Assembly (NCBI RefSeq): GCF_000970025.1
Contig: NZ_CP009528.1
Location: 4,017,168 to 4,081,167 of the forward strand
Source of the DNA: Methanosarcina barkeri MS
GTDB lineage: Archaea; Halobacteriota; Methanosarcinia; Methanosarcinales; Methanosarcinaceae
DNA length: 64,000 nucleotides
Direction of reading: 5' to 3'
Both the position numbers and the translations under genes were made by a program. Position 1 is the stretch's first letter, and the number at the start of each line of letters is the position of its first letter. The notes beneath the pieces are model-generated. The model worked only from the letters and a program-made list of their open reading frames with translations, was not told where the DNA came from and searched no databases. Below are positions 1 to 64,000 of the stretch, one piece after another.

Positions 1-1056
1 CAGTATATCTTTACGCATCTCAAGGTCAGGGAGGGGAAAATGAACAATCTCGTCAAAGCGTCTCCAGGCTGCACTATCGAGCATGCGGGGGTGGTTGGTC
101 GCGGCAATAAGAAGAACTCCATGATCCACAAGGCTGATCTCATCTATGGCCTTAAGAAGGGTATTTACTGCTCGCTTAATGGCAGCATTCTCGTCAGACG
201 TTCTTGCTTTTGCTACGAAATCGAGCTCATCTATGAAAAGAATGCAGGGATTCAATTTCTTTGCAAGCAAAAAGACTCTGTCAATATTCTTTGCAGTCTC
301 ACCAAGATACTGATCTGTTATCATGGAGAGTTTGACCTCAACAAACGGGATTGAGAGCCGTTCTGAAAGTGCACGGGCAACCGAGGTCTTTCCGGTTCCA
401 GGAGGACCGACAAACAGGAGTTTTCCGATATCATGCAAGCCGATCTCCCGCAGGTATTCCCTGTACTCGATGGCTTTTGTGATCTTTTCAACTTCGTTCT
501 TCTGTTCCCCGGTGAGCACAAGGTCTCTGACTTTTTGTTTTACATCCTCAGGAGCGATAATAACCGCGAGTTTCAGCATATCTTCGCTTTTGTCCTCTTT
601 CCGAATCTCCGCTATCTTGGACTCTATCCATTCCCTATCGGATTCCTTAGGACTTATTTTCGTCTTTGCAAGCGCATAATTTGCAGCCTCATCCTTTCTT
701 ATTTTTTCAAAGTAATAAGCCAGGACAGGGTTATTTTCAATCCTTTCCTGGGAACCTTCCTGCTTTTCAAACCATTCTGCAGCAAGTTCGAAAGCGCTCA
801 GACGAAGTTCAAAGTGAGACTTGTCAGTATTTATGAAGGGGACGTTCCTTACGATTTTTTCGATATCCTTAAGCCCATACAATTTTTCAATACGAATAAA
901 TGTGGCTGTGATGGGTTTGGGAACTGTTTTTTCTGTGCTACTCCAGTAGTTTTTTCGGATGTTTTTTGGAAGATCATTTACATCCAGTTCTGGATAGCGA
1001 TTATAGATCTCTGCAGTTAGCAGTAGTTCTACGATATCTAATATAGTGCCTGACAT
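1..1056 (-). CDS. AAA family ATPase, C-terminus beyond the window edge
   Basis: An open frame of 352 codons runs from an ATG at 1056 off the left edge, so the protein is partial. A helical, charged N-terminal region of about 200 residues precedes an AAA+ core: Walker A GPPGTGKTS at about residues 217-225, Walker B CILFIDELD some 50 residues later, then AATNHPRMLD and an arginine-finger-like AWRRFDE stretch. This is the architecture of single-ring archaeal AAA ATPases (proteasome-activating or Cdc48-like relatives), but the N-domain is not one I recognise, so the substrate is unknown. It is transcribed away from purC. A large plus-strand open frame on the opposite strand (433-1020) is its antisense shadow. 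Confidence 0.88.
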   Translation of the reverse strand, partial: MSGTILDIVELLLTAEIYNRYPELDVNDLPKNIRKNYWSSTEKTVPKPITATFIRIEKLYGLKDIEKIVRNVPFINTDKSHFELRLSAFELAAEWFEKQEGSQERIENNPVLAYYFEKIRKDEAANYALAKTKISPKESDREWIESKIAEIRKEDKSEDMLKLAVIIAPEDVKQKVRDLVLTGEQKNEVEKITKAIEYREYLREIGLHDIGKLLFVGPPGTGKTSVARALSERLSIPFVEVKLSMITDQYLGETAKNIDRVFLLAKKLNPCILFIDELDFVAKARTSDENAAIKRAVNTLLKAIDEISLVDHGVLLIAATNHPRMLDSAAWRRFDEIVHFPLPDLEMRKDIL

Positions 1057-1533
1057 GTTTTTACCTGTTGCATGCTTGGACTAATCCACTATCAAGTGTT
1101 GGGCACTCAAATGCGGTAAGTTCTTAAATTCGTCTTTAATTTGTTAAACCAAGTAATTGGTTTTCTTCGATGATAAAATTTACGAAGCAGCCGGCAGTAA
1201 AAGGAAAAAAACCGGCTGGAGATGATAACTTTATCTAGCAGAACACATTATCATCTATTCTATCTCTTTCGGGAGTCAAGCATATTTTCGGAAAAAGCAT
1301 TTGCAATCCCGAAAAATGTCTCACTTTCAGAGAGTAATTGTGAATTCTGGAAATAGCTAATTGTCTCCGCGTAGATTTTCGCATCTTAGAGACAATTCAA
1401 TCTATATAGCTTGTTTCTGGGATATCACGGAATTATCAAAACTTCTGCATTATCAGAACTAGTATATTAAAACTATCATTCCTAAGATATCTCTATCTAA
1501 GGAAATCCAGAATTATCCCTAGAGGACCATTGC
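1057..1533. other. Divergent intergenic region, AAA ATPase / purC
   Basis: No credible coding frame. It must hold promoters for both flanking genes. A TATA-like stretch (tagtatattaaaa, about 1461-1473) lies upstream of purC. The purC start is preceded by tagaggacc, a plausible ribosome-binding site. No RNA gene was recognised. Confidence 0.5.
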
Positions 1534-2247
1534 ATGACAAGAGAACAACTCTATTCAGGGAAAGCAAAAACTATCTATAAGACGGATGATCCTGACACCC
1601 TTATTACCGAATTCCGAAACAGTCTGACTGCATTTAACGGAGAAAAGAAAGGGGAAATGGAAAAAAAAGGGTATTATAATGCTCAGATCTCAAAAAAAAT
1701 TTTTGAGATGCTCGAAGCCGAGGGGATAAAGACTCATTTTGTCGAAATGCTTTCTGACATCGATATGCTTGTGAAGAAAGTCGAGATTATAAAAATCGAG
1801 GTCATTGTCAGGAATATTGCCGCAGGTTCGATTACAAAAAGATATCCCATTAAAGAAGGCACGGTTTTCAAGACTCCTGTACTTGTTTTTGACTTCAAAA
1901 ACGATGAGTATGGAGATCCCATGCTAAATGACGATATTGCTCTTGCACTTGGGTTAGCAACACCGGAAGAGCTCGCCACACTCAGGAAATTCGCTCTGAA
2001 AATTAACGAACTGCTTGTGCCCTATCTGGACAAAAAAGGCATTTTACTTCCGGATTTCAAACTAGAATTCGGAAGGAGGAACGGAGAAATCATCCTTGCA
2101 GATGAGATTTCCTGCGATACCTGCCGGTTCTGGGACAAGAAGACCGGTCAGTCAATGGACAAAGATGTCTTTAGATTTGACAAAGGCGATATTTCTAAAG
2201 CTTACGAAGAAGTTGCACGGCGCATAGTGCCCGAAATATTTGAATAA
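1534..2247 (+). CDS. purC: Phosphoribosylaminoimidazole-succinocarboxamide synthase
   Basis: SAICAR synthase of 237 residues joins CAIR and aspartate with ATP hydrolysis in de novo purine synthesis (cytosolic). The N-terminus [15 protein letters not shown] contains the family's conserved GKaK phosphate-binding segment; RNIAAGS and the C-terminal [18 protein letters not shown] are SAICAR-synthase signatures. Length is normal for the short prokaryotic form. The ATG has agaggacc about six bases upstream. The gene stands alone, divergent from the ATPase. Two other purine genes, purL and purH, are in this window but unlinked to it. Confidence 0.97.
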
Positions 2248-2348
2248 ACGTGAAAAAAGGTCAGGAAACCTGAATAAGCCGGATAAAAGGCTTTAAAGTT
2301 TTCCTGCCTGCTTATTTTTGTTTTTAAAATATAGTCAGTGATCTATCC

Positions 2349-3572
2349 TTATTTAAAAAAGAAATCCAGAGTCGTTTGAAAACGGAAATCTGAAAGCATC
2401 TTTGCCTGCTGCATCCATTCGGATTTTGGTGTGCTTATCCTACCCGCAAGGTCCGAAACTGCAGCTTCGAGAGAATCGAATTTTTTTGGAGGGTTCCGAA
2501 GAGCTTTTCTCATGCCCTCTCTAACGACCCAAACTCCAAGGGGAGCCCAGTAATCTGGAGTTATCTCCCGAAGTACAAATACCGAGGCTTGCCTTTTGAT
2601 TTCTGTCAGATATTCAAGCACAGGCAGCCGTGAGGCATAATAGCCTCCAGCCAGGGGAGAATAACCTTTTTTTCCATCGTAACTCTCGCTGTCTTCCCCA
2701 ATCCAGCTTGATTCTCCAGACCAGACTGCTTTTGGGAGCCAGATTTCTATAAGTTCGAAGGCATAAGCCTGTGGAAGGATAAGGACTTCAAAATGGTTCC
2801 CGAAATGAGTCCCGCTAAAAAGCTGGATCCCTGAGACCCAGGGAAAGTCCTTTATGCGGTCTGCAAGTTCCTTTCCTGCCATATCATCCACGGCTGTAAT
2901 TGACCAGCGTGTTGGCACGATTTTTCGTTCTTTTCCGAGCAGGCCAATTGAGAACAGGCGAGTAATATGTTCAGCCGGAATATCCCCTTTATAGAGTTCA
3001 AGCACCGCATCTTTTGCCAGGGCGTCAGTGTCGTAGACAAGGTAATCCACTTTTTTCGGAACATTCGGATTTTCTGCAAGTTCAAAGTTTTTGACAAGCC
3101 CTGACGGCCCCATAGGCGTCAGTACGGCATCGAATTTGAGTTCCTGTTTAGGGGCTTTAAAAAACCAGGCTTCGGTATCCACTGGCTTTCTGGAGAGGGC
3201 AAGTTCCTGCGCTTTTACAAGAAGAGGGTTTTCTTTGCTGCGGGCATCCTTTACATGGAAATTTGTGTTTGCCCTGACCATGCGGGAACGCATGGAGATA
3301 ATGTCTTGAATTTGCATGTTTGCCCAGGCTGAGGTATCTTCAAAAACTGAGGCTTCGCTCTCATTTGCCAGAGGGGGAATAAGCGGGCCTGCAGAGACCC
3401 TGGGGTAACCAAAACTTCCGACAAAAACAGCAGGAGGAGATGCTCCAAAAACCGAATCTCCAGAGATTACAGGAGCGATGGACTGAAAAGACTTGAATTT
3501 TTCAAGGATTGGACAACGGAGACGCCCACAAAGTCCCTTTCCTTTACATTTAATACACAGTGTTCCATTCAC
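2349..3572 (-). CDS. nreA: DNA repair protein NreA, zinc finger and PCNA-binding tail
   Basis: A 407-residue member of the archaeal Nre family, implicated in repair of alkylation or crosslink damage in haloarchaea. The N-terminus has a four-cysteine zinc site (C6, C9, C15, C20). The very C-terminus reads QTTLDFFFK, a textbook PIP box (Q-x-x-L-x-x-F-F, residues 399-406), so it should bind the PCNA sliding clamp. The start overlaps the stop of the upstream HTH gene by four bases (ATGA), indicating translational coupling and a shared message. The enzymatic role of the family is unclear; the assignment to Nre rests on the conserved AVFVGSFGYP motif, the zinc finger and the tail. Confidence 0.9.
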   Translation of the reverse strand: MNGTLCIKCKGKGLCGRLRCPILEKFKSFQSIAPVISGDSVFGASPPAVFVGSFGYPRVSAGPLIPPLANESEASVFEDTSAWANMQIQDIISMRSRMVRANTNFHVKDARSKENPLLVKAQELALSRKPVDTEAWFFKAPKQELKFDAVLTPMGPSGLVKNFELAENPNVPKKVDYLVYDTDALAKDAVLELYKGDIPAEHITRLFSIGLLGKERKIVPTRWSITAVDDMAGKELADRIKDFPWVSGIQLFSGTHFGNHFEVLILPQAYAFELIEIWLPKAVWSGESSWIGEDSESYDGKKGYSPLAGGYYASRLPVLEYLTEIKRQASVFVLREITPDYWAPLGVWVVREGMRKALRNPPKKFDSLEAAVSDLAGRISTPKSEWMQQAKMLSDFRFQTTLDFFFK

Positions 3573-3934
3573 TTTAAATCCGTATCCTCGCAGATGATAC
3601 AGGCTTTAGCTTCAGGAGCGTTCTTGTATAGCCAGCCGGATTTCTGAACAAACCTGCAAACGTTGCACATGCCATCTACCTTTTCCTGAGAGGATAGGTC
3701 TTTATTTAGAAGCACTAATGCAAATTTCCGAATTTCGTTCTGAGTCTCCTCGGAAAAATCAACTTCAGCCCCACGTTTTTCACTCACGTACTGGGATACC
3801 GCAGCCCTTGAAAGCTCCAGGATGTCCGCTACATCCTGCTGCGTGCACCCATGCTCAAAGATCATTGTTCTGGAAAGTTCTGCCCTAATTGCGGGCAAGA
3901 CTTTCTGTACCATAATTTCACATGTTGTTTTCAT
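3569..3934 (-). CDS. HTH transcriptional regulator (COG2522-like) with zinc-ribbon cysteines
   Basis: About 121 residues. The N-terminal CEIMVQKVLPAIRAELSR block followed by QQDVADILELSRAAVSQYVS is a clear helix-turn-helix of the archaeal COG2522 type. A C-terminal CNVC and CIIC pair suggests a bound metal. I place the start at the ATG at 3934 because family members begin shortly before the CEI-VLPAIRA block; an in-frame ATG at 3952 would add six residues. The gene is upstream of and coupled to nreA by an ATGA overlap. Whether it controls nreA is inference. Homologues are sometimes fused to ThiN, but no thiamine gene lies nearby. Confidence 0.85.
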   Translation of the reverse strand: MKTTCEIMVQKVLPAIRAELSRTMIFEHGCTQQDVADILELSRAAVSQYVSEKRGAEVDFSEETQNEIRKFALVLLNKDLSSQEKVDGMCNVCRFVQKSGWLYKNAPEAKACIICEDTDLK

Positions 3935-4185
3935 GGGAGACCAACACCACATAAATCAGGTAAATTTTGAGAGATTCTCTTAACCAGGATTACATCCATA
4001 AATTTATCAATTAGTTAGATATCCATATACTTTTGCTTTTTGAGTAGAAGTATCTCTTAATTTACCCAAAACGCATGCTATTTAAATACTGACAAAAATA
4101 TAGTAATTCCAGACCTGAAAAGTTATTGCTAAATAATATTATTGCTATTTCTCAGACCCGGTTTATTCCTGAACCTCGTCAGGAT

Positions 4186-4494
4186 TTAGTTTTTGATTTG
4201 TTCAGCAGAGAAACCCTTTTCCATGAGGACTTCTTTCATGCGGGCCAGGTGATTACCCTGAAGTTCCACAGTATTTCCCTTTACCGTACCGCCGCATGCA
4301 AACTTTGATTTAAGATAAGTGGACAGTTCATGAAGATCTATTTCACTTGCGTCGAAACCTTCTACAACGGTAACTTCTTTGCCGTATCTTCTTCTATTTA
4401 CTTTCACAGTAATTCTCTGTTGCTCTTTTGCAACTTCTTCGCAAATGCAAAGTTCTTTTGGAAGCCCACATACTGGGCACATTCCGCTGCTCAT
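4186..4494 (-). CDS. Translation initiation factor aIF1 (SUI1 family)
   Basis: A 102-residue SUI1-fold protein that in archaea binds the small ribosomal subunit near the P site and governs start-codon fidelity. The N-terminus carries a zinc-knuckle-like cysteine set (CPVC then CIC, residues 6-18). The core has [20 protein letters not shown] and [19 protein letters not shown], both diagnostic of SUI1/eIF1. Length fits the archaeal family. The gene is monocistronic here, with AT-rich promoter DNA on its 5' side. Some archaea carry two SUI1 paralogues, so it could be the accessory copy. Confidence 0.95.
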
Positions 4495-5063
4495 TTGTTG
4501 GTATATCCTCCGAATTTGTAATCATTGTATATGTAACTTACATCTAAAAATAACTAGATAGATATAAAGTACTTATCAATGAAGGTATTAAAGCCTAATG
4601 GTATTTTACAGGCACTTTATATTGAATTTCAGTTACTAGCCCGAAACTCTTGACAATATAAAAAGCCAATCAGAGCTTTAGTATTGTTTAATTTTTTTAT
4701 ATATTAATATATTCATTTGTAATGTTAGTTTTATAATGTTTACTTATAGAGTAAATTTAACAACATGATCATTGGTGAATAATACAGATCATTACAAACT
4801 GCAAGTGAAAAAGCTGGGTATCTGAAAGGAATTCAAAATATTAACGCTTTGGGAAAGGATCTACGCCGAAAAATCAAAGAGCTGAGAAAGCTAAAAAAGC
4901 TTAAAATACCTGATTTTGCCGGAAAAAGCCTTTCATACCAGCGACAAGTTAGATATATCTTGAATTTCATCTCTTTCTATAACCTGCTATCACATATATA
5001 TGCACTTCTATTATATAAATATAGCAGTATAAAAGTATTATACTAATAAATCGGGGGCACCTG
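4495..5063. other. AT-rich intergenic region between aIF1 and a winged-helix gene
   Basis: Very AT-rich with several TATA-like tracts (for example tttatatattaatatat near 4697). A 65-codon plus frame beginning near 4849 is lysine- and tyrosine-rich and has no ribosome-binding site; I do not call it a gene. Nothing else is recognisable. Confidence 0.45.
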
Positions 5064-5312
5064 ATGAACGAATTGAACGATTTAATAGGTTTTGTAAACG
5101 GAAACAGTATAAGGCAAAAAGTGCTCTCCTTACTTTCCTCAAAAGGAGAAATGGAAGGAAAAAGAGTATCAAAAACCCTGAGAGTTGCACATCCCACCAT
5201 TGCAAAAACTCTCGATGAACTTGAACAGAAGGAATTAATTACAAAAAAGGAAGAAATGTACTCCCTTACCGAATCTGGAATAAAAGTGGAAAAAATGATC
5301 CAGCAAATATAA
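5064..5312 (+). CDS. Small winged-helix transcriptional regulator
   Basis: 82 residues, essentially one winged-helix domain. RQKVLSLLSSKGEMEGKRVS is helix 1-2, RVAHPTIAKTLDELEQKELI is the recognition helix, and EEMYSLTESGIKVEKM forms the wing and last helix. The fold resembles archaeal MarR/ArsR-type minimal regulators, with no ligand domain and no metal-binding cysteines. A GGGGG stretch eight bases before the ATG serves as the ribosome-binding site. It is flanked by gene-free DNA on both sides, so the target is unknown; autoregulation through the AT-rich upstream region is possible. Confidence 0.82.
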   Translation: MNELNDLIGFVNGNSIRQKVLSLLSSKGEMEGKRVSKTLRVAHPTIAKTLDELEQKELITKKEEMYSLTESGIKVEKMIQQI

Positions 5313-6030
5313 TTTTAACATATTTCTTTCATCCACTTTATTTTAAATCTTTTTATCCTTAGCTTATTCCAAAATCGATTTCATACTCAATAAAACCGAT
5401 TTTATTCTCAATCAGTAAAAATTTCAAGATCATTTTTCAGAAAGAAGCCTCAATTGATCGATCATAATATGCAACTCAGAAAAATAACCTTGAACCCTGT
5501 ATCAATGATCATCATCTTCTTTTCATCCAGTATGATATTCGTGAAAAAATGCAAGAGTAGAAAGCTTGCTATAAGATTTAATAGTCACAGAAATCCAGAA
5601 AGAATGAAAAAACTCTATCCTGTAATTCAACTTTCTTGGTTCAGTTCAACATCTTTATTGTAATTCAATACTCTTATGCGTAACCGTTGACTCGTTTGAT
5701 CACGTCGTTTCAAGGGGCTTTTCGGTCAAGCCTTTTTTAAAAAGGGTTGTACCACAACCGTTACGATGTTGATCTCGTCGTTGCTATGATTTTTCGATAA
5801 AACCTTTTCCTAAAAGGTTTTCGGTCAAGCTTTTATTAAAAGGCTTGCTGTCAAGCAGTTTTTTGAAAAGACTTGAGTTAGAAATATTTATTTAATTCTT
5901 ATCCCTTTATTGCGGCATAAACTGTTAACGCTAATACTGAAACTCTTGAATTTAAGGGAATAATCAATTCTATTAAGAAAAAACCAGAGCTTCGGCATCC
6001 AAAAAAGGACTAAGTATCAGAGGCAAGGCA
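5313..6030. other. Intergenic region with hairpin-rich dispersed repeat
   Basis: About 700 bases without a supported gene. From about 5710 to 5880 it is made of related short hairpins built on cggtcaagcttttt / aaaaaggcttg-type words, including the perfect inverted repeat described separately. The same word family recurs at 31441-31476. The promoter of purL must lie in the last 150 bases; a 69-codon plus frame at 5454 has no coding signature. Confidence 0.5.
5799..5821. repeat. Perfect 10-bp inverted repeat inside a dispersed element
   Basis: AAAACCTTTT and AAAAGGTTTT face each other across a three-base loop. Neighbouring copies of ggtcaagcttttatt and ggtcaagccttttt indicate a degenerate family of short hairpins. 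Either a transcription terminator cluster or a small dispersed repeat. Confidence 0.7.
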
Positions 6031-8178
6031 ATGTTACCTGAAGAAGACCTTAAGATTATTAAAAAAGAACTGGGGCGAGAGCCCACCCTGGTAGAACAGG
6101 GCTGCTTTTTAAACTTATGGAGCGAACACTGTTCCTACCGCTCAAGTGCTCCTCTCCTGAAAACTTTTACCAGTAAGGGCGAAAACGTAATTATTGGCCC
6201 TGGGGACGATGCTGCAATTATAAAATTTGATGATGGCTATGTACTTGCCATAGGTATGGAAAGCCATAACCACCCTTCATATGTCGACCCCTACAACGGA
6301 GCTGCTACAGGTATAGGAGGCATCGTAAGAGATATAATCTCCATGGGAGCCCGACCAATAGCCCTTATGGACCCACTTTATTTCGGGCCTCTGGACACTC
6401 CAAAAAATATGTTTCTCTTTGAACAGATAATTAAGGGAATTGCAGGGTATGGAAACTGCATAGGAGTGCCAGTGGTCAATGGTGAGACTTTCTTTGACCG
6501 AAAATACAGTGGAAACCCTCTTGTAAATGTTGTTGCAGTAGGGCTCTGCCGGGAAGATGAGGTCATAACTGCCCGCTCCCAGAAAGCCGGAAACAAACTT
6601 GTGCTCGCAGGCTCCAGCACAGGAAAAGACGGACTTGGAGGAGCTTCCTTTGCATCCAGGGACCTTTCCGAATCAGCCGAAGCCGAAGACCGCCCAAGCG
6701 TCCAGGTGGGAGATCCGTATACTGAAAAGCTCGTAATCGAAATGACACTGGAAGCCATGGAAAAGGGTTATATAAAATCCTGCAAAGACCTGGGAGCCGC
6801 CGGTCTTGGAGGAGCAAGCGCGGAACTGGCTGCAAAGGGAGGACTTGGAGCCTATATTATTGCAGATGCCGTGACCCAGCGCGAACCCAATATGAATGCT
6901 TATGAAATCCTGCTTGCAGAATCTCAGGAGCGCATGGTCTTTGAAGTAGCTCCTGAAGACGTTGATGCCGTACTTGCTCTGGTAGCAAAGTACGACCTTA
7001 ATGGGGCCGTAGTTGGATACTTAACAGAGAAACCAAACTACACGGTTGAGTTCAAAGGGGAAGTCGTTGTAGATATTCCAATTGATTTCCTGACAGGTGG
7101 AGCTCCGACCTGTGAGAAATCCTCAGTAGCTCCTGTTCCTCAGGTTGAAGAAAGTAAAGCCCCCGAAACTCCGGAAGACCTTAAGGCAGCCTTCCTGAAA
7201 GTTATCTCTTCCTACAATATTGCCTCAAAAGAATGGATCTACAGGCAGTACGACCATGAAGTCCAGTTAAGAACAATTGTCAAACCCGGAGAAGACGCTG
7301 GCGTGCTCAAAATAACTGATAAAAAAGGACTCGTACTTTCCTGCGGCTGCCAGCCAAGAGCTACCCTTCTTGACCCCTATAACGGAGGAAAGAATATAGT
7401 AATTGAAAACGTCATGAACCTTGCAGTAAAAGGGGCTGAAGGGCTTGCGATTGTAAACTGCCTGAATTTTGGGAACCCGGATCGTCCGGAAATCTACTGG
7501 CAACTCAAAAACTCCGTACTTGGGCTTGGAGATGGGGCAAGGGAGCTCTCAATTCCAGTCGTGGGAGGAAATGTTTCCCTGTATAACGAAAGCGATGAAT
7601 TTAAGACCGCAATTATCCCAACCCCTTCAATAGGAATAATAGGGAAAGTCAACCTTGAGACTCCTCTTCCTTCAAGCTTCTTTGCAAAATCCGGAGACAC
7701 CATCATCCTGGTAGGAGAGACAACTGCAGATATGGGAGGTTCCGAATACTATGCCTGTTTAGAGGCCCAGAATGCCGGAAAAGTTCCTTCTGTCCCGAAA
7801 AATGCTCCTGAGATAATAAAAGCCGTAATCAAAGCTGCAAGGAGCGGAAAACTCAGCTCGGCACACGACCTGTCCCTTGGAGGAATTGCCGCAGGACTTG
7901 CGAAGATGTGCAAGAACTACGGTGCAAAAGTAGACCTGAGTGAAGTTTCAGAATTAAAAGCTGAGGAACTATTATTTTCAGAAGCTCCAGCAAGAGCTTT
8001 ACTTGCTACAGGCGAACCAGAGGCTGTACTTGAAATCCTCAAAGATGTGCCTCATATGATAATCGGCAAAGTCGAAGGCAATTCCCTTGAAGTAAAAGGA
8101 AAAGACTTCGAGATTTCCCTCTCCCTCAAAGAAATCTCCGACGCACACAGCAGCCTGACAAGGTTTATGATGAGATAA
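6031..8178 (+). CDS. purL: Phosphoribosylformylglycinamidine synthase subunit II
   Basis: A 715-residue small-type PurL, the synthetase subunit that works with PurQ and PurS to convert FGAR to FGAM with ATP and glutamine-derived ammonia. The N-terminal linker motif [12 protein letters not shown] is the family signature, followed by GPGDDAAI (first nucleotide site), [20 protein letters not shown] and, in the second half, [19 protein letters not shown]. Length matches stand-alone small PurL rather than the fused 1300-residue form. purQ and purS are not in the window, so the complex is encoded at separated loci. The start ATG follows agaggcaaggca. Confidence 0.97.
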
Positions 8179-8600
8179 AGTCCCCGAATTTCTTCACCCG
8201 AGTTCCGTCACCCGAGTTCCGTCACCCGAGTCCCGTCTCGGGAGGACGGTGCCCTTTTCGCTTCGCTCAAGAGGGCTGAGAAATATTGTAAATAAGTTTC
8301 ACGTAAATAAGTTTCACTCAAGTGAAATAACTTACAAAGCTGCGGTTTTTTCGCCCATGCCTTGTTTTTGGAAGCATGAGACTTTCTTTGCTTCCAAGAG
8401 ATTTTCTTTGCTTCCAATTTAGATGGAATCCCATTCTATCTTACCTTTTAATTTGTTTTTAATTTAAGTTGTTCTTTTTACCCTTGAGTTATTATCAGTA
8501 TTTTCTGATTCCTTGCAAGTTCAGGTTTGGGCATAAAAAATAGTTTTGAGTTAACCAAAACAATAGTTTTTAGTAGGTTTCCGCACTAGAATACTGTGTT
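8179..8600. other. Intergenic region packed with short direct repeats
   Basis: Besides the 14-bp repeat listed separately, it holds a 15-bp duplication gtaaataagtttcac (8288-8317), an inverted repeat TTTCACT/AGTGAAA (8312-8327) and two copies of a tttctttgcttccaa-type word near 8380-8418. No open frame has coding character. It supplies the 5' region of the alpha-glucan operon. Confidence 0.5.
8194..8235. repeat. Three tandem 14-bp repeats after purL
   Basis: Unit tcacccgagttccg occurs three times head to tail (third copy has one substitution, gtcccg). It begins about 15 bases after the purL stop codon and is followed by a cccgtctcggg palindrome. Confidence 0.85.
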
Positions 8601-9737
8601 ATGAAAGCTGTATGCATCTGTATGGGAGTGCATCTGCCTTACAGTCCTAAGTGGTACTGGCCTGTAGAGGGATTTTTCGGGGTGCCTGAAATGGACCGGT
8701 ATTTTGACCGGAATAGTATTTTTTCAAAATTTTTAAAAACAAGCCGACAGTTTTTACGTCTTAATGATCTGATTATGGAGTCCATAGAAAGAGGAGGAAA
8801 ATATTCCTTTGATCTATCCGGACCATTCCTTGGACAGTGTAGATGGGACCCCGAACTTCTCGAATCATTCCGTGAATTTGGGGAAAATGGAGGCGTAGAA
8901 TTCACAGGGAGCTGCAGTTATCACTCCCTGAGTTCGCTATATCCCGATCTTTCCTGGTTTAAGGAAGAAGTGCTCATGTACAGGGAAATGCTTCGGGAAT
9001 TACTGGATATTACCCCTAAAACCTTCGTAAACACAGAGCTTCTGTACACCGAAAGAGTAGAGAAGATTCTTACCGACCTGGGTTATAACTGTCTTATCGC
9101 CGAGGGGTCCAGGAACCTCATGAACGGATATGACCCTGTACATGTCTTTGAGAACCATCTTCCGACTTTGTTGAGGCATATAAACCTTAGCGAAGACCTT
9201 GAACTGCGCTTTTCGGAAAAAAACTGGCAAGGCTATCCTCTTATTCCGGAAAAGTTTGCAGACTGGATTGCCAGCATGGAAGGTGATATCCTGACTCTTT
9301 ATTTTAATTATACAAGCCTCTGCTTTCACTACAGAAACAAAAGTATGATAGACGATTTTATCAGGATGCTTCCAGAAGCCTTAAAGTCCAGAGGCATTGA
9401 CATGCTCACACCTTCTGAGGCTGTCAGGAGATTTGAACCCTTAAAACTTCCTACCCTGGGAACAGAACAGACAATCCGATATGGAATAAATAATGCATTA
9501 GGTAACCATGCTCAGCAGCTTTACCTGCGAGAACTGGTAAGAATTGAAGAGGAACTCTCAGGGCTTAAAGAAAATAAAAACTATCGAGAACTTAAACATA
9601 TATTCGGTTATCTTCAGCAGAGTGAAATCTTTTTTTCTATGAATTCTGAGAATCTCAGGGAAGGATATGAAAGAGCTGTCAATTACTTTTCCATCCTGTC
9701 CGATTTCAGGAGAGCTGTGCTGGAGGAGGGAGCATGA
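8601..9737 (+). CDS. GH57-family protein, probably catalytically inactive paralogue
   Basis: 378 residues and homologous along its length to the next gene. It retains the GH57 fold landmarks: FDLSGPFLGQC, the YHSLSSLYPDL block and NTELLYTE with the nucleophile-position glutamate E146. Motif 4, which supplies the catalytic aspartate, is changed: YFNYTSLCFHY stands where the neighbour has FMDYETFGEHQ, so the general acid D is N236 and the following E is T238. Motif 1 reads HLP instead of HQP. I therefore infer a pseudoenzyme, perhaps a glucan-binding or regulatory partner. It is first in a four-gene operon and overlaps the next start by four bases (ATGA). Start chosen at the only ATG before the conserved GVHLPY. 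Confidence 0.88.
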   Translation: MKAVCICMGVHLPYSPKWYWPVEGFFGVPEMDRYFDRNSIFSKFLKTSRQFLRLNDLIMESIERGGKYSFDLSGPFLGQCRWDPELLESFREFGENGGVEFTGSCSYHSLSSLYPDLSWFKEEVLMYREMLRELLDITPKTFVNTELLYTERVEKILTDLGYNCLIAEGSRNLMNGYDPVHVFENHLPTLLRHINLSEDLELRFSEKNWQGYPLIPEKFADWIASMEGDILTLYFNYTSLCFHYRNKSMIDDFIRMLPEALKSRGIDMLTPSEAVRRFEPLKLPTLGTEQTIRYGINNALGNHAQQLYLRELVRIEEELSGLKENKNYRELKHIFGYLQQSEIFFSMNSENLREGYERAVNYFSILSDFRRAVLEEGA

Positions 9738-10930
9738 CATCGGTTTGCATGTATTTCCAGGCACATCAGCCTTTCAGACTGCGCAGGTTCTGGCCTGATG
9801 ACAGATCAGGTTTTTTCCGCTATTTTGACGAGAGAAGCAACAGGGAGATCTTTGAAAGAGTAGCTCGGAAATGCTACATTCCTGCAAACAGGCTCCTACT
9901 GGACGCTCTTGATGAACATAAAGGAGAATTCAGGTTTTCTCTTTCGGTTACCGGAACCCTGCTCGAACAATGTGAACTCTGGGGAAAAGATGCCCTTGAA
10001 GGCTTTCGGCAGATGGCAGAAACCAGAGCAGTGGAATTTCTGGACGAAACCTTTTATCATTCCCTATCAAGTCTTTTTGAAGACAAAACCGAATTTATTG
10101 AGGAGATAAAAGAACATAGAGAAATTATGTTTGACCTTCTGGGAGTTAAACCTCAGGTATTCCGGAATACCGAACTGCTTTACAATAACACTATAGCAAA
10201 GCTTGTTTCGGATCTTGGGTACAGAGCGATCCTTACCGAAGGAGCGGATCATATGCTTGAGGGAAGGTCACCCAACGTACTTTACAGGGCAAAAGGTTCG
10301 GGACTTCCTATTATCTTCAGGAATTACAAGTTGAGTGACGATATAGGATACAGGTTTTCTGCAAGGTGGTGGGAAGGATATCCCCTGACTGCAAAGAAAT
10401 GGGCCTCATGGGCTTCAGGGAATAATGAAAATTGTGTTAATATCTTTATGGACTATGAGACCTTTGGAGAGCATCAGTGGAAAGAAACCGGGATATTTTC
10501 CTTCCTGAAAGAACTTCCCGGGGAAGTACTCAAGACTCAACTGGACTTCAGCACCCCTATTGAGCTTGTCGAAAAATATTCACCTGTAGCTGATATCGAT
10601 GTTGGGGACTTTTCCACAATTTCCTGGGCTGATATGGAACGCGATACAAGCGCATGGCTTGGGAACGACATGCAAAGGCGCTGCTTTGAAGAAATAAAGC
10701 TGCTTGAGCCCTTTGTGAGGAAGACGGAGGACCCTGAAATCCTGCATATATGGAAGCATCTGCTGACTTCGGACCATTATTACTATATGTGTACCAAATG
10801 GCTCGGAGATGGGGATGTACATTCATATTTCAGTGTTCACTCCACGCCTTTCGATGCAGCGGTTAATTTCATGGCTGTACTTATGGATTTCAAAGCACAG
10901 GTATTCAGAAAACTTCGCACAATAGCTTAA
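9734..10930 (+). CDS. Glycoside hydrolase family 57 (alpha-amylase type)
   Basis: 398 residues, a complete GH57 catalytic barrel. Motif 1 is YFQAHQPFR (residues 7-15), the nucleophile is E147 in FRNTELLYN, and the general acid is D240 in FMDYETFGEHQW; the latter two form the retaining-mechanism dyad. Family members hydrolyse or transfer alpha-1,4 or alpha-1,6 glucan bonds in cytosolic glycogen. It is translationally coupled to the inactive-looking paralogue upstream and sits in an operon with a GH15 glucoamylase, which points to intracellular glycogen mobilisation. Whether it is an amylase, 4-alpha-glucanotransferase or pullulanase cannot be told from sequence here. Confidence 0.92.
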   Translation: MTSVCMYFQAHQPFRLRRFWPDDRSGFFRYFDERSNREIFERVARKCYIPANRLLLDALDEHKGEFRFSLSVTGTLLEQCELWGKDALEGFRQMAETRAVEFLDETFYHSLSSLFEDKTEFIEEIKEHREIMFDLLGVKPQVFRNTELLYNNTIAKLVSDLGYRAILTEGADHMLEGRSPNVLYRAKGSGLPIIFRNYKLSDDIGYRFSARWWEGYPLTAKKWASWASGNNENCVNIFMDYETFGEHQWKETGIFSFLKELPGEVLKTQLDFSTPIELVEKYSPVADIDVGDFSTISWADMERDTSAWLGNDMQRRCFEEIKLLEPFVRKTEDPEILHIWKHLLTSDHYYYMCTKWLGDGDVHSYFSVHSTPFDAAVNFMAVLMDFKAQVFRKLRTIA

Positions 10931-10967
10931 CTAAAGAACACATACTAATTCATGGGAGTCAGGTCAC

Positions 10968-11777
10968 ATGGTAAGAGACTTATTCATGTTTGCAGGTTTC
11001 AATGAGAACTCGCAGATTGTATGGTTTAAGATAATCTACTCGAAAGAACCCGGATCTCTGTCTTTAATAAGTGACTTTCTCGAAAAAGAGAACGCCTTCA
11101 TTATGTTTGGTCATCTAGATAATATTACACAGAAAACCGGAGAATATTCAGTATTTACCGAACTTGACAAAGATGTTGATCCAGAAAGTTTCGCCCAAAA
11201 AATAAAGGAACTTGAAGTTGTAAATGAAGTTGAATATGGGATTTCAGAATACGGGATGGTTTATTCCGTGGACTTCCCTCTAAATGTTATAGGAGTCAGG
11301 GGAGTTATGGCAAGGGCACTTACCATTGTTGATATCATTAAAACTCTCAACCAGAGTGCGCCGCATGCAGAAGGGCTTCTCACTCTTTCAGGACTTAAGG
11401 GTGGGACTCACGCAGCAAAGTATTTCAAGAGTATTCTGGACCTTAATGACAGTAATTTTGCAAGCATGCTTGCAGAACTCTTCAAAGGCGTGGGCTGGGG
11501 AATTCTGGAAATCGAATGTGATCCCAAAACTTATGAAGGAAAAATCATTGTGAAAGACTCATTTATAGCTGATGTTTACGGAGGGTCGGAACAGCCAGTT
11601 TGTGCCTATATGAGCGGTTATTTTGCAGGTTACCTGACCGAATATTTCGGGAAAAACATAAGTGTGAGAGAGGTAAGCTGTAAAGCTACAGGAAAGGAAG
11701 TCTGCGAACACATAATCTCGCCGGCGCCGTCGGGCGGTACAAGCCAGGAATACCAGATGAGAGGGGTGACGCGGTGA
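10968..11777 (+). CDS. V4R-domain protein with ACT-like N-terminal region
   Basis: 269 residues. The C-terminal half (about 190-250) carries a V4R (4-vinyl-reductase-like) small-molecule-binding domain: ADVYGGSEQPVCAYMSGYFA, then AGYLTEYFGKNISVREVSC and the Cys-containing KATGKEVCEHIIS. The N-terminal 90 residues (KEPGSLSLISDFLEKENAF and following) look like an ACT-type regulatory fold. No enzyme active site is evident, so I infer a sensor or regulator that binds a hydrophobic or metal-containing ligand. It is 37 bases after the GH57 gene and overlaps the GH15 start by four bases (GTGA), so it is co-translated with glucan-degrading enzymes. Confidence 0.85.
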   Translation: MVRDLFMFAGFNENSQIVWFKIIYSKEPGSLSLISDFLEKENAFIMFGHLDNITQKTGEYSVFTELDKDVDPESFAQKIKELEVVNEVEYGISEYGMVYSVDFPLNVIGVRGVMARALTIVDIIKTLNQSAPHAEGLLTLSGLKGGTHAAKYFKSILDLNDSNFASMLAELFKGVGWGILEIECDPKTYEGKIIVKDSFIADVYGGSEQPVCAYMSGYFAGYLTEYFGKNISVREVSCKATGKEVCEHIISPAPSGGTSQEYQMRGVTR

Positions 11778-13795
11778 TAAAGCAACCCAATGTTATTCTC
11801 GGAAATGACGATCTGCTTGTAACAATGGGAAAAAAAGGGGAGATCATAGGTTTTTTTTACCCCCGTCGAGACCATGCTCAGCATGTCGAAGAATCCGTCG
11901 CCTGTATCCATACAGGAGAAAGGCTTCTCTGGACCAATGATAACGAATGGCACGGCATCCAGAATTATATAGAGGACACAAATATTGTGTCAACAAAACT
12001 TTATCATGATTCGGGAATCCGTATTTCCATTCTTGACCTTGTGCACCCTGATGTGCCTGTCCTTATCCGCAGGTTTAAGGTCCAGTCCCAGAAAAAGCTT
12101 TCAGGAAAATTCTTTTATTACTCGAATTTTAACGTAGGGGAAACCTCCAAGAAAAACTCCGGGTTTTGCGATACCGATATTCATTTGCTCGTACAGTACT
12201 GGCAAAACTATCATATAGGGATATATTCCCAGCCAGAGTTTAATGAGTGGCAAATCGGAAAGGCAATGGATACTATATGGTGGACGAATTCCAAATATGA
12301 TATGGAAGACGGAAAACTTCAGGGGAATAAAGAAGACATAGGAAACATTAATAACGCGGCTGGCTGGGATCTTGAACTGGAGGCTGACGGAGCAAACGAG
12401 TTTGTGATCCTTATAGGCGCTGCTTCTTCCCGACGCATCCTGTATAAGAGAATGCAGGAGCTCTCAAAACTGCCTCTTGAATACATTTTTGAAAAGACGC
12501 GGGAACACTGGGTTATGTGGCTTTCCAGAAAGCAGGTAATCAAAATTCCAGGGCTCGAAGAATACGAGAACCTGCGTCAAGATCTGTTCAATGCCTATAA
12601 CCGAGCTCTTTTGATGCTTTACCTCCTTAATGACCGCGAATATGGGTCTTTTGTAGCTGCTCCGGAGTTTGACTCAAACTTTGAGAAATGCGGAGGATAT
12701 GGATTCTGCTGGAACAGAGATGCTGCAGAAATCGTGCTCGCACTAAAGCACTCAGGCTATCCAGGTTACTGTGACATGTTTTTCAAATGGTGCATCCAGA
12801 CTCAGCTCTCCGATGGTTCCTGGTTTCAACGCTACTGGCTAAATGGGGATATAGCTCCCTCCTGGGGCAACTTTGACTACTCAACTCAGATTGACGAAAC
12901 CGGGTCCACACTCTATGCTATGGATGTTTATTACGGAATTCTCGAAGGCCTGAAAAAAGCTGAGTTTCTTGAAGAGGTATGGGTCTCGGTACTCAGGGCT
13001 GCCGAATACCTGATGAAGCGGACCAAGTCAGGAATTCACGAAAGATGCATGGATCTCTGGGAGACTTACTACGGAATTTTTACATATACAAATGCTTCAA
13101 TTTATGCCGGGCTCATGGGTGCTTCCCATCTGGCTGAAGAAAATGGAGAAGCTGGCATGGCAAGGCGCTGGAAAAAGAGAGCAGAATTCGTCAAACAGGC
13201 CACAATTGACCGTTTCTGGCTTCAGGAAGGCTACTTTGCAAAAGGAGTAATTAACGAGAAACTGGACAAAACGATTGATGCAAGTATTCTAGGCACCTAT
13301 GTCCCTTTTGGAATGCTCTCTGCAAAAGACCCCCTGGAAAAGGATATGATTCAGTTCATGATAGAGAACATTCAAAAGAAACTCTCAGTACCTATAAATC
13401 TCGGTTACGGCATCAAAAGGTATGAAAATGACAGTTACATAAATGGAAACCCATGGGTAGTAACTACACTCTGGCTTTCGGAAGCAATGTTTACCTTTGC
13501 CCTTGAACTCTCCTATGAAAAAGAAAGCTCTGCTCCCACGCATGAGAATTCATATGAAAAAGAAGAAAAACCTGAAGAAAAAGTGAAAAGACTGACCAGT
13601 GAAGGAATTGGCTACCTCAAATGGGCTCTTGCCGGAGCAACCAGTACAGGCCTTCTCCCGGAGCAGGTGGATAAGTCTACAGGCAGCCCTGCCTGGGCAA
13701 TCCCTCTTGGATGGAGTGGATCTCTGATACTTAATAATATTCTGCTTCTGGACAAAATCTGCAGGAGAAAAGCCGGAAATCGACAAGAAAGTTAA
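11774..13795 (+). CDS. Glycoside hydrolase family 15 glucoamylase-like protein
   Basis: 673 residues with the archaeal and bacterial GH15 layout: an N-terminal beta-sandwich (about 1-260), then an (alpha/alpha)6 barrel. GYGFCWNRDAAEIVLALKHSGY and LWETYYGIFTYTNASIYAGL are GH15 landmarks, the latter holding the general acid Glu near residue 430; the C-terminal NPWVVTTLWLSEAMF holds the second acid. Such enzymes release glucose from non-reducing glucan ends. The start is a GTG at 11774 that overlaps the V4R stop. A lysine/glutamate-rich linker (about 580-610) precedes the last helix hairpin. It closes the alpha-glucan operon; no signal peptide, so it acts in the cytoplasm. Confidence 0.92.
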   Translation: MIKQPNVILGNDDLLVTMGKKGEIIGFFYPRRDHAQHVEESVACIHTGERLLWTNDNEWHGIQNYIEDTNIVSTKLYHDSGIRISILDLVHPDVPVLIRRFKVQSQKKLSGKFFYYSNFNVGETSKKNSGFCDTDIHLLVQYWQNYHIGIYSQPEFNEWQIGKAMDTIWWTNSKYDMEDGKLQGNKEDIGNINNAAGWDLELEADGANEFVILIGAASSRRILYKRMQELSKLPLEYIFEKTREHWVMWLSRKQVIKIPGLEEYENLRQDLFNAYNRALLMLYLLNDREYGSFVAAPEFDSNFEKCGGYGFCWNRDAAEIVLALKHSGYPGYCDMFFKWCIQTQLSDGSWFQRYWLNGDIAPSWGNFDYSTQIDETGSTLYAMDVYYGILEGLKKAEFLEEVWVSVLRAAEYLMKRTKSGIHERCMDLWETYYGIFTYTNASIYAGLMGASHLAEENGEAGMARRWKKRAEFVKQATIDRFWLQEGYFAKGVINEKLDKTIDASILGTYVPFGMLSAKDPLEKDMIQFMIENIQKKLSVPINLGYGIKRYENDSYINGNPWVVTTLWLSEAMFTFALELSYEKESSAPTHENSYEKEEKPEEKVKRLTSEGIGYLKWALAGATSTGLLPEQVDKSTGSPAWAIPLGWSGSLILNNILLLDKICRRKAGNRQES

Positions 13796-14043
13796 GATGC
13801 AAAAAGTCTGAGAAAAAGAGAAACACAGTGAATTACGCAGTTTTTCACCTATCGGAATAAATATTTAAGGAATTGAAGGAGGAAAAAGCTCCTAAAAGCA
13901 AGAAAAGCAATGAAAAACTACCTCCTTACATCCTTCATCCACGATATCCATTCATCCACGCTTCTCCGCGTTGATAGCAGTTTTGGGATCAATTTTTAGA
14001 TTACCAGAATTTCTGCCGAAATATAGACTTTTTTAGTTTAAGT

Positions 14044-15471
<1,428 letters not shown>

Positions 15472-15512
15472 TTAAAACCACATTATTTATTAATACCTGC
15501 TCTGTTAGGATT

Positions 15513-16697
15513 TCAGGCAAGAAGTCTTCCATATGGACTTTCTTCAAAGTAACTGACAGACTGTTTGGCTGTCTCATTAGATCCTTTGGAATCCGAACCC
15601 AAAAGTAGCCTTGAAATACTTGCCTTGTTCATATATTCAACTTTTGGTTCCCCTGAAATTCCTCCAAGTTCCGCAGCCTTGTCAATTGCATCATAAATAT
15701 TTCCAAAGCCATCCACAAGCCCAAGTTCCTTTGCCCTGACTCCGGTGTATATGCGACCATCAGCAAGAGATTTTACGTTACTTCTGGACATGTTGCGCCC
15801 TTCAGAAACCTCAGCTACGAAATTTTCGTAGCTATCCATAACTACAGAATCAGCATACTCTTTTTCCTGATCAGTAAGTCCTCTCCAGGTACTTCCCATG
15901 TCTTTCATTTCTCCAGATTTTGCAACATAGTAATCTACACCTGTTTCTTGATTAGAGAGAGAATTATTCTGGAAGACCCAGATCACTCCAATAGATCCGG
16001 TATTTGTAGAGGGGTTTGCAATAATGTAATCAGTCGGCGCAGAGATATAATATGCAGCACTGGCTGCAAGGTCCCCCATGGATACAACAACAGGAATTCC
16101 TTTTGCCTGGGCTTTCTTAATTTCTTCTACAATTTCTTGAGCTGCTGCTGGAGATCCTCCAGGACTGTCAATTCTAAGCACAATTGCCTTGACTCCATCA
16201 TCTGCGGCAGCACTGCGAATATCTCCTGCAATCGCTTCTGAAGTAGCATAACCAAGCCCTTCAGCAACGTTTCCGGAAAAGATAGTGCCCTGGATATAGA
16301 TAACAGCTACCTTCTCCGAACTTCCCAAGTTTCCACCAACACCAAAATTGGAGGAGATTAACGCAAGACTCACCAGTATGATAGCAACGAGAGCCAGTAC
16401 GACCAGCAGGTAGGGCATCCATCTATGCTTTTTTTTCTGTGGATACGGATTGGGATTCATGCTTAAACTCTTGTTTTTAATTTCTTTATTTTCAGAGACC
16501 TCAATGTGGGTCCCATGATCAGCCATTTTTTCCGGACCATCAGGGGCAGAGCTGTCAAAGGAGTTATCACTAGTACCGTAAATTCCATTATCAGGAACAG
16601 AGCAACCTCTTCCATTGTGAGGACTGCTTTGTAAGTTGTCATCTCCGGATAGATCTTCTGAGTTCGTATCTTCAGGGTTTATGTTTTTATCGCTCAT
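15513..16697 (-). CDS. sppA: Signal peptide peptidase SppA (S49 protease)
   Basis: 394 residues. An acidic, asparagine/serine-rich cytoplasmic leader of about 90 residues precedes one membrane helix (about 94-115), then the S49 serine protease domain. The catalytic pair is S213 (GDLAASAAYYIS) and K265 (SGEMKDMGS); the 52-residue spacing equals that of the characterised Bacillus enzyme. It degrades signal-peptide remnants at the outer face of the membrane. The long hydrophilic leader is unusual; translation could instead begin at the ATG for residue 80, just before the transmembrane helix. It is 200 bases from serS in the same direction, probably a separate message. Confidence 0.92.
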   Translation of the reverse strand: MSDKNINPEDTNSEDLSGDDNLQSSPHNGRGCSVPDNGIYGTSDNSFDSSAPDGPEKMADHGTHIEVSENKEIKNKSLSMNPNPYPQKKKHRWMPYLLVVLALVAIILVSLALISSNFGVGGNLGSSEKVAVIYIQGTIFSGNVAEGLGYATSEAIAGDIRSAAADDGVKAIVLRIDSPGGSPAAAQEIVEEIKKAQAKGIPVVVSMGDLAASAAYYISAPTDYIIANPSTNTGSIGVIWVFQNNSLSNQETGVDYYVAKSGEMKDMGSTWRGLTDQEKEYADSVVMDSYENFVAEVSEGRNMSRSNVKSLADGRIYTGVRAKELGLVDGFGNIYDAIDKAAELGGISGEPKVEYMNKASISRLLLGSDSKGSNETAKQSVSYFEESPYGRLLA

Positions 16698-17090
16698 ATC
16701 TGATGGAACCGTATATATAGAACCGTATATTTTAGATTTGCCGCTTTAGTTTGCGGTCTTGAGCATTATTTATATTTTTAATCAAGAGAGTAAATAGTAT
16801 TGTAACAGGCGGTGCAAAGGATACTTACAAAAGCCCGCAGACAATAGAATTTACAAACAGCTCATTTATCGGAGCTATTATTAATCTATCTCTACATTCC
16901 ACCCTTCTTTATATATGATTATTAACTATTCCTCAAATAGATTACCTTGTAAAACACAATAGTGAAATATATTTTAGAATTGCAACAAACATTTTCTAAA
17001 AAAGTTTGATCAAAAAGCGTGAGCGAAATATATTTCAGAGTTGCAATCGTCGAAGAGGAATATATTCATAAAAAATATATGGAGATAAGA
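16698..17090. other. Divergent promoter region sppA / metG
   Basis: AT-rich, with TATA-like words in both directions (tatatatagaac near 16711 for sppA; tttatatatga near 16908 for metG). A GTG at 17019 is in frame with metG but lacks a ribosome-binding site. No other feature is seen. Confidence 0.45.
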
Positions 17091-19223
17091 ATGCCAGAAT
17101 CATCCAGTAAACCCGTACTTGTCACCTGTGGCCTGCCTTATGCTAACGGCAAGGCTCATATCGGGCATCTCCGGACCTATGTGCCCGCAGATATTTATGC
17201 CCGTTCCCTGCGAAAAGAAGGGAGGGACGTTACTTTTGTCTGCGGCTCGGATACTCACGGCACCCCCATTGTCGTAAATGCCGAAGAACTAGGGATTACT
17301 CCTAAAGAGCTTATAGAAGTTTATCACAAACATTTTGATGAGACTTTCAAGCAGCTTGGAGTTTACTTTGATGCTTTTGGGACTACTGACGATCCTGAGA
17401 ATCATAAACGGACCACGGATATTGTCAACAGGCTGATTGAAAAAGGCTATGTATACCCGAAAACTATCGAAATTGCCTATTGCCCCAAATGCAATCGTTT
17501 TCTCCCTGACCGCTATGTAGAAGGTTCCTGCCCTCACTGCGGCGAAATTGCAAGAGGAGATGAATGCGATCAGGGATGTGGAAAACACCTTGAGCCCGGA
17601 GAACTTCTAAACCCTGTCTGCACTATTTGCGGAGGGCCTGCCGAGTACAGACAGCAGGAACACTTCTTTTTCAAGCTTTCCGAATTCAGCGATTACCTCA
17701 TGGACTATCTCTCAAATGACCTTGGCGGAACCATCAATGCCAGAAACTATGCACTTGGCTGGGTAAAGCAAGGACTTACAGACTGGTGCATCACCCGGAA
17801 CCTGGAATGGGGAGTAAAATTCCCTGGGCATGATGACCTCGTAGTCTACGTTTGGGTAGATGCTCCTATAGGATATATCGCTTTTACCGAGGAATGGGCT
17901 GCAAAAGCCGGAGATTCCTGGGAAAAATTCTGGAAAAACGACGGGGAAATTGTCCATTTTATAGGAGGGGACATTACCTATCATCACTGTATCTTCTGGC
18001 CGGCTATGCTTAAAGGCGCGGATTATTCGGTGCCGACTGCTGTCGTAGCTTCAGGCATGGTCAAAATTGAAGGTAAAAAGTTTTCCAAGAGCCGGGGCAA
18101 TGTGGTCTGGGTAGGAGAAGATTACCTTGACCACGGTTTCCATCCTGACCTGCTGAGATATTATCTGGCAAGTTATACATCCCACACAAAGGAGCTGAAC
18201 TTTTCCTGGCGCGTGCTTCAGGAAAAAATCAATACCGAACTTGTTTCCGTGTTAGGGAATTTCCTGTACAGGACAATGCTTTTCGCTTTCAAGAACTACG
18301 GAGAAGTCCCGTCTGGAGAACTCGAGCCTGAGGTAAGGGAAGAAATCGAAAAGACTCTGAAGGAAGTAAAAGCCGCAATGGCTGAATATGAGTTCAAAAG
18401 AGCCGTTGATTCTGCAATGTCCCTTGCATCTTTTGGAAATATCTACTTCCAGTCCCACGAGCCCTGGAACCTAATAAAACAGGATAAGGTCGCCTGTGGA
18501 CAGGTGCTTTACAACTGCCTGCACCTGGCAAAAGCTCTATGCCTCATTTTTGAACCAGTAACCCCAGGAAGCATGGAGACCGCCTGGAAAGAACTCGGGC
18601 AGGAAGGAGACCTGCACACCACGCTGTATGCTGATGCTCTCGTGCCTCTAAAAGCAGGCACAAAACTTGCAAAGCCCAAAATCCTTTTCACAAAGCTTGA
18701 AGATGACAGGATTGAAGAAATGGAAGAGATTGCAAACCAGAGAGTAAAAGCTGCAGATGCAAAGAAAGCCGCAGGAAAGGGTAAAGGTAAAGAGCCCGCC
18801 AAATCCGAAGGGATGGGTCCTGCCGAAGAAGCAAAACCAGCCGAGAAAGCTGAAGGCGCAGCAAAACCCAGAGAAGAGGAAAAAGAAACACTTCCCATGA
18901 TCGAGTATGAAGACTTTGCAAAACTCGACATCCGCGTAGGAAAAGTTCTTCTCGCCGAACCTGTGAAGAAATCAAAAAAGCTCATCAGGATTGAAGTGGA
19001 CATTGGCGAAGAAAAACCAAGGCAGCTTGTTGCAGGTCTTTCTTCTTATTACGCTCCTGAAGAGCTTGTAGGAAAATCTGTAATCGTACTCGCCAACCTG
19101 AAACCTGCCAAACTCTGCGGAGTTAAATCAAACGGCATGATGCTTGCAGCCGACGACGGTGGAGAAATCGTATCAGCCCTTATGCCGGACAAAGAGATAA
19201 AGCCGGGTTCAAGGATACGCTGA
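17091..19223 (+). CDS. metG: Methionyl-tRNA synthetase with fused tRNA-binding domain
   Basis: 710 residues from the ATG at 17091, chosen because ggagataaga gives a GGAG ribosome-binding site six bases upstream; a GTG at 17019 would add 24 residues. Class I signatures are HIGHLRTY near residue 21 and KFSKSRGN. A zinc-binding insertion with paired CPKC/CPHC and CDQGC...CTIC motifs sits in the connective peptide. A lysine/alanine/glutamate-rich linker (about 560-615) leads to a C-terminal EMAP-II/Trbp-like OB fold ([15 protein letters not shown] to the end) that boosts tRNA affinity. In some archaea that domain is a separate gene; here it is fused. Confidence 0.97.
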
Positions 19224-19937
19224 AACAACCTCTTGAATAAAAAATACTTCTACTAGCTTAGAACCGTCTTCTAATTATATATTAGAGGACGCCTACCAGT
19301 TTATCTGGCAGCGCACCCCAGAAAAGGTAGAGTTAAGCAAAGAAGATAAAATACAATTTGAAAAGAGTAACGTGCAGGTAGAATTCAACCCTATTATTGA
19401 TTATGTAGGGTTTTCATTTTTAGATTCTGCTTTTTACTTTTATTTACTGTTTTTTACTTTTATTTACTGCTTTTTACTCTTATTTACTGCTTTTTACTCT
19501 TATTTACTGCTTTTTACTCTTATTTACTGCTTTTTACTTTTATTTACTGTTTTTTACTTTTATTTACTGCTTTTTACTCTTATATACTGCTTTTTACTCT
19601 TATTTTTTGCTTTCTGTTTTTGTTTTCATTTCATAAGCGTTACGGATCATTCATTATTTTTTTTGTTTAAGCATCAACAATATAACCCTTAACAAAAAGT
19701 TTTTCATTGATATGAAAAACATTTTTATATAGTTGCACAGATTTAATAGATATAAAACAAGCTATAAAAATAAATCCTATTACTTTCAGCTTTTATTATT
19801 AAGTTTAAGATAAATTAGATGAATTTACCTTAATAAATGAAAAGAAGACAGTTTTTACAAAAAATCATGAAAAATCCAGCCCGAAATTTCGATTACCTGC
19901 TATTTAGAAAATTGAAATAAAGAAAAGGAGAATTTTG
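19224..19937. other. Intergenic region after metG with a 20-bp tandem repeat
   Basis: Contains the 180-bp repeat block listed next and AT-rich DNA. A TATA-like tttttatatagttg near 19720 lies about 215 bases before the following gene. A 106-codon plus frame through the repeat is only phenylalanine/leucine/tyrosine reiteration and is rejected as a gene. Confidence 0.5.
19431..19610. repeat. Nine tandem copies of a 20-bp pyrimidine-rich repeat
   Basis: Unit tttttacttttatttactgc, with ctct/cttt variation and c/t at the last base, repeats nine times without spacers, followed by a decayed tenth copy. A 20-bp period is not a multiple of three, so it is not a coding repeat. Strand asymmetry is extreme (T-rich on plus). 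Confidence 0.92.
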
Positions 19938-20549
19938 ATGAAACGCCTAAATTTGTTTCCGATACTTTTTACGCTTATACTGCTTCTTCTGGTTTCAAAT
20001 CTCGCAGCAGCGCTGATTGATGCAGAGGCTGCCAAAATCCCTTATCAAGTAAACAACTCTGACCGAATAGTTATTGGTACAGTCAGCAAGATTGACACAT
20101 ATAGCAGCTACACAATTTATACCGTTAAAGTTAAAGAATGGCTCTATAATCCTATTCCTGCAGAGACCATAAAAATAAGAAGTAAAATAGGGACTAATCT
20201 AACTGTGGAAGATGAAGTCGAGTTTGCCCAGAACGAATCTGCCCTTTTGATGTTAAATGACGGAAATCTCGATGAGCTACTTTTTAGAGTACCTTTGGGA
20301 ATAAAATATCCTGTTTCAGATAGGGATGCAGTAATCGAGGAGTTGAAAGCTCAGGGTAAATGGCAAGAAGAAAATCAAACCGAAAATAAGACAAGCGAAA
20401 CCGGAATGAAAGAGAATACAGGAACAACAGGCGAGCAGGAAGAAAGTTCCAATCAAACCCAGAAATCAAACACTACTCCTTTCATGAGCCCTGTCTGCAT
20501 GCTTGCAGTAATGCTTGGTGTAATCATATACGTAAGAAGGAAAAACTAA
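19938..20549 (+). CDS. Secreted membrane-anchored protein, tandem paralogue 1
   Basis: 203 residues from the ATG at 19938 (GGAG eight bases before; a TTG one codon upstream is less likely). It has a signal peptide (KRLNLFPILFTLILLLLV), a beta-rich exported domain with NNSDRIVIGTVSKID and VKEWLYNP, an acidic and asparagine/threonine-rich linker with several N-glycosylation sequons, and a C-terminal tail TPFMSPVCMLAVMLGVIIY followed by a basic RRKN end. That tail is tripartite like archaeosortase substrates (short motif, hydrophobic helix, basic end), although it is not canonical PGF. It is a clear tandem duplicate of the next gene. Function unknown; probably a surface protein. Confidence 0.8.
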   Translation: MKRLNLFPILFTLILLLLVSNLAAALIDAEAAKIPYQVNNSDRIVIGTVSKIDTYSSYTIYTVKVKEWLYNPIPAETIKIRSKIGTNLTVEDEVEFAQNESALLMLNDGNLDELLFRVPLGIKYPVSDRDAVIEELKAQGKWQEENQTENKTSETGMKENTGTTGEQEESSNQTQKSNTTPFMSPVCMLAVMLGVIIYVRRKN

Positions 20550-20603
20550 CAATGACTCTTCGTTATTTTGTATGGGCTGAAAATAAAGAGCAGGAGAATT
20601 TTA

Positions 20604-21218
20604 ATGAAACGCCTAAGTTTGTTTCTGATACTCTTTACATTTATACTGCTTATTTTAGCTCCAACCCTTGCAACAGCCTTATTTACTCCAGAAGCTGCCG
20701 AAATTCCGTACCAGATAAACAACTCTGACCGTATTGTTATTGGCACAGTAAGTGAGATTGATGTAGCTGACTATTACACTAACAACACAATTACAGTTAA
20801 AGAATGGCTCTACAATCCTCTACCAACAAAGACCATAATAGTAAGGACTAATATAGGGGCCAATGCCTCTACTGAAGACGAGGCAGAGTTTGCTAAGAAC
20901 GAATCCGTACTCCTTATGTTAAAGGATCAAAGACCCGATAAGGGAGTTTTTTATATGTCTCTCGGCTTTTTGGGAAAACACCCGGCTACGGATAGAGATG
21001 CAGTAATCAAAGAGTTGAAAGCTCAGGGTAAATGGTCGGAAAACCAAATTGAGAACAAAACAGACGAGACCGAAATTATAGAGAATATTGAAACAGTAGG
21101 CGAGAAGAAGGAAAGTTCCAATCAGACACAGAAATCAAACCCCACTCCTTTCATGAGTCATGTCAGTGTGATTGCAGTAATGATTGGGGCAATCATATAC
21201 ATAAAAAGAAATCAATAA
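20604..21218 (+). CDS. Secreted membrane-anchored protein, tandem paralogue 2
   Basis: 204 residues starting at the ATG at 20604, whose context (ggagaattttaATGAAACGCC) is nearly identical to that of the preceding gene; the longer in-frame start at 20568 is rejected. Signal peptide, NNSDRIVIGTVSEID core, VKEWLYNPLP, AVIKELKAQGKWSEN and the tail NPTPFMSHVSVIAVMIGAII then YIKRNQ are all shared with paralogue 1. The two differ most in the middle of the exported domain and in the linker. Only 54 bases separate them, so they may be one transcript. No known catalytic motif is seen. Confidence 0.8.
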   Translation: MKRLSLFLILFTFILLILAPTLATALFTPEAAEIPYQINNSDRIVIGTVSEIDVADYYTNNTITVKEWLYNPLPTKTIIVRTNIGANASTEDEAEFAKNESVLLMLKDQRPDKGVFYMSLGFLGKHPATDRDAVIKELKAQGKWSENQIENKTDETEIIENIETVGEKKESSNQTQKSNPTPFMSHVSVIAVMIGAIIYIKRNQ

Positions 21219-21254
21219 AAACTGCGTAAGGAAAGTTTCTGCAACCTTTATAAA

Positions 21255-21299
21255 AAGAGCGTGTCCAAAATCATTGACTTAATTTTAAGACACGCTCTT
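21255..21299. terminator. Bidirectional terminator hairpin
   Basis: Perfect 11-bp arms aagagcgtgtc (21255-21265) and gacacgctctt (21289-21299) around a 23-base AT-rich loop, placed exactly between two convergent genes and flanked by A and T runs. Confidence 0.8.
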
Positions 21300-21324
21300 A
21301 TTTAACCTGTATGAGTTTTTAAAT

Positions 21325-21936
21325 TCAGTCCAAACGTACAACTCTTAAAAGAGACTTAATCGGGACATTAAAGATTGTATCTACACCTTTTTTGTCGACC
21401 AGTACTACTACAACTCTTGGTTTTGCATTCATATCTCTCAGTTGCTCAATCACTTCCATACTGGTTGAACCGGTGGTAATAACATCATCCACGATGACGC
21501 AGTTTTTACCGGCAACTGATCCGAAATTCCTGCTTATGGTCCCTTTGCGTCCTGTGCTAGCGGTCTCCTGCCCTTTGCGGTGATAAATAGCTAAATCTGC
21601 ACCCAGTTCATATGCCATCATACTTGCCAGAGGAATACCATTGGCTGCAACGCCAACAACCACATCTACTTCAGTATTTGTTTTTCCCAGGGTCTCGAGT
21701 ACAACATCGCAGAGTGCAAGCGAAATGTTATGAAGACGTTTAGCACTTTTCCCTATGTTGCTCCAGTTTACGGAAATATCTTTTGGAGCGGGAGCTGCTA
21801 CTTCTTTTTTTGAACGGGTTAAAAGCCAGGTAACGGTTTCCCTTGAAACATTGAGTTCCTCGGCGATCTGACCGGTTACAAGCCCGTTGCTTTGCAGTTC
21901 CACAGCTTTCTGTATTAAATCGTCTATATCCTTCAT
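21325..21936 (-). CDS. PyrE-like phosphoribosyltransferase with HTH (GfcR-like regulator)
   Basis: 203 residues from the ATG at 21936 ([14 protein letters not shown]). An N-terminal helix-turn-helix ([20 protein letters not shown]) is joined to a type I phosphoribosyltransferase fold whose PRPP loop reads [17 protein letters not shown]. In haloarchaea a protein of this HTH-PyrE layout (GfcR) is a regulator of sugar catabolism rather than an orotate enzyme; the same architecture here suggests a ligand-sensing regulator, though enzyme activity is not excluded. An upstream ATG at 21987 adds 17 residues with no recognisable similarity. Convergent with the paralogue pair. Confidence 0.88.
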
Positions 21937-22130
21937 GCCTCCATGCCCACCTGAAATTTTTATCCGGCTGTATTTCCGGGTTTCCAAATTAAGATAATAT
22001 TATAATATCAATTATATCAATTTCTTATATCAATTTCTTCAGCTTAAGATTAACTCTTTTACAAAACACTACCTGTAAAAAGAGTGTACGAAAAACATTG
22101 AAAAATTGGTACATACATCTACCAGATGTA

Positions 22131-22664
22131 TTAACCTTTATTTTTCTCCAGTACCATCTCAAGATAAGAAGTCCTGATAGAATCCTTTTCTCCGGCACCA
22201 AACTGTTTTAGTAATTCAAATAACTTTGCCCTTGAAGTTTCGAGCTCTTTTTCACTTTCAGCCACAATTTCGACTTCAAGAAATTCTCCAAGCCCTTCAA
22301 CGGCATCGAGGCAAACAGTAATCTCTCCCGCCCTGAAAACGTCCCTTTTTTTACGGACTACTCCGGCTTCCGAAAACCCAAGGGCATGAAGTATTTGTGT
22401 TGTGGTGGCCTCGTCTACAGGAGTTTCGAATTCTTCCCGGGTCTTGGAGATCCCATCAAGTTTGGGGCCTTTATAAGTCATCACAGCCTGATCATTCAGG
22501 GAACGGATCCTGAGCGCTTCATCGGTTTTTGCAAAATCCCTATAAGGAGCTGCAAAATAAACGTCGGACTGGTTCTCAACTCCAAGTTTTACTGCCCCGA
22601 TTTTTTTTAGGATCGGGAGGGCTTTTGAATGGTCTGCTCTGACCTTGACCTCGATTTCAATCAT
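22131..22664 (-). CDS. CYTH-domain protein (class IV adenylate cyclase / triphosphatase type)
   Basis: 177 residues from the ATG at 22664. The N-terminal E-x-E-x-K motif (IEIEVKV, residues 2-8) is the defining CYTH signature, followed by alternating charged strands (EALRIRSLND, MTYKGPKLDG, TREEFETPV, CLDAVEGLGEFLEVEI) that form the triphosphate tunnel. Members hydrolyse inorganic or organic triphosphates or, in CyaB enzymes, make cAMP. Archaeal members are often annotated as class IV cyclases, but the natural substrate is uncertain. An 18-residue upstream extension in the same frame (from 22718) has no family similarity and is dropped. Confidence 0.9.
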   Translation of the reverse strand: MIEIEVKVRADHSKALPILKKIGAVKLGVENQSDVYFAAPYRDFAKTDEALRIRSLNDQAVMTYKGPKLDGISKTREEFETPVDEATTTQILHALGFSEAGVVRKKRDVFRAGEITVCLDAVEGLGEFLEVEIVAESEKELETSRAKLFELLKQFGAGEKDSIRTSYLEMVLEKNKG

Positions 22665-22829
22665 AATTTTCAGGCATCTCCAGTTAAATACGGTTAAAAT
22701 TGGTAAACATTGTGACAAGGTATTTGTAGCTAGTATTTATGACTAGGCACTTTGTCTTCTAGACACTTTGCTTTGCTAAAAACTCACCTCAGTACTCTAA
22801 AAAAATGGAGTCCGGAAAATCCGGATCTT

Positions 22830-23228
22830 TCATGAATCTTCGGGGGCGAACTTGGTGCCGTAGTAGATCATACCACCTTCACCGTCTTCCCCAAGCTTGC
22901 GAAATACGGATCTCACCCTCATTCCAATGTGAATTTTATCAGGATCGCAAATTACCTGCGAAGTCAGGCGGGGACCTTCATCAAGCTGAATTATCGCAAG
23001 AGTGTAAGGAGTCTGGTCTTCAAAACCTTCCGCAGCTGTATGAATTATTGTATATGATATTATTTCGCCAGTGCCTTTAAACTTATAAGGCTCAATATGA
23101 CCTATACGCCTACAGTTTACGCAAAAATTACGCGGGGGATAGTAATATTCCCCACATTCTTTACAGCGGGTACCTTCAAGGTTATACCTGCTGCCGAGAC
23201 TTCTCCAGAATCGTGGAACAGAAGACAT
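22830..23228 (-). CDS. DUF35 OB-fold zinc-ribbon protein of the mevalonate complex
   Basis: 132 residues. A zinc ribbon (CKECGEYYYPPRNFCVNC, about residues 22-39) precedes an OB fold (GTGEIISYTIIHTA to RSVFRKLGEDGEGG). In archaea this protein bridges acetoacetyl-CoA thiolase and HMG-CoA synthase so that acetoacetyl-CoA is passed through a shared CoA site, which pulls an unfavourable thiolase reaction forward. The gene begins six bases after the thiolase stop and is the last of the four-gene operon. Fit to the family and context is excellent. Confidence 0.93.
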   Translation of the reverse strand: MSSVPRFWRSLGSRYNLEGTRCKECGEYYYPPRNFCVNCRRIGHIEPYKFKGTGEIISYTIIHTAAEGFEDQTPYTLAIIQLDEGPRLTSQVICDPDKIHIGMRVRSVFRKLGEDGEGGMIYYGTKFAPEDS

Positions 23229-23234
23229 CGGATC

Positions 23235-24407
23235 TCACCTCTCCCTCGAGAAAATATGCACTACTGCTGTTGCTCCTGACCCTCCTACATTGTGGGTCAT
23301 ACCGTACTCTGCGCCTTCGACCTGACGCTTGCCTGCTTCTCCGCGCAGCTGGGTTACGATTTCTACAGCCTGTTTTATGCCGGTTGCCCCCACAGGATGC
23401 CCGCAGGCTTTGAGGCCGCCGGATGTATTAACAGGAATTCTGCCTCCGATTGCGGTTTCACCATTTGCTGTGACAATTCCGCCTTTTCCTTTTTCTGCAA
23501 ATCCCAGGTCTTCAATTGCACAAATCTCAGCAATTGTGAAGCAGTCATGCACTTCTACAAGGTCGATGTCTTCAGGCTTCAGTTTTGCCATGGAATAGGC
23601 CCGCTTTGCAGCCACCACGGTTGCATCGAGGGTTGTTATATCTCGCCTGTCATGAAGCGCAATTGTATCACTTGCCTGAGCAGTTGCCCTGATATAAATT
23701 GGAGTATCTGTATACTTGTGCGCAATATCCGCTGGGGCAAGCACAAGAGCTGAAGCACCATCTGTTATTGGGGAACAGTCAAAAATGTGTAAAGGATCGG
23801 CTACCATTATAGAGTTCAACACATCATCCACAGTGATTCTGTTTTTATACTGAGCAATGGGATTTAAAGAGCCGTTTTTATGATTCTTTACGGCAACTTC
23901 GGCAAGCTGTTCGCTGGTAGTCCCATACCTGTGCATATGCAACCTTGCAATCATTGCATAGATCCCGGGAAAAGTTGCTCCTGCCATCCCTTCCCACTCC
24001 CGATCAGCCGCTGCTGCAAGAGCTGAAGACGCTTCCTCAGACCCCACATCAGTCATTTTTTCTGCTCCTGCTGCAATCACGATATCATTATAACCGGAAG
24101 CTACAGCCATGATGGCTTGTCGAAGGGCAAGCCCACCCGATGCACAGGCAGCTTCAACTCGAGTAGCCGGGACATGCAAGTTCTTAGAAAGTCCCGAATA
24201 GTCAGCTATAAGAGCCCCTATATGTTCCTGATCAATAAATCGGCCTCCACTCATGTTTCCTACGTAGAGAGAGTCGATTTCTTTTCCACCAATGCCTGCG
24301 TCTTCGAGTGCTCCAGCCCCGGCTTCTACCACTATATCCCTAAGGGACTTTCCCCAGAGTTCTCCGAACTTGGTATTCTTTACTCCGATAATTGCTACAT
24401 CTCTCAT
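23235..24407 (-). CDS. Acetyl-CoA C-acetyltransferase (thiolase)
   Basis: 390 residues from the ATG at 24407, which has GGAGTGA upstream; the longer frame to 24473 only reads back into the end of the HMG-CoA synthase gene. The acylated cysteine is C88 in [13 protein letters not shown]. The catalytic His lies in [11 protein letters not shown]. The usual C-terminal CxGGG is HNVGGSG, as in SCP2-type archaeal thiolases. It condenses two acetyl-CoA to acetoacetyl-CoA, step one of the mevalonate pathway for isoprenoid lipids. The upstream HMG-CoA synthase ends 16 bases before it. Confidence 0.95.
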
Positions 24408-24423
24408 ATTCTTCACTCCGTTT

Positions 24424-25473
24424 TCATGACCGGCGGATCTTCCCTTTATGTTTGGCATATCTCGCATAGTCAATATATATAGGATCTTTAATCAGTTCGG
24501 AAACCGTCGGAGCCCTGTTTCGGATTTCCTCAATCCTATCTGTAACCGTTATACTAAAAGCATCAGACCCTGCACCTGACCCAAAGGCAGTCGCGAAAAT
24601 CCTGTCTCCTGGTTTTGCCTGATCAAGGGTTGCAGCAATTCCCATAAGAGCGGAACCTGAATACGTGTTCCCGATTTTTGGAACTACAAGCCCTGGAGCA
24701 ATCTGGGCCTTGGTGAAACCCAGGATTTTTGCAACTTTGGTTGGGAATTTTCCGTTTGGCTGATGGAAAACCGCATAATCGTAATCATCAGGCTTTGTTC
24801 CGAGTTTTTCCAGAAGCCCTTTTGCGCCGTTAGTCACATGCTTGAAGTAGCCTGGTTCTCCTGTAAAACGGCCTCCGTGCTCAGGGTAGGGCATTCCTTC
24901 CCTCCTCCAGAAGTCAGGGGTGTCAGTTGTAAAAGAATAAGTATCTTCAATGATTGCGGCAAGCTCGGATTCTTTTTTCCCAATAAGGCAGGCAACTCCT
25001 CCTGCAGCTGCAGTGTACTCGAGGGCATCACCTGGAGCCCCCTGGGAAACATCGGCTCCTATAGCCATGCCCAGGTCGATCATCCCTGAACTTACCAGTC
25101 CCATACAAGCCTGAACTGCGGCTGTCCCTGCCTTACATGCAAACTCGAAGTCTGCTGCAGTCATGTTTGGGGTTGCTCCTATAGCCTGGGAGACAATTGT
25201 GCTTGTTGGTTTTACAGCATAGGGATGACTCTCCGAGCCCGTATATACAGCCCCAATCCTCTCCGGATCAATCCCGCTTCTTGCCATCGCGTATCTTGCC
25301 GCTTCCACAGCTATAGTTGCTGCGTCTTCATCAATATCAGGCACGGATTTTTCATATACCATAAGGCCACTTTTAAGAGCATCTGCATTATCACCCCATA
25401 CTCGGGCGATTTCTTCAACTTTGATACGGTATCGGGGGACATAAGCACCGTAAGATACGATTCCAATAGTCAT
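24424..25473 (-). CDS. Hydroxymethylglutaryl-CoA synthase
   Basis: 349 residues from the ATG at 25473, preceded by AGGTGG at good spacing; an in-frame GTG three codons earlier overlaps that site. The HMGCS catalytic triad is visible: E81 (YTGSESHP), C113 ([11 protein letters not shown]) and H237 ([10 protein letters not shown]). It adds acetyl-CoA to acetoacetyl-CoA to give HMG-CoA. Length is typical of the archaeal short form. It is second in an operon after an HTH regulator (46-base gap) and just before thiolase, the order widely conserved in archaea. Confidence 0.97.
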
Positions 25474-25519
25474 TATTTCCACCTGTTTTTGAATGTTTCA
25501 GGGCATCAGAATTCAGGGT

Positions 25520-26260
25520 TTATTCCCTGGCATAGTATTGACTGTATTTTCTCAGTAACTGGACAATCTGGTCAAGATCCATCATAGTAGCGACCAGGGG
25601 GATGCGGTCGACTTCTGCCATTTTGATTGCAACAGGCTCGACTTCTTCTTTTCGAATCCCATGAAGTACCACGGCACCAGGCTTAAGGTTGGTAACCCGG
25701 ATGGCCACCATTGGGGATTTTCCGGTGCTGACCTTCGTAAAGATCATGGCTCTGTCAGTACTCCAGCCATAGAGCTTCTGAAACTCATGGGAAGAAAGTT
25801 CAAGGATTGCTCTCTGGCTGTCAATGACAGAGAAACCATAAAGAGGCCTTTCAACCCCTTTGTAAACAATATCTCCTTCAATAAGATTGACCAGTTTAGC
25901 AAGCTGTATCGGGATCGTATACTCGTATGTTGAGTAAATGGATTTCGTACCGCTTTCGGCATTAAGTACAGATTCGTAAGCGTGAATTTTTTTGCTTCCC
26001 CGCTCCATATCAATTTCAAGTAAACACTCAACAATTTTTTTTATGATTAGTGTTCCTGGAGACTTTCGTCTCCCACTTTCATAATCACTGATAACGGAGG
26101 GGGAAACCTTAAGATAATTTGCAATGTCGGTCTGGGATATCTCAAAATTCAATCTCCATTTTTTGAGCGACTCTCCCGGCTTTTCCGAAAGGGTTATATC
26201 TCCAGCCATTTTTTCCGCCAGACGATTGCGCAGATTTTCTGAGGATTCATTAGATGTCAT
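25520..26260 (-). CDS. XRE-type HTH regulator of the mevalonate operon
   Basis: 246 residues. The HTH is at about 30-70 (WRLNFEISQTDIANYLKVSP then SVISDYESGRRKSP). The rest is an archaeal-specific effector domain (RPLYGFSVIDSQRAILELSS; STGKSPMVAIRVTNLKPGAV) containing a hydrophobic core but no recognised enzyme motif. Because it is the first gene of the HMG-CoA synthase/thiolase operon and is kept there across archaea, I infer that it adjusts isoprenoid synthesis, perhaps by sensing a CoA ester or isoprenoid. The start ATG at 26260 is followed directly by conserved helical sequence; upstream DNA has TATA-like tatatatctaa. Confidence 0.9.
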   Translation of the reverse strand: MTSNESSENLRNRLAEKMAGDITLSEKPGESLKKWRLNFEISQTDIANYLKVSPSVISDYESGRRKSPGTLIIKKIVECLLEIDMERGSKKIHAYESVLNAESGTKSIYSTYEYTIPIQLAKLVNLIEGDIVYKGVERPLYGFSVIDSQRAILELSSHEFQKLYGWSTDRAMIFTKVSTGKSPMVAIRVTNLKPGAVVLHGIRKEEVEPVAIKMAEVDRIPLVATMMDLDQIVQLLRKYSQYYARE

Positions 26261-26396
26261 GACTCACGTACTCTAAGAGGAAACATTACCTTATATATCT
26301 AACGAATATGAATTCGGCAATTGTCGCAGGACTTCTGAATCAATGTACTGCAAATGCTCTTAAAAAAATTTATAACGCTTGTAAAAGAATTAGTAT

Positions 26397-27218
26397 ATGA
26401 TGTCAACCGATTCGTCCAATCAGGAAATAAATGTCTCAGACCTTCTTCTATATATCAACTGCCCGAGGAGGGTATACTTTGTCAATCGAGGCTTTGAATT
26501 GTTTTCGGAAGTGACCGCCTCCAGGCTTGAAAGAATAATCCTGAAAGAACTCTCTTTGAATTACCCTGAAGTTGTAAAGGAGTGTTCGTTAAACGCCGAT
26601 AACCTTCATGAAGAGCTTGAAATTTCCCTGGCAAAGGTATGTACAGACCTCCAACTCCTGTTTCCGCGAGAACTCGCAGGTGTTACAAAGGAGATTTTAG
26701 AGGAAGGAGAAGCGCGGGCAAGAGCTAAACTTCCCGAAATTGCAGCCAACTTGCGGGGAGCACTTGAAGAATTTGGGAAAGAGCCTATGCTTGCGGCACT
26801 CACGCCTGTTAAAACCGAGCCATTTCTGTCCTCAGAAAGACTCAACCTCAAAGGTGTTCCATCAAAACTCGTTTGCTTTGAAGGTGTGCAGGTTCCGTCA
26901 ATATTAAAGCCCGGAAGCTGCCCTGAAAATGGAGTATGGTCTTCTGACCGGATACATGCCGCAGCTTTTGTCCTGCTTCTGGAAGCCGAAAATGGAAAAG
27001 AAGTTCCCTTTGCTTTTGTGGAGTATGTAAGTTTCGGCCTGCTCCGAAGGATGGCTGTTCGAAGCTCGGATAGGCGGGAAGTGCTCAAAATCTGCAGAGA
27101 AGTGAAAAAAATTAAAGATGGAATTATGCCTGAGAGAAAAGAAGAAAAATTCTGTAAGGAGTGCAATTTTTCAGAACACTGTATTTCAGAGTCTTCCCTT
27201 ATGTCGAAATTTTTCTGA
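26397..27218 (+). CDS. Cas4/RecB-like iron-sulfur protein with degenerate nuclease motifs
   Basis: 273 residues. Four cysteines match the Cas4/Dna2 iron-sulfur arrangement: C22 in LYINCPRRVYF at the N-terminus and C253, C256, C262 in FCKECNFSEHC at the C-terminus. The central RecB nuclease region is eroded: the metal-binding Asp position reads GVPSKLV (153-159) and the usual Glu before the catalytic Lys is absent in PSILKPG (167-173, K171 kept). D184 and an aromatic F191 remain in the QxxxY-like motif. No cas genes or CRISPR repeats occur in the window. I infer a non-nucleolytic FeS DNA-binding relative. No ribosome-binding site is visible, so the message may be leaderless. Confidence 0.78.
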   Translation: MMSTDSSNQEINVSDLLLYINCPRRVYFVNRGFELFSEVTASRLERIILKELSLNYPEVVKECSLNADNLHEELEISLAKVCTDLQLLFPRELAGVTKEILEEGEARARAKLPEIAANLRGALEEFGKEPMLAALTPVKTEPFLSSERLNLKGVPSKLVCFEGVQVPSILKPGSCPENGVWSSDRIHAAAFVLLLEAENGKEVPFAFVEYVSFGLLRRMAVRSSDRREVLKICREVKKIKDGIMPERKEEKFCKECNFSEHCISESSLMSKFF

Positions 27219-27850
27219 ATTAAAAGTAGATGGAAAAAGATTACAACACAATGCATTGGCCATCAGTTAAGATATTTTTTGCCTGAAAGCTATCGATTTT
27301 GCATTAGAATCCGGCCTTAAATTTTGGCCTGTTTACATGAAATCGATGCTTTGCTCCACCTCACAATTTATTAAAATATTTAACAAATGCTATAGAAATG
27401 GAGAGAATTATCACGATTCCTCACTTAAACGAGACACACGCAAAACAATGGAAAAAGAATACAACGCAATGAAAAAAGCCGTATTGAACATGTTAAATGA
27501 TAGTAAAAAAAGTTACACAACTTAAGAATATAATCCAATGACATCACCAGTTTGATTTTCAAGGGCTTAAATCCCAAGTTCTCAAAGCCGCAAATTACGA
27601 TTTTTTTCAGATTTTTTATAGTTGCTACAGGCTGAATTAAATATATACATCATTAATTTATAACTATATATATTCTTTTTTTATATATAAAGGAATGTGA
27701 GTCGGGGCATATACTCAAATAAATAATTTATGACCAAATCATCAAACAATAAAAATATCAAAAAGTAATCCAGACTCAAAATCCGCTTGAAAATTGCATT
27801 GTTAGAGACTTTGGACACAAAAGTTATAAGGAGTTAAAAAAGAGGAAGTT
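27219..27850. other. Intergenic region upstream of the protease leader
   Basis: AT-rich with strong TATA-like blocks (ttatatataaagg near 27681; aactatatatatt near 27662). A 62-codon plus frame at 27337 is lysine-rich and lacks a ribosome-binding site; I do not call it. The protease promoter most likely lies here, which would give a leader of 250 bases or more. Confidence 0.45.
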
Positions 27851-27892
27851 ATGGAGTTAAAAAGTACTTTCCAGGTAACCCAAACTCCATAA
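27851..27892 (+). CDS. Putative 13-residue leader peptide upstream of the protease
   Basis: A tiny frame MELKSTFQVTQTP with an excellent ribosome-binding site (agaggaag, four bases before the ATG) ends 86 bases before the protease start. Its start and end form the arms of an inverted repeat (TATGGAGTT / AACTCCATA, 27850-27891), so translating it would melt that stem. No family is known; this is inference from structure and position. Confidence 0.4.
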   Translation: MELKSTFQVTQTP

Positions 27893-27898
27893 AACATG

Positions 27899-27960
27899 CC
27901 CTAAGAGGCACGATTAAGTTAGCTTTGCGCATTAAGCTTACCTGATTTTGCCTCCTAGGG
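27899..27960 (+). promoter_or_regulatory. Long leader hairpin before the protease start
   Basis: Arms CCCTAAGAGGCA (27899-27910) and TGCCTCCTAGGG (27949-27960) pair at 11 of 12 positions around a 38-base loop that contains a smaller TAAG/CTTA stem. The hairpin ends a few bases before the gggggat ribosome-binding site of the protease, so folding could gate translation or termination. Confidence 0.6.
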
Positions 27961-27978
27961 TTAAAAGGGGGATAGAAT

Positions 27979-29106
27979 ATGAAACATGGTAAAAGAATAT
28001 TGATAGGATCACTTGTTTTGACGATATTGCTTATTGGAGTAGTATTTGTAGCTTCGGCATCTGCCAACGATTCCCAGAAAACATTATCAGAAGATGAAAT
28101 TTCGGGAACAACTGATTCTAACGATGCACAAATACCTGATATTGGCCCCCAAATTTTTGAGAGTTTGAAAAATGATCCTAATGTCTTAGCGACAAAAGGA
28201 CAGATTCCAAACTATACCACTCAGGTAGATAAACAAAATTGGCTGAGTAAACTTGATAATAGTAGAGTTCTCTTGGATAAGGATACGAATATGAAATTAT
28301 ACTTGTATCCAAAAGGGCCTGTTATAGGCTACAGTTGGGATGTTAATGGTTATTTAGAGGTTAATTTTTATAAAGGTATGAATGTTACAGATTCTCAAAT
28401 TAATGAAATCTATAATCTTATAAATAAAAGAGCAAATGAAGCATCTGTGCAAGAAGTTCCTGTCGTGTTCTATAAAAACGATTTTTTCAAGGATGAAGTT
28501 AGTGGTTACGACTCTTACTATCGTCCAATAAATGGTGCTATAAAAGTTACCGGTGAAACTGGTTCCTCTGGAACAATAGGGTATGCCGCGAAAACAAGTT
28601 CTGGAACTAAAGGATATGTAACTGTACAACACCTTGGAACTTACGTGGGTTATGATATGTATCAGCCGGTATCAGATGCGGCAGGATCTGTCAGCAAAAT
28701 TAGTGGTCATCATGCAGATGCATGTTTCGTCCCTTATAGCAATGTGGCTGCAAAAATACATATTGGTGGTGGTTCAACTGCAAATGTTTATAATTACGTG
28801 AAAACAATTCCCAATAGTGGATGGGTAAACTGGAAAGTGTATATATCTGGTGCAGCTTCTGGAGTAAAAAGTGGATATATAAAGGGTGCTGGACTGACAC
28901 TTACCGAAGGTGGAGGGCCATATTATAACATGGTAAAAACAAATTATAGTTCAACGAATGGAGATAGTGGAGCTCCAATCTACCGTATATTATCAGGTAA
29001 CTATATAGTTTTAGGAATTCACAAAGGTACATTTAATGGTTATAAATGGTTCTCTCCAGTTTCTGGAATTAATTCTGATTTAGGTGTCCTTCCAATTAAA
29101 GCTTGA
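27979..29106 (+). CDS. Secreted chymotrypsin-fold serine protease with pro-region
   Basis: 375 residues, with gggggatag as a strong ribosome-binding site. A signal peptide (residues 5-29, GSLVLTILLIGVVFVASASA) is followed by a pro-region of about 105 residues (66-172) and a trypsin/alpha-lytic-like S1 domain. The catalytic triad is readable: H218 in GYVTVQHLG, D247 in HHADACFVPY and S330 in TNGDSGAPIYR. GIHKG after the serine matches the substrate-binding strand. It resembles bacterial streptogrisin/alpha-lytic proteases, which need their pro-region to fold. No membrane anchor, so probably released. The pro-region is homologous to two repeats in the next gene. Low GC and methanogen-atypical family suggest acquisition by transfer. 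Confidence 0.88.
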   Translation: MKHGKRILIGSLVLTILLIGVVFVASASANDSQKTLSEDEISGTTDSNDAQIPDIGPQIFESLKNDPNVLATKGQIPNYTTQVDKQNWLSKLDNSRVLLDKDTNMKLYLYPKGPVIGYSWDVNGYLEVNFYKGMNVTDSQINEIYNLINKRANEASVQEVPVVFYKNDFFKDEVSGYDSYYRPINGAIKVTGETGSSGTIGYAAKTSSGTKGYVTVQHLGTYVGYDMYQPVSDAAGSVSKISGHHADACFVPYSNVAAKIHIGGGSTANVYNYVKTIPNSGWVNWKVYISGAASGVKSGYIKGAGLTLTEGGGPYYNMVKTNYSSTNGDSGAPIYRILSGNYIVLGIHKGTFNGYKWFSPVSGINSDLGVLPIKA

Positions 29107-29292
29107 AAAGGCTATATCTAATATTTGTTTAATTTTTTTAGTGATGGAGGAACATTTCTAAATATACACACTTGAAGTAGAAAATCCGATCAAATAGGCT
29201 TATGATCAAACTTACCAACAAAACAGTTAGATGCCTATTAGTACGGATCATTCAATTTAATTTCGCAAGTTCTTCTTTTTAGAGTGATAAAC

Positions 29293-30447
29293 ATGAAAAA
29301 AATAAAATTTGTCCTCATATATTTAATGGAATTTCTTATGATTTTTTATTGTACTACAGGAACTGCTTTTGGAGTAAATTTAACTGATAATAAGTCAGTT
29401 CAGTCAGGTGATAACTTGAACACTGGAATCACTAATGTAAATTTTGATTACTATAAGTACTTCTTTGGTCTGGATTCATATGGGAATACTGTAATTACCA
29501 GATACGGCAAACTCCCTTTACTGGAAACTGAAGAACAAAAGGAAAGCTGGAATTCAACCCTTGAAGAACTCAGTAATAAAATAAAAGATCCTCTTGCCTC
29601 CAAATACATGTATCCTCAAGGAGAAGTAGTAACATGTGGAACTAATGAAAAAGGATACTTTGTAATTTTGTTCAAGTATGGTAATGTTGATGAGCCGTTA
29701 ATGGATGAAATATACGTTCTAATAGATAATTCTGCAAAAGAAATGAAAATAAACGATATTCCGGTAGAATTCGGATACGGAACTTATAGGCAGGAAATTA
29801 CATTAAATTCAGAACAAGGCATCTATTACTGGTTTGGAGAAAATATGGACAATCTTTCTGAATCAGACATACATATAATTCAAGAGATTATGAAGGAAAA
29901 ACCAACCACGCCAGTACAAAAAATAGTTGCAGCATATGGAAAAATTCCTCTTCTAAAAGACCAGAATGAAATAATTACTTGGGCAGATAAGTTATCTGCA
30001 ATTGCTGGTAGTACCCAGAACAAAATCAATCCATACATGGAAAGAGAACAGGTAATAGTATATGGAGGAGAGCTCACTAGATTAGAAGTAGGGATTAACG
30101 AAACTTTACCTTCAAAAGAAAAGAATACTATAATAAAAGAGATTTATCAGATTATTGACGAAGAAGCAAGAAGACAAAATATAACTGATGTTCCGGTTAT
30201 TTTTGACGAAGGCGTATTTATTAATGAAGTCGCAACTGAAGATACAGAAGCCGAAGAAACTAACTTATCATTATCTGAAGAGGAAAAAACACGAGAACTC
30301 AATAATTCAAAGGACAATAATTCTGAGTCTGATAATGTTAGTAGCTCAAGTGGAAATGAATCGAGTAAAAAGAACTCCACTCCAGGCTTCGGATTATTGA
30401 GTGGTTTGGTCTGCCTTTGTGGAGGATGGAAGTTCGGTAAGAAGTAG
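29293..30447 (+). CDS. Surface-anchored protein with two protease-pro-domain-like repeats and PGF-CTERM tail
   Basis: 384 residues from the ATG at 29293 (GAGTGA upstream; a GTG at 29284 is the alternative). After a signal peptide come two repeats of about 105 residues (about 64-168 and 207-312). Each has YGKLPLL or YGKIPLL, a conserved Trp, a YMYPQGE/YMEREQ strand, an EIY-LID helix and NDIPVEF/TDVPVIF. The same pattern forms the pro-region of the protease just upstream, but here there is no protease domain. An acidic Ser/Asn-rich linker leads to STPGFGLLSGLVCLCGG and a KFGKK basic end, the layout of PGF-CTERM archaeosortase substrates. I infer an anchored inhibitor, folding partner or receptor for the protease. 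Confidence 0.82.
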   Translation: MKKIKFVLIYLMEFLMIFYCTTGTAFGVNLTDNKSVQSGDNLNTGITNVNFDYYKYFFGLDSYGNTVITRYGKLPLLETEEQKESWNSTLEELSNKIKDPLASKYMYPQGEVVTCGTNEKGYFVILFKYGNVDEPLMDEIYVLIDNSAKEMKINDIPVEFGYGTYRQEITLNSEQGIYYWFGENMDNLSESDIHIIQEIMKEKPTTPVQKIVAAYGKIPLLKDQNEIITWADKLSAIAGSTQNKINPYMEREQVIVYGGELTRLEVGINETLPSKEKNTIIKEIYQIIDEEARRQNITDVPVIFDEGVFINEVATEDTEAEETNLSLSEEEKTRELNNSKDNNSESDNVSSSSGNESSKKNSTPGFGLLSGLVCLCGGWKFGKK

Positions 30448-30595
30448 ATGCCAAAATGGAGTTTAATGTCGTTACTTATTTGGACTGAACTAGTATGAAA
30501 GACAAAGATGCCTAGGGAAAAAAGAAGAAAAATAAAATTATACAAACAACACCTATTGATAATGTTTCAATATTTACTTTTATGAATACCAATTT

Positions 30596-30883
30596 TTAGT
30601 GCAATACCTCCACCTTGAACCCTTTTTTCGAGCCTACTACAGCATTAAATAAGCCAGCTACAATATGCCCTATAAAGTATCCAGATACTCCATAAAATAT
30701 AGGTAGGCTGAGTACAGCCCATTTCCCGAAAATTAAGGAAAAAATTCCGAATTTTTTTGGCATAGAAATTCCCATAAAAGCAGCGATTGTTGTAAAAAAC
30801 CCAAAAACTAAACCCATTGTTCCATAAAGGATTGTAAGGATTTTTCCAAATCCGGCTGAATCAATTTCTTTTATGATTACCAT
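30596..30883 (-). CDS. Small integral membrane protein, function unknown
   Basis: 95 residues from the ATG at 30883, preceded by GGGGGAA; an in-frame ATG at 30904 is less well placed. Two long hydrophobic segments (ILTILYGTMGLVFGFFTTIA and LSLPIFYGVSGYFIGHIVAG) are joined by a basic loop, and the end KKGFKVEVLH is a short strand. It resembles small two-to-three-helix archaeal membrane proteins that start with a K-E-I/D motif and carry a LPIFYG segment, but I know of no function. It converges on the anchored pro-domain gene. Confidence 0.7.
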   Translation of the reverse strand: MVIIKEIDSAGFGKILTILYGTMGLVFGFFTTIAAFMGISMPKKFGIFSLIFGKWAVLSLPIFYGVSGYFIGHIVAGLFNAVVGSKKGFKVEVLH

Positions 30884-31513
30884 GATATTCCCCCAATAAC
30901 TCATATTTTTTGCAATTTATATAATTATGGTACTATTATTTTTGGAATAAACATTTGAAAGGACTATTTTCAAGTTTTTTTAAAAAATTTATAGACCCCT
31001 TGAAAAATGATTAGTTTTTTAAGGGATATTATATCTTATTTGCCCAATTAAATGTAGTGTCAGCCCTCCTCCCGTTAAGGTACATTTATTAAAAGATCTA
31101 TTTGCTGTTTAAAGGATTTAAGTACTTTAATTGGTAAATTAAACGTTGATTTTTCCTTACTTTTAACATTGAATTTTGTATGGATGAAAATGACATCAGA
31201 TGCCTTATTTATAAATAAACATAAATTGTAAAAGAATAAAGTATTTATCTCGCTCTCTTCTTGATTTAAAAGAGTATTATAGATTATTTATTTAAAAAAT
31301 TGATTTTTAGAGTGTACCTTAATTGGGGAAACTCTAAATGCATACCTATTATCCAAAATAAGCATTTTATACCCTTAGTTTTAGTACTGATTTGGAAGGA
31401 CCCTAAAAATTTACGAAAAGCCAAGACTTTGCAAAGGAATTTTTGGTCAAGCTTTTTTTTAAAAAGCTTGAGCCAAAGCCTTTTAAAGGTGAACCTCTCT
31501 CAATCTGCATGAC
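30884..31513. other. AT-rich intergenic region with a hairpin near the next start
   Basis: No supported gene. A 70-codon plus frame at 31300 has low coding character. TATA-like words are common. The hairpin at 31441-31476 lies about 40 bases before the next start codon. Confidence 0.45.
31441..31476. repeat. Near-perfect hairpin of the dispersed ggtcaagc family
   Basis: TTGGTCAAGCTTTTT faces AAAAAGCTTGAGCCAA with a single extra base, around a short T loop. The same words occur in the hairpin cluster at about 5710-5880, 25 kb away. Confidence 0.75.
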
Positions 31514-33418
31514 ATGTCCAGACCAGCATATCTTGGAAAAATGCTTCTGCACTGGTGTGAGGCCTGTAATGTGCCTGTGCTAGGGAAAAAGTGCGGATGC
31601 GGTAAAAGTACAAAAAAAGTTGAGGTAACCCCTCCAGGGGATATCCGTCCTGCTTTTGATTATGATATAAAACGCATAAACTCGGTTTCGGAAAAACAGT
31701 TCAATGAGCCACTTATACCTGAAGGGCACCTTGTAGTGCTAAATAAAGCTCCGTATGAAGACCGTATGGATGAGATTATAGTTGACGGAGAAGTGCTTGC
31801 GTCTCTCAGATTTGAAATAGAAAGCTGTGAATGGGTCCTGCTTCCAAGGCTCGAAGGAGCAAGAAGGCTTTTTCAGGGAAGGGATAGGAAAGCCCTGAAA
31901 AAATGGGTTGTTATCGATCAGGCAGTTGTACCTTTTATCCTGGAAAAAGGAGCAAGTGTTCTGGCGCCCGGGGTTCTTGATGCCGATCCTGAACTCAAAA
32001 AAGAAGATGAGGTAGTTGTACTGAACCCCGACGGGGAAGTAATCTGCTGTGGGCGGGCCCGAATGACAGGAAAGGAAATGCGTGAGGAAAACCACGGGCA
32101 TGCAGTAAAACCGCGCTGGAGCAGAAACCCAGAGCCTCAAAAAACAAAACTCGGAGGGCAGACCTGGGAAGATGCCGTAAAAGCCAACGAAAAAATTCTG
32201 GACGGCATGATAGAAAGGTCCCACGCATTCATAAAAAATGTCGCAAGAAGCATGGATTTGAAAGTAAGCGTATCCTATTCCGGAGGAAAGGATAGCCTTG
32301 CTGTGCTCCAGCTAGTTAGTGAAAGTCTTGACGATTACGAGATTATGTTTGCAGATACCGGGCTTGAGTTTCCGGAAACCATTGAAAACGTCAAACAGGT
32401 TGTAGAACACTACGGGAAAAAACTCAGGACATCAAGTGCAAGAGACGCTTTTTGGAATTCAATAAGTGTTTTTGGCCCTCCTACAATGGATACTCGCTGG
32501 TGCTGCAAGATCTGCAAACTCGGGCCGATCACCCGGTTAATTGATGAGAACTACGAAGGTGGATGCCTTAGTTTCATAGGGCAACGCCAGTATGAATCCC
32601 ATGCCCGTTCAATCAGCAAGAAAGTCTGGAAAAATCCCTGGGTGGGAAATCAGGTAGGAGCATCCCCTATACAGGAATGGACAGCTCTTCATGTTTGGCT
32701 TTACCTTTTCAGGACAAAAGCTCCCTATAATCCGGCTTATGAAAAAGGATATGACCGGATGGGATGCTGGCTCTGTCCATCTTCCTCTCTTGCAGATTTC
32801 TTCCAGCTTGAAGAAAGCCATCCCGACCTTGCAAAAAAGCTGAACTCCCGTCTCCTTGCCTATGCCGAGAAAATGGGGCTTTCTCTTGAGTGGGTAAAGT
32901 ACGGTTTATGGCGCTACAAGCGATATCCTCGTGTTCTCCAGAAACTTGCTGAGAAAAAAGGAATTTCTCTTATTCCATCCCAGGAGGCTCCAACAGAGCT
33001 TCATTTTGAAGTAGCAACAGGGTACAGGCCCTGCAAAGCAGGAGGAATATCTGCGGATGGAAGCTTCGGGCAGGCAATTGATATAGAAACCCTGAAAGAA
33101 ACCGGAATGCTTTCACCCATCGGAAAGGCTTCTTTCATAGAAGGAGCCGCATCGGTAGCTTTCAGAGAATCCAGGGCACAGGTTTTTGCCTCAGGGAATG
33201 TTAATGGGAGAAGTGAGAACGAAAAAGAGCTAAAAAAACTTATGAGAATTGTTGAGCTCTCAGTAAGAAGGGCTTTACTCTGCCAGGGATGCGGAGTTTG
33301 CGTGGGTCACTGTGAGCATAATGCGATTGAAATGAAAGAAAAGAAGGTAAGGATTAAAGAAAACTGCATTCATTGCGGAGCATGTATTGAAGTTTGTCCG
33401 CTTGTTAAATTTATTTAA
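31514..33418 (+). CDS. PAPS-reductase-family protein fused to zinc, PUA-like and ferredoxin domains
   Basis: 634 residues with four parts. Residues 1-35 hold a zinc-ribbon-like CEAC...CGCG. A PUA-like RNA-binding fold follows (WVVIDQAVVPFILEKGASVL to EVICCGRARM). Next is an adenine-nucleotide alpha-hydrolase core with PP-loop SYSGGKDSLAVLQL and sulfotransferase-like WCCKICKLGP. At the C-terminus is a two-cluster ferredoxin (CQGCGVCVGHCEHNAI; CIHCGACIEVCP). The combination of PUA and PP-loop suggests RNA thiolation or sulfur mobilisation rather than sulfate assimilation. It is typical of methanogens; substrate unknown. The YLGK-L-WCE start region is conserved, which supports the ATG at 31514. 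Confidence 0.88.
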   Translation: MSRPAYLGKMLLHWCEACNVPVLGKKCGCGKSTKKVEVTPPGDIRPAFDYDIKRINSVSEKQFNEPLIPEGHLVVLNKAPYEDRMDEIIVDGEVLASLRFEIESCEWVLLPRLEGARRLFQGRDRKALKKWVVIDQAVVPFILEKGASVLAPGVLDADPELKKEDEVVVLNPDGEVICCGRARMTGKEMREENHGHAVKPRWSRNPEPQKTKLGGQTWEDAVKANEKILDGMIERSHAFIKNVARSMDLKVSVSYSGGKDSLAVLQLVSESLDDYEIMFADTGLEFPETIENVKQVVEHYGKKLRTSSARDAFWNSISVFGPPTMDTRWCCKICKLGPITRLIDENYEGGCLSFIGQRQYESHARSISKKVWKNPWVGNQVGASPIQEWTALHVWLYLFRTKAPYNPAYEKGYDRMGCWLCPSSSLADFFQLEESHPDLAKKLNSRLLAYAEKMGLSLEWVKYGLWRYKRYPRVLQKLAEKKGISLIPSQEAPTELHFEVATGYRPCKAGGISADGSFGQAIDIETLKETGMLSPIGKASFIEGAASVAFRESRAQVFASGNVNGRSENEKELKKLMRIVELSVRRALLCQGCGVCVGHCEHNAIEMKEKKVRIKENCIHCGACIEVCPLVKFI

Positions 33419-33527
33419 ACTCTTTCATAAACTCTTACATTTACACGAATTAGAACGGAGTACTTTGCAGAAAGAAAAAGTGAAAATCCAGATAGAGGTA
33501 AATGTAAAACTTCAAAAAAGCAAAATT

Positions 33528-33600
33528 AATAATCAAAAGGTAAGCATAATAATCAAAAGGTAAGCTTAATAATCAAAAGGTAAGCTTAATAATCAAAAAA
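33528..33600. repeat. 20-bp tandem repeat abutting the dinB stop codon
   Basis: About three and a half copies of taataatcaaaaggtaagct; the word aataatcaaaaagg continues into the dinB coding end at 33612-33626. Read on the minus strand, the repeat reiterates the bases that encode the last codons of dinB. Confidence 0.85.
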
Positions 33601-33609
33601 AAGACAAAC

Positions 33610-34707
33610 TCAATAATCAAAAAGGCTTTTCTGGCCTATCCTTTTTTGAAGTTCTCCTACCCTGATACCTACACGCCTGAACTCAGTTCGGCTTTCCGAA
33701 AGGAACTCATTAAGGATTTCGCGAGTCACCTCGAGAAGAGTTTCCTTTGAATAGGCCGGGTGGTTTAGTGTACGGCTTTTAGTGTACATCCTGAACTTTG
33801 AATTTATGACCGTAATAGTTACAGTTTTGAAGGAAAGCTCCCTTGAATCGAGTTTTGAAATTACATCCCCTGCCAGCCTGTCAAGTAGCTGAGAGATAAG
33901 ATTAACGTCGAGGGTATCCTCAGGCAGAGTTGCGATCCTTCCTATCTGTTCAGAGCCTTCCCTTTCTTTCAGGGGAGAATTATCGATACCTGACGCAGCC
34001 TGTTTAAGCCAGACTCCTCGAGTTTTTCCGAAAGTTGAGATCAGGTCAATAACATCATGTTCAGCAAGATCTTTTATTGTGACTATGCCCATTTCCTGCA
34101 GTTTTCCTGCGGTTACATTCCCTATTCCCCAGAGTTTAGACACCTTGAGAGGCCAGAGAAATCTCTCGAGTTTATCCGGACTTATAACAGTAATCCCATC
34201 GGGTTTCTGGACAGAGGATGCCATTTTGGCAATAAGCTTATTTGGGCCTACCCCCACCGAACAGGTCAGCTTCTCTTTATCCTTTACTTCATTCTTAATC
34301 TGGTTTCCAATCTCAAAGGCAAGGTTAAAATCCCCACCTGTTTTTTCGGTAATTTCCAGGAAGGCTTCGTCTATGCTTATCTGTTCAAACGCTTCCCCTG
34401 TCTCCCTTGCATCCGCATAACTCCTGAGAATTTCCATAACCCGGTCCGAGACAGAAGTATAGAAATCCTTTCGTACAGGCAGGAAAACTGCTTCAGGGTT
34501 CAGTTTCTTTGCCTTTGAACATGGCATGCCTGCCTTGATCCCGGACTCTCGTGCGGTATAATTACAGGTACTTACAGCCCCACTGAGCTCGCTTCTTCCG
34601 GAAAGCATGCAGACAACGATGGCTTTTCCCTGAAGTTCAGAGTTTTCCCGCTCTTCAATCGCTGCATAAAAAGAGTCCATATCTACATGGAGAACGATAC
34701 GCTGCAT
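33610..34707 (-). CDS. dinB: DNA polymerase IV (Y-family)
   Basis: 365 residues from the ATG at 34707 (MQRIVLHVDMDSFYAAIEE), where the family begins; the extra 14 codons to 34749 are not conserved. Catalytic carboxylates sit in HVDMDSFYA and in QISIDEAFLEIT; CSVGVGPNKLIAKMAS and the HhH-like segment KLWGIGNVTAGKLQEMG are also diagnostic. The little-finger domain follows. The C-terminus IGQKSLFDY is a PIP-box-like PCNA-binding tail. It performs low-fidelity translesion synthesis. The tandem repeat immediately beyond the stop appears to derive from the sequence coding this tail. Confidence 0.96.
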   Translation of the reverse strand: MQRIVLHVDMDSFYAAIEERENSELQGKAIVVCMLSGRSELSGAVSTCNYTARESGIKAGMPCSKAKKLNPEAVFLPVRKDFYTSVSDRVMEILRSYADARETGEAFEQISIDEAFLEITEKTGGDFNLAFEIGNQIKNEVKDKEKLTCSVGVGPNKLIAKMASSVQKPDGITVISPDKLERFLWPLKVSKLWGIGNVTAGKLQEMGIVTIKDLAEHDVIDLISTFGKTRGVWLKQAASGIDNSPLKEREGSEQIGRIATLPEDTLDVNLISQLLDRLAGDVISKLDSRELSFKTVTITVINSKFRMYTKSRTLNHPAYSKETLLEVTREILNEFLSESRTEFRRVGIRVGELQKRIGQKSLFDY

Positions 34708-34873
34708 CAAAAAAAATAGGTTGGGAAGATTTGTATAGTTATCTCTCAAACTTTAGGAATATAAAAGTACAAACCATAACACATAAGAAAGATAGCTTCA
34801 TTATTTGTAACACTATTTTTAAAAAAGTTAGTTTGCAGCAGTAGACACGATTTTCATACAGGACGTTTTCAGT

Positions 34874-35854
34874 ATGAGCACTCCGAATTCCCCACAGAAC
34901 TCAGAAGAAACAGTAACTTTCCCAAAAGAAACAACAGGCAGAACGAGCCAGATATCCGGAATATGTTCCGAAAAATCGGGCAAAGCCTCCGAAAGAAATG
35001 ATATTCCTGTACTGGAAGTCAGAGACCTCTGCCATAGATACCCTCATCTTGATTCAAACACCCTAGATAAAATCAACCTCAAAGTGTTCAAAGGAGAGAG
35101 AGTTGCAGTGCTTGGGGCTAATGGAGCAGGAAAATCGACTTTGTTCAAGCACCTTAACGGAATCCTGAAGCCTCTTTCAGGGGAAGTCCTGATAAAAGGA
35201 GAAAAAATGACTAAGAAGAATATCCGGACATGCAGGAAAACCGTAGGAATCGTCTTCCAAGACCCTGATGACCAAGTACTTGCTCCTAGTGTTGAAGAAG
35301 ATATTGCTTTTGGGCCAATTAATATGGGCTTGTCCAGAAATGAGGTCGAAAGGAGAGTAAAAGAAGCCCTTGAGATGGTTGGACTCACAGGTTTTGAGGA
35401 AAGGGCCCCGCATCATCTGAGCGGAGGGCAGAAGAAACTTGTGGCAATCGCAGGCATCCTTGCCATGCGTCCTGAGATTATAGTCCTTGATGAGCCAACA
35501 GCCGGACTTGACCCTCTCAGTTCGGCTCGCGTTCTTGAATTAATTATGAAGATGAATAGGGAACTGGGGATCACCCTGCTACTTTCTACCCATAATGTGG
35601 ATGTAGTTCCTTATTTTGCAGAAAGGGTTTTTGTTCTCCATCATGGAAGACTTGAGGCTGATGGAAGCCCGTACGAGATTTTCAGCGATCCCGAACTCCT
35701 CAGGAAAGCTCACCTAAGACTTCCGAGAGTTGCTGAAGTATTTGAGATGCTCCAGCAAAAAGGACTCAATGTTAACATACAGATAACAGCCGAAGCGGCT
35801 AGAGATGAAATACTGCGGCTTGTAAGCTCGGGACAGCAAAAGAGGATTGAGTGA
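34874..35854 (+). CDS. cbiO: Cobalt/nickel ECF transporter ATPase
   Basis: 326 residues. A 45-residue Ser/Thr-rich N-terminal extension precedes a standard ECF ATPase: Walker A GANGAGKST, Q-loop FQDPDDQVLAPSVEEDIAFGP (the DDQV form is typical of CbiO), signature HLSGGQKKLVAIAG, Walker B IIVLDEPTAGLD. It energises uptake together with CbiQ (33 bases downstream) and, presumably, CbiM/CbiN about 5.4 kb further on. The C-terminal helical tail is of normal type. The metal could be Co or Ni. Confidence 0.93.
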   Translation: MSTPNSPQNSEETVTFPKETTGRTSQISGICSEKSGKASERNDIPVLEVRDLCHRYPHLDSNTLDKINLKVFKGERVAVLGANGAGKSTLFKHLNGILKPLSGEVLIKGEKMTKKNIRTCRKTVGIVFQDPDDQVLAPSVEEDIAFGPINMGLSRNEVERRVKEALEMVGLTGFEERAPHHLSGGQKKLVAIAGILAMRPEIIVLDEPTAGLDPLSSARVLELIMKMNRELGITLLLSTHNVDVVPYFAERVFVLHHGRLEADGSPYEIFSDPELLRKAHLRLPRVAEVFEMLQQKGLNVNIQITAEAARDEILRLVSSGQQKRIE

Positions 35855-35887
35855 AAGCCGGAAAGAATCCTCAGAGGAGAAGTTTTA

Positions 35888-36694
35888 ATGGTAACGCTCA
35901 CGGATATTGAACGCGAATCATATAAAAACAGCCCAGTACACAGGCTTGAACCCCGGATAAAGCTGCTTTTTACACTTGCAATAATCATATATGCAGTTAG
36001 CCTGCCCCGGATTCACGAAAAAAATATGGTCCGCCTTTTTGCCATAGAGATTTATTTGCTGCTTCTGGTGCTTGCTGCAGGGCTCGACTTAAGATACTTC
36101 TTCCTTCGTATTCTTGCGATTTTACCATTCGGCCTCGCAATTGTCCTTATCCAACCATTCCTTAGACCTTCCTTTATAGAAAATTATACTCCATACCCTC
36201 TTGACCTGCCTTTTGGGCTCAGTATAACTTATGAAGGACTTGATTTTGGAAGCACACTGCTTGCAAAATTTCTGGTCTGCATAACAGTTATTATCCTGTT
36301 TTCTTCTACTACGCAGCTGAGAGATATGGTCGCAGCTGCAGACAGGATAGGCATTCCAAGGGAATTTACCCTGCTTTTGAGCATGATGATACGCTATCTT
36401 TTCTTGTTCTGGGCCGTTCTCAAAAGGATAAGGACCGCACAGCAAACAAGGCTCTTTGATATATGGAATAAAAATGTGCCAAGAAAATGGGTCATCGAGC
36501 AGATAGGAAATAGCATAAGTTCGATTTTCATACGCTCCTACGAGCAGGGAGAAAGGACCTATATAAGCATGCTCTGCAGAGGTTACGGAAGTGGTCACGA
36601 AAAGACTTATTACAGAGCAAAGATCAGAGCTCAGGACATCTTCTTCTTGCTTCTGAGTGCAGGATGCGTATTATATATTCACATTTATGTTTGA
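35888..36694 (+). CDS. cbiQ: Cobalt/nickel ECF transporter T component
   Basis: 268 residues with about five membrane helices (for example LFTLAIIIYAVSLPRI, LAILPFGLAIVLIQPFL, LLSMMIRYLFLFWAVLK). The coupling helices carry RTAQQTRLFDIW and ISMLCRGYGSGH, corresponding to the two ARG-type motifs that contact the ATPase grooves; the first is divergent. VHRLEPRIKLLF is the usual N-terminal HxxDPR-like sequence. It follows cbiO closely and converges on the nicotianamine-synthase-like pair. Confidence 0.93.
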   Translation: MVTLTDIERESYKNSPVHRLEPRIKLLFTLAIIIYAVSLPRIHEKNMVRLFAIEIYLLLLVLAAGLDLRYFFLRILAILPFGLAIVLIQPFLRPSFIENYTPYPLDLPFGLSITYEGLDFGSTLLAKFLVCITVIILFSSTTQLRDMVAAADRIGIPREFTLLLSMMIRYLFLFWAVLKRIRTAQQTRLFDIWNKNVPRKWVIEQIGNSISSIFIRSYEQGERTYISMLCRGYGSGHEKTYYRAKIRAQDIFFLLLSAGCVLYIHIYV

Positions 36695-36810
36695 AAGGAG
36701 CTTCTACCACTACACTACTTTCTTAGATCTTCTGAGAACTGGTTATTTCTGAGAACTAATCATTATAAATATAGATTTTGAAAACCGCTTCCTATAGTCT
36801 CCAGAAGATC

Positions 36811-37632
36811 TTATCTCTTTTTTAAAAATACAACCGTATTATTAACTGGAGGTTCCGGCTGGATCCTGAGATATTCTTCAAATCCTGAAGGCAGTTCAAA
36901 GAGGAAATTACTGTCCAGAATTCTCCGAAGGCCCTTTTCATAAAGGCGGTAGGAAACTTTACTTCCTTTGGGAAGTACTTTTGCAAGTTGCTCAAATATC
37001 TCTTCTTTGGGTTCAGCCTGGGCAGCGACCATGTAAAGGTCACATCTGGTGTTAAGGGGCAGGCTGAAATGGTTTCCTTCGATTATCTCGATACTTTCGG
37101 AAAGACCGAGACAAGCAATAACCTCCCGGGAGAGATTCGCCCTCTTTCTATCCTGCTCAATCCCGATTCCGAAAAGACCGTGTTCGCGACAGAGCATTAT
37201 TAGACTAAGCGGTAGAGGGCCGCTTCCAAGAAAAAGAACACAATACTTTGGTTTAAGACCTGAACCTGTATATTCGGTGCTAGCAAGCTGCAGGTAGTTC
37301 GGATAAAACGTAAAATTCTGGAGAGTTTGCCACGGATTCGAGCTTTCAAGAAGACTTTTTGCTTTTTCGATTTCAAGTTTCAAATTGTATAAAAACCGAA
37401 AGCGAGAAATCTCAGCAATCAGAAGATTAAAATCCGGGCTTTCAAAGAGTACCTCAATAGACTGTTCATCTATATCCAGAGATACCATTTCATCCAGCCG
37501 TTTAAACACGGCATACAGTTCAGGAGAGGGATTATCCAAGATATCGGTTTCTTTAAGATCTTTTATCTGAGTATAGATCTGGCGAAATTCAGTAAGTAGG
37601 GGCTCAACATTGATTTTTTGAATGTTACTCAC
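36811..37632 (-). CDS. Nicotianamine synthase-like protein, copy 1
   Basis: 273 residues. A helical N-terminal domain (ELYAVFKRLDEMVSLDI, YNLKLEIEKAKSLLES) is followed by a Rossmann-type SAM-binding domain with FLGSGPLPLSLIMLCREHG, GIGIEQDRKRANLSREVI and IEIIEGN. The GSGPLPL motif is characteristic of the nicotianamine synthase family, whose archaeal member from Methanothermobacter makes thermonicotianamine from SAM and glutamate. The start is a GTG overlapping the upstream copy by eight bases, so the two are translated together. Product is inferred to be an aminobutyrate-type metal chelator. Confidence 0.87.
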   Translation of the reverse strand: MSNIQKINVEPLLTEFRQIYTQIKDLKETDILDNPSPELYAVFKRLDEMVSLDIDEQSIEVLFESPDFNLLIAEISRFRFLYNLKLEIEKAKSLLESSNPWQTLQNFTFYPNYLQLASTEYTGSGLKPKYCVLFLGSGPLPLSLIMLCREHGLFGIGIEQDRKRANLSREVIACLGLSESIEIIEGNHFSLPLNTRCDLYMVAAQAEPKEEIFEQLAKVLPKGSKVSYRLYEKGLRRILDSNFLFELPSGFEEYLRIQPEPPVNNTVVFLKKR

Positions 37633-38497
37633 ACTCCATGAAGACCAGGGTATTGTTTACTTTTCCAGCGGGATAGATTTCTTTTATTTTTCTGAAACCT
37701 TTAATCTGTTCCGGCTGGACTGGCCAGTATAGCAATTGCCTTATGCCGCTGTAGTTGCGACAACACACTGAAATGGGTTTTTTGGAACTCGATTTTCGAT
37801 TTTTGATCATCATATGCAGGTTCTCGAAGATGCGTTGTTTAGGTTCGGCAAGTCCTGCTATAAGCACAGAGTCCCATTCAATTTTTGAAAGTACGGTTTC
37901 GTTTCCTTCGATAATACTGATTTCCTTTTCAAGCCCAAAGTGCTTTATACATCTTTTTGCCAGACCCACTGCTTCAGAGTCCTGATCTACACCAATGCAA
38001 TGAATGCCGTATAATTTACTGAAGAGAAGTAGAGTAATAGGAAGGGGACCGCAGCCTATGAAAGCCAGCACTTCAATTCCAGGGTATGCCTGAACTTGAG
38101 TCTTGATCATTTTTTCGTATCTGGGATATAGAGGAAAAGATTCCAGCATTTTCCAAGGTTCCTTGTAAGCCAGGATATTTTTTGCTAGCTGAGTCTCATG
38201 CAGACTAAAAAAATGAGTATAACTGGTGTAAATCGAAGGGAGGACGGAGCTGATCACCGGGTCTCTAAGTAAAGCCAGACAGAGATCTTCAGAAATATCC
38301 ATATGCCCAAGTTCATCGAGTTCGGAAAATATCTCATAGAGCTCAGCCATATTTGATTCTGCAATTTTGCTTAAATCGCGGTCTTTAATATTGCTGTAAA
38401 AATGTAAGATATGGGACCTTATGCCATATAATTGCGGCTCATAGTCTTGAAATGGGGGTAGTAAACTGCTACCCTCAGCACTTAGTAAGCTGTTCAT
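37625..38497 (-). CDS. Nicotianamine synthase-like protein, copy 2
   Basis: 290 residues, clearly related to the adjacent copy but diverged. Helical N-terminal domain (ELYEIFSELDELGHMDIS; YTHFFSLHETQLAKNILAY), then FIGCGPLPITLLLFSKLYG, CIGVDQDSEAVGLAKRCI and ISIIEGNETVL. The loop residue that is Ser in copy 1 is Cys here (GCGPLP). The C-terminal block ends KIKEIYPAGKVNNTLVFM, matching VNNTVVFLKK in copy 1. It is the first gene of the two-gene operon, with AT-rich upstream DNA. Two unequal copies suggest a heteromer or two related chelators. Confidence 0.86.
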   Translation of the reverse strand: MNSLLSAEGSSLLPPFQDYEPQLYGIRSHILHFYSNIKDRDLSKIAESNMAELYEIFSELDELGHMDISEDLCLALLRDPVISSVLPSIYTSYTHFFSLHETQLAKNILAYKEPWKMLESFPLYPRYEKMIKTQVQAYPGIEVLAFIGCGPLPITLLLFSKLYGIHCIGVDQDSEAVGLAKRCIKHFGLEKEISIIEGNETVLSKIEWDSVLIAGLAEPKQRIFENLHMMIKNRKSSSKKPISVCCRNYSGIRQLLYWPVQPEQIKGFRKIKEIYPAGKVNNTLVFMECE

Positions 38498-39296
38498 GAG
38501 ATCACACTACTCCGTGTTATTTGTGAATAAAATATTAATAAAAATATATATTGGATATGATTAATTTTTGTTGAATTTATATAAACTTTTCCACAATTTG
38601 GGAAAAGTAAGTATATTAAAAAGTTTCATTATATTTAGTAAAAAATAAGAAAAAAAACGTAAGATAACTTAGTAAAAATCATTAAAATTATACGAAAATA
38701 AAGAAATGATATTTATTAGCTGCGTGAAAATAAAAATGTTGAGGCATTTTAGAGGAATTAAGATATAGACTTCAAATTAATGGGTAAGTAAATTTTCATT
38801 ATTTTGTGAAAAATTCAAGAATATGACTAAACTTGAGAAATTGTTTCAACCAAATGACGCATTAAACTTTATAACTGTATAACAAAATATAAATTGAAAG
38901 AGCTGCGTATGAAATGTCTAAAATAATAGTGATGTACAGTATAAAAATATACCAAAGTTATTTTAGGTAGATCCTAACTAAAAAATGCCCGGAACCAAAG
39001 AGATTGATTTTTACTCTTTCTGTCCAGAGATGAAAAATAGAGCTCTTTCCAAAAAGCCTCTACGTAAATGATTATTTATCTTTTGTGAGCTACCAACGGC
39101 TAAAACACGTTGACTTCTTGAATCATCCACTTCCTGATGGAAAGCAGTCATACAAGCCCTTCACCATGTTCCACAGATGACAGAATATGATAAGCGCGAT
39201 ATAATTGAGCTAACGTTGCCGGTTTTGCAGTCTATAAAAATACGTTCAAAATGCTTCCACGAAATTAAAAGAGAAATCTTTGTTTGACTCAGTACC

Positions 39297-39338
39297 AAAA
39301 TCTAGTGATGAATGTAAAATTCAAAATCACTAGATTTT
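39297..39338. repeat. 13-bp perfect inverted repeat with a third nearby copy
   Basis: AAAATCTAGTGAT (39297-39309) and ATCACTAGATTTT (39326-39338) flank 16 bases. A near copy, atcactggatttt, appears at about 39460-39472. This could be a terminator or the termini of a small non-autonomous element. Confidence 0.75.
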
Positions 39339-39690
39339 GTAATTGGTCACAATCCTTGTGATACAACTTTGGGGTTGAGGTCTTTAGATATCGAATATTG
39401 ATTTTAATGAAAACCAGATTTTTCTTGCTAATTCAGATTTTCAATCAAAAAATACAAAAATCACTGGATTTTGGACCAGAGTCCTTTGTTTACCCTTCTT
39501 ATAAATAAGTTTTTTTGGATTTTTAAGTTAAAGATTTGGAAGGTTTCAACTCTACATCCATTTTCAGTTGGTTTGGAAATCCTTCAATTTTCCAAAAAAA
39601 GGGTTTTAGAATTTTTTGATAGTGTTGTAAATTTTAGGTAAATTTAAAATCAATTTCAGAAATTACTATGATTTGACTCTATTGATTGTG

Positions 39691-39810
39691 TTATCCCTCA
39701 GTATCATTCTTTGTGACGAACGGTTTCGACTTTCGAAGTCTAATTTTCAGGCATTTTATGCGTGTATTTTTTAACCTAATAACATTTGTTCTTGCAGTTT
39801 TCTCAGACAT
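39691..39810 (-). CDS. Small basic frame with a strong ribosome-binding site
   Basis: 39 codons, beginning MSEKTARTNVIRLKNTR and rich in Lys and Arg. It is preceded by ggaaaggagtataat, a near-ideal ribosome-binding site at seven bases. It could be a genuine small protein or the surviving 5' end of a decayed gene; I recognise no family. Listed because the initiation signal is far better than chance for this region. Confidence 0.4.
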   Translation of the reverse strand: MSEKTARTNVIRLKNTRIKCLKIRLRKSKPFVTKNDTEG

Positions 39811-40253
39811 ATTATACTCCTTTCCTGACCAGACAGGATTTTCTCAACTTATGGACCATACATAAGATAGATTTATTAAAATAAATTATTTCCTGTTTTC
39901 CATAATTAGCATACAAAATTAATAAATTTGCACATAAAAATAATACCAAAATGAAATTTAACGATGTATTTCAGTTAAAAAAGTTATTTTAAAGAATAGA
40001 AATATTCCGATAAATCTGGGCCCAATAGATCTGCAGAATGTTATTTTGAAAATCAAAGACTTTAAACTTTCCTGTTATCAGAGCTAAGAAGGTTCTAAAA
40101 AACCTAGGGCGATTTGGGTTTCTTTGTATTCCTCGATATATTAATATTAATTGTTCATTTTGTAGGATAAAGTATTTATTATTTAAGGTGTTTTACTATA
40201 AAGTAATACTAAAATAAAATTTAGTAATACTATGAGATCCTATCGTGGGAAAT

Positions 40254-41258
40254 ATGGTCAAGAGGAGTAGATTCACGGTGCAGGGAGTAAGAACAAAGAA
40301 AGTTTCGCCAAAGGAAAAAAATAGCTTGCCGGTACATAGAGTTCAGGACAAGTTATTCCCTGTATCTTCACCAGTCCCTCCTGTTGCTATATACTTCTCT
40401 CCTTTTACATATCCTGTTTCTAATCCTGCTCTGAACTGCTCGTTTTTTTCCCCGGGACCTCTCTATCTCGATCTGAACATTTACCGGGAAACTGTGATAA
40501 AAGCTCTTATCAAAGAACAAAATGAAGATCTGTACCGGCTAATCGAGAGAGTCAAGTTTGACGGAAAATACTATCGGGTAAAGTGTGTGCGTTTCGGAGA
40601 ATGGAAACACTGCTGGGACCTGGCAGTTCGAGTACAATTTTGTGGAATGATGCCAGGGTTAACTTTCGAGCCAAGAAAGATCATTTATAGAGAAGACAAG
40701 AAAATAATATACAGATCCCTTGTCCTGGTAAATCCATATGAGTTATGGGAAAGAAAACTAGTCGAAAAATTATGGAATCTTCGGGATAGAATTGAATACC
40801 TGATAGCAAAAATCCTTTTTCATGAGTGCATCCATATCCTTATTTTCCTAGGAAAAACTCTACCTTCAGATTTTAAACAGACGAATATTTTCTTTGAATT
40901 CAAAGAGCTGCTTAAGTTTGCAAACTCGAAGAAATTGTGCCCTGAAAGTTGTGGCGTCCAATACCACCTACGTAATCTAGTTGATCTTTGCCCAAACTTT
41001 TCCGAACACTCAGAAGAAAAGCCCGAGCTGGTTACTGAGCTTTACGAGTTTCTGATCCACGAAAAATATAGCATCAAAAAAACCGATCTGGCTTTTGGTC
41101 TTCCATGCAGCAACAGAAAAATTTCCCAGAACTATGTGAAACTAGCAGCTTTGAAAATGGGTCCCTGTATGGAATTTGATAAAAAAATATGGAAAAAGGA
41201 GATTAACAGGTTGCAGAAGGATCTGGAAAAACTGTATGACAGGATTGATGATATTTGA
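40254..41258 (+). CDS. Orphan protein with HExxH metallopeptidase-like motif
   Basis: 334 residues from the ATG at 40254 (a GTG at 40245 would add three). The N-terminal 75 residues are proline- and phenylalanine-rich without a signal peptide. The central helix LIAKILFHECIHILIFLGKT contains H-E-C-I-H, a zincin-type HExxH, with glutamates further on (ELLKFAN; ELYEFLIHEKY) that could supply a third ligand. Several cysteines (KLCPESCG, DLCPNF, LPCSN) may be structural. No known peptidase family is evident to me. It stands alone in AT-rich DNA between the two halves of the cbi transporter locus, with base composition more GC-rich than its flanks. Confidence 0.68.
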   Translation: MVKRSRFTVQGVRTKKVSPKEKNSLPVHRVQDKLFPVSSPVPPVAIYFSPFTYPVSNPALNCSFFSPGPLYLDLNIYRETVIKALIKEQNEDLYRLIERVKFDGKYYRVKCVRFGEWKHCWDLAVRVQFCGMMPGLTFEPRKIIYREDKKIIYRSLVLVNPYELWERKLVEKLWNLRDRIEYLIAKILFHECIHILIFLGKTLPSDFKQTNIFFEFKELLKFANSKKLCPESCGVQYHLRNLVDLCPNFSEHSEEKPELVTELYEFLIHEKYSIKKTDLAFGLPCSNRKISQNYVKLAALKMGPCMEFDKKIWKKEINRLQKDLEKLYDRIDDI

Positions 41259-42136
41259 GTCAAATTAGCTTATAAGTCAAATTAGATTATTTAACTCAAA
41301 ATCAGACTTAATTGGCTATGAAAAAAAAATCATCAGTTTAACCTGGAATTCTGAAGCTTTGCATCCAATCCCTGCCTGCCTTGCTACCACATGCAGGGCA
41401 AAACGGAGTTCGGATGACATAGGCAATTTAGGAGGTAATATTATTTTGCGTCTGTTCGCCAGAGATCCTTTATCGATATTACCAGTGATATTTAAGATTT
41501 ATGATACATTTTCTGTTACAAATTGATAACTTTTTTAACAATAGTATTATGAAGCCTGGACATTATATTCTGGAGAATTTACCATCTTGCAGTGACAAAA
41601 TATAAAGAACGAGTGAAGAAGTTTAAAAAACTACATAATACGAACGGATACAACTCAGAAAACAAAGTAGGCTGAATATCGTATACCTAATCGACAAATT
41701 TACTTTTATTACTTTTGAGAAAAGAAATTTAGTTCTTTTTTCGTAAAGTTTCAAAACAGATTAGGAGACAATGTCAAAAAATTAACGTGAACAAATATTC
41801 GATTTAATGGAAGATACCAGGATACCTTATTTGACTAAAAAAATAAAAATACAGATACAAGAGAAGGCGTCCATAAAAAAATTTTCAGAAAAAGTAATAC
41901 CAAAACGTATATATGTAATACTAAACAATGTGATGTTATTGAATGTATTCTTCAAAAACAGCTACCTGAAACATTGTAAGAAACTCAGAGATATTAAGGT
42001 TATTCCTGAAAAAGAATTTTCGGTCTTTATGTTAAGGATATTTTCCTAGTCCTTGCTTTTGGAATATTCCAGAACTTAAAGAACTTCTGTTTGGATTTAC
42101 AGGAAATAAGAGATAGGGGTAAAAGAGGGAAGTGAA
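41259..42136. other. AT-rich upstream region of cbiM
   Basis: No supported gene; an 80-codon frame at 41807 is lysine/isoleucine-rich without a ribosome-binding site. It contains a GC-richer island (about 41365-41440) with the hairpin listed next and a ttaggaggtaa ribosome-binding-site-like word at 41429-41439 that is followed only by a 13-codon frame. Promoter and possible metal-responsive leader for cbiMN. Confidence 0.45.
41377..41400 (+). promoter_or_regulatory. Hairpin in the long cbiM 5' region
   Basis: TGCCTTGC and GCAGGGCA pair over eight positions (one G-U) around taccacat. It lies in the only GC-rich island of the 880-base region. It could be part of a structured leader or a remnant; no known riboswitch consensus (including the B12 box) is seen. 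Confidence 0.3.
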
Positions 42137-42802
42137 ATGCATATACCTGATTCATTCATACCGCTTAGCCAGGCAGTAATTTACTGGGTTGTTGCCCTTC
42201 CATTTATTATAATGTCAATGAAATGGGCAAAAAACGAGCTTGACGAGATGAAAGTACCAATTCTTGCTGCTCTTGCGGCAGGAATTTTTGCAATTCAGGC
42301 CATGAATATTCCCATAGGGATGGGAACAAGCGGGCATATGGTAGGAGCAGCACTTGTTGCCATTATCTTCGGAAGCCCCTGGGCTGGAGTTCTTGTGCTC
42401 ACTCTAGTCCTGCTCGTGCAGGGATTCGCCTTCGGTGATGGAGGAGTCACTACCATGGGAGCGAATATTCTGAATATGGGAGTTATTTCCGGGTTTGTCG
42501 GATACTATACATATGTTGCCCTTCGCAGTAAGGCAGGAACAAGCATCGCAGCTTTCGGAGGCGCCTGGCTCGGACTATTTATTTCGGCAATCGCCTGCGC
42601 GATTGAGATGTGGATTGCTGGTACCTTTCCCCTGCGTGCTGGACTTATAGCCATGGGAACTTATCATCTGATTATCGGTTTCATAGGAGAAGGCCTGATC
42701 ACTTCAATTGTAATCACGGCGATTGCAAAATCCCGTCCTGACCTTCTTGAGGATAATTACACTGCCAGACCAGAAAAACATAAAAAAGAGGCACATGCAT
42801 GA
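42137..42802 (+). CDS. cbiM: Cobalt/nickel ECF transporter S component
   Basis: 221 residues, a membrane protein with about six to seven helices. The exposed N-terminus [14 protein letters not shown] provides the metal ligand His2 typical of CbiM/NikM (consensus MHIPDG, Ser here). [20 protein letters not shown] and [19 protein letters not shown] are conserved metal-site loops. It determines substrate specificity for Co2+ or Ni2+. It overlaps cbiN by four bases (ATGA). The ribosome-binding site is gagggaagtga. Separation from cbiOQ by over 5 kb is unusual. Confidence 0.94.
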
Positions 42803-43104
42803 GCAGAAAATCAAACATGAAATTCTTGTACGTCGGAATTGCAATTGCAATTCTGCTCGCGGTTCTAGCCCCTTTTCTTGCATCTTCTGACCCCGACGGA
42901 CTGGAAAGTGCTGCTGGAGGGGTAGTTGAAGAATCGAAGATGTCCAAAATTGAAAAGACTGAACCTGTAGTAGGCTCTCCGATGCCTGACTATTCAATAG
43001 AAGGCCTAGGAAAAGGGGGAGAAGTAGCAGCAATAGCTGTTGGAACACTTGCAGTACTGGCAATCAGTTTAGGGTTAGGAAAAGTTTTTAGCAAAAAAAA
43101 CTGA
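42799..43104 (+). CDS. cbiN: Cobalt/nickel transport accessory protein, PDGLE domain
   Basis: 101 residues with two membrane helices ([18 protein letters not shown] and [19 protein letters not shown]) bracketing an extracytoplasmic loop. The loop starts [13 protein letters not shown], the PDGLE motif of CbiN/NikN that aids metal insertion into CbiM. It ends with a short basic tail KVFSKKN. Coupled to cbiM by a four-base overlap. Confidence 0.92.
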
Positions 43105-43131
43105 ACATAAAAAGTTCTCTTTCCCTAAAAA

Positions 43132-43165
43132 CCGTTTTTCTTCCCGAAAGGCAGGGAAGAAACGG
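43132..43165 (+). terminator. Hairpin downstream of cbiN
   Basis: CCGTTTTTCTTCCC and GGGAAGAAACGG pair with a two-base T bulge around an eight-base loop, 27 bases after the cbiN stop. Likely transcription end of cbiMN. Confidence 0.6.
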
Positions 43166-43284
43166 CTCACACACAAAAAGATCTTTGAAAAAGTAGAGCT
43201 TTTCAGTAAAACTTTACAGATTTTGCTTCAATAAAATAATTTAGTCTTCTGGCTCTGGAAAAAACATTCAAGCTTGAAAAACAT

Positions 43285-43992
43285 TCAAGCACTGCTAATA
43301 AATATAACACTTGAAGGACATAAGTCCTTCACAATACAGATTTTGCATTTTGGTTTTTTTGCCTGGCAGACCTTCCTCCCATGATAAATCAGAGTCATGG
43401 AGATTGAATCGAGATCTTCCCTTCGGGCAAGTGAGATAAGGTCCTGTTCAATTTTAGCGGGGTCGGAGTTTTTCGTAAGTCCCAGCCTTCTTGAAACCCT
43501 TTTCACATGGGTATCTACAGCAACTCCCTCTACTATCCCAAATGCTCTGGCAAGTACTATATTAGCCGTTTTCCTTCCGACCCCTGGCAAACTGGTAAGT
43601 TCTTCCATAGTTTTTGGGACTTCTCCATTGTACTTCTCTACAATCATCTGCGCAGCAGTTTTGATATTCTTTGCCTTGCTTTTGTAAAAACCTGTGGAAT
43701 ATAGATCGTTTTCAAGTTCCCTGAGGTCTGCACTGGCATAATCTCTTGCAGTCCTGTACTTTTTGAACAATTTGTCAGTTACTCTATTAATCTGTACATC
43801 AGTTGACTGGGCTGAGAGAACAGTCGCCACAAGCAGTTCAAGGGGATTGCTGTAATTGAGAGAGGGTTTTACATCAGGATACTCTTCTTTTAGAAGAGCC
43901 CAGATACGGTAGAAATTATGTCTGTTATCAGGAATATCATATTCGGAAAAGAAGTCCTGAGTGTCAGGTTTTTTTGGTTTTCTTTCAGGCAT
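43285..43992 (-). CDS. nth: Endonuclease III
   Basis: 235 residues, a bifunctional DNA glycosylase/AP lyase for oxidised pyrimidines. The helix-hairpin-helix LPGVGRKTANIVLARAFG contains the catalytic Lys; the catalytic Asp is in VAVDTHVKRVSRRLG. The C-terminal iron-sulfur loop CQAKKPKCKICIVKDLC has the exact C-x6-C-x2-C-x5-C spacing. An N-terminal extension of about 25 residues (KPKKPDTQDFFSEYD) precedes the core, as in other archaea. LLVATVLSAQSTDVQIN is also diagnostic. Confidence 0.96.
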   Translation of the reverse strand: MPERKPKKPDTQDFFSEYDIPDNRHNFYRIWALLKEEYPDVKPSLNYSNPLELLVATVLSAQSTDVQINRVTDKLFKKYRTARDYASADLRELENDLYSTGFYKSKAKNIKTAAQMIVEKYNGEVPKTMEELTSLPGVGRKTANIVLARAFGIVEGVAVDTHVKRVSRRLGLTKNSDPAKIEQDLISLARREDLDSISMTLIYHGRKVCQAKKPKCKICIVKDLCPSSVIFISSA

Positions 43993-44105
43993 GTTAACTC
44001 CGTCTTCTAAGTGTTATAGATTTTTGCCGGGAATTATTTGTTAGAAGAAATGGTATTTTCTTTAAGGCTCCTTAGAATTTTTAGTTCTGCGGTCGATCCT
44101 GCAGG

Positions 44106-44405
44106 TTACAGCATATAAGAAATATCCTAACATGTAGTAAGTAGGACATTAGAAGACAAGTTTTTTATGTCCGATGCCTTAAGCCCAAGCCACATTACCA
44201 AAGCGAAAATATTGATAGCTTCTTCGGCATTTGGGCCCAGAATATGCACTCCCATTACATGGTCGTTTGCCTCATCGATAATTACCTTTGAAGCTGCAAA
44301 CTCCATTCCTTCTTTTCGGGATGTATACCAGTTGCTTCTGTCCCGGAATATTACCTTGCACTTATCACTATCTTTAGCCACACCGATTCCTACCGACGCC
44401 AGAAC
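44106..44405 (-). pseudogene. 3' remnant of a pyridine nucleotide-disulfide oxidoreductase with in-frame TAG
   Basis: The minus strand encodes VLASVGIGVAKDSDKCKVIF, RSNWYTSRK and DHVMGVHILGPNAEEAINIF, the C-terminal dimerisation domain of the glutathione/mercuric reductase family. It has no FAD or NAD domain in front; sequence before VLASVG is unrelated. After KNLSSNVLLTTC there is an in-frame TAG (44127-44129), and then DISYML and TAA, which is how the family normally ends (T-S-S-D-I-x-Y-M-L). TAG thus replaces a Ser codon. Truncated and interrupted, it is a decayed gene fragment next to purH. Confidence 0.78.
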
Positions 44406-44591
44406 AGAAAAGTACCAAAAACTTAAAGAACTACATTCCCAGAAGAATTCTGAAAGCACCTTAACGGAAATACTGAATTTGTAAAATATAAATTCAGTTT
44501 GAGCAGAAAAAACTCTCTTTTTTAATATAATAATGCGTAGACCATAAGTTTTATAGCTAAGAATCTTTAAACCAAAGATATTGGTGATTTT

Positions 44592-46208
44592 TTGGTAAAG
44601 AGGGCACTGCTCAGCGTCTCAGACAAGACAGGAATTGCAGAATTCGCACGCGGGCTTGAATCACTTGGCGTGAAAATAATTTCAACAGGCGGGACAGCGA
44701 AAATTCTTCGCGACGCCGGCATAGAAGTTACTGATGTCTCGGAAGTCACAGGCTGTCCGGAGATGATGGGAGGAAGGGTCAAGACTCTCCACCCAAGAAT
44801 TCATGGCGGGCTCTTATGCCTGCGAGAAAGCAAGGAACAGATGGCTGAGGCTGAAAGAGAAGACATCTCGCTTATTGACATGGTGGCTGTAAATCTCTAT
44901 CCATTTGAGGTAACAATCTCAAAGGAAGGCGTCGAACTCGAAGAAGCCATTGAGAACATAGATATCGGAGGACCAACTCTTCTTCGTTCGGCAGCTAAAA
45001 ACTATCGTTCGGTTACAGCACTCTCAGACCCATCGGACTATGGGCGTGTCCTCAAAGAACTTCGCTCAACAGGAGTAATTTCGGAGGAAACACGAGCTGC
45101 CCTTGCAGTTAAGGCTTTCAGACATACTGCGGATTATGATGCAGCAATCGATACCTACCTGAGCAAAACCCTGCTCGGAGAAAATGTACTCCGTATGAAT
45201 TTTACCGACGGTGTAAAACTTCGCTATGGAGAAAATTGGCACCAGAAAGCCTATTTTTACAAAGATCCTAAAATAGAAGGCCCAACTCTGGCAAAAGCCA
45301 CCCAGCTTCACGGAAAAGAACTCTCCTATAATAACTATGTGGACGCAGATAATGCACTTCAGACGGTAAAAGAACTCGGAAATGCTAACCCTGCCGTGGC
45401 AATCGTAAAACATAATAACCCATGTGGGCTTGCAACCGGAAGCACACTCCTGCAAGCTCTTCAGGCTGCCTGGGACGGAGACCCTATTTCAGCTTACGGA
45501 AGTATAATCTGCACCAATGAAACCTTTGATCTTAAAGCTGCGACTTTTCTGAACGGAAAATTTGTGGAGATTATTCTTGCTCCTGACTTCAATCCCGATG
45601 CTCTTGAATACCTGAAAAACAAAAGTGAAAATCTTAGACTCCTTAAACTGCCCGATCTCAGGGAAGCTTTCGGGACAGACTACACATATAAGTATGTAAT
45701 CGGAGGCATGCTTAAGCAGAGTCGCGATATTAGCCTCTACGAAAAATGGGAGTCAGTCACAGACATGTCCTATCCTGAAGAGAAGCGCTCTCTTTCGGAA
45801 TTCTGTCTTAAAGCCTGTAAGTCAACTAAATCCAATTCAGTGAACCTTGCTTACGAGTACGAGCCAGGTTTCTTCATGGTACTTGCTATGGGCGCAGGAC
45901 AACCGAATAGGGTTGACTCAATTCGCAAACTGGCTGCCACAAAAGCTATTGAAAATCTCAAGGTAATTTACGAACGAGAAAATCCTGAAACCTCCTTTGA
46001 AGATTATTGCCAGAAAGTTATGTCAGAATGCGTAATGGCCTCAGACGCCTTCTTCCCCTTCGACGACAGCATAATTCATGCAGCAGAAAATAATATTCGC
46101 TACATAGTTTCCCCAGGTGGATCAATTCGGGACGGCGAAGTCATTGCTGCTGCAAATAGGCTTGGAGTTTCCATGGTCTTTACAGGCATGCGCCACTTCC
46201 TTCATTAA
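44592..46208 (+). CDS. purH: Bifunctional AICAR transformylase / IMP cyclohydrolase
   Basis: 538 residues, catalysing the last two steps of IMP synthesis. The N-terminal IMP cyclohydrolase starts KRALLSVSDKTGIAEFARGL and has ISTGGTAKILRDAG. The transformylase half contains LSYNNYVDADNAL, the AIVKHNNPCGLA catalytic motif (Lys and His) and ends ANRLGVSMVFTGMRHFLH. The start is a TTG at 44592, set by a ggtgat ribosome-binding site and by the conserved VKRALLSVSD; no in-frame ATG exists before it. Methanogens differ in which PurH/PurP/PurO set they use; this is the fused bacterial-type form. Confidence 0.96.
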   Translation: MVKRALLSVSDKTGIAEFARGLESLGVKIISTGGTAKILRDAGIEVTDVSEVTGCPEMMGGRVKTLHPRIHGGLLCLRESKEQMAEAEREDISLIDMVAVNLYPFEVTISKEGVELEEAIENIDIGGPTLLRSAAKNYRSVTALSDPSDYGRVLKELRSTGVISEETRAALAVKAFRHTADYDAAIDTYLSKTLLGENVLRMNFTDGVKLRYGENWHQKAYFYKDPKIEGPTLAKATQLHGKELSYNNYVDADNALQTVKELGNANPAVAIVKHNNPCGLATGSTLLQALQAAWDGDPISAYGSIICTNETFDLKAATFLNGKFVEIILAPDFNPDALEYLKNKSENLRLLKLPDLREAFGTDYTYKYVIGGMLKQSRDISLYEKWESVTDMSYPEEKRSLSEFCLKACKSTKSNSVNLAYEYEPGFFMVLAMGAGQPNRVDSIRKLAATKAIENLKVIYERENPETSFEDYCQKVMSECVMASDAFFPFDDSIIHAAENNIRYIVSPGGSIRDGEVIAAANRLGVSMVFTGMRHFLH

Positions 46209-46247
46209 TAAGCTTTTCAGGTGTTGACAAAAATAATATGTGAATAT

Positions 46248-46268
46248 CCCTGAGTTAAAAACTCAGGG
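46248..46268 (+). terminator. Strong hairpin terminator after purH
   Basis: Perfect 9-bp stem CCCTGAGTT / AACTCAGGG with a three-base loop, followed by gttttc, 40 bases after the purH stop. Confidence 0.8.
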
Positions 46269-47167
46269 GTTTTCTGAATCGTTCTTACGACCATTCGACA
46301 ACAAATCACACCGGCCAATATCCTGTGTATAAAGAATGCCAGTGCTTTAGTGTTACCTTTTGGTCTCCTGAGTACCCAGACATTACTCCGAGCCCTTGAG
46401 GCATCGTTTAAACTGAACTAAAATTCGTTTAAACTAAGTTAAAAGTTGTTTAAACGATTTAATTTTAGTTTTGAATCCTCTTCAAATTCAATGGAGAATT
46501 TTCCAACTTGAAAAATGTACAACAATTTTACCATACAGTTATAAAGTTGAATACATCGCACGAGGTTGGTTCTCAAACTGGGTTAAATTTTTAAATTTTC
46601 ATTAAATATATGAAATTTACTTATACCCATAATTTACTTTTACCCATAAATTTGAAGGGTACACGTTTAACATGAAATCATATTCCGATTTTAAAACTTT
46701 TTATGCGAAAGCATTTTTTGTTTGTAACTAATTTTTGGTATAATTAATTTAAAATAATTATAGGGATTATTCTATGTTGTACACTAGAGATAACAGAAAG
46801 AGTGAGTAACGGGTATGAACAGTAAGAAAGAATTGCCCGGAAGCTTTAGATCCTGTTCTGAATAATATGCTTGGGGGAGCGTATTTTCAGATCAACCGTA
46901 ACGGGGGCTACGGTAAAAGGAATATAAGTTTTCGGGCTTTTCCTTACCCTCCTTTTAATGTATGTTTCCTTATTTTTCCTGCTCTTATTTTTCTTCTAAT
47001 TCTGTTAAAATCCTTTTACCGCGTGTTTCACGATGTCGGTAAAACTAGGGACCTCTTTGCCAGGATCCTGTCTATTCTGTTACAAAGTTTCTGGCTTTTG
47101 ATGAAAATCAGTGATAACTGCCCTAAATTTCAAATCATAAGAATATATATTTCCGGAAGAAACCTAT
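46269..47167. other. Gene-poor region with phased palindromes and a small hairpin
   Basis: No supported gene: a 100-codon plus frame at 46867 is low-complexity and without homology. It contains three phased GTTTAAAC palindromes (listed next) and an ACCGTA/TACGGT hairpin near 46899-46916. TATA-like AT blocks around 46738-46765 might drive a small RNA, but nothing can be assigned. Confidence 0.4.
46406..46455. repeat. Three GTTTAAAC palindromes at exact 21-bp spacing
   Basis: Copies start at 46406, 46427 and 46448. The 21-bp period equals two helical turns, placing all three on one face of the DNA, as in arrays of operator or iteron sites. Flanking bases are partly shared (ctaaaattcg / ctaagttaaaag). 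Confidence 0.65.
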
Positions 47168-47275
47168 AAATTTCAAATTCAGTAAAATATAATTTTCGAA
47201 AATCCCGAGGATAGCTCTTCAAAATTTCAAATTCAGTAAAATATAATTTTCGAAAATCCCGAGGATAGCTCTTCA
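47168..47275. repeat. 54-bp exact tandem duplication of the hicB-like 3' end
   Basis: The segment 47222-47275 (the last codons, stop and a few following bases of the HicB-like gene) is repeated at 47168-47221 with no substitution seen apart from the edges. It implies a recent slippage or unequal recombination event. Confidence 0.9.
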
Positions 47276-47424
47276 CCAAGGAATTTTTCCACTTCTTTTT
47301 TCAGGTTTTCAATAACTTCTTCAATAGTAATTCCCTTGCAAATTATATCAGCTTCAGAGCAGATTGATATATAGAAACCATTTTCCTGACGGATAGTTGC
47401 GGAAAAAGGAAAAAAGATCGTCAT
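47233..47424 (-). CDS. Orphan HicB-like antitoxin-type protein
   Basis: 63 residues with the HicB partial RNase-H fold: FSATIRQENGFYISICSEAD, then CKGITIEEVIENLKKEVEKF, and a short tail. HicB normally neutralises HicA, an RNA-cleaving toxin encoded next to it, but I find no HicA-like frame (G-S-H motif) on either side and there is no C-terminal DNA-binding domain. It may be a solitary member, common in archaea, with some other ligand-binding role. The 3' end is duplicated just downstream. Confidence 0.78.
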   Translation of the reverse strand: MTIFFPFSATIRQENGFYISICSEADIICKGITIEEVIENLKKEVEKFLGEELSSGFSKIIFY

Positions 47425-47566
47425 ATTTTAAAAGTCTATCAATTTACATTTAAACATTTTGTGCTTTTTATGTCCTTGAAAACCGCCTTTTTGGAGAAAA
47501 TTGCCTTTTTGGAGAAAATCTCCCCATGAGCGCAGGAGTTTTATACTTAAGCTGGGATCACATCCT

Positions 47567-47576
47567 AAATATATAG
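47567..47576 (+). promoter_or_regulatory. TATA box for a probably leaderless transporter message
   Basis: AAATATATAG is centred about 25 bases before the ATG at 47596, the normal archaeal TATA-to-start distance. There is no ribosome-binding site in between, so transcription and translation would begin at the same base. Confidence 0.5.
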
Positions 47577-47595
47577 TACCAAGTTCGTGTGTCCT

Positions 47596-48858
47596 ATGCC
47601 AGCAGAGTTTATACTGTCTTCTCCTGTACCTTTACCTGACATTTCCGTGCTTATTCTTCTGGGTGTCTTTGTACTTACCGCTCTCAGGCAGCTAGGATCT
47701 TTAAGACTGCAGATCTGGCAAATCATGACCTTTGGAGCGATACTTGTACTGTTATTCGGTGAGATTTCTCCCCAAGAAGCTCTTGAAGCGATTAATATGG
47801 ATGTGCTCATCTTCCTTTTCGGGGCTTTTTGCATAGGGGAAGCACTTAACATGAGTGGGTATCTTGCCTGTCTCGGAAATCGGATAGTTTCCAGGGCAAA
47901 GAATACGGATCAACTTGTCTTACTTGTGCTGTTTTCTACAGGGATTCTTTCCGCAATTCTCATGAATGATACTCTGGCTATCATGGGTACTCCACTTGTT
48001 CTGGGTTTTTCCAGAAAGTACAATATATCTCCAAAACTCATGCTCTTTTCTTTGGCATTTGGGGTAACTACAGGAAGCGTTATGAGCCCTATTGGAAACC
48101 CGCAGAACCTCCTCATAGCAATTAGTGGGAATCTGGATTCCCCGTTTGTAATATTTTTGCGTTCACTCGCTCTGCCAACCCTTATATGTCTTTTAATTGC
48201 GTACGCAGTGTTAAAACTCTTTTTTCGGGAGGAATTTGGAAAATCAACCCTTACTCAATCCGAAGAAGTCATTACTGACCCTGAACTTGTCAGTGCTTCA
48301 AAAATTGCTCTTTTGCTTTTGTTGGTTCTCATAGCCTGTAAGATTTTCCTAGTTGAATTTTCCCCTGCTTGGAACTTTGATTTGAGCTGGATTGCTCTTA
48401 TCTCCGCGTCGCCCGTCCTGCTCAGTAGAAAACGCGTTGAGGTCCTGAAAAATATTGACTGGTCAACCCTTGTTTTCTTTGTTTCAATGTTTGTGCTAAT
48501 GAAAAGCGTATGGATTTCCGGAACATGCCAGGAATTGCTTGCCAGGATGTCTCCTCAGTTAGGCTCGGTATCAATGATCCTCGCGCTCAGCATTGGACTC
48601 AGTCAACTCATTTCGAACGTTCCCTTTGTTGCACTCTATCTGCCTGCCATGGGTAGTACAGTTTCTCAAGGGCAGCTGATGGCACTTGCTGCGGGAAGTA
48701 CAATTGCAGGAAACCTATTGATCCTGGGAGCTGCAAGCAACGTTATAATTATCCAAAACGCGGAAAAAGAAGGAAAAACTCCGTCATTTACCGAATTTTC
48801 CAAAATTGGAGTTTTAATTACTATTTTGGATGCTATTACTTACTTAATCTTTCTTTAA
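47596..48858 (+). CDS. ArsB/NhaD-type ion transporter (SLC13-like permease)
   Basis: 420 residues with about eleven membrane helices, starting at an ATG that appears leaderless (a GTG at 47587 is an alternative). The two inverted half-repeats carry LMNDTLAIMGTPLVLGFSRK plus SPIGNPQNLLIAISG, and ISNVPFVALYLPAMG plus GNLLILGAASNVIIIQNAEK. These NDT/NP-type re-entrant loops are diagnostic of the ion transporter superfamily that includes ArsB, NhaD and citrate/dicarboxylate carriers. The substrate cannot be read from sequence; no arsenic, sulfate or sodium-specific neighbour exists. Confidence 0.9.
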   Translation: MPAEFILSSPVPLPDISVLILLGVFVLTALRQLGSLRLQIWQIMTFGAILVLLFGEISPQEALEAINMDVLIFLFGAFCIGEALNMSGYLACLGNRIVSRAKNTDQLVLLVLFSTGILSAILMNDTLAIMGTPLVLGFSRKYNISPKLMLFSLAFGVTTGSVMSPIGNPQNLLIAISGNLDSPFVIFLRSLALPTLICLLIAYAVLKLFFREEFGKSTLTQSEEVITDPELVSASKIALLLLLVLIACKIFLVEFSPAWNFDLSWIALISASPVLLSRKRVEVLKNIDWSTLVFFVSMFVLMKSVWISGTCQELLARMSPQLGSVSMILALSIGLSQLISNVPFVALYLPAMGSTVSQGQLMALAAGSTIAGNLLILGAASNVIIIQNAEKEGKTPSFTEFSKIGVLITILDAITYLIFL

Positions 48859-49303
48859 CTTTTAAAACCCATAAATTTCTTAGAATAAATTTTAGAGGTA
48901 TACCCAGGAAAAGCCCGCCTGAATGTGCTGCCGAGTTTGAGGAAAAAATTGAAGCCAGAAAAGGTATAGATTCCGAAAATAACCGGAAGAACCGAAAATA
49001 ACCGGAAGAACCGAAAATAACCGGAAGAAAAGTGTTTTTTCAAACACTTACAAAACAGTACAGACCTTTGAAAGCGTATAAACTCAAAAAAATACAGGCC
49101 TTTGAGAGCATATAAACTCAAAAAATTGCGGGATGCGAAAGAATCGAATATTTCTTATTCACGTCTCCGTTTTTCTCTTTGTTTTTCTGTTACTTCTTAC
49201 TTCTGGATGTTTAACTTTTTTTACTTCAGAATGTTTACTTCTTTTACTTCAGAATGTTTACTTCTTTTACTTTTAAACGCTTACTTCTTTTACTTTTGAA
49301 TGT
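48859..49303. other. Convergent intergenic region made almost entirely of tandem repeats
   Basis: Three repeat systems lie side by side: a 19-bp unit (48973-49029), an imperfect 34-bp duplication (tacaggcctttgagagcatat type, about 49048-49125) and the 23-bp series downstream of drg (49198-49316). Apparent short frames here are repeat artefacts. Confidence 0.6.
48973..49029. repeat. Three exact 19-bp tandem repeats
   Basis: Unit ccgaaaataaccggaagaa, three consecutive perfect copies. Confidence 0.9.
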
Positions 49304-49316
49304 TTACTTCTGAATG
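49198..49316. repeat. 23-bp repeat series reiterating the drg stop region
   Basis: The 13-base word that ends drg on the minus strand (CATTCAGAAGTAA, codons for Gln-Lys and stop) recurs, with one or two changes, at 49290, 49267, 49244, 49221 and 49198, exactly 23 bp apart, after a first step of 14 bp from the gene end at 49304. Confidence 0.85.
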
Positions 49317-50398
49317 ATAATTGTAAGAATATCCTCATCCTGCATTCTATGCTCGATGCCTACTCTCTGTCCTGGATGTTTTGCAGAGGCACCCCAGACC
49401 TGGGCATAGCGGAACTTCCTGCGGAAATCCCTGTGCAGGCGATCGCAAATCTGGCCTATATTGGTCCCGCTCATAACTATCAGGGGATCCTCCATATCTG
49501 CAGGCTGGCCCTGTGGTTTTAAGTAGACTCGAATGAAACCCAACCTGTCGTAAATAGCGTCTTTGAGAGTCTCGATATTTATGCCTTCATGAGCTGAAAT
49601 AAAGATCGCGTTAGGGTATAGCTTTCTGCATTCTTCGATCAACTGGGGATAGGCAAGGTCAACCTTGTTAACAGCTATTAGAGACCTGACATAACTACGA
49701 TTGTTCAGGACAACGTCAATAAGCTGGTCAACTGTTATGTTATCTCTTATAAGTACACTTGCGTTGTGGATCTTATACTCATCCAGCACAGCCTTGATAG
49801 TTTCCTCATCCAGGTCAAGGTCAACGGTTGAGTTGATCTCTATCCCGCCCCTTTCTTTTTTCTTGATTACTACATCAGGGGGCTCCTGATCTATGCGAAT
49901 TCCAGCCTGGTAAAGTTCGTCCATAAGCACTTCGTAATGCTTTGGCTGGAAGACATCAAGCAAAAATATAACCATATCAGAATTCCTGATAACTGATATG
50001 ACTTCCCTTCCACGCCCACGTCCTGAAGAAGCGCCTTTTACAAGCCCTGGGACATCAAGGAACTGAATTGTTGCCCCTTTATGTTCCAGCACTCCTGGCA
50101 CAACTGTAAGGGTAGTAAACTCATATGCACCCACTGCAGAATTGGCACCCGTGATCTTGTTCAGAAGCGTAGATTTTCCTACTGATGGAAAACCTACAAG
50201 TGTTACAGTTCCATCTCCTGATTTTCTGACCGAGTACCCTTCCCCCCCTCCTCTTGCCGAGGCTCTTTTCTCGATCTCATCTCGCAGGCGAGCGATTTTG
50301 GCTTTAAGGCGGCCTATGTGATGGGAAGTTGCTTTATTGTACTGGGTCTTTCGAATTTCGTCTTCGATTTCCTGTATTTGCTCCTGTATGCTGCTCAT
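49304..50398 (-). CDS. Developmentally regulated GTP-binding protein (Drg/Obg family)
   Basis: 364 residues. G1 is GFPSVGKSTLLNKITG, G3 is LDVPGLVKGASSGRGRG, G4 is AVNKVDLAY and G5 is FISAHEGIN. An N-terminal coiled helix (EIEDEIRKTQYNKATSHHIG) and a C-terminal TGS domain (FIRVYLKPQGQPADMEDPL onward) complete the archaeal/eukaryotic Drg layout. The protein is a ribosome-associated GTPase that in eukaryotes protects stalled ribosomes. The stop-codon region has been amplified into a 23-bp repeat series downstream. Confidence 0.96.
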   Translation of the reverse strand: MSSIQEQIQEIEDEIRKTQYNKATSHHIGRLKAKIARLRDEIEKRASARGGGEGYSVRKSGDGTVTLVGFPSVGKSTLLNKITGANSAVGAYEFTTLTVVPGVLEHKGATIQFLDVPGLVKGASSGRGRGREVISVIRNSDMVIFLLDVFQPKHYEVLMDELYQAGIRIDQEPPDVVIKKKERGGIEINSTVDLDLDEETIKAVLDEYKIHNASVLIRDNITVDQLIDVVLNNRSYVRSLIAVNKVDLAYPQLIEECRKLYPNAIFISAHEGINIETLKDAIYDRLGFIRVYLKPQGQPADMEDPLIVMSGTNIGQICDRLHRDFRRKFRYAQVWGASAKHPGQRVGIEHRMQDEDILTIIIQK

Positions 50399-50814
50399 CT
50401 GGAACCTGCCAATTTAGGGACTAAAGAAATGATTTTCATATTAATTAGAAAAAGAAACCGTGTCCAAGCGGTTTCTACAAACCCTTTTTGATCCAAAAGA
50501 GATCCGTATCTGGATATTTTATCCTGAATAGTTGAATGCAATATATATACCTATGGAATGGTTTTATTTAGTGGTTCTGAATAATAGGGCTACTCAGAAC
50601 ATTTATATTTCATAATAATTATAATAATACTTAAAGCTTATTGAAAACGACTCCCAAGCCTATTGAAAATTACTTCCGGCGAAAGTTTATTCACCAGAAG
50701 CCTGTTCAAGAGCCTGCCCATTATTTAAGAAAGGTTCTGTCTCAAAGAGACTACCTCTCTTATTCAAAAGTTCTGTCTCAAAGAGACAATCTCTTCTATA
50801 GTTAAGATTATATT
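50399..50814. other. Intergenic region with a paired palindromic repeat
   Basis: Two copies of gttctgtctcaaagagac (50734-50751 and 50770-50787), each containing the small hairpin GTCTC-aaa-GAGAC, lie 36 bp apart just downstream of the moeA-like gene end, probably acting as terminators on the minus strand. No coding frame. Confidence 0.6.
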
Positions 50815-52743
50815 TTATTCAAAGAAAATTATTTCTCCTGTTCTCTCATACACATGAAGCCCGTCGGGAAGCTTTGAAGCAAATTCAGGGGAATTAAGAA
50901 TTTCCAGAAACTTGCGGACTTCGAGAGTTTCCAGAATTTCCTTCTTTATAAGGAAATCGTATTCTTCTTCTGCAAATTTTACAAATTGGAGACCGTTCTT
51001 TTTGGTACAGTTTCTTATTCCTACACCTACCTCAGCCTTTCCGGAGACAACTGCCTCACAGACAGCTACCTCCGATTTTGCTCCGGATGTATAACCAGGA
51101 ATCGAATCTGTAAATTCTTTTTTACTAATTTCCTTTCCAGCTACAAATTCTGTAATTTTCAGGTCTAATAGAGCTCTTGTGCCTGAACCCCGGTTCCGGT
51201 TAATCAGTTGTTTTCCCGGAAGATCCGAAAGCCCGGAAACCGGGCTATCCTGCCTGACAAGAAGCCCTACTTCCCGCCTGTACCCTTTAACAAGAGCAAT
51301 GCCTGAAAGTCCCATATTCTCGATTGTAGGGACGTTATACAGGATTCCATCCGAACCTCTGGGGTCTTGTGATGGCATATTCACGCCTACAATATCTGCT
51401 GTATTTGCGGCAATTGCGCTGAAGCCTCCGCTTGAACTTGTGTAAAGGGTCCTGAAACGAAGTCCACTAAGATCTTCAAGCAAGTCAAAGCCAGGACAGA
51501 AACCGCCTGCTATCAGAAGGTCAGGTTTTTCAACCTTCCCGAAAAGAGTCACTTCTACGGGAGTTCCCGCTTCAATAAACTCTGTACTGGATGAAATTTC
51601 AATAAAGCCATCTGCCCCGGAAAGAGAGGTTATGGCGCCTGAGCCTTTGTCTGCAGGATAAACCCTTCCCCGGATCAGGCCTACTGGGAGAAATTGCTGT
51701 CTTCCTTCGGAACGGAAAACTGTGCCCATAATTCCTTTTTCCGTTTTTTTAAGCACTTTATCTTCTCCAAGGGCTTTTCTAAGAAGGGGAGCTACGAATT
51801 CGTTAAAAATCATTAATGCAGATGTAGGGTTTCCGGGCAGCCCTATTATGGGGACACCTTGTATTATTCCAATGACCACAGGTTTTCCAGGTTTTACACT
51901 TATGCCATGGGCAAGGGTTTCTCCGATTTCATCTATGAGCCTGTACATCACGTCTCCGGATCCTGATGACGTGCTGCCAGAAGTCAGAATCAGGTCACAC
52001 TCCGAAACCGCAGTTTCAAGTGCCTCTTTCATAGCTGCCTCGTTATCTTCTACAATCCCGTAAAGCAGAGGGAAAGCTCCACATTCATTTATACCGGCAT
52101 ATAAAGTGTAAGAGTTTGCATCGTATATCTTTCCGGGAGTAAGTTTTTCTCCGGGATGCACAAGTTCGTCTCCTGTTGAGATTATCCCGACCTGTAGTTT
52201 AAGGACAGGCACATCCTTTTTTCCAACAGAAGCTAGTACTCCGATTTCTCTGATCCCGAGCTTTCTTCCTGCCCTGAGCACACGCTCTCCCTTCCGGATG
52301 TCCGAACCGGCTTTCATGATATTTTCCCCCACAGTTACAGGACTGTAAATCGATACGGTTCTGTCTCCTTCAGAACTATATTCGACCATGACCACAGCGT
52401 TAGCTCCTTCAGGAATCGGTGCTCCTGTAGATATTTCCACGGATTCCCCCGCTGAAACCTTGAATTTTTCATTCGAACCGGCCTGGACGCTTCCCAGGAG
52501 TTTGAGTTTTACAGGCCCGGTTTCGCTGCACGCATACGTATCCTCTGCCCTGACTGCATAACCATCCATTATAGCTCTTGGGAAAGGAGGGACATTAATT
52601 TCGGTAACAATATCCTCTGCAAGGATTTTACCGTAAGCGTTTTCAAGGGCTAAGCGTTCCTGCCTGGGAAAAACTTGCAGGCTGTTTATTATTTCCCGTG
52701 CCTTCTCTACAGAGATAAGTTCCCGAAATTCTTTGCGTTTCAT
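50815..52743 (-). CDS. MoeA-type molybdopterin protein fused to a periplasmic-binding-like domain
   Basis: 642 residues. Residues 1 to about 405 are MoeA: LENAYGKILAEDI, VPPFPRAIMDGYAVRAEDT, STGAPIPEGANAVVMVE, GIISTGDEL, LTSGSTSSGSGD and PGKPVVIG then GLPGNPTSALMIF. MoeA inserts molybdenum or tungsten into adenylylated molybdopterin. Residues from about 410 form a type 2 periplasmic-binding-protein-like domain without a signal peptide (GVNMPSQDPRGSDGILY; LINRNRGSGTRALLDLKI), the COG1910-like module that in archaea is often fused here and may sense molybdate or tungstate. The cofactor is needed by formylmethanofuran dehydrogenase in methanogens. Confidence 0.93.
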   Translation of the reverse strand: MKRKEFRELISVEKAREIINSLQVFPRQERLALENAYGKILAEDIVTEINVPPFPRAIMDGYAVRAEDTYACSETGPVKLKLLGSVQAGSNEKFKVSAGESVEISTGAPIPEGANAVVMVEYSSEGDRTVSIYSPVTVGENIMKAGSDIRKGERVLRAGRKLGIREIGVLASVGKKDVPVLKLQVGIISTGDELVHPGEKLTPGKIYDANSYTLYAGINECGAFPLLYGIVEDNEAAMKEALETAVSECDLILTSGSTSSGSGDVMYRLIDEIGETLAHGISVKPGKPVVIGIIQGVPIIGLPGNPTSALMIFNEFVAPLLRKALGEDKVLKKTEKGIMGTVFRSEGRQQFLPVGLIRGRVYPADKGSGAITSLSGADGFIEISSSTEFIEAGTPVEVTLFGKVEKPDLLIAGGFCPGFDLLEDLSGLRFRTLYTSSSGGFSAIAANTADIVGVNMPSQDPRGSDGILYNVPTIENMGLSGIALVKGYRREVGLLVRQDSPVSGLSDLPGKQLINRNRGSGTRALLDLKITEFVAGKEISKKEFTDSIPGYTSGAKSEVAVCEAVVSGKAEVGVGIRNCTKKNGLQFVKFAEEEYDFLIKKEILETLEVRKFLEILNSPEFASKLPDGLHVYERTGEIIFFE

Positions 52744-53186
52744 AGAAATTCAACCCTAATTTACAGGTCTTCAGATAAGTGTTCTAGTTTAATAGCATTT
52801 CCGGGCATGTTTTAGACTGTTTTATCCCGATGTTTTATTGTTTTATCTTACTTTTTCCTCCTCGAAAAATCGGGAAGGCAAGTTAGTTAAGAGCTGCTCA
52901 AATCGAAGTTTAAAAAGAAACTCAAAATTAGTCCAGGTAACAGATTAAATAAAAATTCAAAATTAGTCCAAGTAGAAACTAAGTAGAAAGTCAAAGGACT
53001 TAGAATATAAGTAAACACGAACTTAAAAGAGACTTCAAAAGGGACTTAAGAACAGCTTAAGTAGGGACTTAAAAAGAGGCTCAGACAAAAGCTGCTTCAG
53101 AAAATTATCTAAAAAAATCGTGGCGGGAAAAGTCCCGCTTGATTTTATTGCCCTTTATGTTTCTTTCATTTTTCAGGGCTGCCCTT
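52744..53186. other. Intergenic region between moeA-like gene and ilvE
   Basis: Lysine/serine-codon-like AT-rich DNA with degenerate repeats of a tcaaaattagtccaagtagaaa word (about 52925-52995) and of a gacttaa/agagact word (about 53020-53085). The ilvE terminator hairpin is listed separately. No gene is supported. Confidence 0.5.
53123..53138 (-). terminator. Terminator of ilvE
   Basis: GCGGGA-aaag-TCCCGC hairpin, followed on the minus strand by a run of seven T (53111-53117), 49 bases beyond the ilvE stop. Confidence 0.75.
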
Positions 53187-54065
53187 TTATTTATAAATTG
53201 GTGTACCCGTACTCTGGGTTATTTTCTCAAAAGCTTCAGCCATTTTTAGTGTCATAGGCCCGGGTTTGCCTGTGCCTATAACTCTACCGTCAAGTCTGGT
53301 TATAGGGGCAGCTTCAGCTGCAGTACCTGTGACAAAAACTTCATCGGCTGTGTAAAGGTCAAATAGACCGAGATTTGTTTCGATAACTTTGTATCCCATC
53401 TCATCCAAAAGTTCGATGGCTGTAGCTCTGGTAATCCCTTTTAAGTTGTTGATCGTAAAGGGAGTAAAAACCTTGTTATTTTTGATTATGAAGATATTAT
53501 CTCCTGAACCCTCACAGACAAAACCATTATGATCCAGGAAGACAGCTTCGTCTCCTCCTTTCTCGTTGGCTTCAATCTTTGCCAGGATATTGTTCAGATA
53601 GTTCAGGGACTTGATATTAGGAGATATGGAATCAGGTGCATTTCTTCGGACACAGACACTGACGGCTTTGAGCCCGACTTCATACAGGTCACCGTACATG
53701 GCTCCCCAACCCTGAGCTATGACAACCACGCAAGGTTTCTCACAACTGCGAGGATCAAGCCCGAGATCTCCAGCTCCCCTCGAAACAACAGGACGGATGT
53801 AAGCATCTTTAAGGTTATTTTTCCTGAGGGTTTCAAGTATTGCTTCACTCATTTCTTCCTTTGTAAGGGGGATATCCATTGCAATTGCCTTTGCCGAGTC
53901 ATAAAGCCTGTCAACATGCTCTTTTAACTTAAAAACGCGGCCGTTGTATGCCCTTATGCCTTCAAAAACACCGTCGCCGTAGAGGAAACCATGGTCGTAG
54001 ACCGAAACTTTGGCTTCGGATTTGGGAACAAACTTCCCATCCAAGTAGATTAATAACTCACTCAT
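53187..54065 (-). CDS. ilvE: Branched-chain amino acid aminotransferase
   Basis: 292 residues, a fold-type IV PLP enzyme. It starts with [20 protein letters not shown] and [13 protein letters not shown]; the PLP lysine is in [17 protein letters not shown], and the phosphate-site segments are [14 protein letters not shown] and [13 protein letters not shown]. It converts branched-chain 2-oxoacids to Leu, Ile and Val with glutamate. Length and motifs are standard. It is monocistronic, with a hairpin terminator and a divergent tRNA gene upstream. Confidence 0.96.
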
Positions 54066-54417
54066 TTGCGAACAATCCTCTGCAATCTTACTACTTTATA
54101 GAGTTCACTTATTTTCTGGATAATGTCAATTAAATATGATTGTAATATGCAAACCCTATAAACAATTTACTTTATTTCACTCATTGACAGTATGTAAGCT
54201 CTGCGCGGGGTTTTAAAAATTCAAAGCCTCAGGGAAGTTTCCATACTGGCAAATTCCTAAGTAAAATGCCGAATAAGTCACTATATACTAAATATATATT
54301 ACAATTCCGATTCTATATAAATAATTTAAGATATTTACAGTCCCAATTAATGTATCCATACAAAAAGCTTTTATGTTAAAACGCTTATTTCGTATTCCGT
54401 ACTAAGGAAAGCAAACA
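54066..54417. other. Promoter region of ilvE and tRNA-Arg(TCT)
   Basis: AT-rich; strong TATA-like tracts (actaaatatatattac near 54287; tatataaataatttaag near 54315) lie upstream of the tRNA. No coding frame. Confidence 0.5.
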
Positions 54418-54492
54418 GGGCTCGTGGCTTAGCCAGGATATAGCGCTGGGCTTCTAACCCAGACGTCGAGGGTTCAAATCCCTTCGAGCCCG
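54418..54492 (+). tRNA. tRNA-Arg, anticodon TCT
   Basis: 75 bases without encoded CCA or intron. Acceptor stem GGGCTCG / CGAGCCC, anticodon stem CTGGG / CCCAG around CTTCTAA (anticodon TCT), T arm with GGTTCAAATC. Reads AGA (and AGG by wobble). Confidence 0.95.
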
Positions 54493-54884
54493 CTTAATTC
54501 TTTATCTTTTCTAACTAGCCTTAAAAACTGTTTTTAGATTCTCTACTTACTTCAAATCAACCTGCACAAGCGATTTTCACTTTCATTCTTTCTGACATGT
54601 ACCCTTTTTCTTTAGAGCTTTATACTTTCGACCTGCCCATTTCTGTTTTTTGACCATTTTTGTAGAGCTTTTATACTTTCAAACTGCCCTCTCTGTTTTT
54701 AGGCCTTCTTTGCAGTAAGAAGTCTTAACACAAGCTGCAGTTTTACCGGAGTAAGCGCAACTTTTGGTTTTGGGAATCTCATATCAAAATTGTAGGATCA
54801 AAATTGTAGGAGACATAAATAGAGAAATACACCAAAAATTCTGTAAAATCGGAAACTCAAAAAGACACTAAACCGAATCGGACT
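54493..54884. other. Intergenic region after tRNA-Arg(TCT)
   Basis: Contains a loosely repeated word (tttagagctttatactttcgacctgccc and gtagagcttttatactttcaaactgccc types, about 54613-54690). No gene is seen. Confidence 0.45.
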
Positions 54885-55493
54885 TCACAATAGCAGGTAC
54901 CCCAGTCCCAGTGCGAGAAACATGACTCCTGACATTACTGCTGTAATCAGCCCGATCTGCCTGATACTTTCCACTTTAGCTGCGAGATCCAGCGGCACCA
55001 GCAATATGAGATAAAACGAGGTTCCAACAAAAAATCCCCCAAATAGAAATATGCTGCCTGCAATACTTGCATAAGACAGAGCTGCGGACATTGCCAGAAG
55101 GAATGGGGGACATACATTGATTCCTGTCAGGAAGCCAAAGAAAGCAGGATAATTCACGTATTTTTTACTCAGCTTGCACAACCCGAATTGAAGCCATTTT
55201 TTTACCACCACGAAGGCTAGCATCAGGACGGACAGCAGAATCATAGCAGTCCCGATAGCTCTGTTGAGCCATGGACCGTCTATCTGCTTGCCGAGAATTC
55301 CCAGGATCAGGCCAAAAAACAGGTAGGCAATTAACCTACCCATTGCAATCTCTCCAATAGCTAGTATATTCCGCCGCAGCTTTCGATCTTCCGATAGGAC
55401 AAAAGGCACATATACAGGGACGCAGGTGACCAGACAGAAAATGCCCGTGGACAGCCCTAGTAGCATGCCCTGAGAAATAGTCTCTATGATCAT
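54885..55493 (-). CDS. CcdA/SafE-like membrane protein
   Basis: 202 residues and six predicted membrane helices, matching the DsbD/CcdA and TauE/SafE-like permease family. GIFCLVTCVPVYVPFVL in helix 1 and GFLTGINVCPPFLLAMSAAL in helix 4 give the paired internal Cys-Pro repeats of thiol-electron or sulfur-compound carriers. Located directly after a polyferredoxin gene in the same direction, it probably moves electrons or thiol equivalents across the membrane with it. The start ATG follows ggtggctg. This gene looks intact, unlike its neighbour. Confidence 0.83.
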   Translation of the reverse strand: MIIETISQGMLLGLSTGIFCLVTCVPVYVPFVLSEDRKLRRNILAIGEIAMGRLIAYLFFGLILGILGKQIDGPWLNRAIGTAMILLSVLMLAFVVVKKWLQFGLCKLSKKYVNYPAFFGFLTGINVCPPFLLAMSAALSYASIAGSIFLFGGFFVGTSFYLILLVPLDLAAKVESIRQIGLITAVMSGVMFLALGLGYLLL

Positions 55494-55503
55494 CAGCCAC
55501 CGC

Positions 55504-55613
55504 TCATGACTTTGCTAACAAAGAAAAGCCAATGATCACAATGAGAAACATGTACAGATACATTACCTATATCCTGATATTTTTTTGTCAAGAGTCATTT
55601 CAGAAGCTTCCAT
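55504..55613 (-). other. Two overlapping mini-frames between the ferredoxin remnant and the CcdA-like gene
   Basis: MEASEMTLDKKISGYR (55563-55613) ends in TAATG, whose ATG opens MYLYMFLIVIIGFSLLAKS (55504-55563), a single membrane helix. This could be a small membrane subunit of the redox complex split by a frameshift, or two coupled peptides. Weak ribosome-binding site only; low confidence. Confidence 0.3.
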
Positions 55614-55642
55614 TATTGCCAGTCAACAAGTAAATGCAATTA

Positions 55643-56596
55643 TCAGAAACTCCCTATCTCACCAGTCATCAGGTAGTGTACAATCATCCATATGAAGCTC
55701 GATACAATGACCAGGTTAAAGATAATTGCCAGCGGAATAAAAAAATCTTATGTTCTGGTCAGTAAACATCAGCTTGTAATCAATCGCACCTGCAGGACAT
55801 TTGTCCATACATTTTCCACACTCGGCGCACTCAATTATCGTTTTTCCCTTCGCAAGCGATTCTTTGGTGATCGCGAACAGCTCACAACTTTTCACGCACA
55901 AGCCACATTTTTTGCAGAGGTCTATGTTGATTTTTACCTTAAAAGGATTGATGACCCCAATTAAAGTATTGGCAGGCATAAGTGGACATATAAAGCTACA
56001 AAACAACCTTTTCTTTGTGAGCAGTGGGCCTATCACCAGGAAGATCAATCCACCAGTCACGAATATCAGCGCTGTGATCCACTGGAAAGTTGTCGTCACG
56101 GCAGGTGGATCATAGATGATCCGGAGCGGGCATATATAAGCACAGAAAATAGGTATCAGAAAGACAGCGCTGATCAGGATCAAGAACAACATAAATGCAT
56201 AAGGAAACAACTTTGCCCATTTTGGGGGGTTTTCAAGAGGTATAATAGATTTCTTTAATAGAGAAGAGAAAAACTGATCCATCCATCCGAAAAAACATAT
56301 CCAGCCACACTACCCTCTTCCCAGGATAAGTACAAGACCGAGCCACATAAAGAGAACGGCAAATAGCGATGTGACTGGTGATGGGAAGACCATTTTTCCC
56401 TCGGTAAAGTATGGTACCGCTACGAACGGGATGGTGATCGGACAGATGGGAACACTATTACTGCTCAAGGCTTGATTGGTCAGCAGAATGCTGCCCCTGT
56501 GCACCTCATGTTCCAGACTAAGCGCGATGGTAAAAATTAAACCATCCAGTCCAATAAAGGACCGCGAGAGAATATTTCAAACGGTCTGTACCGCAT
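55643..56596 (-). pseudogene. NapH-like membrane polyferredoxin gene interrupted by TAG and frameshifts
   Basis: Two collinear frames (56310-56504 and 55716-56282) join across a TAG at 56310-56312. Before it is FAVLFMWLGLVLILGRG, after it CGWICFFGWMDQFFSSLL; the family consensus there is GRGWCGW, so TAG stands for a conserved Trp (TGG). Downstream are FCAYICPLRI, FCSFICPL and two 4Fe-4S motifs (CKKCGLCVKSC; CAECGKCMDKC). A T7 tract (55739-55745) puts the end out of frame; removing one T restores a membrane tail ending at 55643 (IPLAIIFNLVIVSSFIWM). A well-placed AAAGGAG and ATG at 56596 is also out of frame. Either a decayed gene or, for the TAG alone, pyrrolysine readthrough. Confidence 0.75.
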
Positions 56597-57078
56597 CGAG
56601 CTCCTTTACTCTCGATTTTGTTTAATTGAAACACTTGCTTACCTCATCTGGCACCAAAATGCTGAGACCACTCAATAATAATAAAGTTTACCCTGCCACT
56701 TATAAAAAACTCATCGAAATTTTTTAATATATATTAAAAAATTTCAGCGCCAGCTATATGTTACTGCTGTTGTTTTCTGAGGATTTATAAACTAACTAAC
56801 TTAGGAATTAATAAGTTAATGTCTGATCAGAAAAGGCACATACTTACGCTTTGGATCTTGTATTCATACAACGCTGATTGAGAGTCTCTGAATGCAGGTA
56901 AGTTAAGAAAAGAGTGAAGTTAAACAATGTGTATCCCATAATAAGAGATTCAATATTTGTGTTTCAATTTACGTAATATAGAACAGTATTTCTATATATA
57001 TGTATAGAGGCTGAAAAAATGGAAGTTAAGAGAACGAAAATTTAAAAAATGAAACTTTGAAGATTTCATCGCTGAAAA
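56597..57078. other. Intergenic region between ferredoxin remnant and PspC gene
   Basis: AT-rich, with TATA-like tatatatgtataga near 56995 and ttttttaatatatatt near 56722. No frame or RNA recognised. Confidence 0.45.
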
Positions 57079-57792
57079 TCACTGCCCTGAACTGGGAATC
57101 ATTTTATATCCCTCCCCCGAGGGCATAAGTATTGCCAGAATAATATACAGGACAATACCAATTCCTCCTTGCAGAGCAAGGGCTGCGAAAGCAAGCCTTA
57201 TAAAGGTCGGGTCAATGTCAAAGTATTCGCCCAACCCGCCGCAGACTCCGAAGAGCATACGTTCTTTCTTGCTTTTAGTCAGACGCTTTTTCATGGTATA
57301 GGTAGTGCGCTTTTCTTCTTTAGCTTCTTCCCCGGTATCTTCTCTGAGTTTCTCGTCAGTCTCTCTAGCGGCTTCCTCTTCTTTTTTCTCCCCAGCTTCT
57401 ATAATGACTTTCCCTTCCATGTCTATAGGCTTTGTCCAGGATTTTTCAGTATAGCCGGTTTCAAGTTCTCCCGAAGCCTTGAATTCACTTTCTTTTGGGA
57501 TTATTTTCTCTTCGGATGTGGGGCTTCCTAGAGTTTCTTTTTCTTCCATATCTCTTTCAGGCTTTGCCCAGGATTCCTCAGTATAGCCAGTTTCAAGTTC
57601 CCCTTCAGGTTTGAATTCGCTCTTTTTCGACTCTTCTCTTTCCAGTGGTGCAGTACCGCTAACTTCCTCTCCGGTTTTTCCCTCATGTCTCGCACATGGT
57701 TCCTCTTCAGATTTGGCTTTAGGTACCTCTGGCGCTTCAAAAAAGTGTCCTTTTGTTACCTTTTTTTCTTGAGATTCGGGATTTTCCTGCAT
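57079..57792 (-). CDS. PspC-domain membrane protein with acidic repeat region
   Basis: 237 residues. The C-terminal 70 form a PspC domain (RLTKSKKERMLFGVCGGLGE then YFDIDPTFIRLAFAALALQG, with a membrane helix IGIVLYIILAILMPSGEG). PspC senses or stabilises membrane stress in bacteria. The N-terminal 165 residues are highly charged, Glu/Lys-rich and disordered-looking, with two near-identical repeats of about 43 residues sharing SEFK-GELETGYTE-SW-KP. The long tail is unusual for PspC proteins. No ribosome-binding site is obvious. Confidence 0.85.
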   Translation of the reverse strand: MQENPESQEKKVTKGHFFEAPEVPKAKSEEEPCARHEGKTGEEVSGTAPLEREESKKSEFKPEGELETGYTEESWAKPERDMEEKETLGSPTSEEKIIPKESEFKASGELETGYTEKSWTKPIDMEGKVIIEAGEKKEEEAARETDEKLREDTGEEAKEEKRTTYTMKKRLTKSKKERMLFGVCGGLGEYFDIDPTFIRLAFAALALQGGIGIVLYIILAILMPSGEGYKMIPSSGQ

Positions 57793-57871
57793 ATTGACTA
57801 TTCTATTTTGAAGGATTTATATTATTCTGGTACCTTTTCTCTCCTCTTCACTATTTTCATTTTTCCTTCTT

Positions 57872-59326
57872 TTAGTCTCTTTTACTTTGGTGACATTCCG
57901 AGCAGCCGCATTCTTTTTCACTGCGGAAAATTCCATATAACATCAAGGGGAGAAGGAAAACCGCAAAACCCAACTTCAGATCCTCAGGGAGCAGTTCTTT
58001 TGCAGTCCCCACGGTTGCTACCGCACTGATCCCGAGTTTTAGATAAAACCAGTCCAACAGGAAACCTGCCCCAAGAGCGCAAAGAGAAATCATTCCCAGA
58101 TACAGAGCTGCCGAACGTTTTCCAAGGAAACGGGCAACCATCGTTATAGTTGCTACATTGGTTGCCGGACCTGCGAGGAGAAAAACAAAAGCGGTGCCCG
58201 GACTCATGCCCTTGGCTACAAGACTTGCGGCAAGAGGAGTAGAAGCTGTAGCGCAGATATAAAGAGGGATTCCTACAAAGAGCATGACCAGCATTGATCC
58301 AAAGCCTCCTCCCAGATAATTCTGAATGAGACTATCGGGAACTGCATAGGAAATTATTCCTGCAAAAAAGATTCCAATAAGCATCCATTTAGAAATTTCG
58401 GCTGGCAGCTCGATATAAGCATATTTTATTCCTTTAATCAATCTAGATTTTACCGATTCTTTATTATTTCCATCTTTTTCGGGTTCCTGATTTTTTCCTT
58501 CTTTTCCGGACTCTTTATAATTCCCATCTTTTCCCGATTCATTTTCTTCGCACCCACACGCCCCACAGCCGCAAGAAGAGACATCTTTATGGACATCTTT
58601 ATGGAAGTCTGGGCTTACCAAGGTAAGTTTTCGGACATTTTCAGATTTATTATTGACTTTCAGAGGCTTTGCTCCTGAAAGCTTTACTTCTATAGCCTTA
58701 TTTATAGTGCTTACAGACTCAGTTTTTCCGTTATAGGAATCTGCTGGCTTATGGCAACTACATGAAGAAGAGCTACATGTTTTTTCCTGTAAAGGAGCTC
58801 CAATCAAAGTTGAGACTGCAAGAACTCCTGCTTTTTTCTCGGGACTTTCCTGTTTTGTGATATTCTTCTTTTCCGGGAATTCCCCGATCAAAAAATTATC
58901 TGCAAGCCCTGTAAGGATAGCGGTAACAAAAGCAGCAAGTGGGCGGAAAACTGCCATCAAGGGATCCAGAAGAGCATAAGTAACCGCTATTGAGTCTACT
59001 CCTGTCTCGGGAGTAGAGATAAGGAAGGAAAGGGTTGCCCCCCTGTTAGCTCCCCTTTTTCGGATCGACATCGCGGCAGGAACCACTCCGCAGGAGCAGA
59101 GAGGTAGGGGAAGACCTGCAAGAGCGGCATTGATAACAGAGCGAATTTTTCCTGCCGATGCTCCAAGGTAGGCCACAATCTTCTGGTCAGGCACCAGGAT
59201 AGTGAGAAGACCTGCAATACCCAGGCCGAAAATAAGATAGGGAGCCGTTTCGACGAAAATGTTCCAGGATTCCAAGAGAACCCCTGAAAAAAGAACCAGA
59301 AGGGCATTTAGGAATTCGAAGTTCAT
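57872..59326 (-). CDS. Metal-linked permease (COG0701, Cu/Zn efflux type)
   Basis: 484 residues from the ATG at 59326, preceded by GGAGG and overlapping the arsR stop by four bases (ATGA). About nine membrane helices in two halves: GLPLPLCSCGVVPAAMSIRK with the conserved P-L-C-S-C-G site, and GIPLYICATASTPLAASLVA. The central cytoplasmic loop (about 175-300) is cysteine/histidine-rich (CSSSSCSCHK; SSCGCGACGCEE) and the C-terminus ends ECGCSECHQS, typical soft-metal sites. Members of this family export copper, zinc or organoarsenicals. Coupling to a cysteine-bearing ArsR regulator supports a metal resistance role. Confidence 0.9.
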   Translation of the reverse strand: MNFEFLNALLVLFSGVLLESWNIFVETAPYLIFGLGIAGLLTILVPDQKIVAYLGASAGKIRSVINAALAGLPLPLCSCGVVPAAMSIRKRGANRGATLSFLISTPETGVDSIAVTYALLDPLMAVFRPLAAFVTAILTGLADNFLIGEFPEKKNITKQESPEKKAGVLAVSTLIGAPLQEKTCSSSSCSCHKPADSYNGKTESVSTINKAIEVKLSGAKPLKVNNKSENVRKLTLVSPDFHKDVHKDVSSCGCGACGCEENESGKDGNYKESGKEGKNQEPEKDGNNKESVKSRLIKGIKYAYIELPAEISKWMLIGIFFAGIISYAVPDSLIQNYLGGGFGSMLVMLFVGIPLYICATASTPLAASLVAKGMSPGTAFVFLLAGPATNVATITMVARFLGKRSAALYLGMISLCALGAGFLLDWFYLKLGISAVATVGTAKELLPEDLKLGFAVFLLPLMLYGIFRSEKECGCSECHQSKRD

Positions 59327-59676
59327 GCTTTTTCCTCCACATGTTCGAGGCACATTTCGATCAGCGTGCGGACGTGCTCGTCTGCAATATAATAAATCGT
59401 AAATTTTCCCTCCCTCCTGACCCGCACGAGGTCAAGTTGCCTGAGGGTACGAAGCCCATGAGAAACTGCGGATTGAGTGACACTAAGCGCCTGTTCAAGT
59501 TCACAGACGCACATCTCTTTTTGATTTAGTAAGAAAAGGATCTTAAGGCGAGTATAGGACTGGAGCGCCTGAAAAACCGCAGCCATTCGCGTGATACTTT
59601 CGGGGTCCGGAACCTTTTGTAACAGTTGTTCCAGTTGTTTTGAATCCACTCTTTCACATTTCTCATGCATGAACAT
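59323..59676 (-). CDS. ArsR/SmtB-family metal-responsive repressor
   Basis: 117 residues. Winged helix with MAAVFQALQSYTRLKILFLL, KEMCVCELEQALSVTQSAVS and REGKFTIYYIADEHVRTLIE. C56 and C58 in MCVCEL form the alpha3-type metal site known from ArsR and CadC; C7 (MHEKCE) could be a third ligand. It is first in the operon with the metal permease. Translation may start at 59676 or at the second ATG (59670). A perfect palindrome covers the start codon, so the protein should repress itself until metal binds. Confidence 0.93.
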   Translation of the reverse strand: MFMHEKCERVDSKQLEQLLQKVPDPESITRMAAVFQALQSYTRLKILFLLNQKEMCVCELEQALSVTQSAVSHGLRTLRQLDLVRVRREGKFTIYYIADEHVRTLIEMCLEHVEEKA

Positions 59677-59694
59677 ATGAACAGCTGTTCATAT
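59675..59694. promoter_or_regulatory. ArsR operator, perfect 20-bp palindrome
   Basis: ATATGAACAGCTGTTCATAT is self-complementary and matches the TGAACA-N-TGTTCA form bound by SmtB/CadC-type repressors. It sits immediately downstream of a TATA-like attaatat (59695-59703 region) and overlaps the first codon of the repressor gene, where a bound dimer would block initiation. Confidence 0.85.
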
Positions 59695-59777
59695 ATTAAT
59701 ATCTTTTGAAGGACTGCGCCACCTAAGAAAGTTGTCAGAACCTTCGTTCTGTCTGATAATGTTTCTTTATGCCGTAT

Positions 59778-60551
59778 TTAAAGAACCAAAACGAAGATGA
59801 TAAAAATTGCAAGGATAAAAAGGGCTTTCCAGTCACTTTTCTGCATGGAAAGCTCATATATTGAGGTCCTTTGGCTTCCCTGATAGCCTCTGCTCTCCAT
59901 TGCAAGAGCCAATTCTTCAGCATCCCTGATTACACCTCTTAGCAAGGGAATTGCAAGAGCAGGAATTGAGCGTAGAGGGTTTTTTACGAAATCCATTCCT
60001 CTTGCCGCCTGAGCTGCTTTTGTCCGCTCTACCTTCTCGAACAGAAGGGGAAGAAACGCTATAGAGATGTTCATCATCGTAGCAAGCTCAAAAGAGCTGA
60101 TTCCCAGCCAGTGCAACGGTAAAGGTCTTAACATCCTTTCTATGCCGCAGGTAATTGCTGATTGGTCGGTACTGGCTGTCAAGAGAGCTGCAAAAAGCAA
60201 AAGTAGTATAAATCGGGCAGCAAGTTTGAGCCCTTTTTCCAGCCCTTCCAGACTTGGCTGCAAAATCCAGTACGAAGCAAGGAGTCTTCCATCCGTAAAA
60301 AATAACTGCGTAAGAAAGATAAAAAACATAAACAGCATCATAGGTCTTACTGCTCTAAAAAACACTTTCATTGGCAGTCCTGAAAGTAAAGCGAGGGCAA
60401 AGAAAAAAGCGAAAAGAGCCCCTATTCCTGCAAAATTATCAATCCGAAATGTCAGAATTCCGAGCAACATCACGGCTGCAACTTTTGTCCTGGGGTCAAG
60501 CCTGTGGAGAATGGAAGACCCTGGCACGTAACTGAAGACAGGTTCCTGCAT
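59778..60551 (-). CDS. ecfT: ECF transporter T component, biotin locus
   Basis: 257 residues with about five membrane helices. LHRLDPRTKVAAVMLLG is the N-terminal HxxDPR-type motif; the coupling helices carry AAQAARGMDF and AMESRGYQGSQ, both canonical A-R-G motifs that grip the two ATPases. The ATG at 60551 is used here; a TTG at 60560 lies closer to the aaggag site and is equally possible. It is the last gene of the bioY operon, separated from ecfA2 by a repeat block. Confidence 0.92.
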   Translation of the reverse strand: MQEPVFSYVPGSSILHRLDPRTKVAAVMLLGILTFRIDNFAGIGALFAFFFALALLSGLPMKVFFRAVRPMMLFMFFIFLTQLFFTDGRLLASYWILQPSLEGLEKGLKLAARFILLLLFAALLTASTDQSAITCGIERMLRPLPLHWLGISSFELATMMNISIAFLPLLFEKVERTKAAQAARGMDFVKNPLRSIPALAIPLLRGVIRDAEELALAMESRGYQGSQRTSIYELSMQKSDWKALFILAIFIIFVLVL

Positions 60552-60600
60552 ATTTTTCAACTTTCTCCTTATAATGATCCTTCAGGAATTTTCCGGAGCT

Positions 60601-60744
60601 TCCAGTTTTAGTTAATTCCAGTTTTAGTTAATTCCAGTTTTAGTTAATTCCAGTTTTAGTTGATTCCAGTTTTAGTTGATTCCAGTTTTAGTTGATTCCA
60701 GTTTTAGTTGATTCCAGTTTTAGTTGATTCCAGTTTTAGTTAAT
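60601..60744. repeat. Nine tandem 16-bp repeats beginning at the ecfA2 stop codon
   Basis: Unit tccagttttagttaat, with gttgat in five central copies, repeats nine times. The last copy contains the ecfA2 stop codon, and a decayed version (tcccgtttaagttccc) continues into the coding end. Confidence 0.92.
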
Positions 60745-61588
60745 TCCCGTTTAAGTTCCCATTATCTTCTGTTCCAGGAGTCGATTTTAATTTCAGAATT
60801 TCTTTAAGAGCATCTTCAACTGTGAAGCTTGCAGTGTCTACTGGCAATCCTCTTGCTCTGAGTTCTTTCATCATAGAAGCTATAGGCGGAAGAGGCTCGA
60901 ATCCTTTTTCTAGGTAGCTTTCCCGGCTCCCCTGAAAAATAATTCTTCCTTCCCTTATGAGCACTATTCTTTCCAGCAAGGGGAAGAACCCCTTAAGATT
61001 ATGGGTTACAGTTATAACCGCAGTACCCTTCTCTTTAATTCTTTTAAGTGTATCAAGAATGTCCTTTTTCCCTACCGGGTCAAGCCCTGTTATTGGCTCG
61101 TCCAGAATAAGATAGTCCGGCCTGAGAGCAAGGGCGCTTGCAAGGGCAACTCTTTGCATTTCTCCTCCACTCAGGCTGAAAGGGTCTCGAGAAATCTCAC
61201 TATGGTCAAGAGCAACAGCTTCAATTGCCTCATATACCCTTTCCTCGGTTTCTTTTTTCGAGTACCCAAAGTTCAGGGGCCCAAAAGCTATTTCCTCATA
61301 TACGGTCTTACAAAAGAGCTGGTCAGCAGCCTGCTGAAAAACCATTCCTATCCTGCGTTTCGTCTCTCTTAAAGAAGGATCAAGACCGTCTACGCGGACG
61401 GTTCCGGTTTCCGGCTTCAAAATTCCGTTGAAAAGTTTTGTGAGAGTAGATTTCCCTGCACCTTTTTCTCCCAGAATTCCCACAAACTCTCCTTTCTCTA
61501 TCCGCAGGTTGATATTTCTCAATGCGAGAGTTTCGAGAGGAGTCTTTCTGGAGTAGGAAAAACTTACGTTTTCAAGAATAATCGGCAT
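60740..61588 (-). CDS. ecfA2: ECF transporter ATPase 2
   Basis: 282 residues: Walker A GEKGAGKSTLTKLFNG, Q-loop FQQAADQLFCKTVYEEIAFG, signature SLSGGEMQRVALASA, Walker B YLILDEPITGLDP, H-loop TVTHNLKG. The start ATG follows agaggaaat and lies inside the end of ecfA1 (25-base overlap). It forms a heterodimer with the other ATPase to drive vitamin uptake. The last residues NLNGN are encoded by sequence resembling the repeat unit beyond the stop. Confidence 0.93.
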   Translation of the reverse strand: MPIILENVSFSYSRKTPLETLALRNINLRIEKGEFVGILGEKGAGKSTLTKLFNGILKPETGTVRVDGLDPSLRETKRRIGMVFQQAADQLFCKTVYEEIAFGPLNFGYSKKETEERVYEAIEAVALDHSEISRDPFSLSGGEMQRVALASALALRPDYLILDEPITGLDPVGKKDILDTLKRIKEKGTAVITVTHNLKGFFPLLERIVLIREGRIIFQGSRESYLEKGFEPLPPIASMMKELRARGLPVDTASFTVEDALKEILKLKSTPGTEDNGNLNGN

Positions 61589-62388
61589 ATTTCCTCTGCA
61601 AAGCTCTGTGGAGAAGAGGTTTTTTTCCAGGGAATTACGATTCCGTGCATTTTCAGGTTCTCGGCCAGCTCAATAAGGGAAGGCAGGGCAAGCCCAAGGG
61701 TCTTGAGGGAAGCATCGGAAAAAATGCTTTCCGGTTTGCCTTCAAGCCTTATTTTCCCTTTTTCCATGACAATGACTCTGTCTGCGTCATGAAGTTCTTC
61801 GAGATTGTGAGTGATATATACAATGGTTTTTCCCTTCCTGTGCAGTTTTTTTATAGTTTCTAGAATGGTTATTCCGGACCCAGGGTCAAGCATGGAGGTT
61901 ACCTCATCAAAGATAAGGCATTCAGGCCTCATTGCAAGAATTCCTGCCAGAGCTACACACTGCCCCTGTCCTCCACTCAGGGTTTTCGGAGAACGGTGTC
62001 TGTACTTCTCAAGCCCGGTTTCGGCAAGTGCCATATCAACACACTTTCGGATTTCCACAGGGGGGAGGCAAAGATTCTCTGGGCCGAAAGCCAGATCTTC
62101 TTCGACAGTCCGACCTACAAATTGAGTTTCAGGATTCTGGAACACGATACCTACGAGCTTCCTGATTCCCGGAAGTTTTGAGGGATCACGTGTGTCAATT
62201 CCACTTATCATTACCCTGCCAGCCTGTGGTTTCAGGAGTCCGCTTAGTTGAAGGGCAAGTGTGGATTTTCCACTGCCGTTTTTTCCTATTACCCCTATGA
62301 ATTCCCCTTTTTTTATAACCAGATTTATATTCTCAAGCGCAAGGGTACCATCAGGATAACTGTAACTCACTTTTTCAAGCTTGATCAT
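61564..62388 (-). CDS. ecfA1: ECF transporter ATPase 1
   Basis: 274 residues: Walker A GKNGSGKSTLALQLSG, Q-loop FQNPETQFVGRTVEEDLAFG, signature TLSGGQGQCVALAG, Walker B CLIFDEVTSMLDP, H-loop YITHNLEEL. The ETQF Q-loop and S-M-L-D D-loop are typical of EcfA1 partners. The gene overlaps ecfA2 by 25 bases, indicating coupled translation. The bioY stop is 136 bases upstream. Confidence 0.93.
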   Translation of the reverse strand: MIKLEKVSYSYPDGTLALENINLVIKKGEFIGVIGKNGSGKSTLALQLSGLLKPQAGRVMISGIDTRDPSKLPGIRKLVGIVFQNPETQFVGRTVEEDLAFGPENLCLPPVEIRKCVDMALAETGLEKYRHRSPKTLSGGQGQCVALAGILAMRPECLIFDEVTSMLDPGSGITILETIKKLHRKGKTIVYITHNLEELHDADRVIVMEKGKIRLEGKPESIFSDASLKTLGLALPSLIELAENLKMHGIVIPWKKTSSPQSFAEEICRLFLKT

Positions 62389-62524
62389 GTCTACTCTAAA
62401 TTTTCATTATATCTTTTAAAACACATTATGATTTATTAGAGATTATTACAAATTATTATAATATTTATTGAAAATTTGAGTTTTGCCTTTATTTTTATTT
62501 ATAAAAAATTAAAAGAAAGTAATT

Positions 62525-63088
62525 TTATAGCTTGTAGGTTGAAGCAATATATGCGGCAACTCCAGTTTTTATGATTTCACCGAGCAGAAAAGGAATGACA
62601 CCAAGAGCAAGGGCTGCTCCAGGTCCAATGTCAGCTACAAACATCAATTGAATAAATCCGCATGTATAGAGAATCAGGACTCCTGCACTCATATTAAGGG
62701 CATTGATAAAGAAACCGGATTTATCAGCCTTTTCAGCCTTTTCGGAAAGCTTTCCTATAACATAAGCCGCCAGAATGAAGCCAGTTATGTACCCACCTGT
62801 GGGCCCAAGAAGCACTCCCATTCCAGAACTGCCTCCTGCAAACACAGGAAGTCCTGCTATGCCGAGAAGGGTATACACTATCATGCTCAAGCCTCCCCAT
62901 TTGCTTTTCAACATACTTCCTGCAAGCAGGACAAAGAATACCTGCAGTGTAACAGGGACAGGAGAGAAAGGTATAGGAATCTGTATATAAGCCCCTACGG
63001 CGGCCAGAGCTGCAAAAAGAGATGCGAAAACCATCATTCTTAGTTCAGGAGTCCGATTGAAATAAGGCTCTTTGTTTTTTATGTACAC
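62525..63088 (-). CDS. bioY: Biotin transporter substrate-binding component
   Basis: 187 residues with six membrane helices. FASLFAALAAVGAYIQIPIP then FSPVPVTLQVFFVLLAG, GLPVFAGGSSGMGVLLGPTG and GYITGFILAAYVIG are signatures of BioY, the S component that binds biotin. The start is a GTG at 63088 with agaggaaaa seven bases upstream; the overlapping ATG is out of frame and stops after three codons. With ecfA1, ecfA2 and ecfT it makes a complete biotin importer. Confidence 0.95.
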   Translation of the reverse strand: MYIKNKEPYFNRTPELRMMVFASLFAALAAVGAYIQIPIPFSPVPVTLQVFFVLLAGSMLKSKWGGLSMIVYTLLGIAGLPVFAGGSSGMGVLLGPTGGYITGFILAAYVIGKLSEKAEKADKSGFFINALNMSAGVLILYTCGFIQLMFVADIGPGAALALGVIPFLLGEIIKTGVAAYIASTYKL

Positions 63089-63551
63089 ATTTTTTCCTCT
63101 TATGAATTGTACTCAGCTTTTCTCATTTTTCTCTTTTTTAAGCCTGTCAAAGTTGCTTACATCCCTGAATTGGCAGGCATGAAAATTCAGTGCAAATTTA
63201 AAGCTGTAATATATAGAAACTGAAATATAGAAACTGAAATATAGAAACTGAAATATAGAAACTGAAGCCTCGAGTAACCTTGTCAGCTTTATAATGATAA
63301 CTTCATAACGGTTAATTCCAGTCCTGAAAGCTATATAGCAACTGAAAATTCAAAGTATTGTTAACCATTTTTGAGTTAAAGGTTTACATTTGATTTAAAA
63401 CTTTCCTGAAATCGCAGTTCTTGTTTTCAGGCATACATTTATCCCATCCGGAGCGATAATTAAATATACATCTTATACCGGTATTATGGATCACCTGAAA
63501 TGCAAATTCAGCAGGTAGTTGAAAAAATGTATTGTTAGGGAAGTATTTCAT
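63089..63551. other. Upstream region of bioY and tRNA-Arg(CCT)
   Basis: Contains the 14-bp repeat listed next and TATA-like tracts, among them attaaatatacatc near 63460, upstream of the tRNA. No BirA-type operator or gene could be recognised. Confidence 0.45.
63211..63266. repeat. Four exact 14-bp tandem repeats
   Basis: Unit atatagaaactgaa, four consecutive perfect copies in the bioY upstream region. Confidence 0.9.
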
Positions 63552-63626
63552 GGGCGTGTGGCCTAGCCAGGATATGGCGGCAGCCTCCTAAGCTGTAAAT
63601 CGGGGGTTCAAATCCCTTCACGCCCG
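63552..63626 (+). tRNA. tRNA-Arg, anticodon CCT
   Basis: 75 bases, no CCA, no intron. Acceptor stem GGGCGTG / CACGCCC, anticodon stem GCAGC / GCTGT (one G-U) around CTCCTAA (anticodon CCT), T arm with GGTTCAAATC. Reads AGG. Confidence 0.95.
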
Positions 63627-64000
63627 CTAATTTCTTTTAATCTGTAGTTTCCTTAATTCGTATTCTTTTAGCCTCTTTTTTCAGTTTTATCACGAAATAA
63701 AAGTCTATTTTTGAAGTCCGGGGTTTCCAACTCTAAGGCGTTATGGACATGCCTGCTCAGAAGAACCAGATATTTCTGAACTACTACCTTTCTGAACTAC
63801 TACCTTTCTGAACTACTACCTTTCTGAACTACTACCTGTGTAAATATTCGTGGAAACAATGGAAAATATTTTATCTGGAAAGTAAGTATTCCATAGCAGT
63901 ATAACAATACATTTTTATTGATCATAGCTCAGTGCATTCTACTTCATTAGAACAGAAAAATGCTAACCCAGAGGAAACACGAATTGATTAGAAAAGCCAG
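63627..64000. other. Terminal intergenic region
   Basis: Apart from the 16-bp repeat no feature is seen; a gene may begin beyond the window. Confidence 0.4.
63773..63836. repeat. Four exact 16-bp tandem repeats
   Basis: Unit tttctgaactactacc, four consecutive perfect copies, 147 bases after the tRNA gene. Confidence 0.9.

Follow-up and report, generated by a model that had tools for sequence, protein, structure and literature searches.

A Predicted Secreted S1-Type Protease and a Putative Surface-Anchored Inhibitor Built from Copies of Its Pro-Domain in Methanosarcina

Introduction

Propeptides of proteases can exist as genes of their own. The stand-alone subtilisin propeptide-like inhibitors include SUB1-ProM of Plasmodium, TgMIC5 and the members of MEROPS family I9, such as the P. 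ostreatus proteinase A inhibitor 1, the yeast proteinase B inhibitor and Arabidopsis SPI-1. SUB1-ProM, the closest known case to the gene pair described here, is a potent inhibitor of SUB1 and is encoded at a syntenic locus beside subtilase genes (PMC6993865).

Bacteria provide a second group of related systems. In the SpeB–Spi, staphopain–staphostatin and Bacteroides C10 pairs, the gene of a secreted cysteine protease adjoins the gene of its own specific inhibitor. Spi resembles the pro-sequence of SpeB. The bacterial inhibitors are thought to protect the producer; for Spi and the staphostatins the presumed site of action is the cytoplasm, and some of the Bacteroides proteins are predicted to be membrane-associated (PMC3462683).

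Alpha-lytic protease and the streptogrisins combine a catalytic domain related to the one studied here with an N-terminal pro-region. Pro-regions of the alpha-lytic type are tight inhibitors of their own protease, and to our knowledge no partner gene for an anchored pro-region on its own has been described for these enzymes. In alpha-lytic protease the pro/mature junction spans the active site (PMC2829044), and the contacts at this junction are critical for the catalysis of folding according to a reference cited in that paper. Membrane-anchored helpers of an exported hydrolase are also known, namely the Pseudomonas lipase foldases LipH/Lif (PMC13381987).

Here we report the analysis of a 64,000-nucleotide window from Methanosarcina barkeri MS (contig NZ_CP009528.1, positions 4,017,168 to 4,081,167), in which the gene of a predicted secreted protease is followed by a gene for two further copies of its pro-domain. 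Like the subtilase propeptide inhibitors, the partner holds a propeptide fold as its own gene, and as a pro-domain homologue without a catalytic domain it is I9-like in its putative working, but not in family. SUB1-ProM and the I9 group are eukaryotic, act on subtilases (S8) and have shown inhibition, whereas the window partner is archaeal, is built from an S1-type pro-domain that is often tandem in its family, is probably surface-anchored and is a predicted inhibitor. With the bacterial pairs the locus has the gene arrangement in common; those pairs, however, involve cysteine proteases, and the staphostatins, unlike the window partner, are not pro-domain copies. The lipase depends on LipH/Lif, while the window protease has a cis pro-domain and relatives that exist without any partner. 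Stand-alone propeptide inhibitors and protease–inhibitor gene pairs are thus already known elsewhere; new here are the archaeal host, the pro-domain of an S1 protease, the archaeosortase-type tail and the frequent multi-domain form. A literature search of partial coverage yielded no publication on either the pair or its pro-domain family.

Results and Discussion

The first gene of the pair (27979..29106, forward strand, as are all features of the window given below) encodes a predicted secreted S1-fold serine protease precursor of 375 aa. A signal-like N-terminus is followed by the pro-domain (about residues 56–172; 28144..28494), which was delimited by HMM, by hhalign against the stand-alone domains and by an AlphaFold2 model from a shallow alignment, and then by the S1-fold catalytic domain (residues 181–373; 28519..29097), which in the same type of model has a pLDDT below 50. 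His218 (28630–28632), Asp247 (28717–28719) and Ser330 (28966–28968) of the catalytic triad, together with the GDSG motif, are invariant in an alignment with 22 relatives. A profile of 15 catalytic domains matches the S. fradiae serine proteinase, alpha-lytic protease and streptogrisin B with E values of 5.5e-15 to 1e-12. By profile and triad, the catalytic domain is a member of the alpha-lytic/streptogrisin group, which supports the reading of an earlier note on this DNA that was made without database searches. By eye, two related proteases have a C-terminal extension resembling a dockerin (L111 4914–6146, L149 4602–5390); for L111, Pfam returned no such family.

The pro-domain differs from those of alpha-lytic protease and the streptogrisins in that it has no sequence match to PF02983: a search of the own genome with this alpha-lytic pro-domain model, taken as far as E 10, came back empty, and in the control genomes the model also stayed below the cut-off. 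Structure prediction covered the window sequences and the homologous locus L046, and Foldseek gave no match at E up to 0.001 for either predicted model. A second-look structural alignment of the pro-domain lists the alpha-lytic pro region 4pro_C with Z 4.8 over 75 residues (2.9 Å, 16% identity), a score that unrelated folds equal, and 3pro_D with Z 4.5, again level with unrelated folds; for the repeat protein, the alpha-lytic pro region is absent among the matches listed. We therefore treat the modelled likeness of the pro-domain to the alpha-lytic pro region as a lead only. Pfam, NCBIfam and PHROGs did not place either of the two proteins in an informative family.

The partner gene (29293..30447) encodes a stand-alone tandem pro-domain protein of 384 aa without a catalytic domain, as judged from the ORF and the HMM. 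This length is counted from the ATG at 29293; a GTG at 29284 is an alternative start. A signal-like N-terminus precedes pro-domain repeat 1 (29482..29772) and repeat 2 (29917..30204), after which come an Asn/Ser-rich spacer (30229..30381) and a PGF-type tail (30382..30444). No Pfam or NCBIfam family scores above threshold for this protein, and hence it falls into no named inhibitor family by sequence.

The protease pro-region and both repeats of the partner are homologous, far above chance. Searching the own genome with the protease retrieved repeat 1 with E 2.4e-9 (32% identity, residues 63–168) and repeat 2 with E 0.0077, and the reverse search with the repeat protein retrieved the protease pro-region with E 1.7e-9. 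An iterated pro-domain HMM recognises the protease pro-domain, repeat 1 and repeat 2 with E values of 4e-36, 4.6e-29 and 3.1e-24. The earlier note had seen common motifs between protease residues 66–172 and the two repeats, had suggested an HMM–HMM comparison and had named a lack of significant similarity as grounds for giving up its proposal. That comparison, run with hhalign on 15 protease pro-domains against 19 stand-alone domains, gave an E value of 1.8e-39 (probability 100) across 111 columns that span the full domain, so the similarity seen in the note is real.

The partner ends in STPGFGLLSGLVCLCGGWKFGKK, in which PGF is followed by a hydrophobic stretch and a basic end. The curated PGF-CTERM models of Pfam and NCBIfam do not recognise this tail; short tails of this kind are easily missed. 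Similar tails close several other ORFs of the same genome, which also encodes archaeosortase A (TIGR04125, E 1.3e-77, above the curated cut-off). PG[FL] stands near the C-terminus of 66 of 82 stand-alone ORFs versus none of 51 proteases. In Haloferax volcanii, archaeosortase A processes and lipid-anchors proteins with PGF-type tails (PMC7157517), and the substrate definition given there (PGF motif, hydrophobic stretch, basic end) is matched by the partner tail, for which we predict processing, lipid attachment and anchoring. The earlier description of the second gene as lacking a protease domain and ending in a PGF-CTERM-like tail thus stands, even though the curated models miss the tail. Given the partner's signal-like N-terminus and its surface-type tail, we did not pursue the idea of a cytoplasmic role like that of Spi.

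We next consider how regularly the two genes occur together. For this count, the DNA around 51 protease ORFs in Methanosarcinaceae was read. In 43 of them a stand-alone pro-domain ORF follows immediately 3' on the same strand, with gaps of 34–699 bp between the two genes. Among the other eight, two lie near a contig end (L132, L146) and one is a fragment (L150); L149 has a stand-alone gene just upstream of the protease, L115 has one about 1.5 kb away on the opposite strand, and only L121, L124 and L148 have none nearby. If we judge roughly by how many stand-alone genes a genome contains, well under 1% of proteases would be followed by one by chance. All three protease genes of the own genome have a partner, and one genome carries four consecutive protease–partner pairs in a single 14-kb stretch (L133 4961–18963). 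The pairing is a family-wide rule in Methanosarcinaceae, and this count excludes an accident of one genome. The same pair was found in Methanosarcina sp. isolate UBA11020 (L046), where the protease is 64% and the partner 72% identical. A wider contig search with a single query protein found one locus, and patterns made from the window proteins found no relatives in viral contigs. Longer proteases, of 485–509 aa, occur in a single genus of the family, whose partners end in the tail variant IPGVGL or IPGIGI (L205, L206, L207).

Outside Methanosarcinaceae but within the phylum, L178, L179 and L200 have a stand-alone gene immediately behind the protease, while no such gene was found close to the protease in L192–L195 and L197–L199. 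The adjacency of partner and effector that marks toxin–immunity systems is therefore found at 43 of 51 proteases within the family, but only at some loci in other families. The stand-alone gene is also the more widespread of the two: of 112 Methanosarcinaceae genomes, 73 have the pro-domain and 35 the protease domain, the latter in some cases as a remnant. The earlier note had named frequent occurrence of either gene without the other as refuting its proposal. This holds in one direction, since within the family the protease is rarely without its partner, but stand-alone genes are frequent where there is no protease. Such genes fit the picture of orphan immunity genes, yet leave room for other targets; in protease-free genomes they either have another target or are leftovers.

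Partner and protease have diversified jointly. Cognate pro-domains are on average 33% identical versus 27% for non-cognate ones, a difference reached in 0 of 20,000 permutations, and the distances between catalytic domains correlate with those between partners (r 0.81) almost as closely as with those between the proteases' own pro-domains (r 0.84). For the window pair the cognate similarity is not raised, at 25% against a non-cognate mean of 28%. A tree of 135 domains, which has few columns and many weak forks, requires on its well-supported branches at least five switches between the protease-borne and the stand-alone state, and several of its clades hold both members of a pair; those of L122 are 76% identical. 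The stand-alone domains hence have a repeated origin. Comparison of the window pair with that of L046 gives dN/dS values of about 0.35 (protease) and 0.23 (partner), which shows stronger conservation of the partner. Within it, purifying selection acts strongly on both repeats (about 0.10 for repeat 1 and about 0.16 for repeat 2).

From these data we regard it as on balance probable that the gene pair encodes a secreted protease together with a surface-anchored inhibitor that spares the producer. By analogy with alpha-lytic protease, the first gene would give a secreted serine protease whose own pro-domain aids folding and silences the enzyme until it is cut free. The second gene would supply two more copies of the pro-domain, which would be exported and, after processing of the PGF-type tail by archaeosortase A, fixed to the outer membrane face of the producer. 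Mature protease that reaches this surface would be bound by the anchored pro-domains as by its own and kept inactive; the producer would be spared, while protease farther off would stay active. We infer each of these elements, that is, secretion, anchoring, binding, inhibition and the purpose of self-protection, from the sequences.

This reading draws on the homology, the pairing, the joint diversification, the repeated stand-alone origin, the purifying selection and the presence of archaeosortase A, to which are added the PGF-type tails found on partners and on no protease, the missing junction motif and the fate of partners at damaged loci, both described below. In other organisms, moreover, proteins of the stand-alone propeptide type are known to inhibit proteases (PMC6993865). 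Against it stand the window pair's own identity values, the failure of the curated models to recognise the tail, the many genomes with stand-alone genes and no protease, and the frequent lack of a partner outside the family.

The main rival for the paired copies is docking, in which the anchored pro-domains would hold mature protease at the surface for digestion near the cell, perhaps with slow release. Homology, anchor and pairing would be the same in this case, and sequence cannot separate binding from lasting inhibition. We nevertheless think docking unlikely. Since alpha-lytic-type pro-regions are tight inhibitors, a bound protease should be inactive, and docking would serve no purpose in the cases in which a stand-alone gene has been kept although the protease is broken or missing. 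An intact partner lies beside a broken or remnant protease at six loci (L107, L109, L145, L208, L209, L210), some of which may reflect sequencing errors in draft genomes. The reverse case, an intact protease with a broken partner, is clear at one locus (L105), although these numbers are small and some genomes are drafts. A stand-alone domain is also kept where the catalytic domain has apparently been lost. The gene at L186 4392–5081 (G086) is a hybrid of protease and partner: its 5' part, comprising upstream region, signal peptide and the start of the pro-domain, has about 85% DNA identity to the protease gene of L119/L039, and the remainder matches the downstream partner at 90–95%. This pattern is most simply explained by deletion of the catalytic domain through recombination between the two pro-domain copies. 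A similar fusion at L113 gives a two-repeat protein and is a plausible origin of tandem repeats like those of the window.

It is likewise unlikely, to our mind, that the stand-alone proteins act instead as a general shield, with orphans and hybrids in particular inhibiting the proteases of other strains or species and not the product of the neighbouring gene. The excess of genomes with the pro-domain over those with the protease domain (73 versus 35 of 112) would agree with such a role, as would the many orphan and multi-domain forms, including those with HEAT repeats (L120, L159) or with the N-terminal region of a C39-like peptidase precursor (L043). For paired copies, the window's included, the cognate protease is the target suggested by the tight pairing and by the joint diversification, but orphans may inhibit proteases of other microbes more widely. 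A broader proposal would join both ideas in a widespread archaeal protease-immunity system: S1 proteases would hit the envelopes of neighbours, anchored pro-domains would protect the producers, and orphan, tandem and hybrid forms, some of which also carry a precursor region known from another protease family, would be stored immunity against the proteases of other strains. We put this forward as a tentative and rather doubtful extension.

A role as trans folding helper, in which the anchored pro-domains would fold the protease after export in the manner of the membrane-bound lipase foldases, we consider very unlikely. The genes are adjacent and alpha-lytic-type pro-regions do catalyse folding (PMC2829044), but every intact protease has a cis pro-domain, and the proteases of L192–L195 and L197–L199 have no adjacent partner. 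As the protease brings its own pro-domain and related enzymes manage without a partner, an obligate foldase is improbable. The junction speaks in the same direction. A pro/mature junction pattern follows 45 of 48 protease pro-domains and 0 of 116 stand-alone domains, which therefore lack the element whose alpha-lytic counterpart matters for folding catalysis, at least according to the work cited in PMC2829044. Inhibition in trans, of an immunity-like kind, fits better than an obligate folding helper, because orphan pro-domains persist without a protease and proteases elsewhere in the phylum are often partnerless. The earlier proposal that the second protein supplies two pro-domains in trans, fixed to the cell surface, to inhibit or fold the protease or protect the producer, is accordingly upheld in its homology, pairing and tail; inhibition would be the best fit for the function, whereas the folding alternative is disfavoured by the cis pro-domain, the partnerless proteases and the absent junctions. 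That the partner is left over, without function, from a tandem duplication and the loss of the catalytic domain is hardly credible, for although relics and truncated copies exist (L045, L211), the dN/dS of 0.10–0.16 in both window repeats and the family-wide pairing speak against it.

If the pair is indeed a protease with its anchored inhibitor, it would offer a simple recipe for an immunity gene, namely to duplicate the built-in inhibitor of an enzyme and anchor it on the surface. The deletion products, whose catalytic domain was lost through recombination between the two copies of the pro-domain, suggest a route by which orphan immunity genes can come about. The reading also gives a testable function to a large protein family that has no name in the curated libraries searched, and it concerns methane-producing archaea, in which self-protection from secreted proteases has been little studied.

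Several further architectures were seen among the relatives. In two genomes of the phylum outside the order (L180 3599–4579, L183 4039–4740), a C-terminal membrane segment replaces the catalytic domain after signal and pro-domain, and these two parts have about 79% DNA identity to the protease gene of L178. The HEAT repeats mentioned above lie at the N-terminus of the stand-alone pro-domain proteins (L120 6013–7200, L159 4124–5419), and the gene in L120 is located immediately 3' of a protease gene. The stand-alone proteins of L043 4736–6493 (own genome C2, about 2726735–2728486) and L186 11767–13509 have an N-terminal region and, after it, two pro-domains of the S1 type and a PGF tail. This N-terminal region shares 55–62% identity with the corresponding part of Peptidase_C39_2 proteins encoded in the same genome, and such a protein may be an inhibitor that combines pro-domains of two kinds. 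Finally, UPF0228 genes adjoin Peptidase_C39_2 genes or their remnants at L213 2713–3714 and at a similar ORF in L216; UPF0228 might be a partner protein of the Peptidase_C39_2 peptidases.
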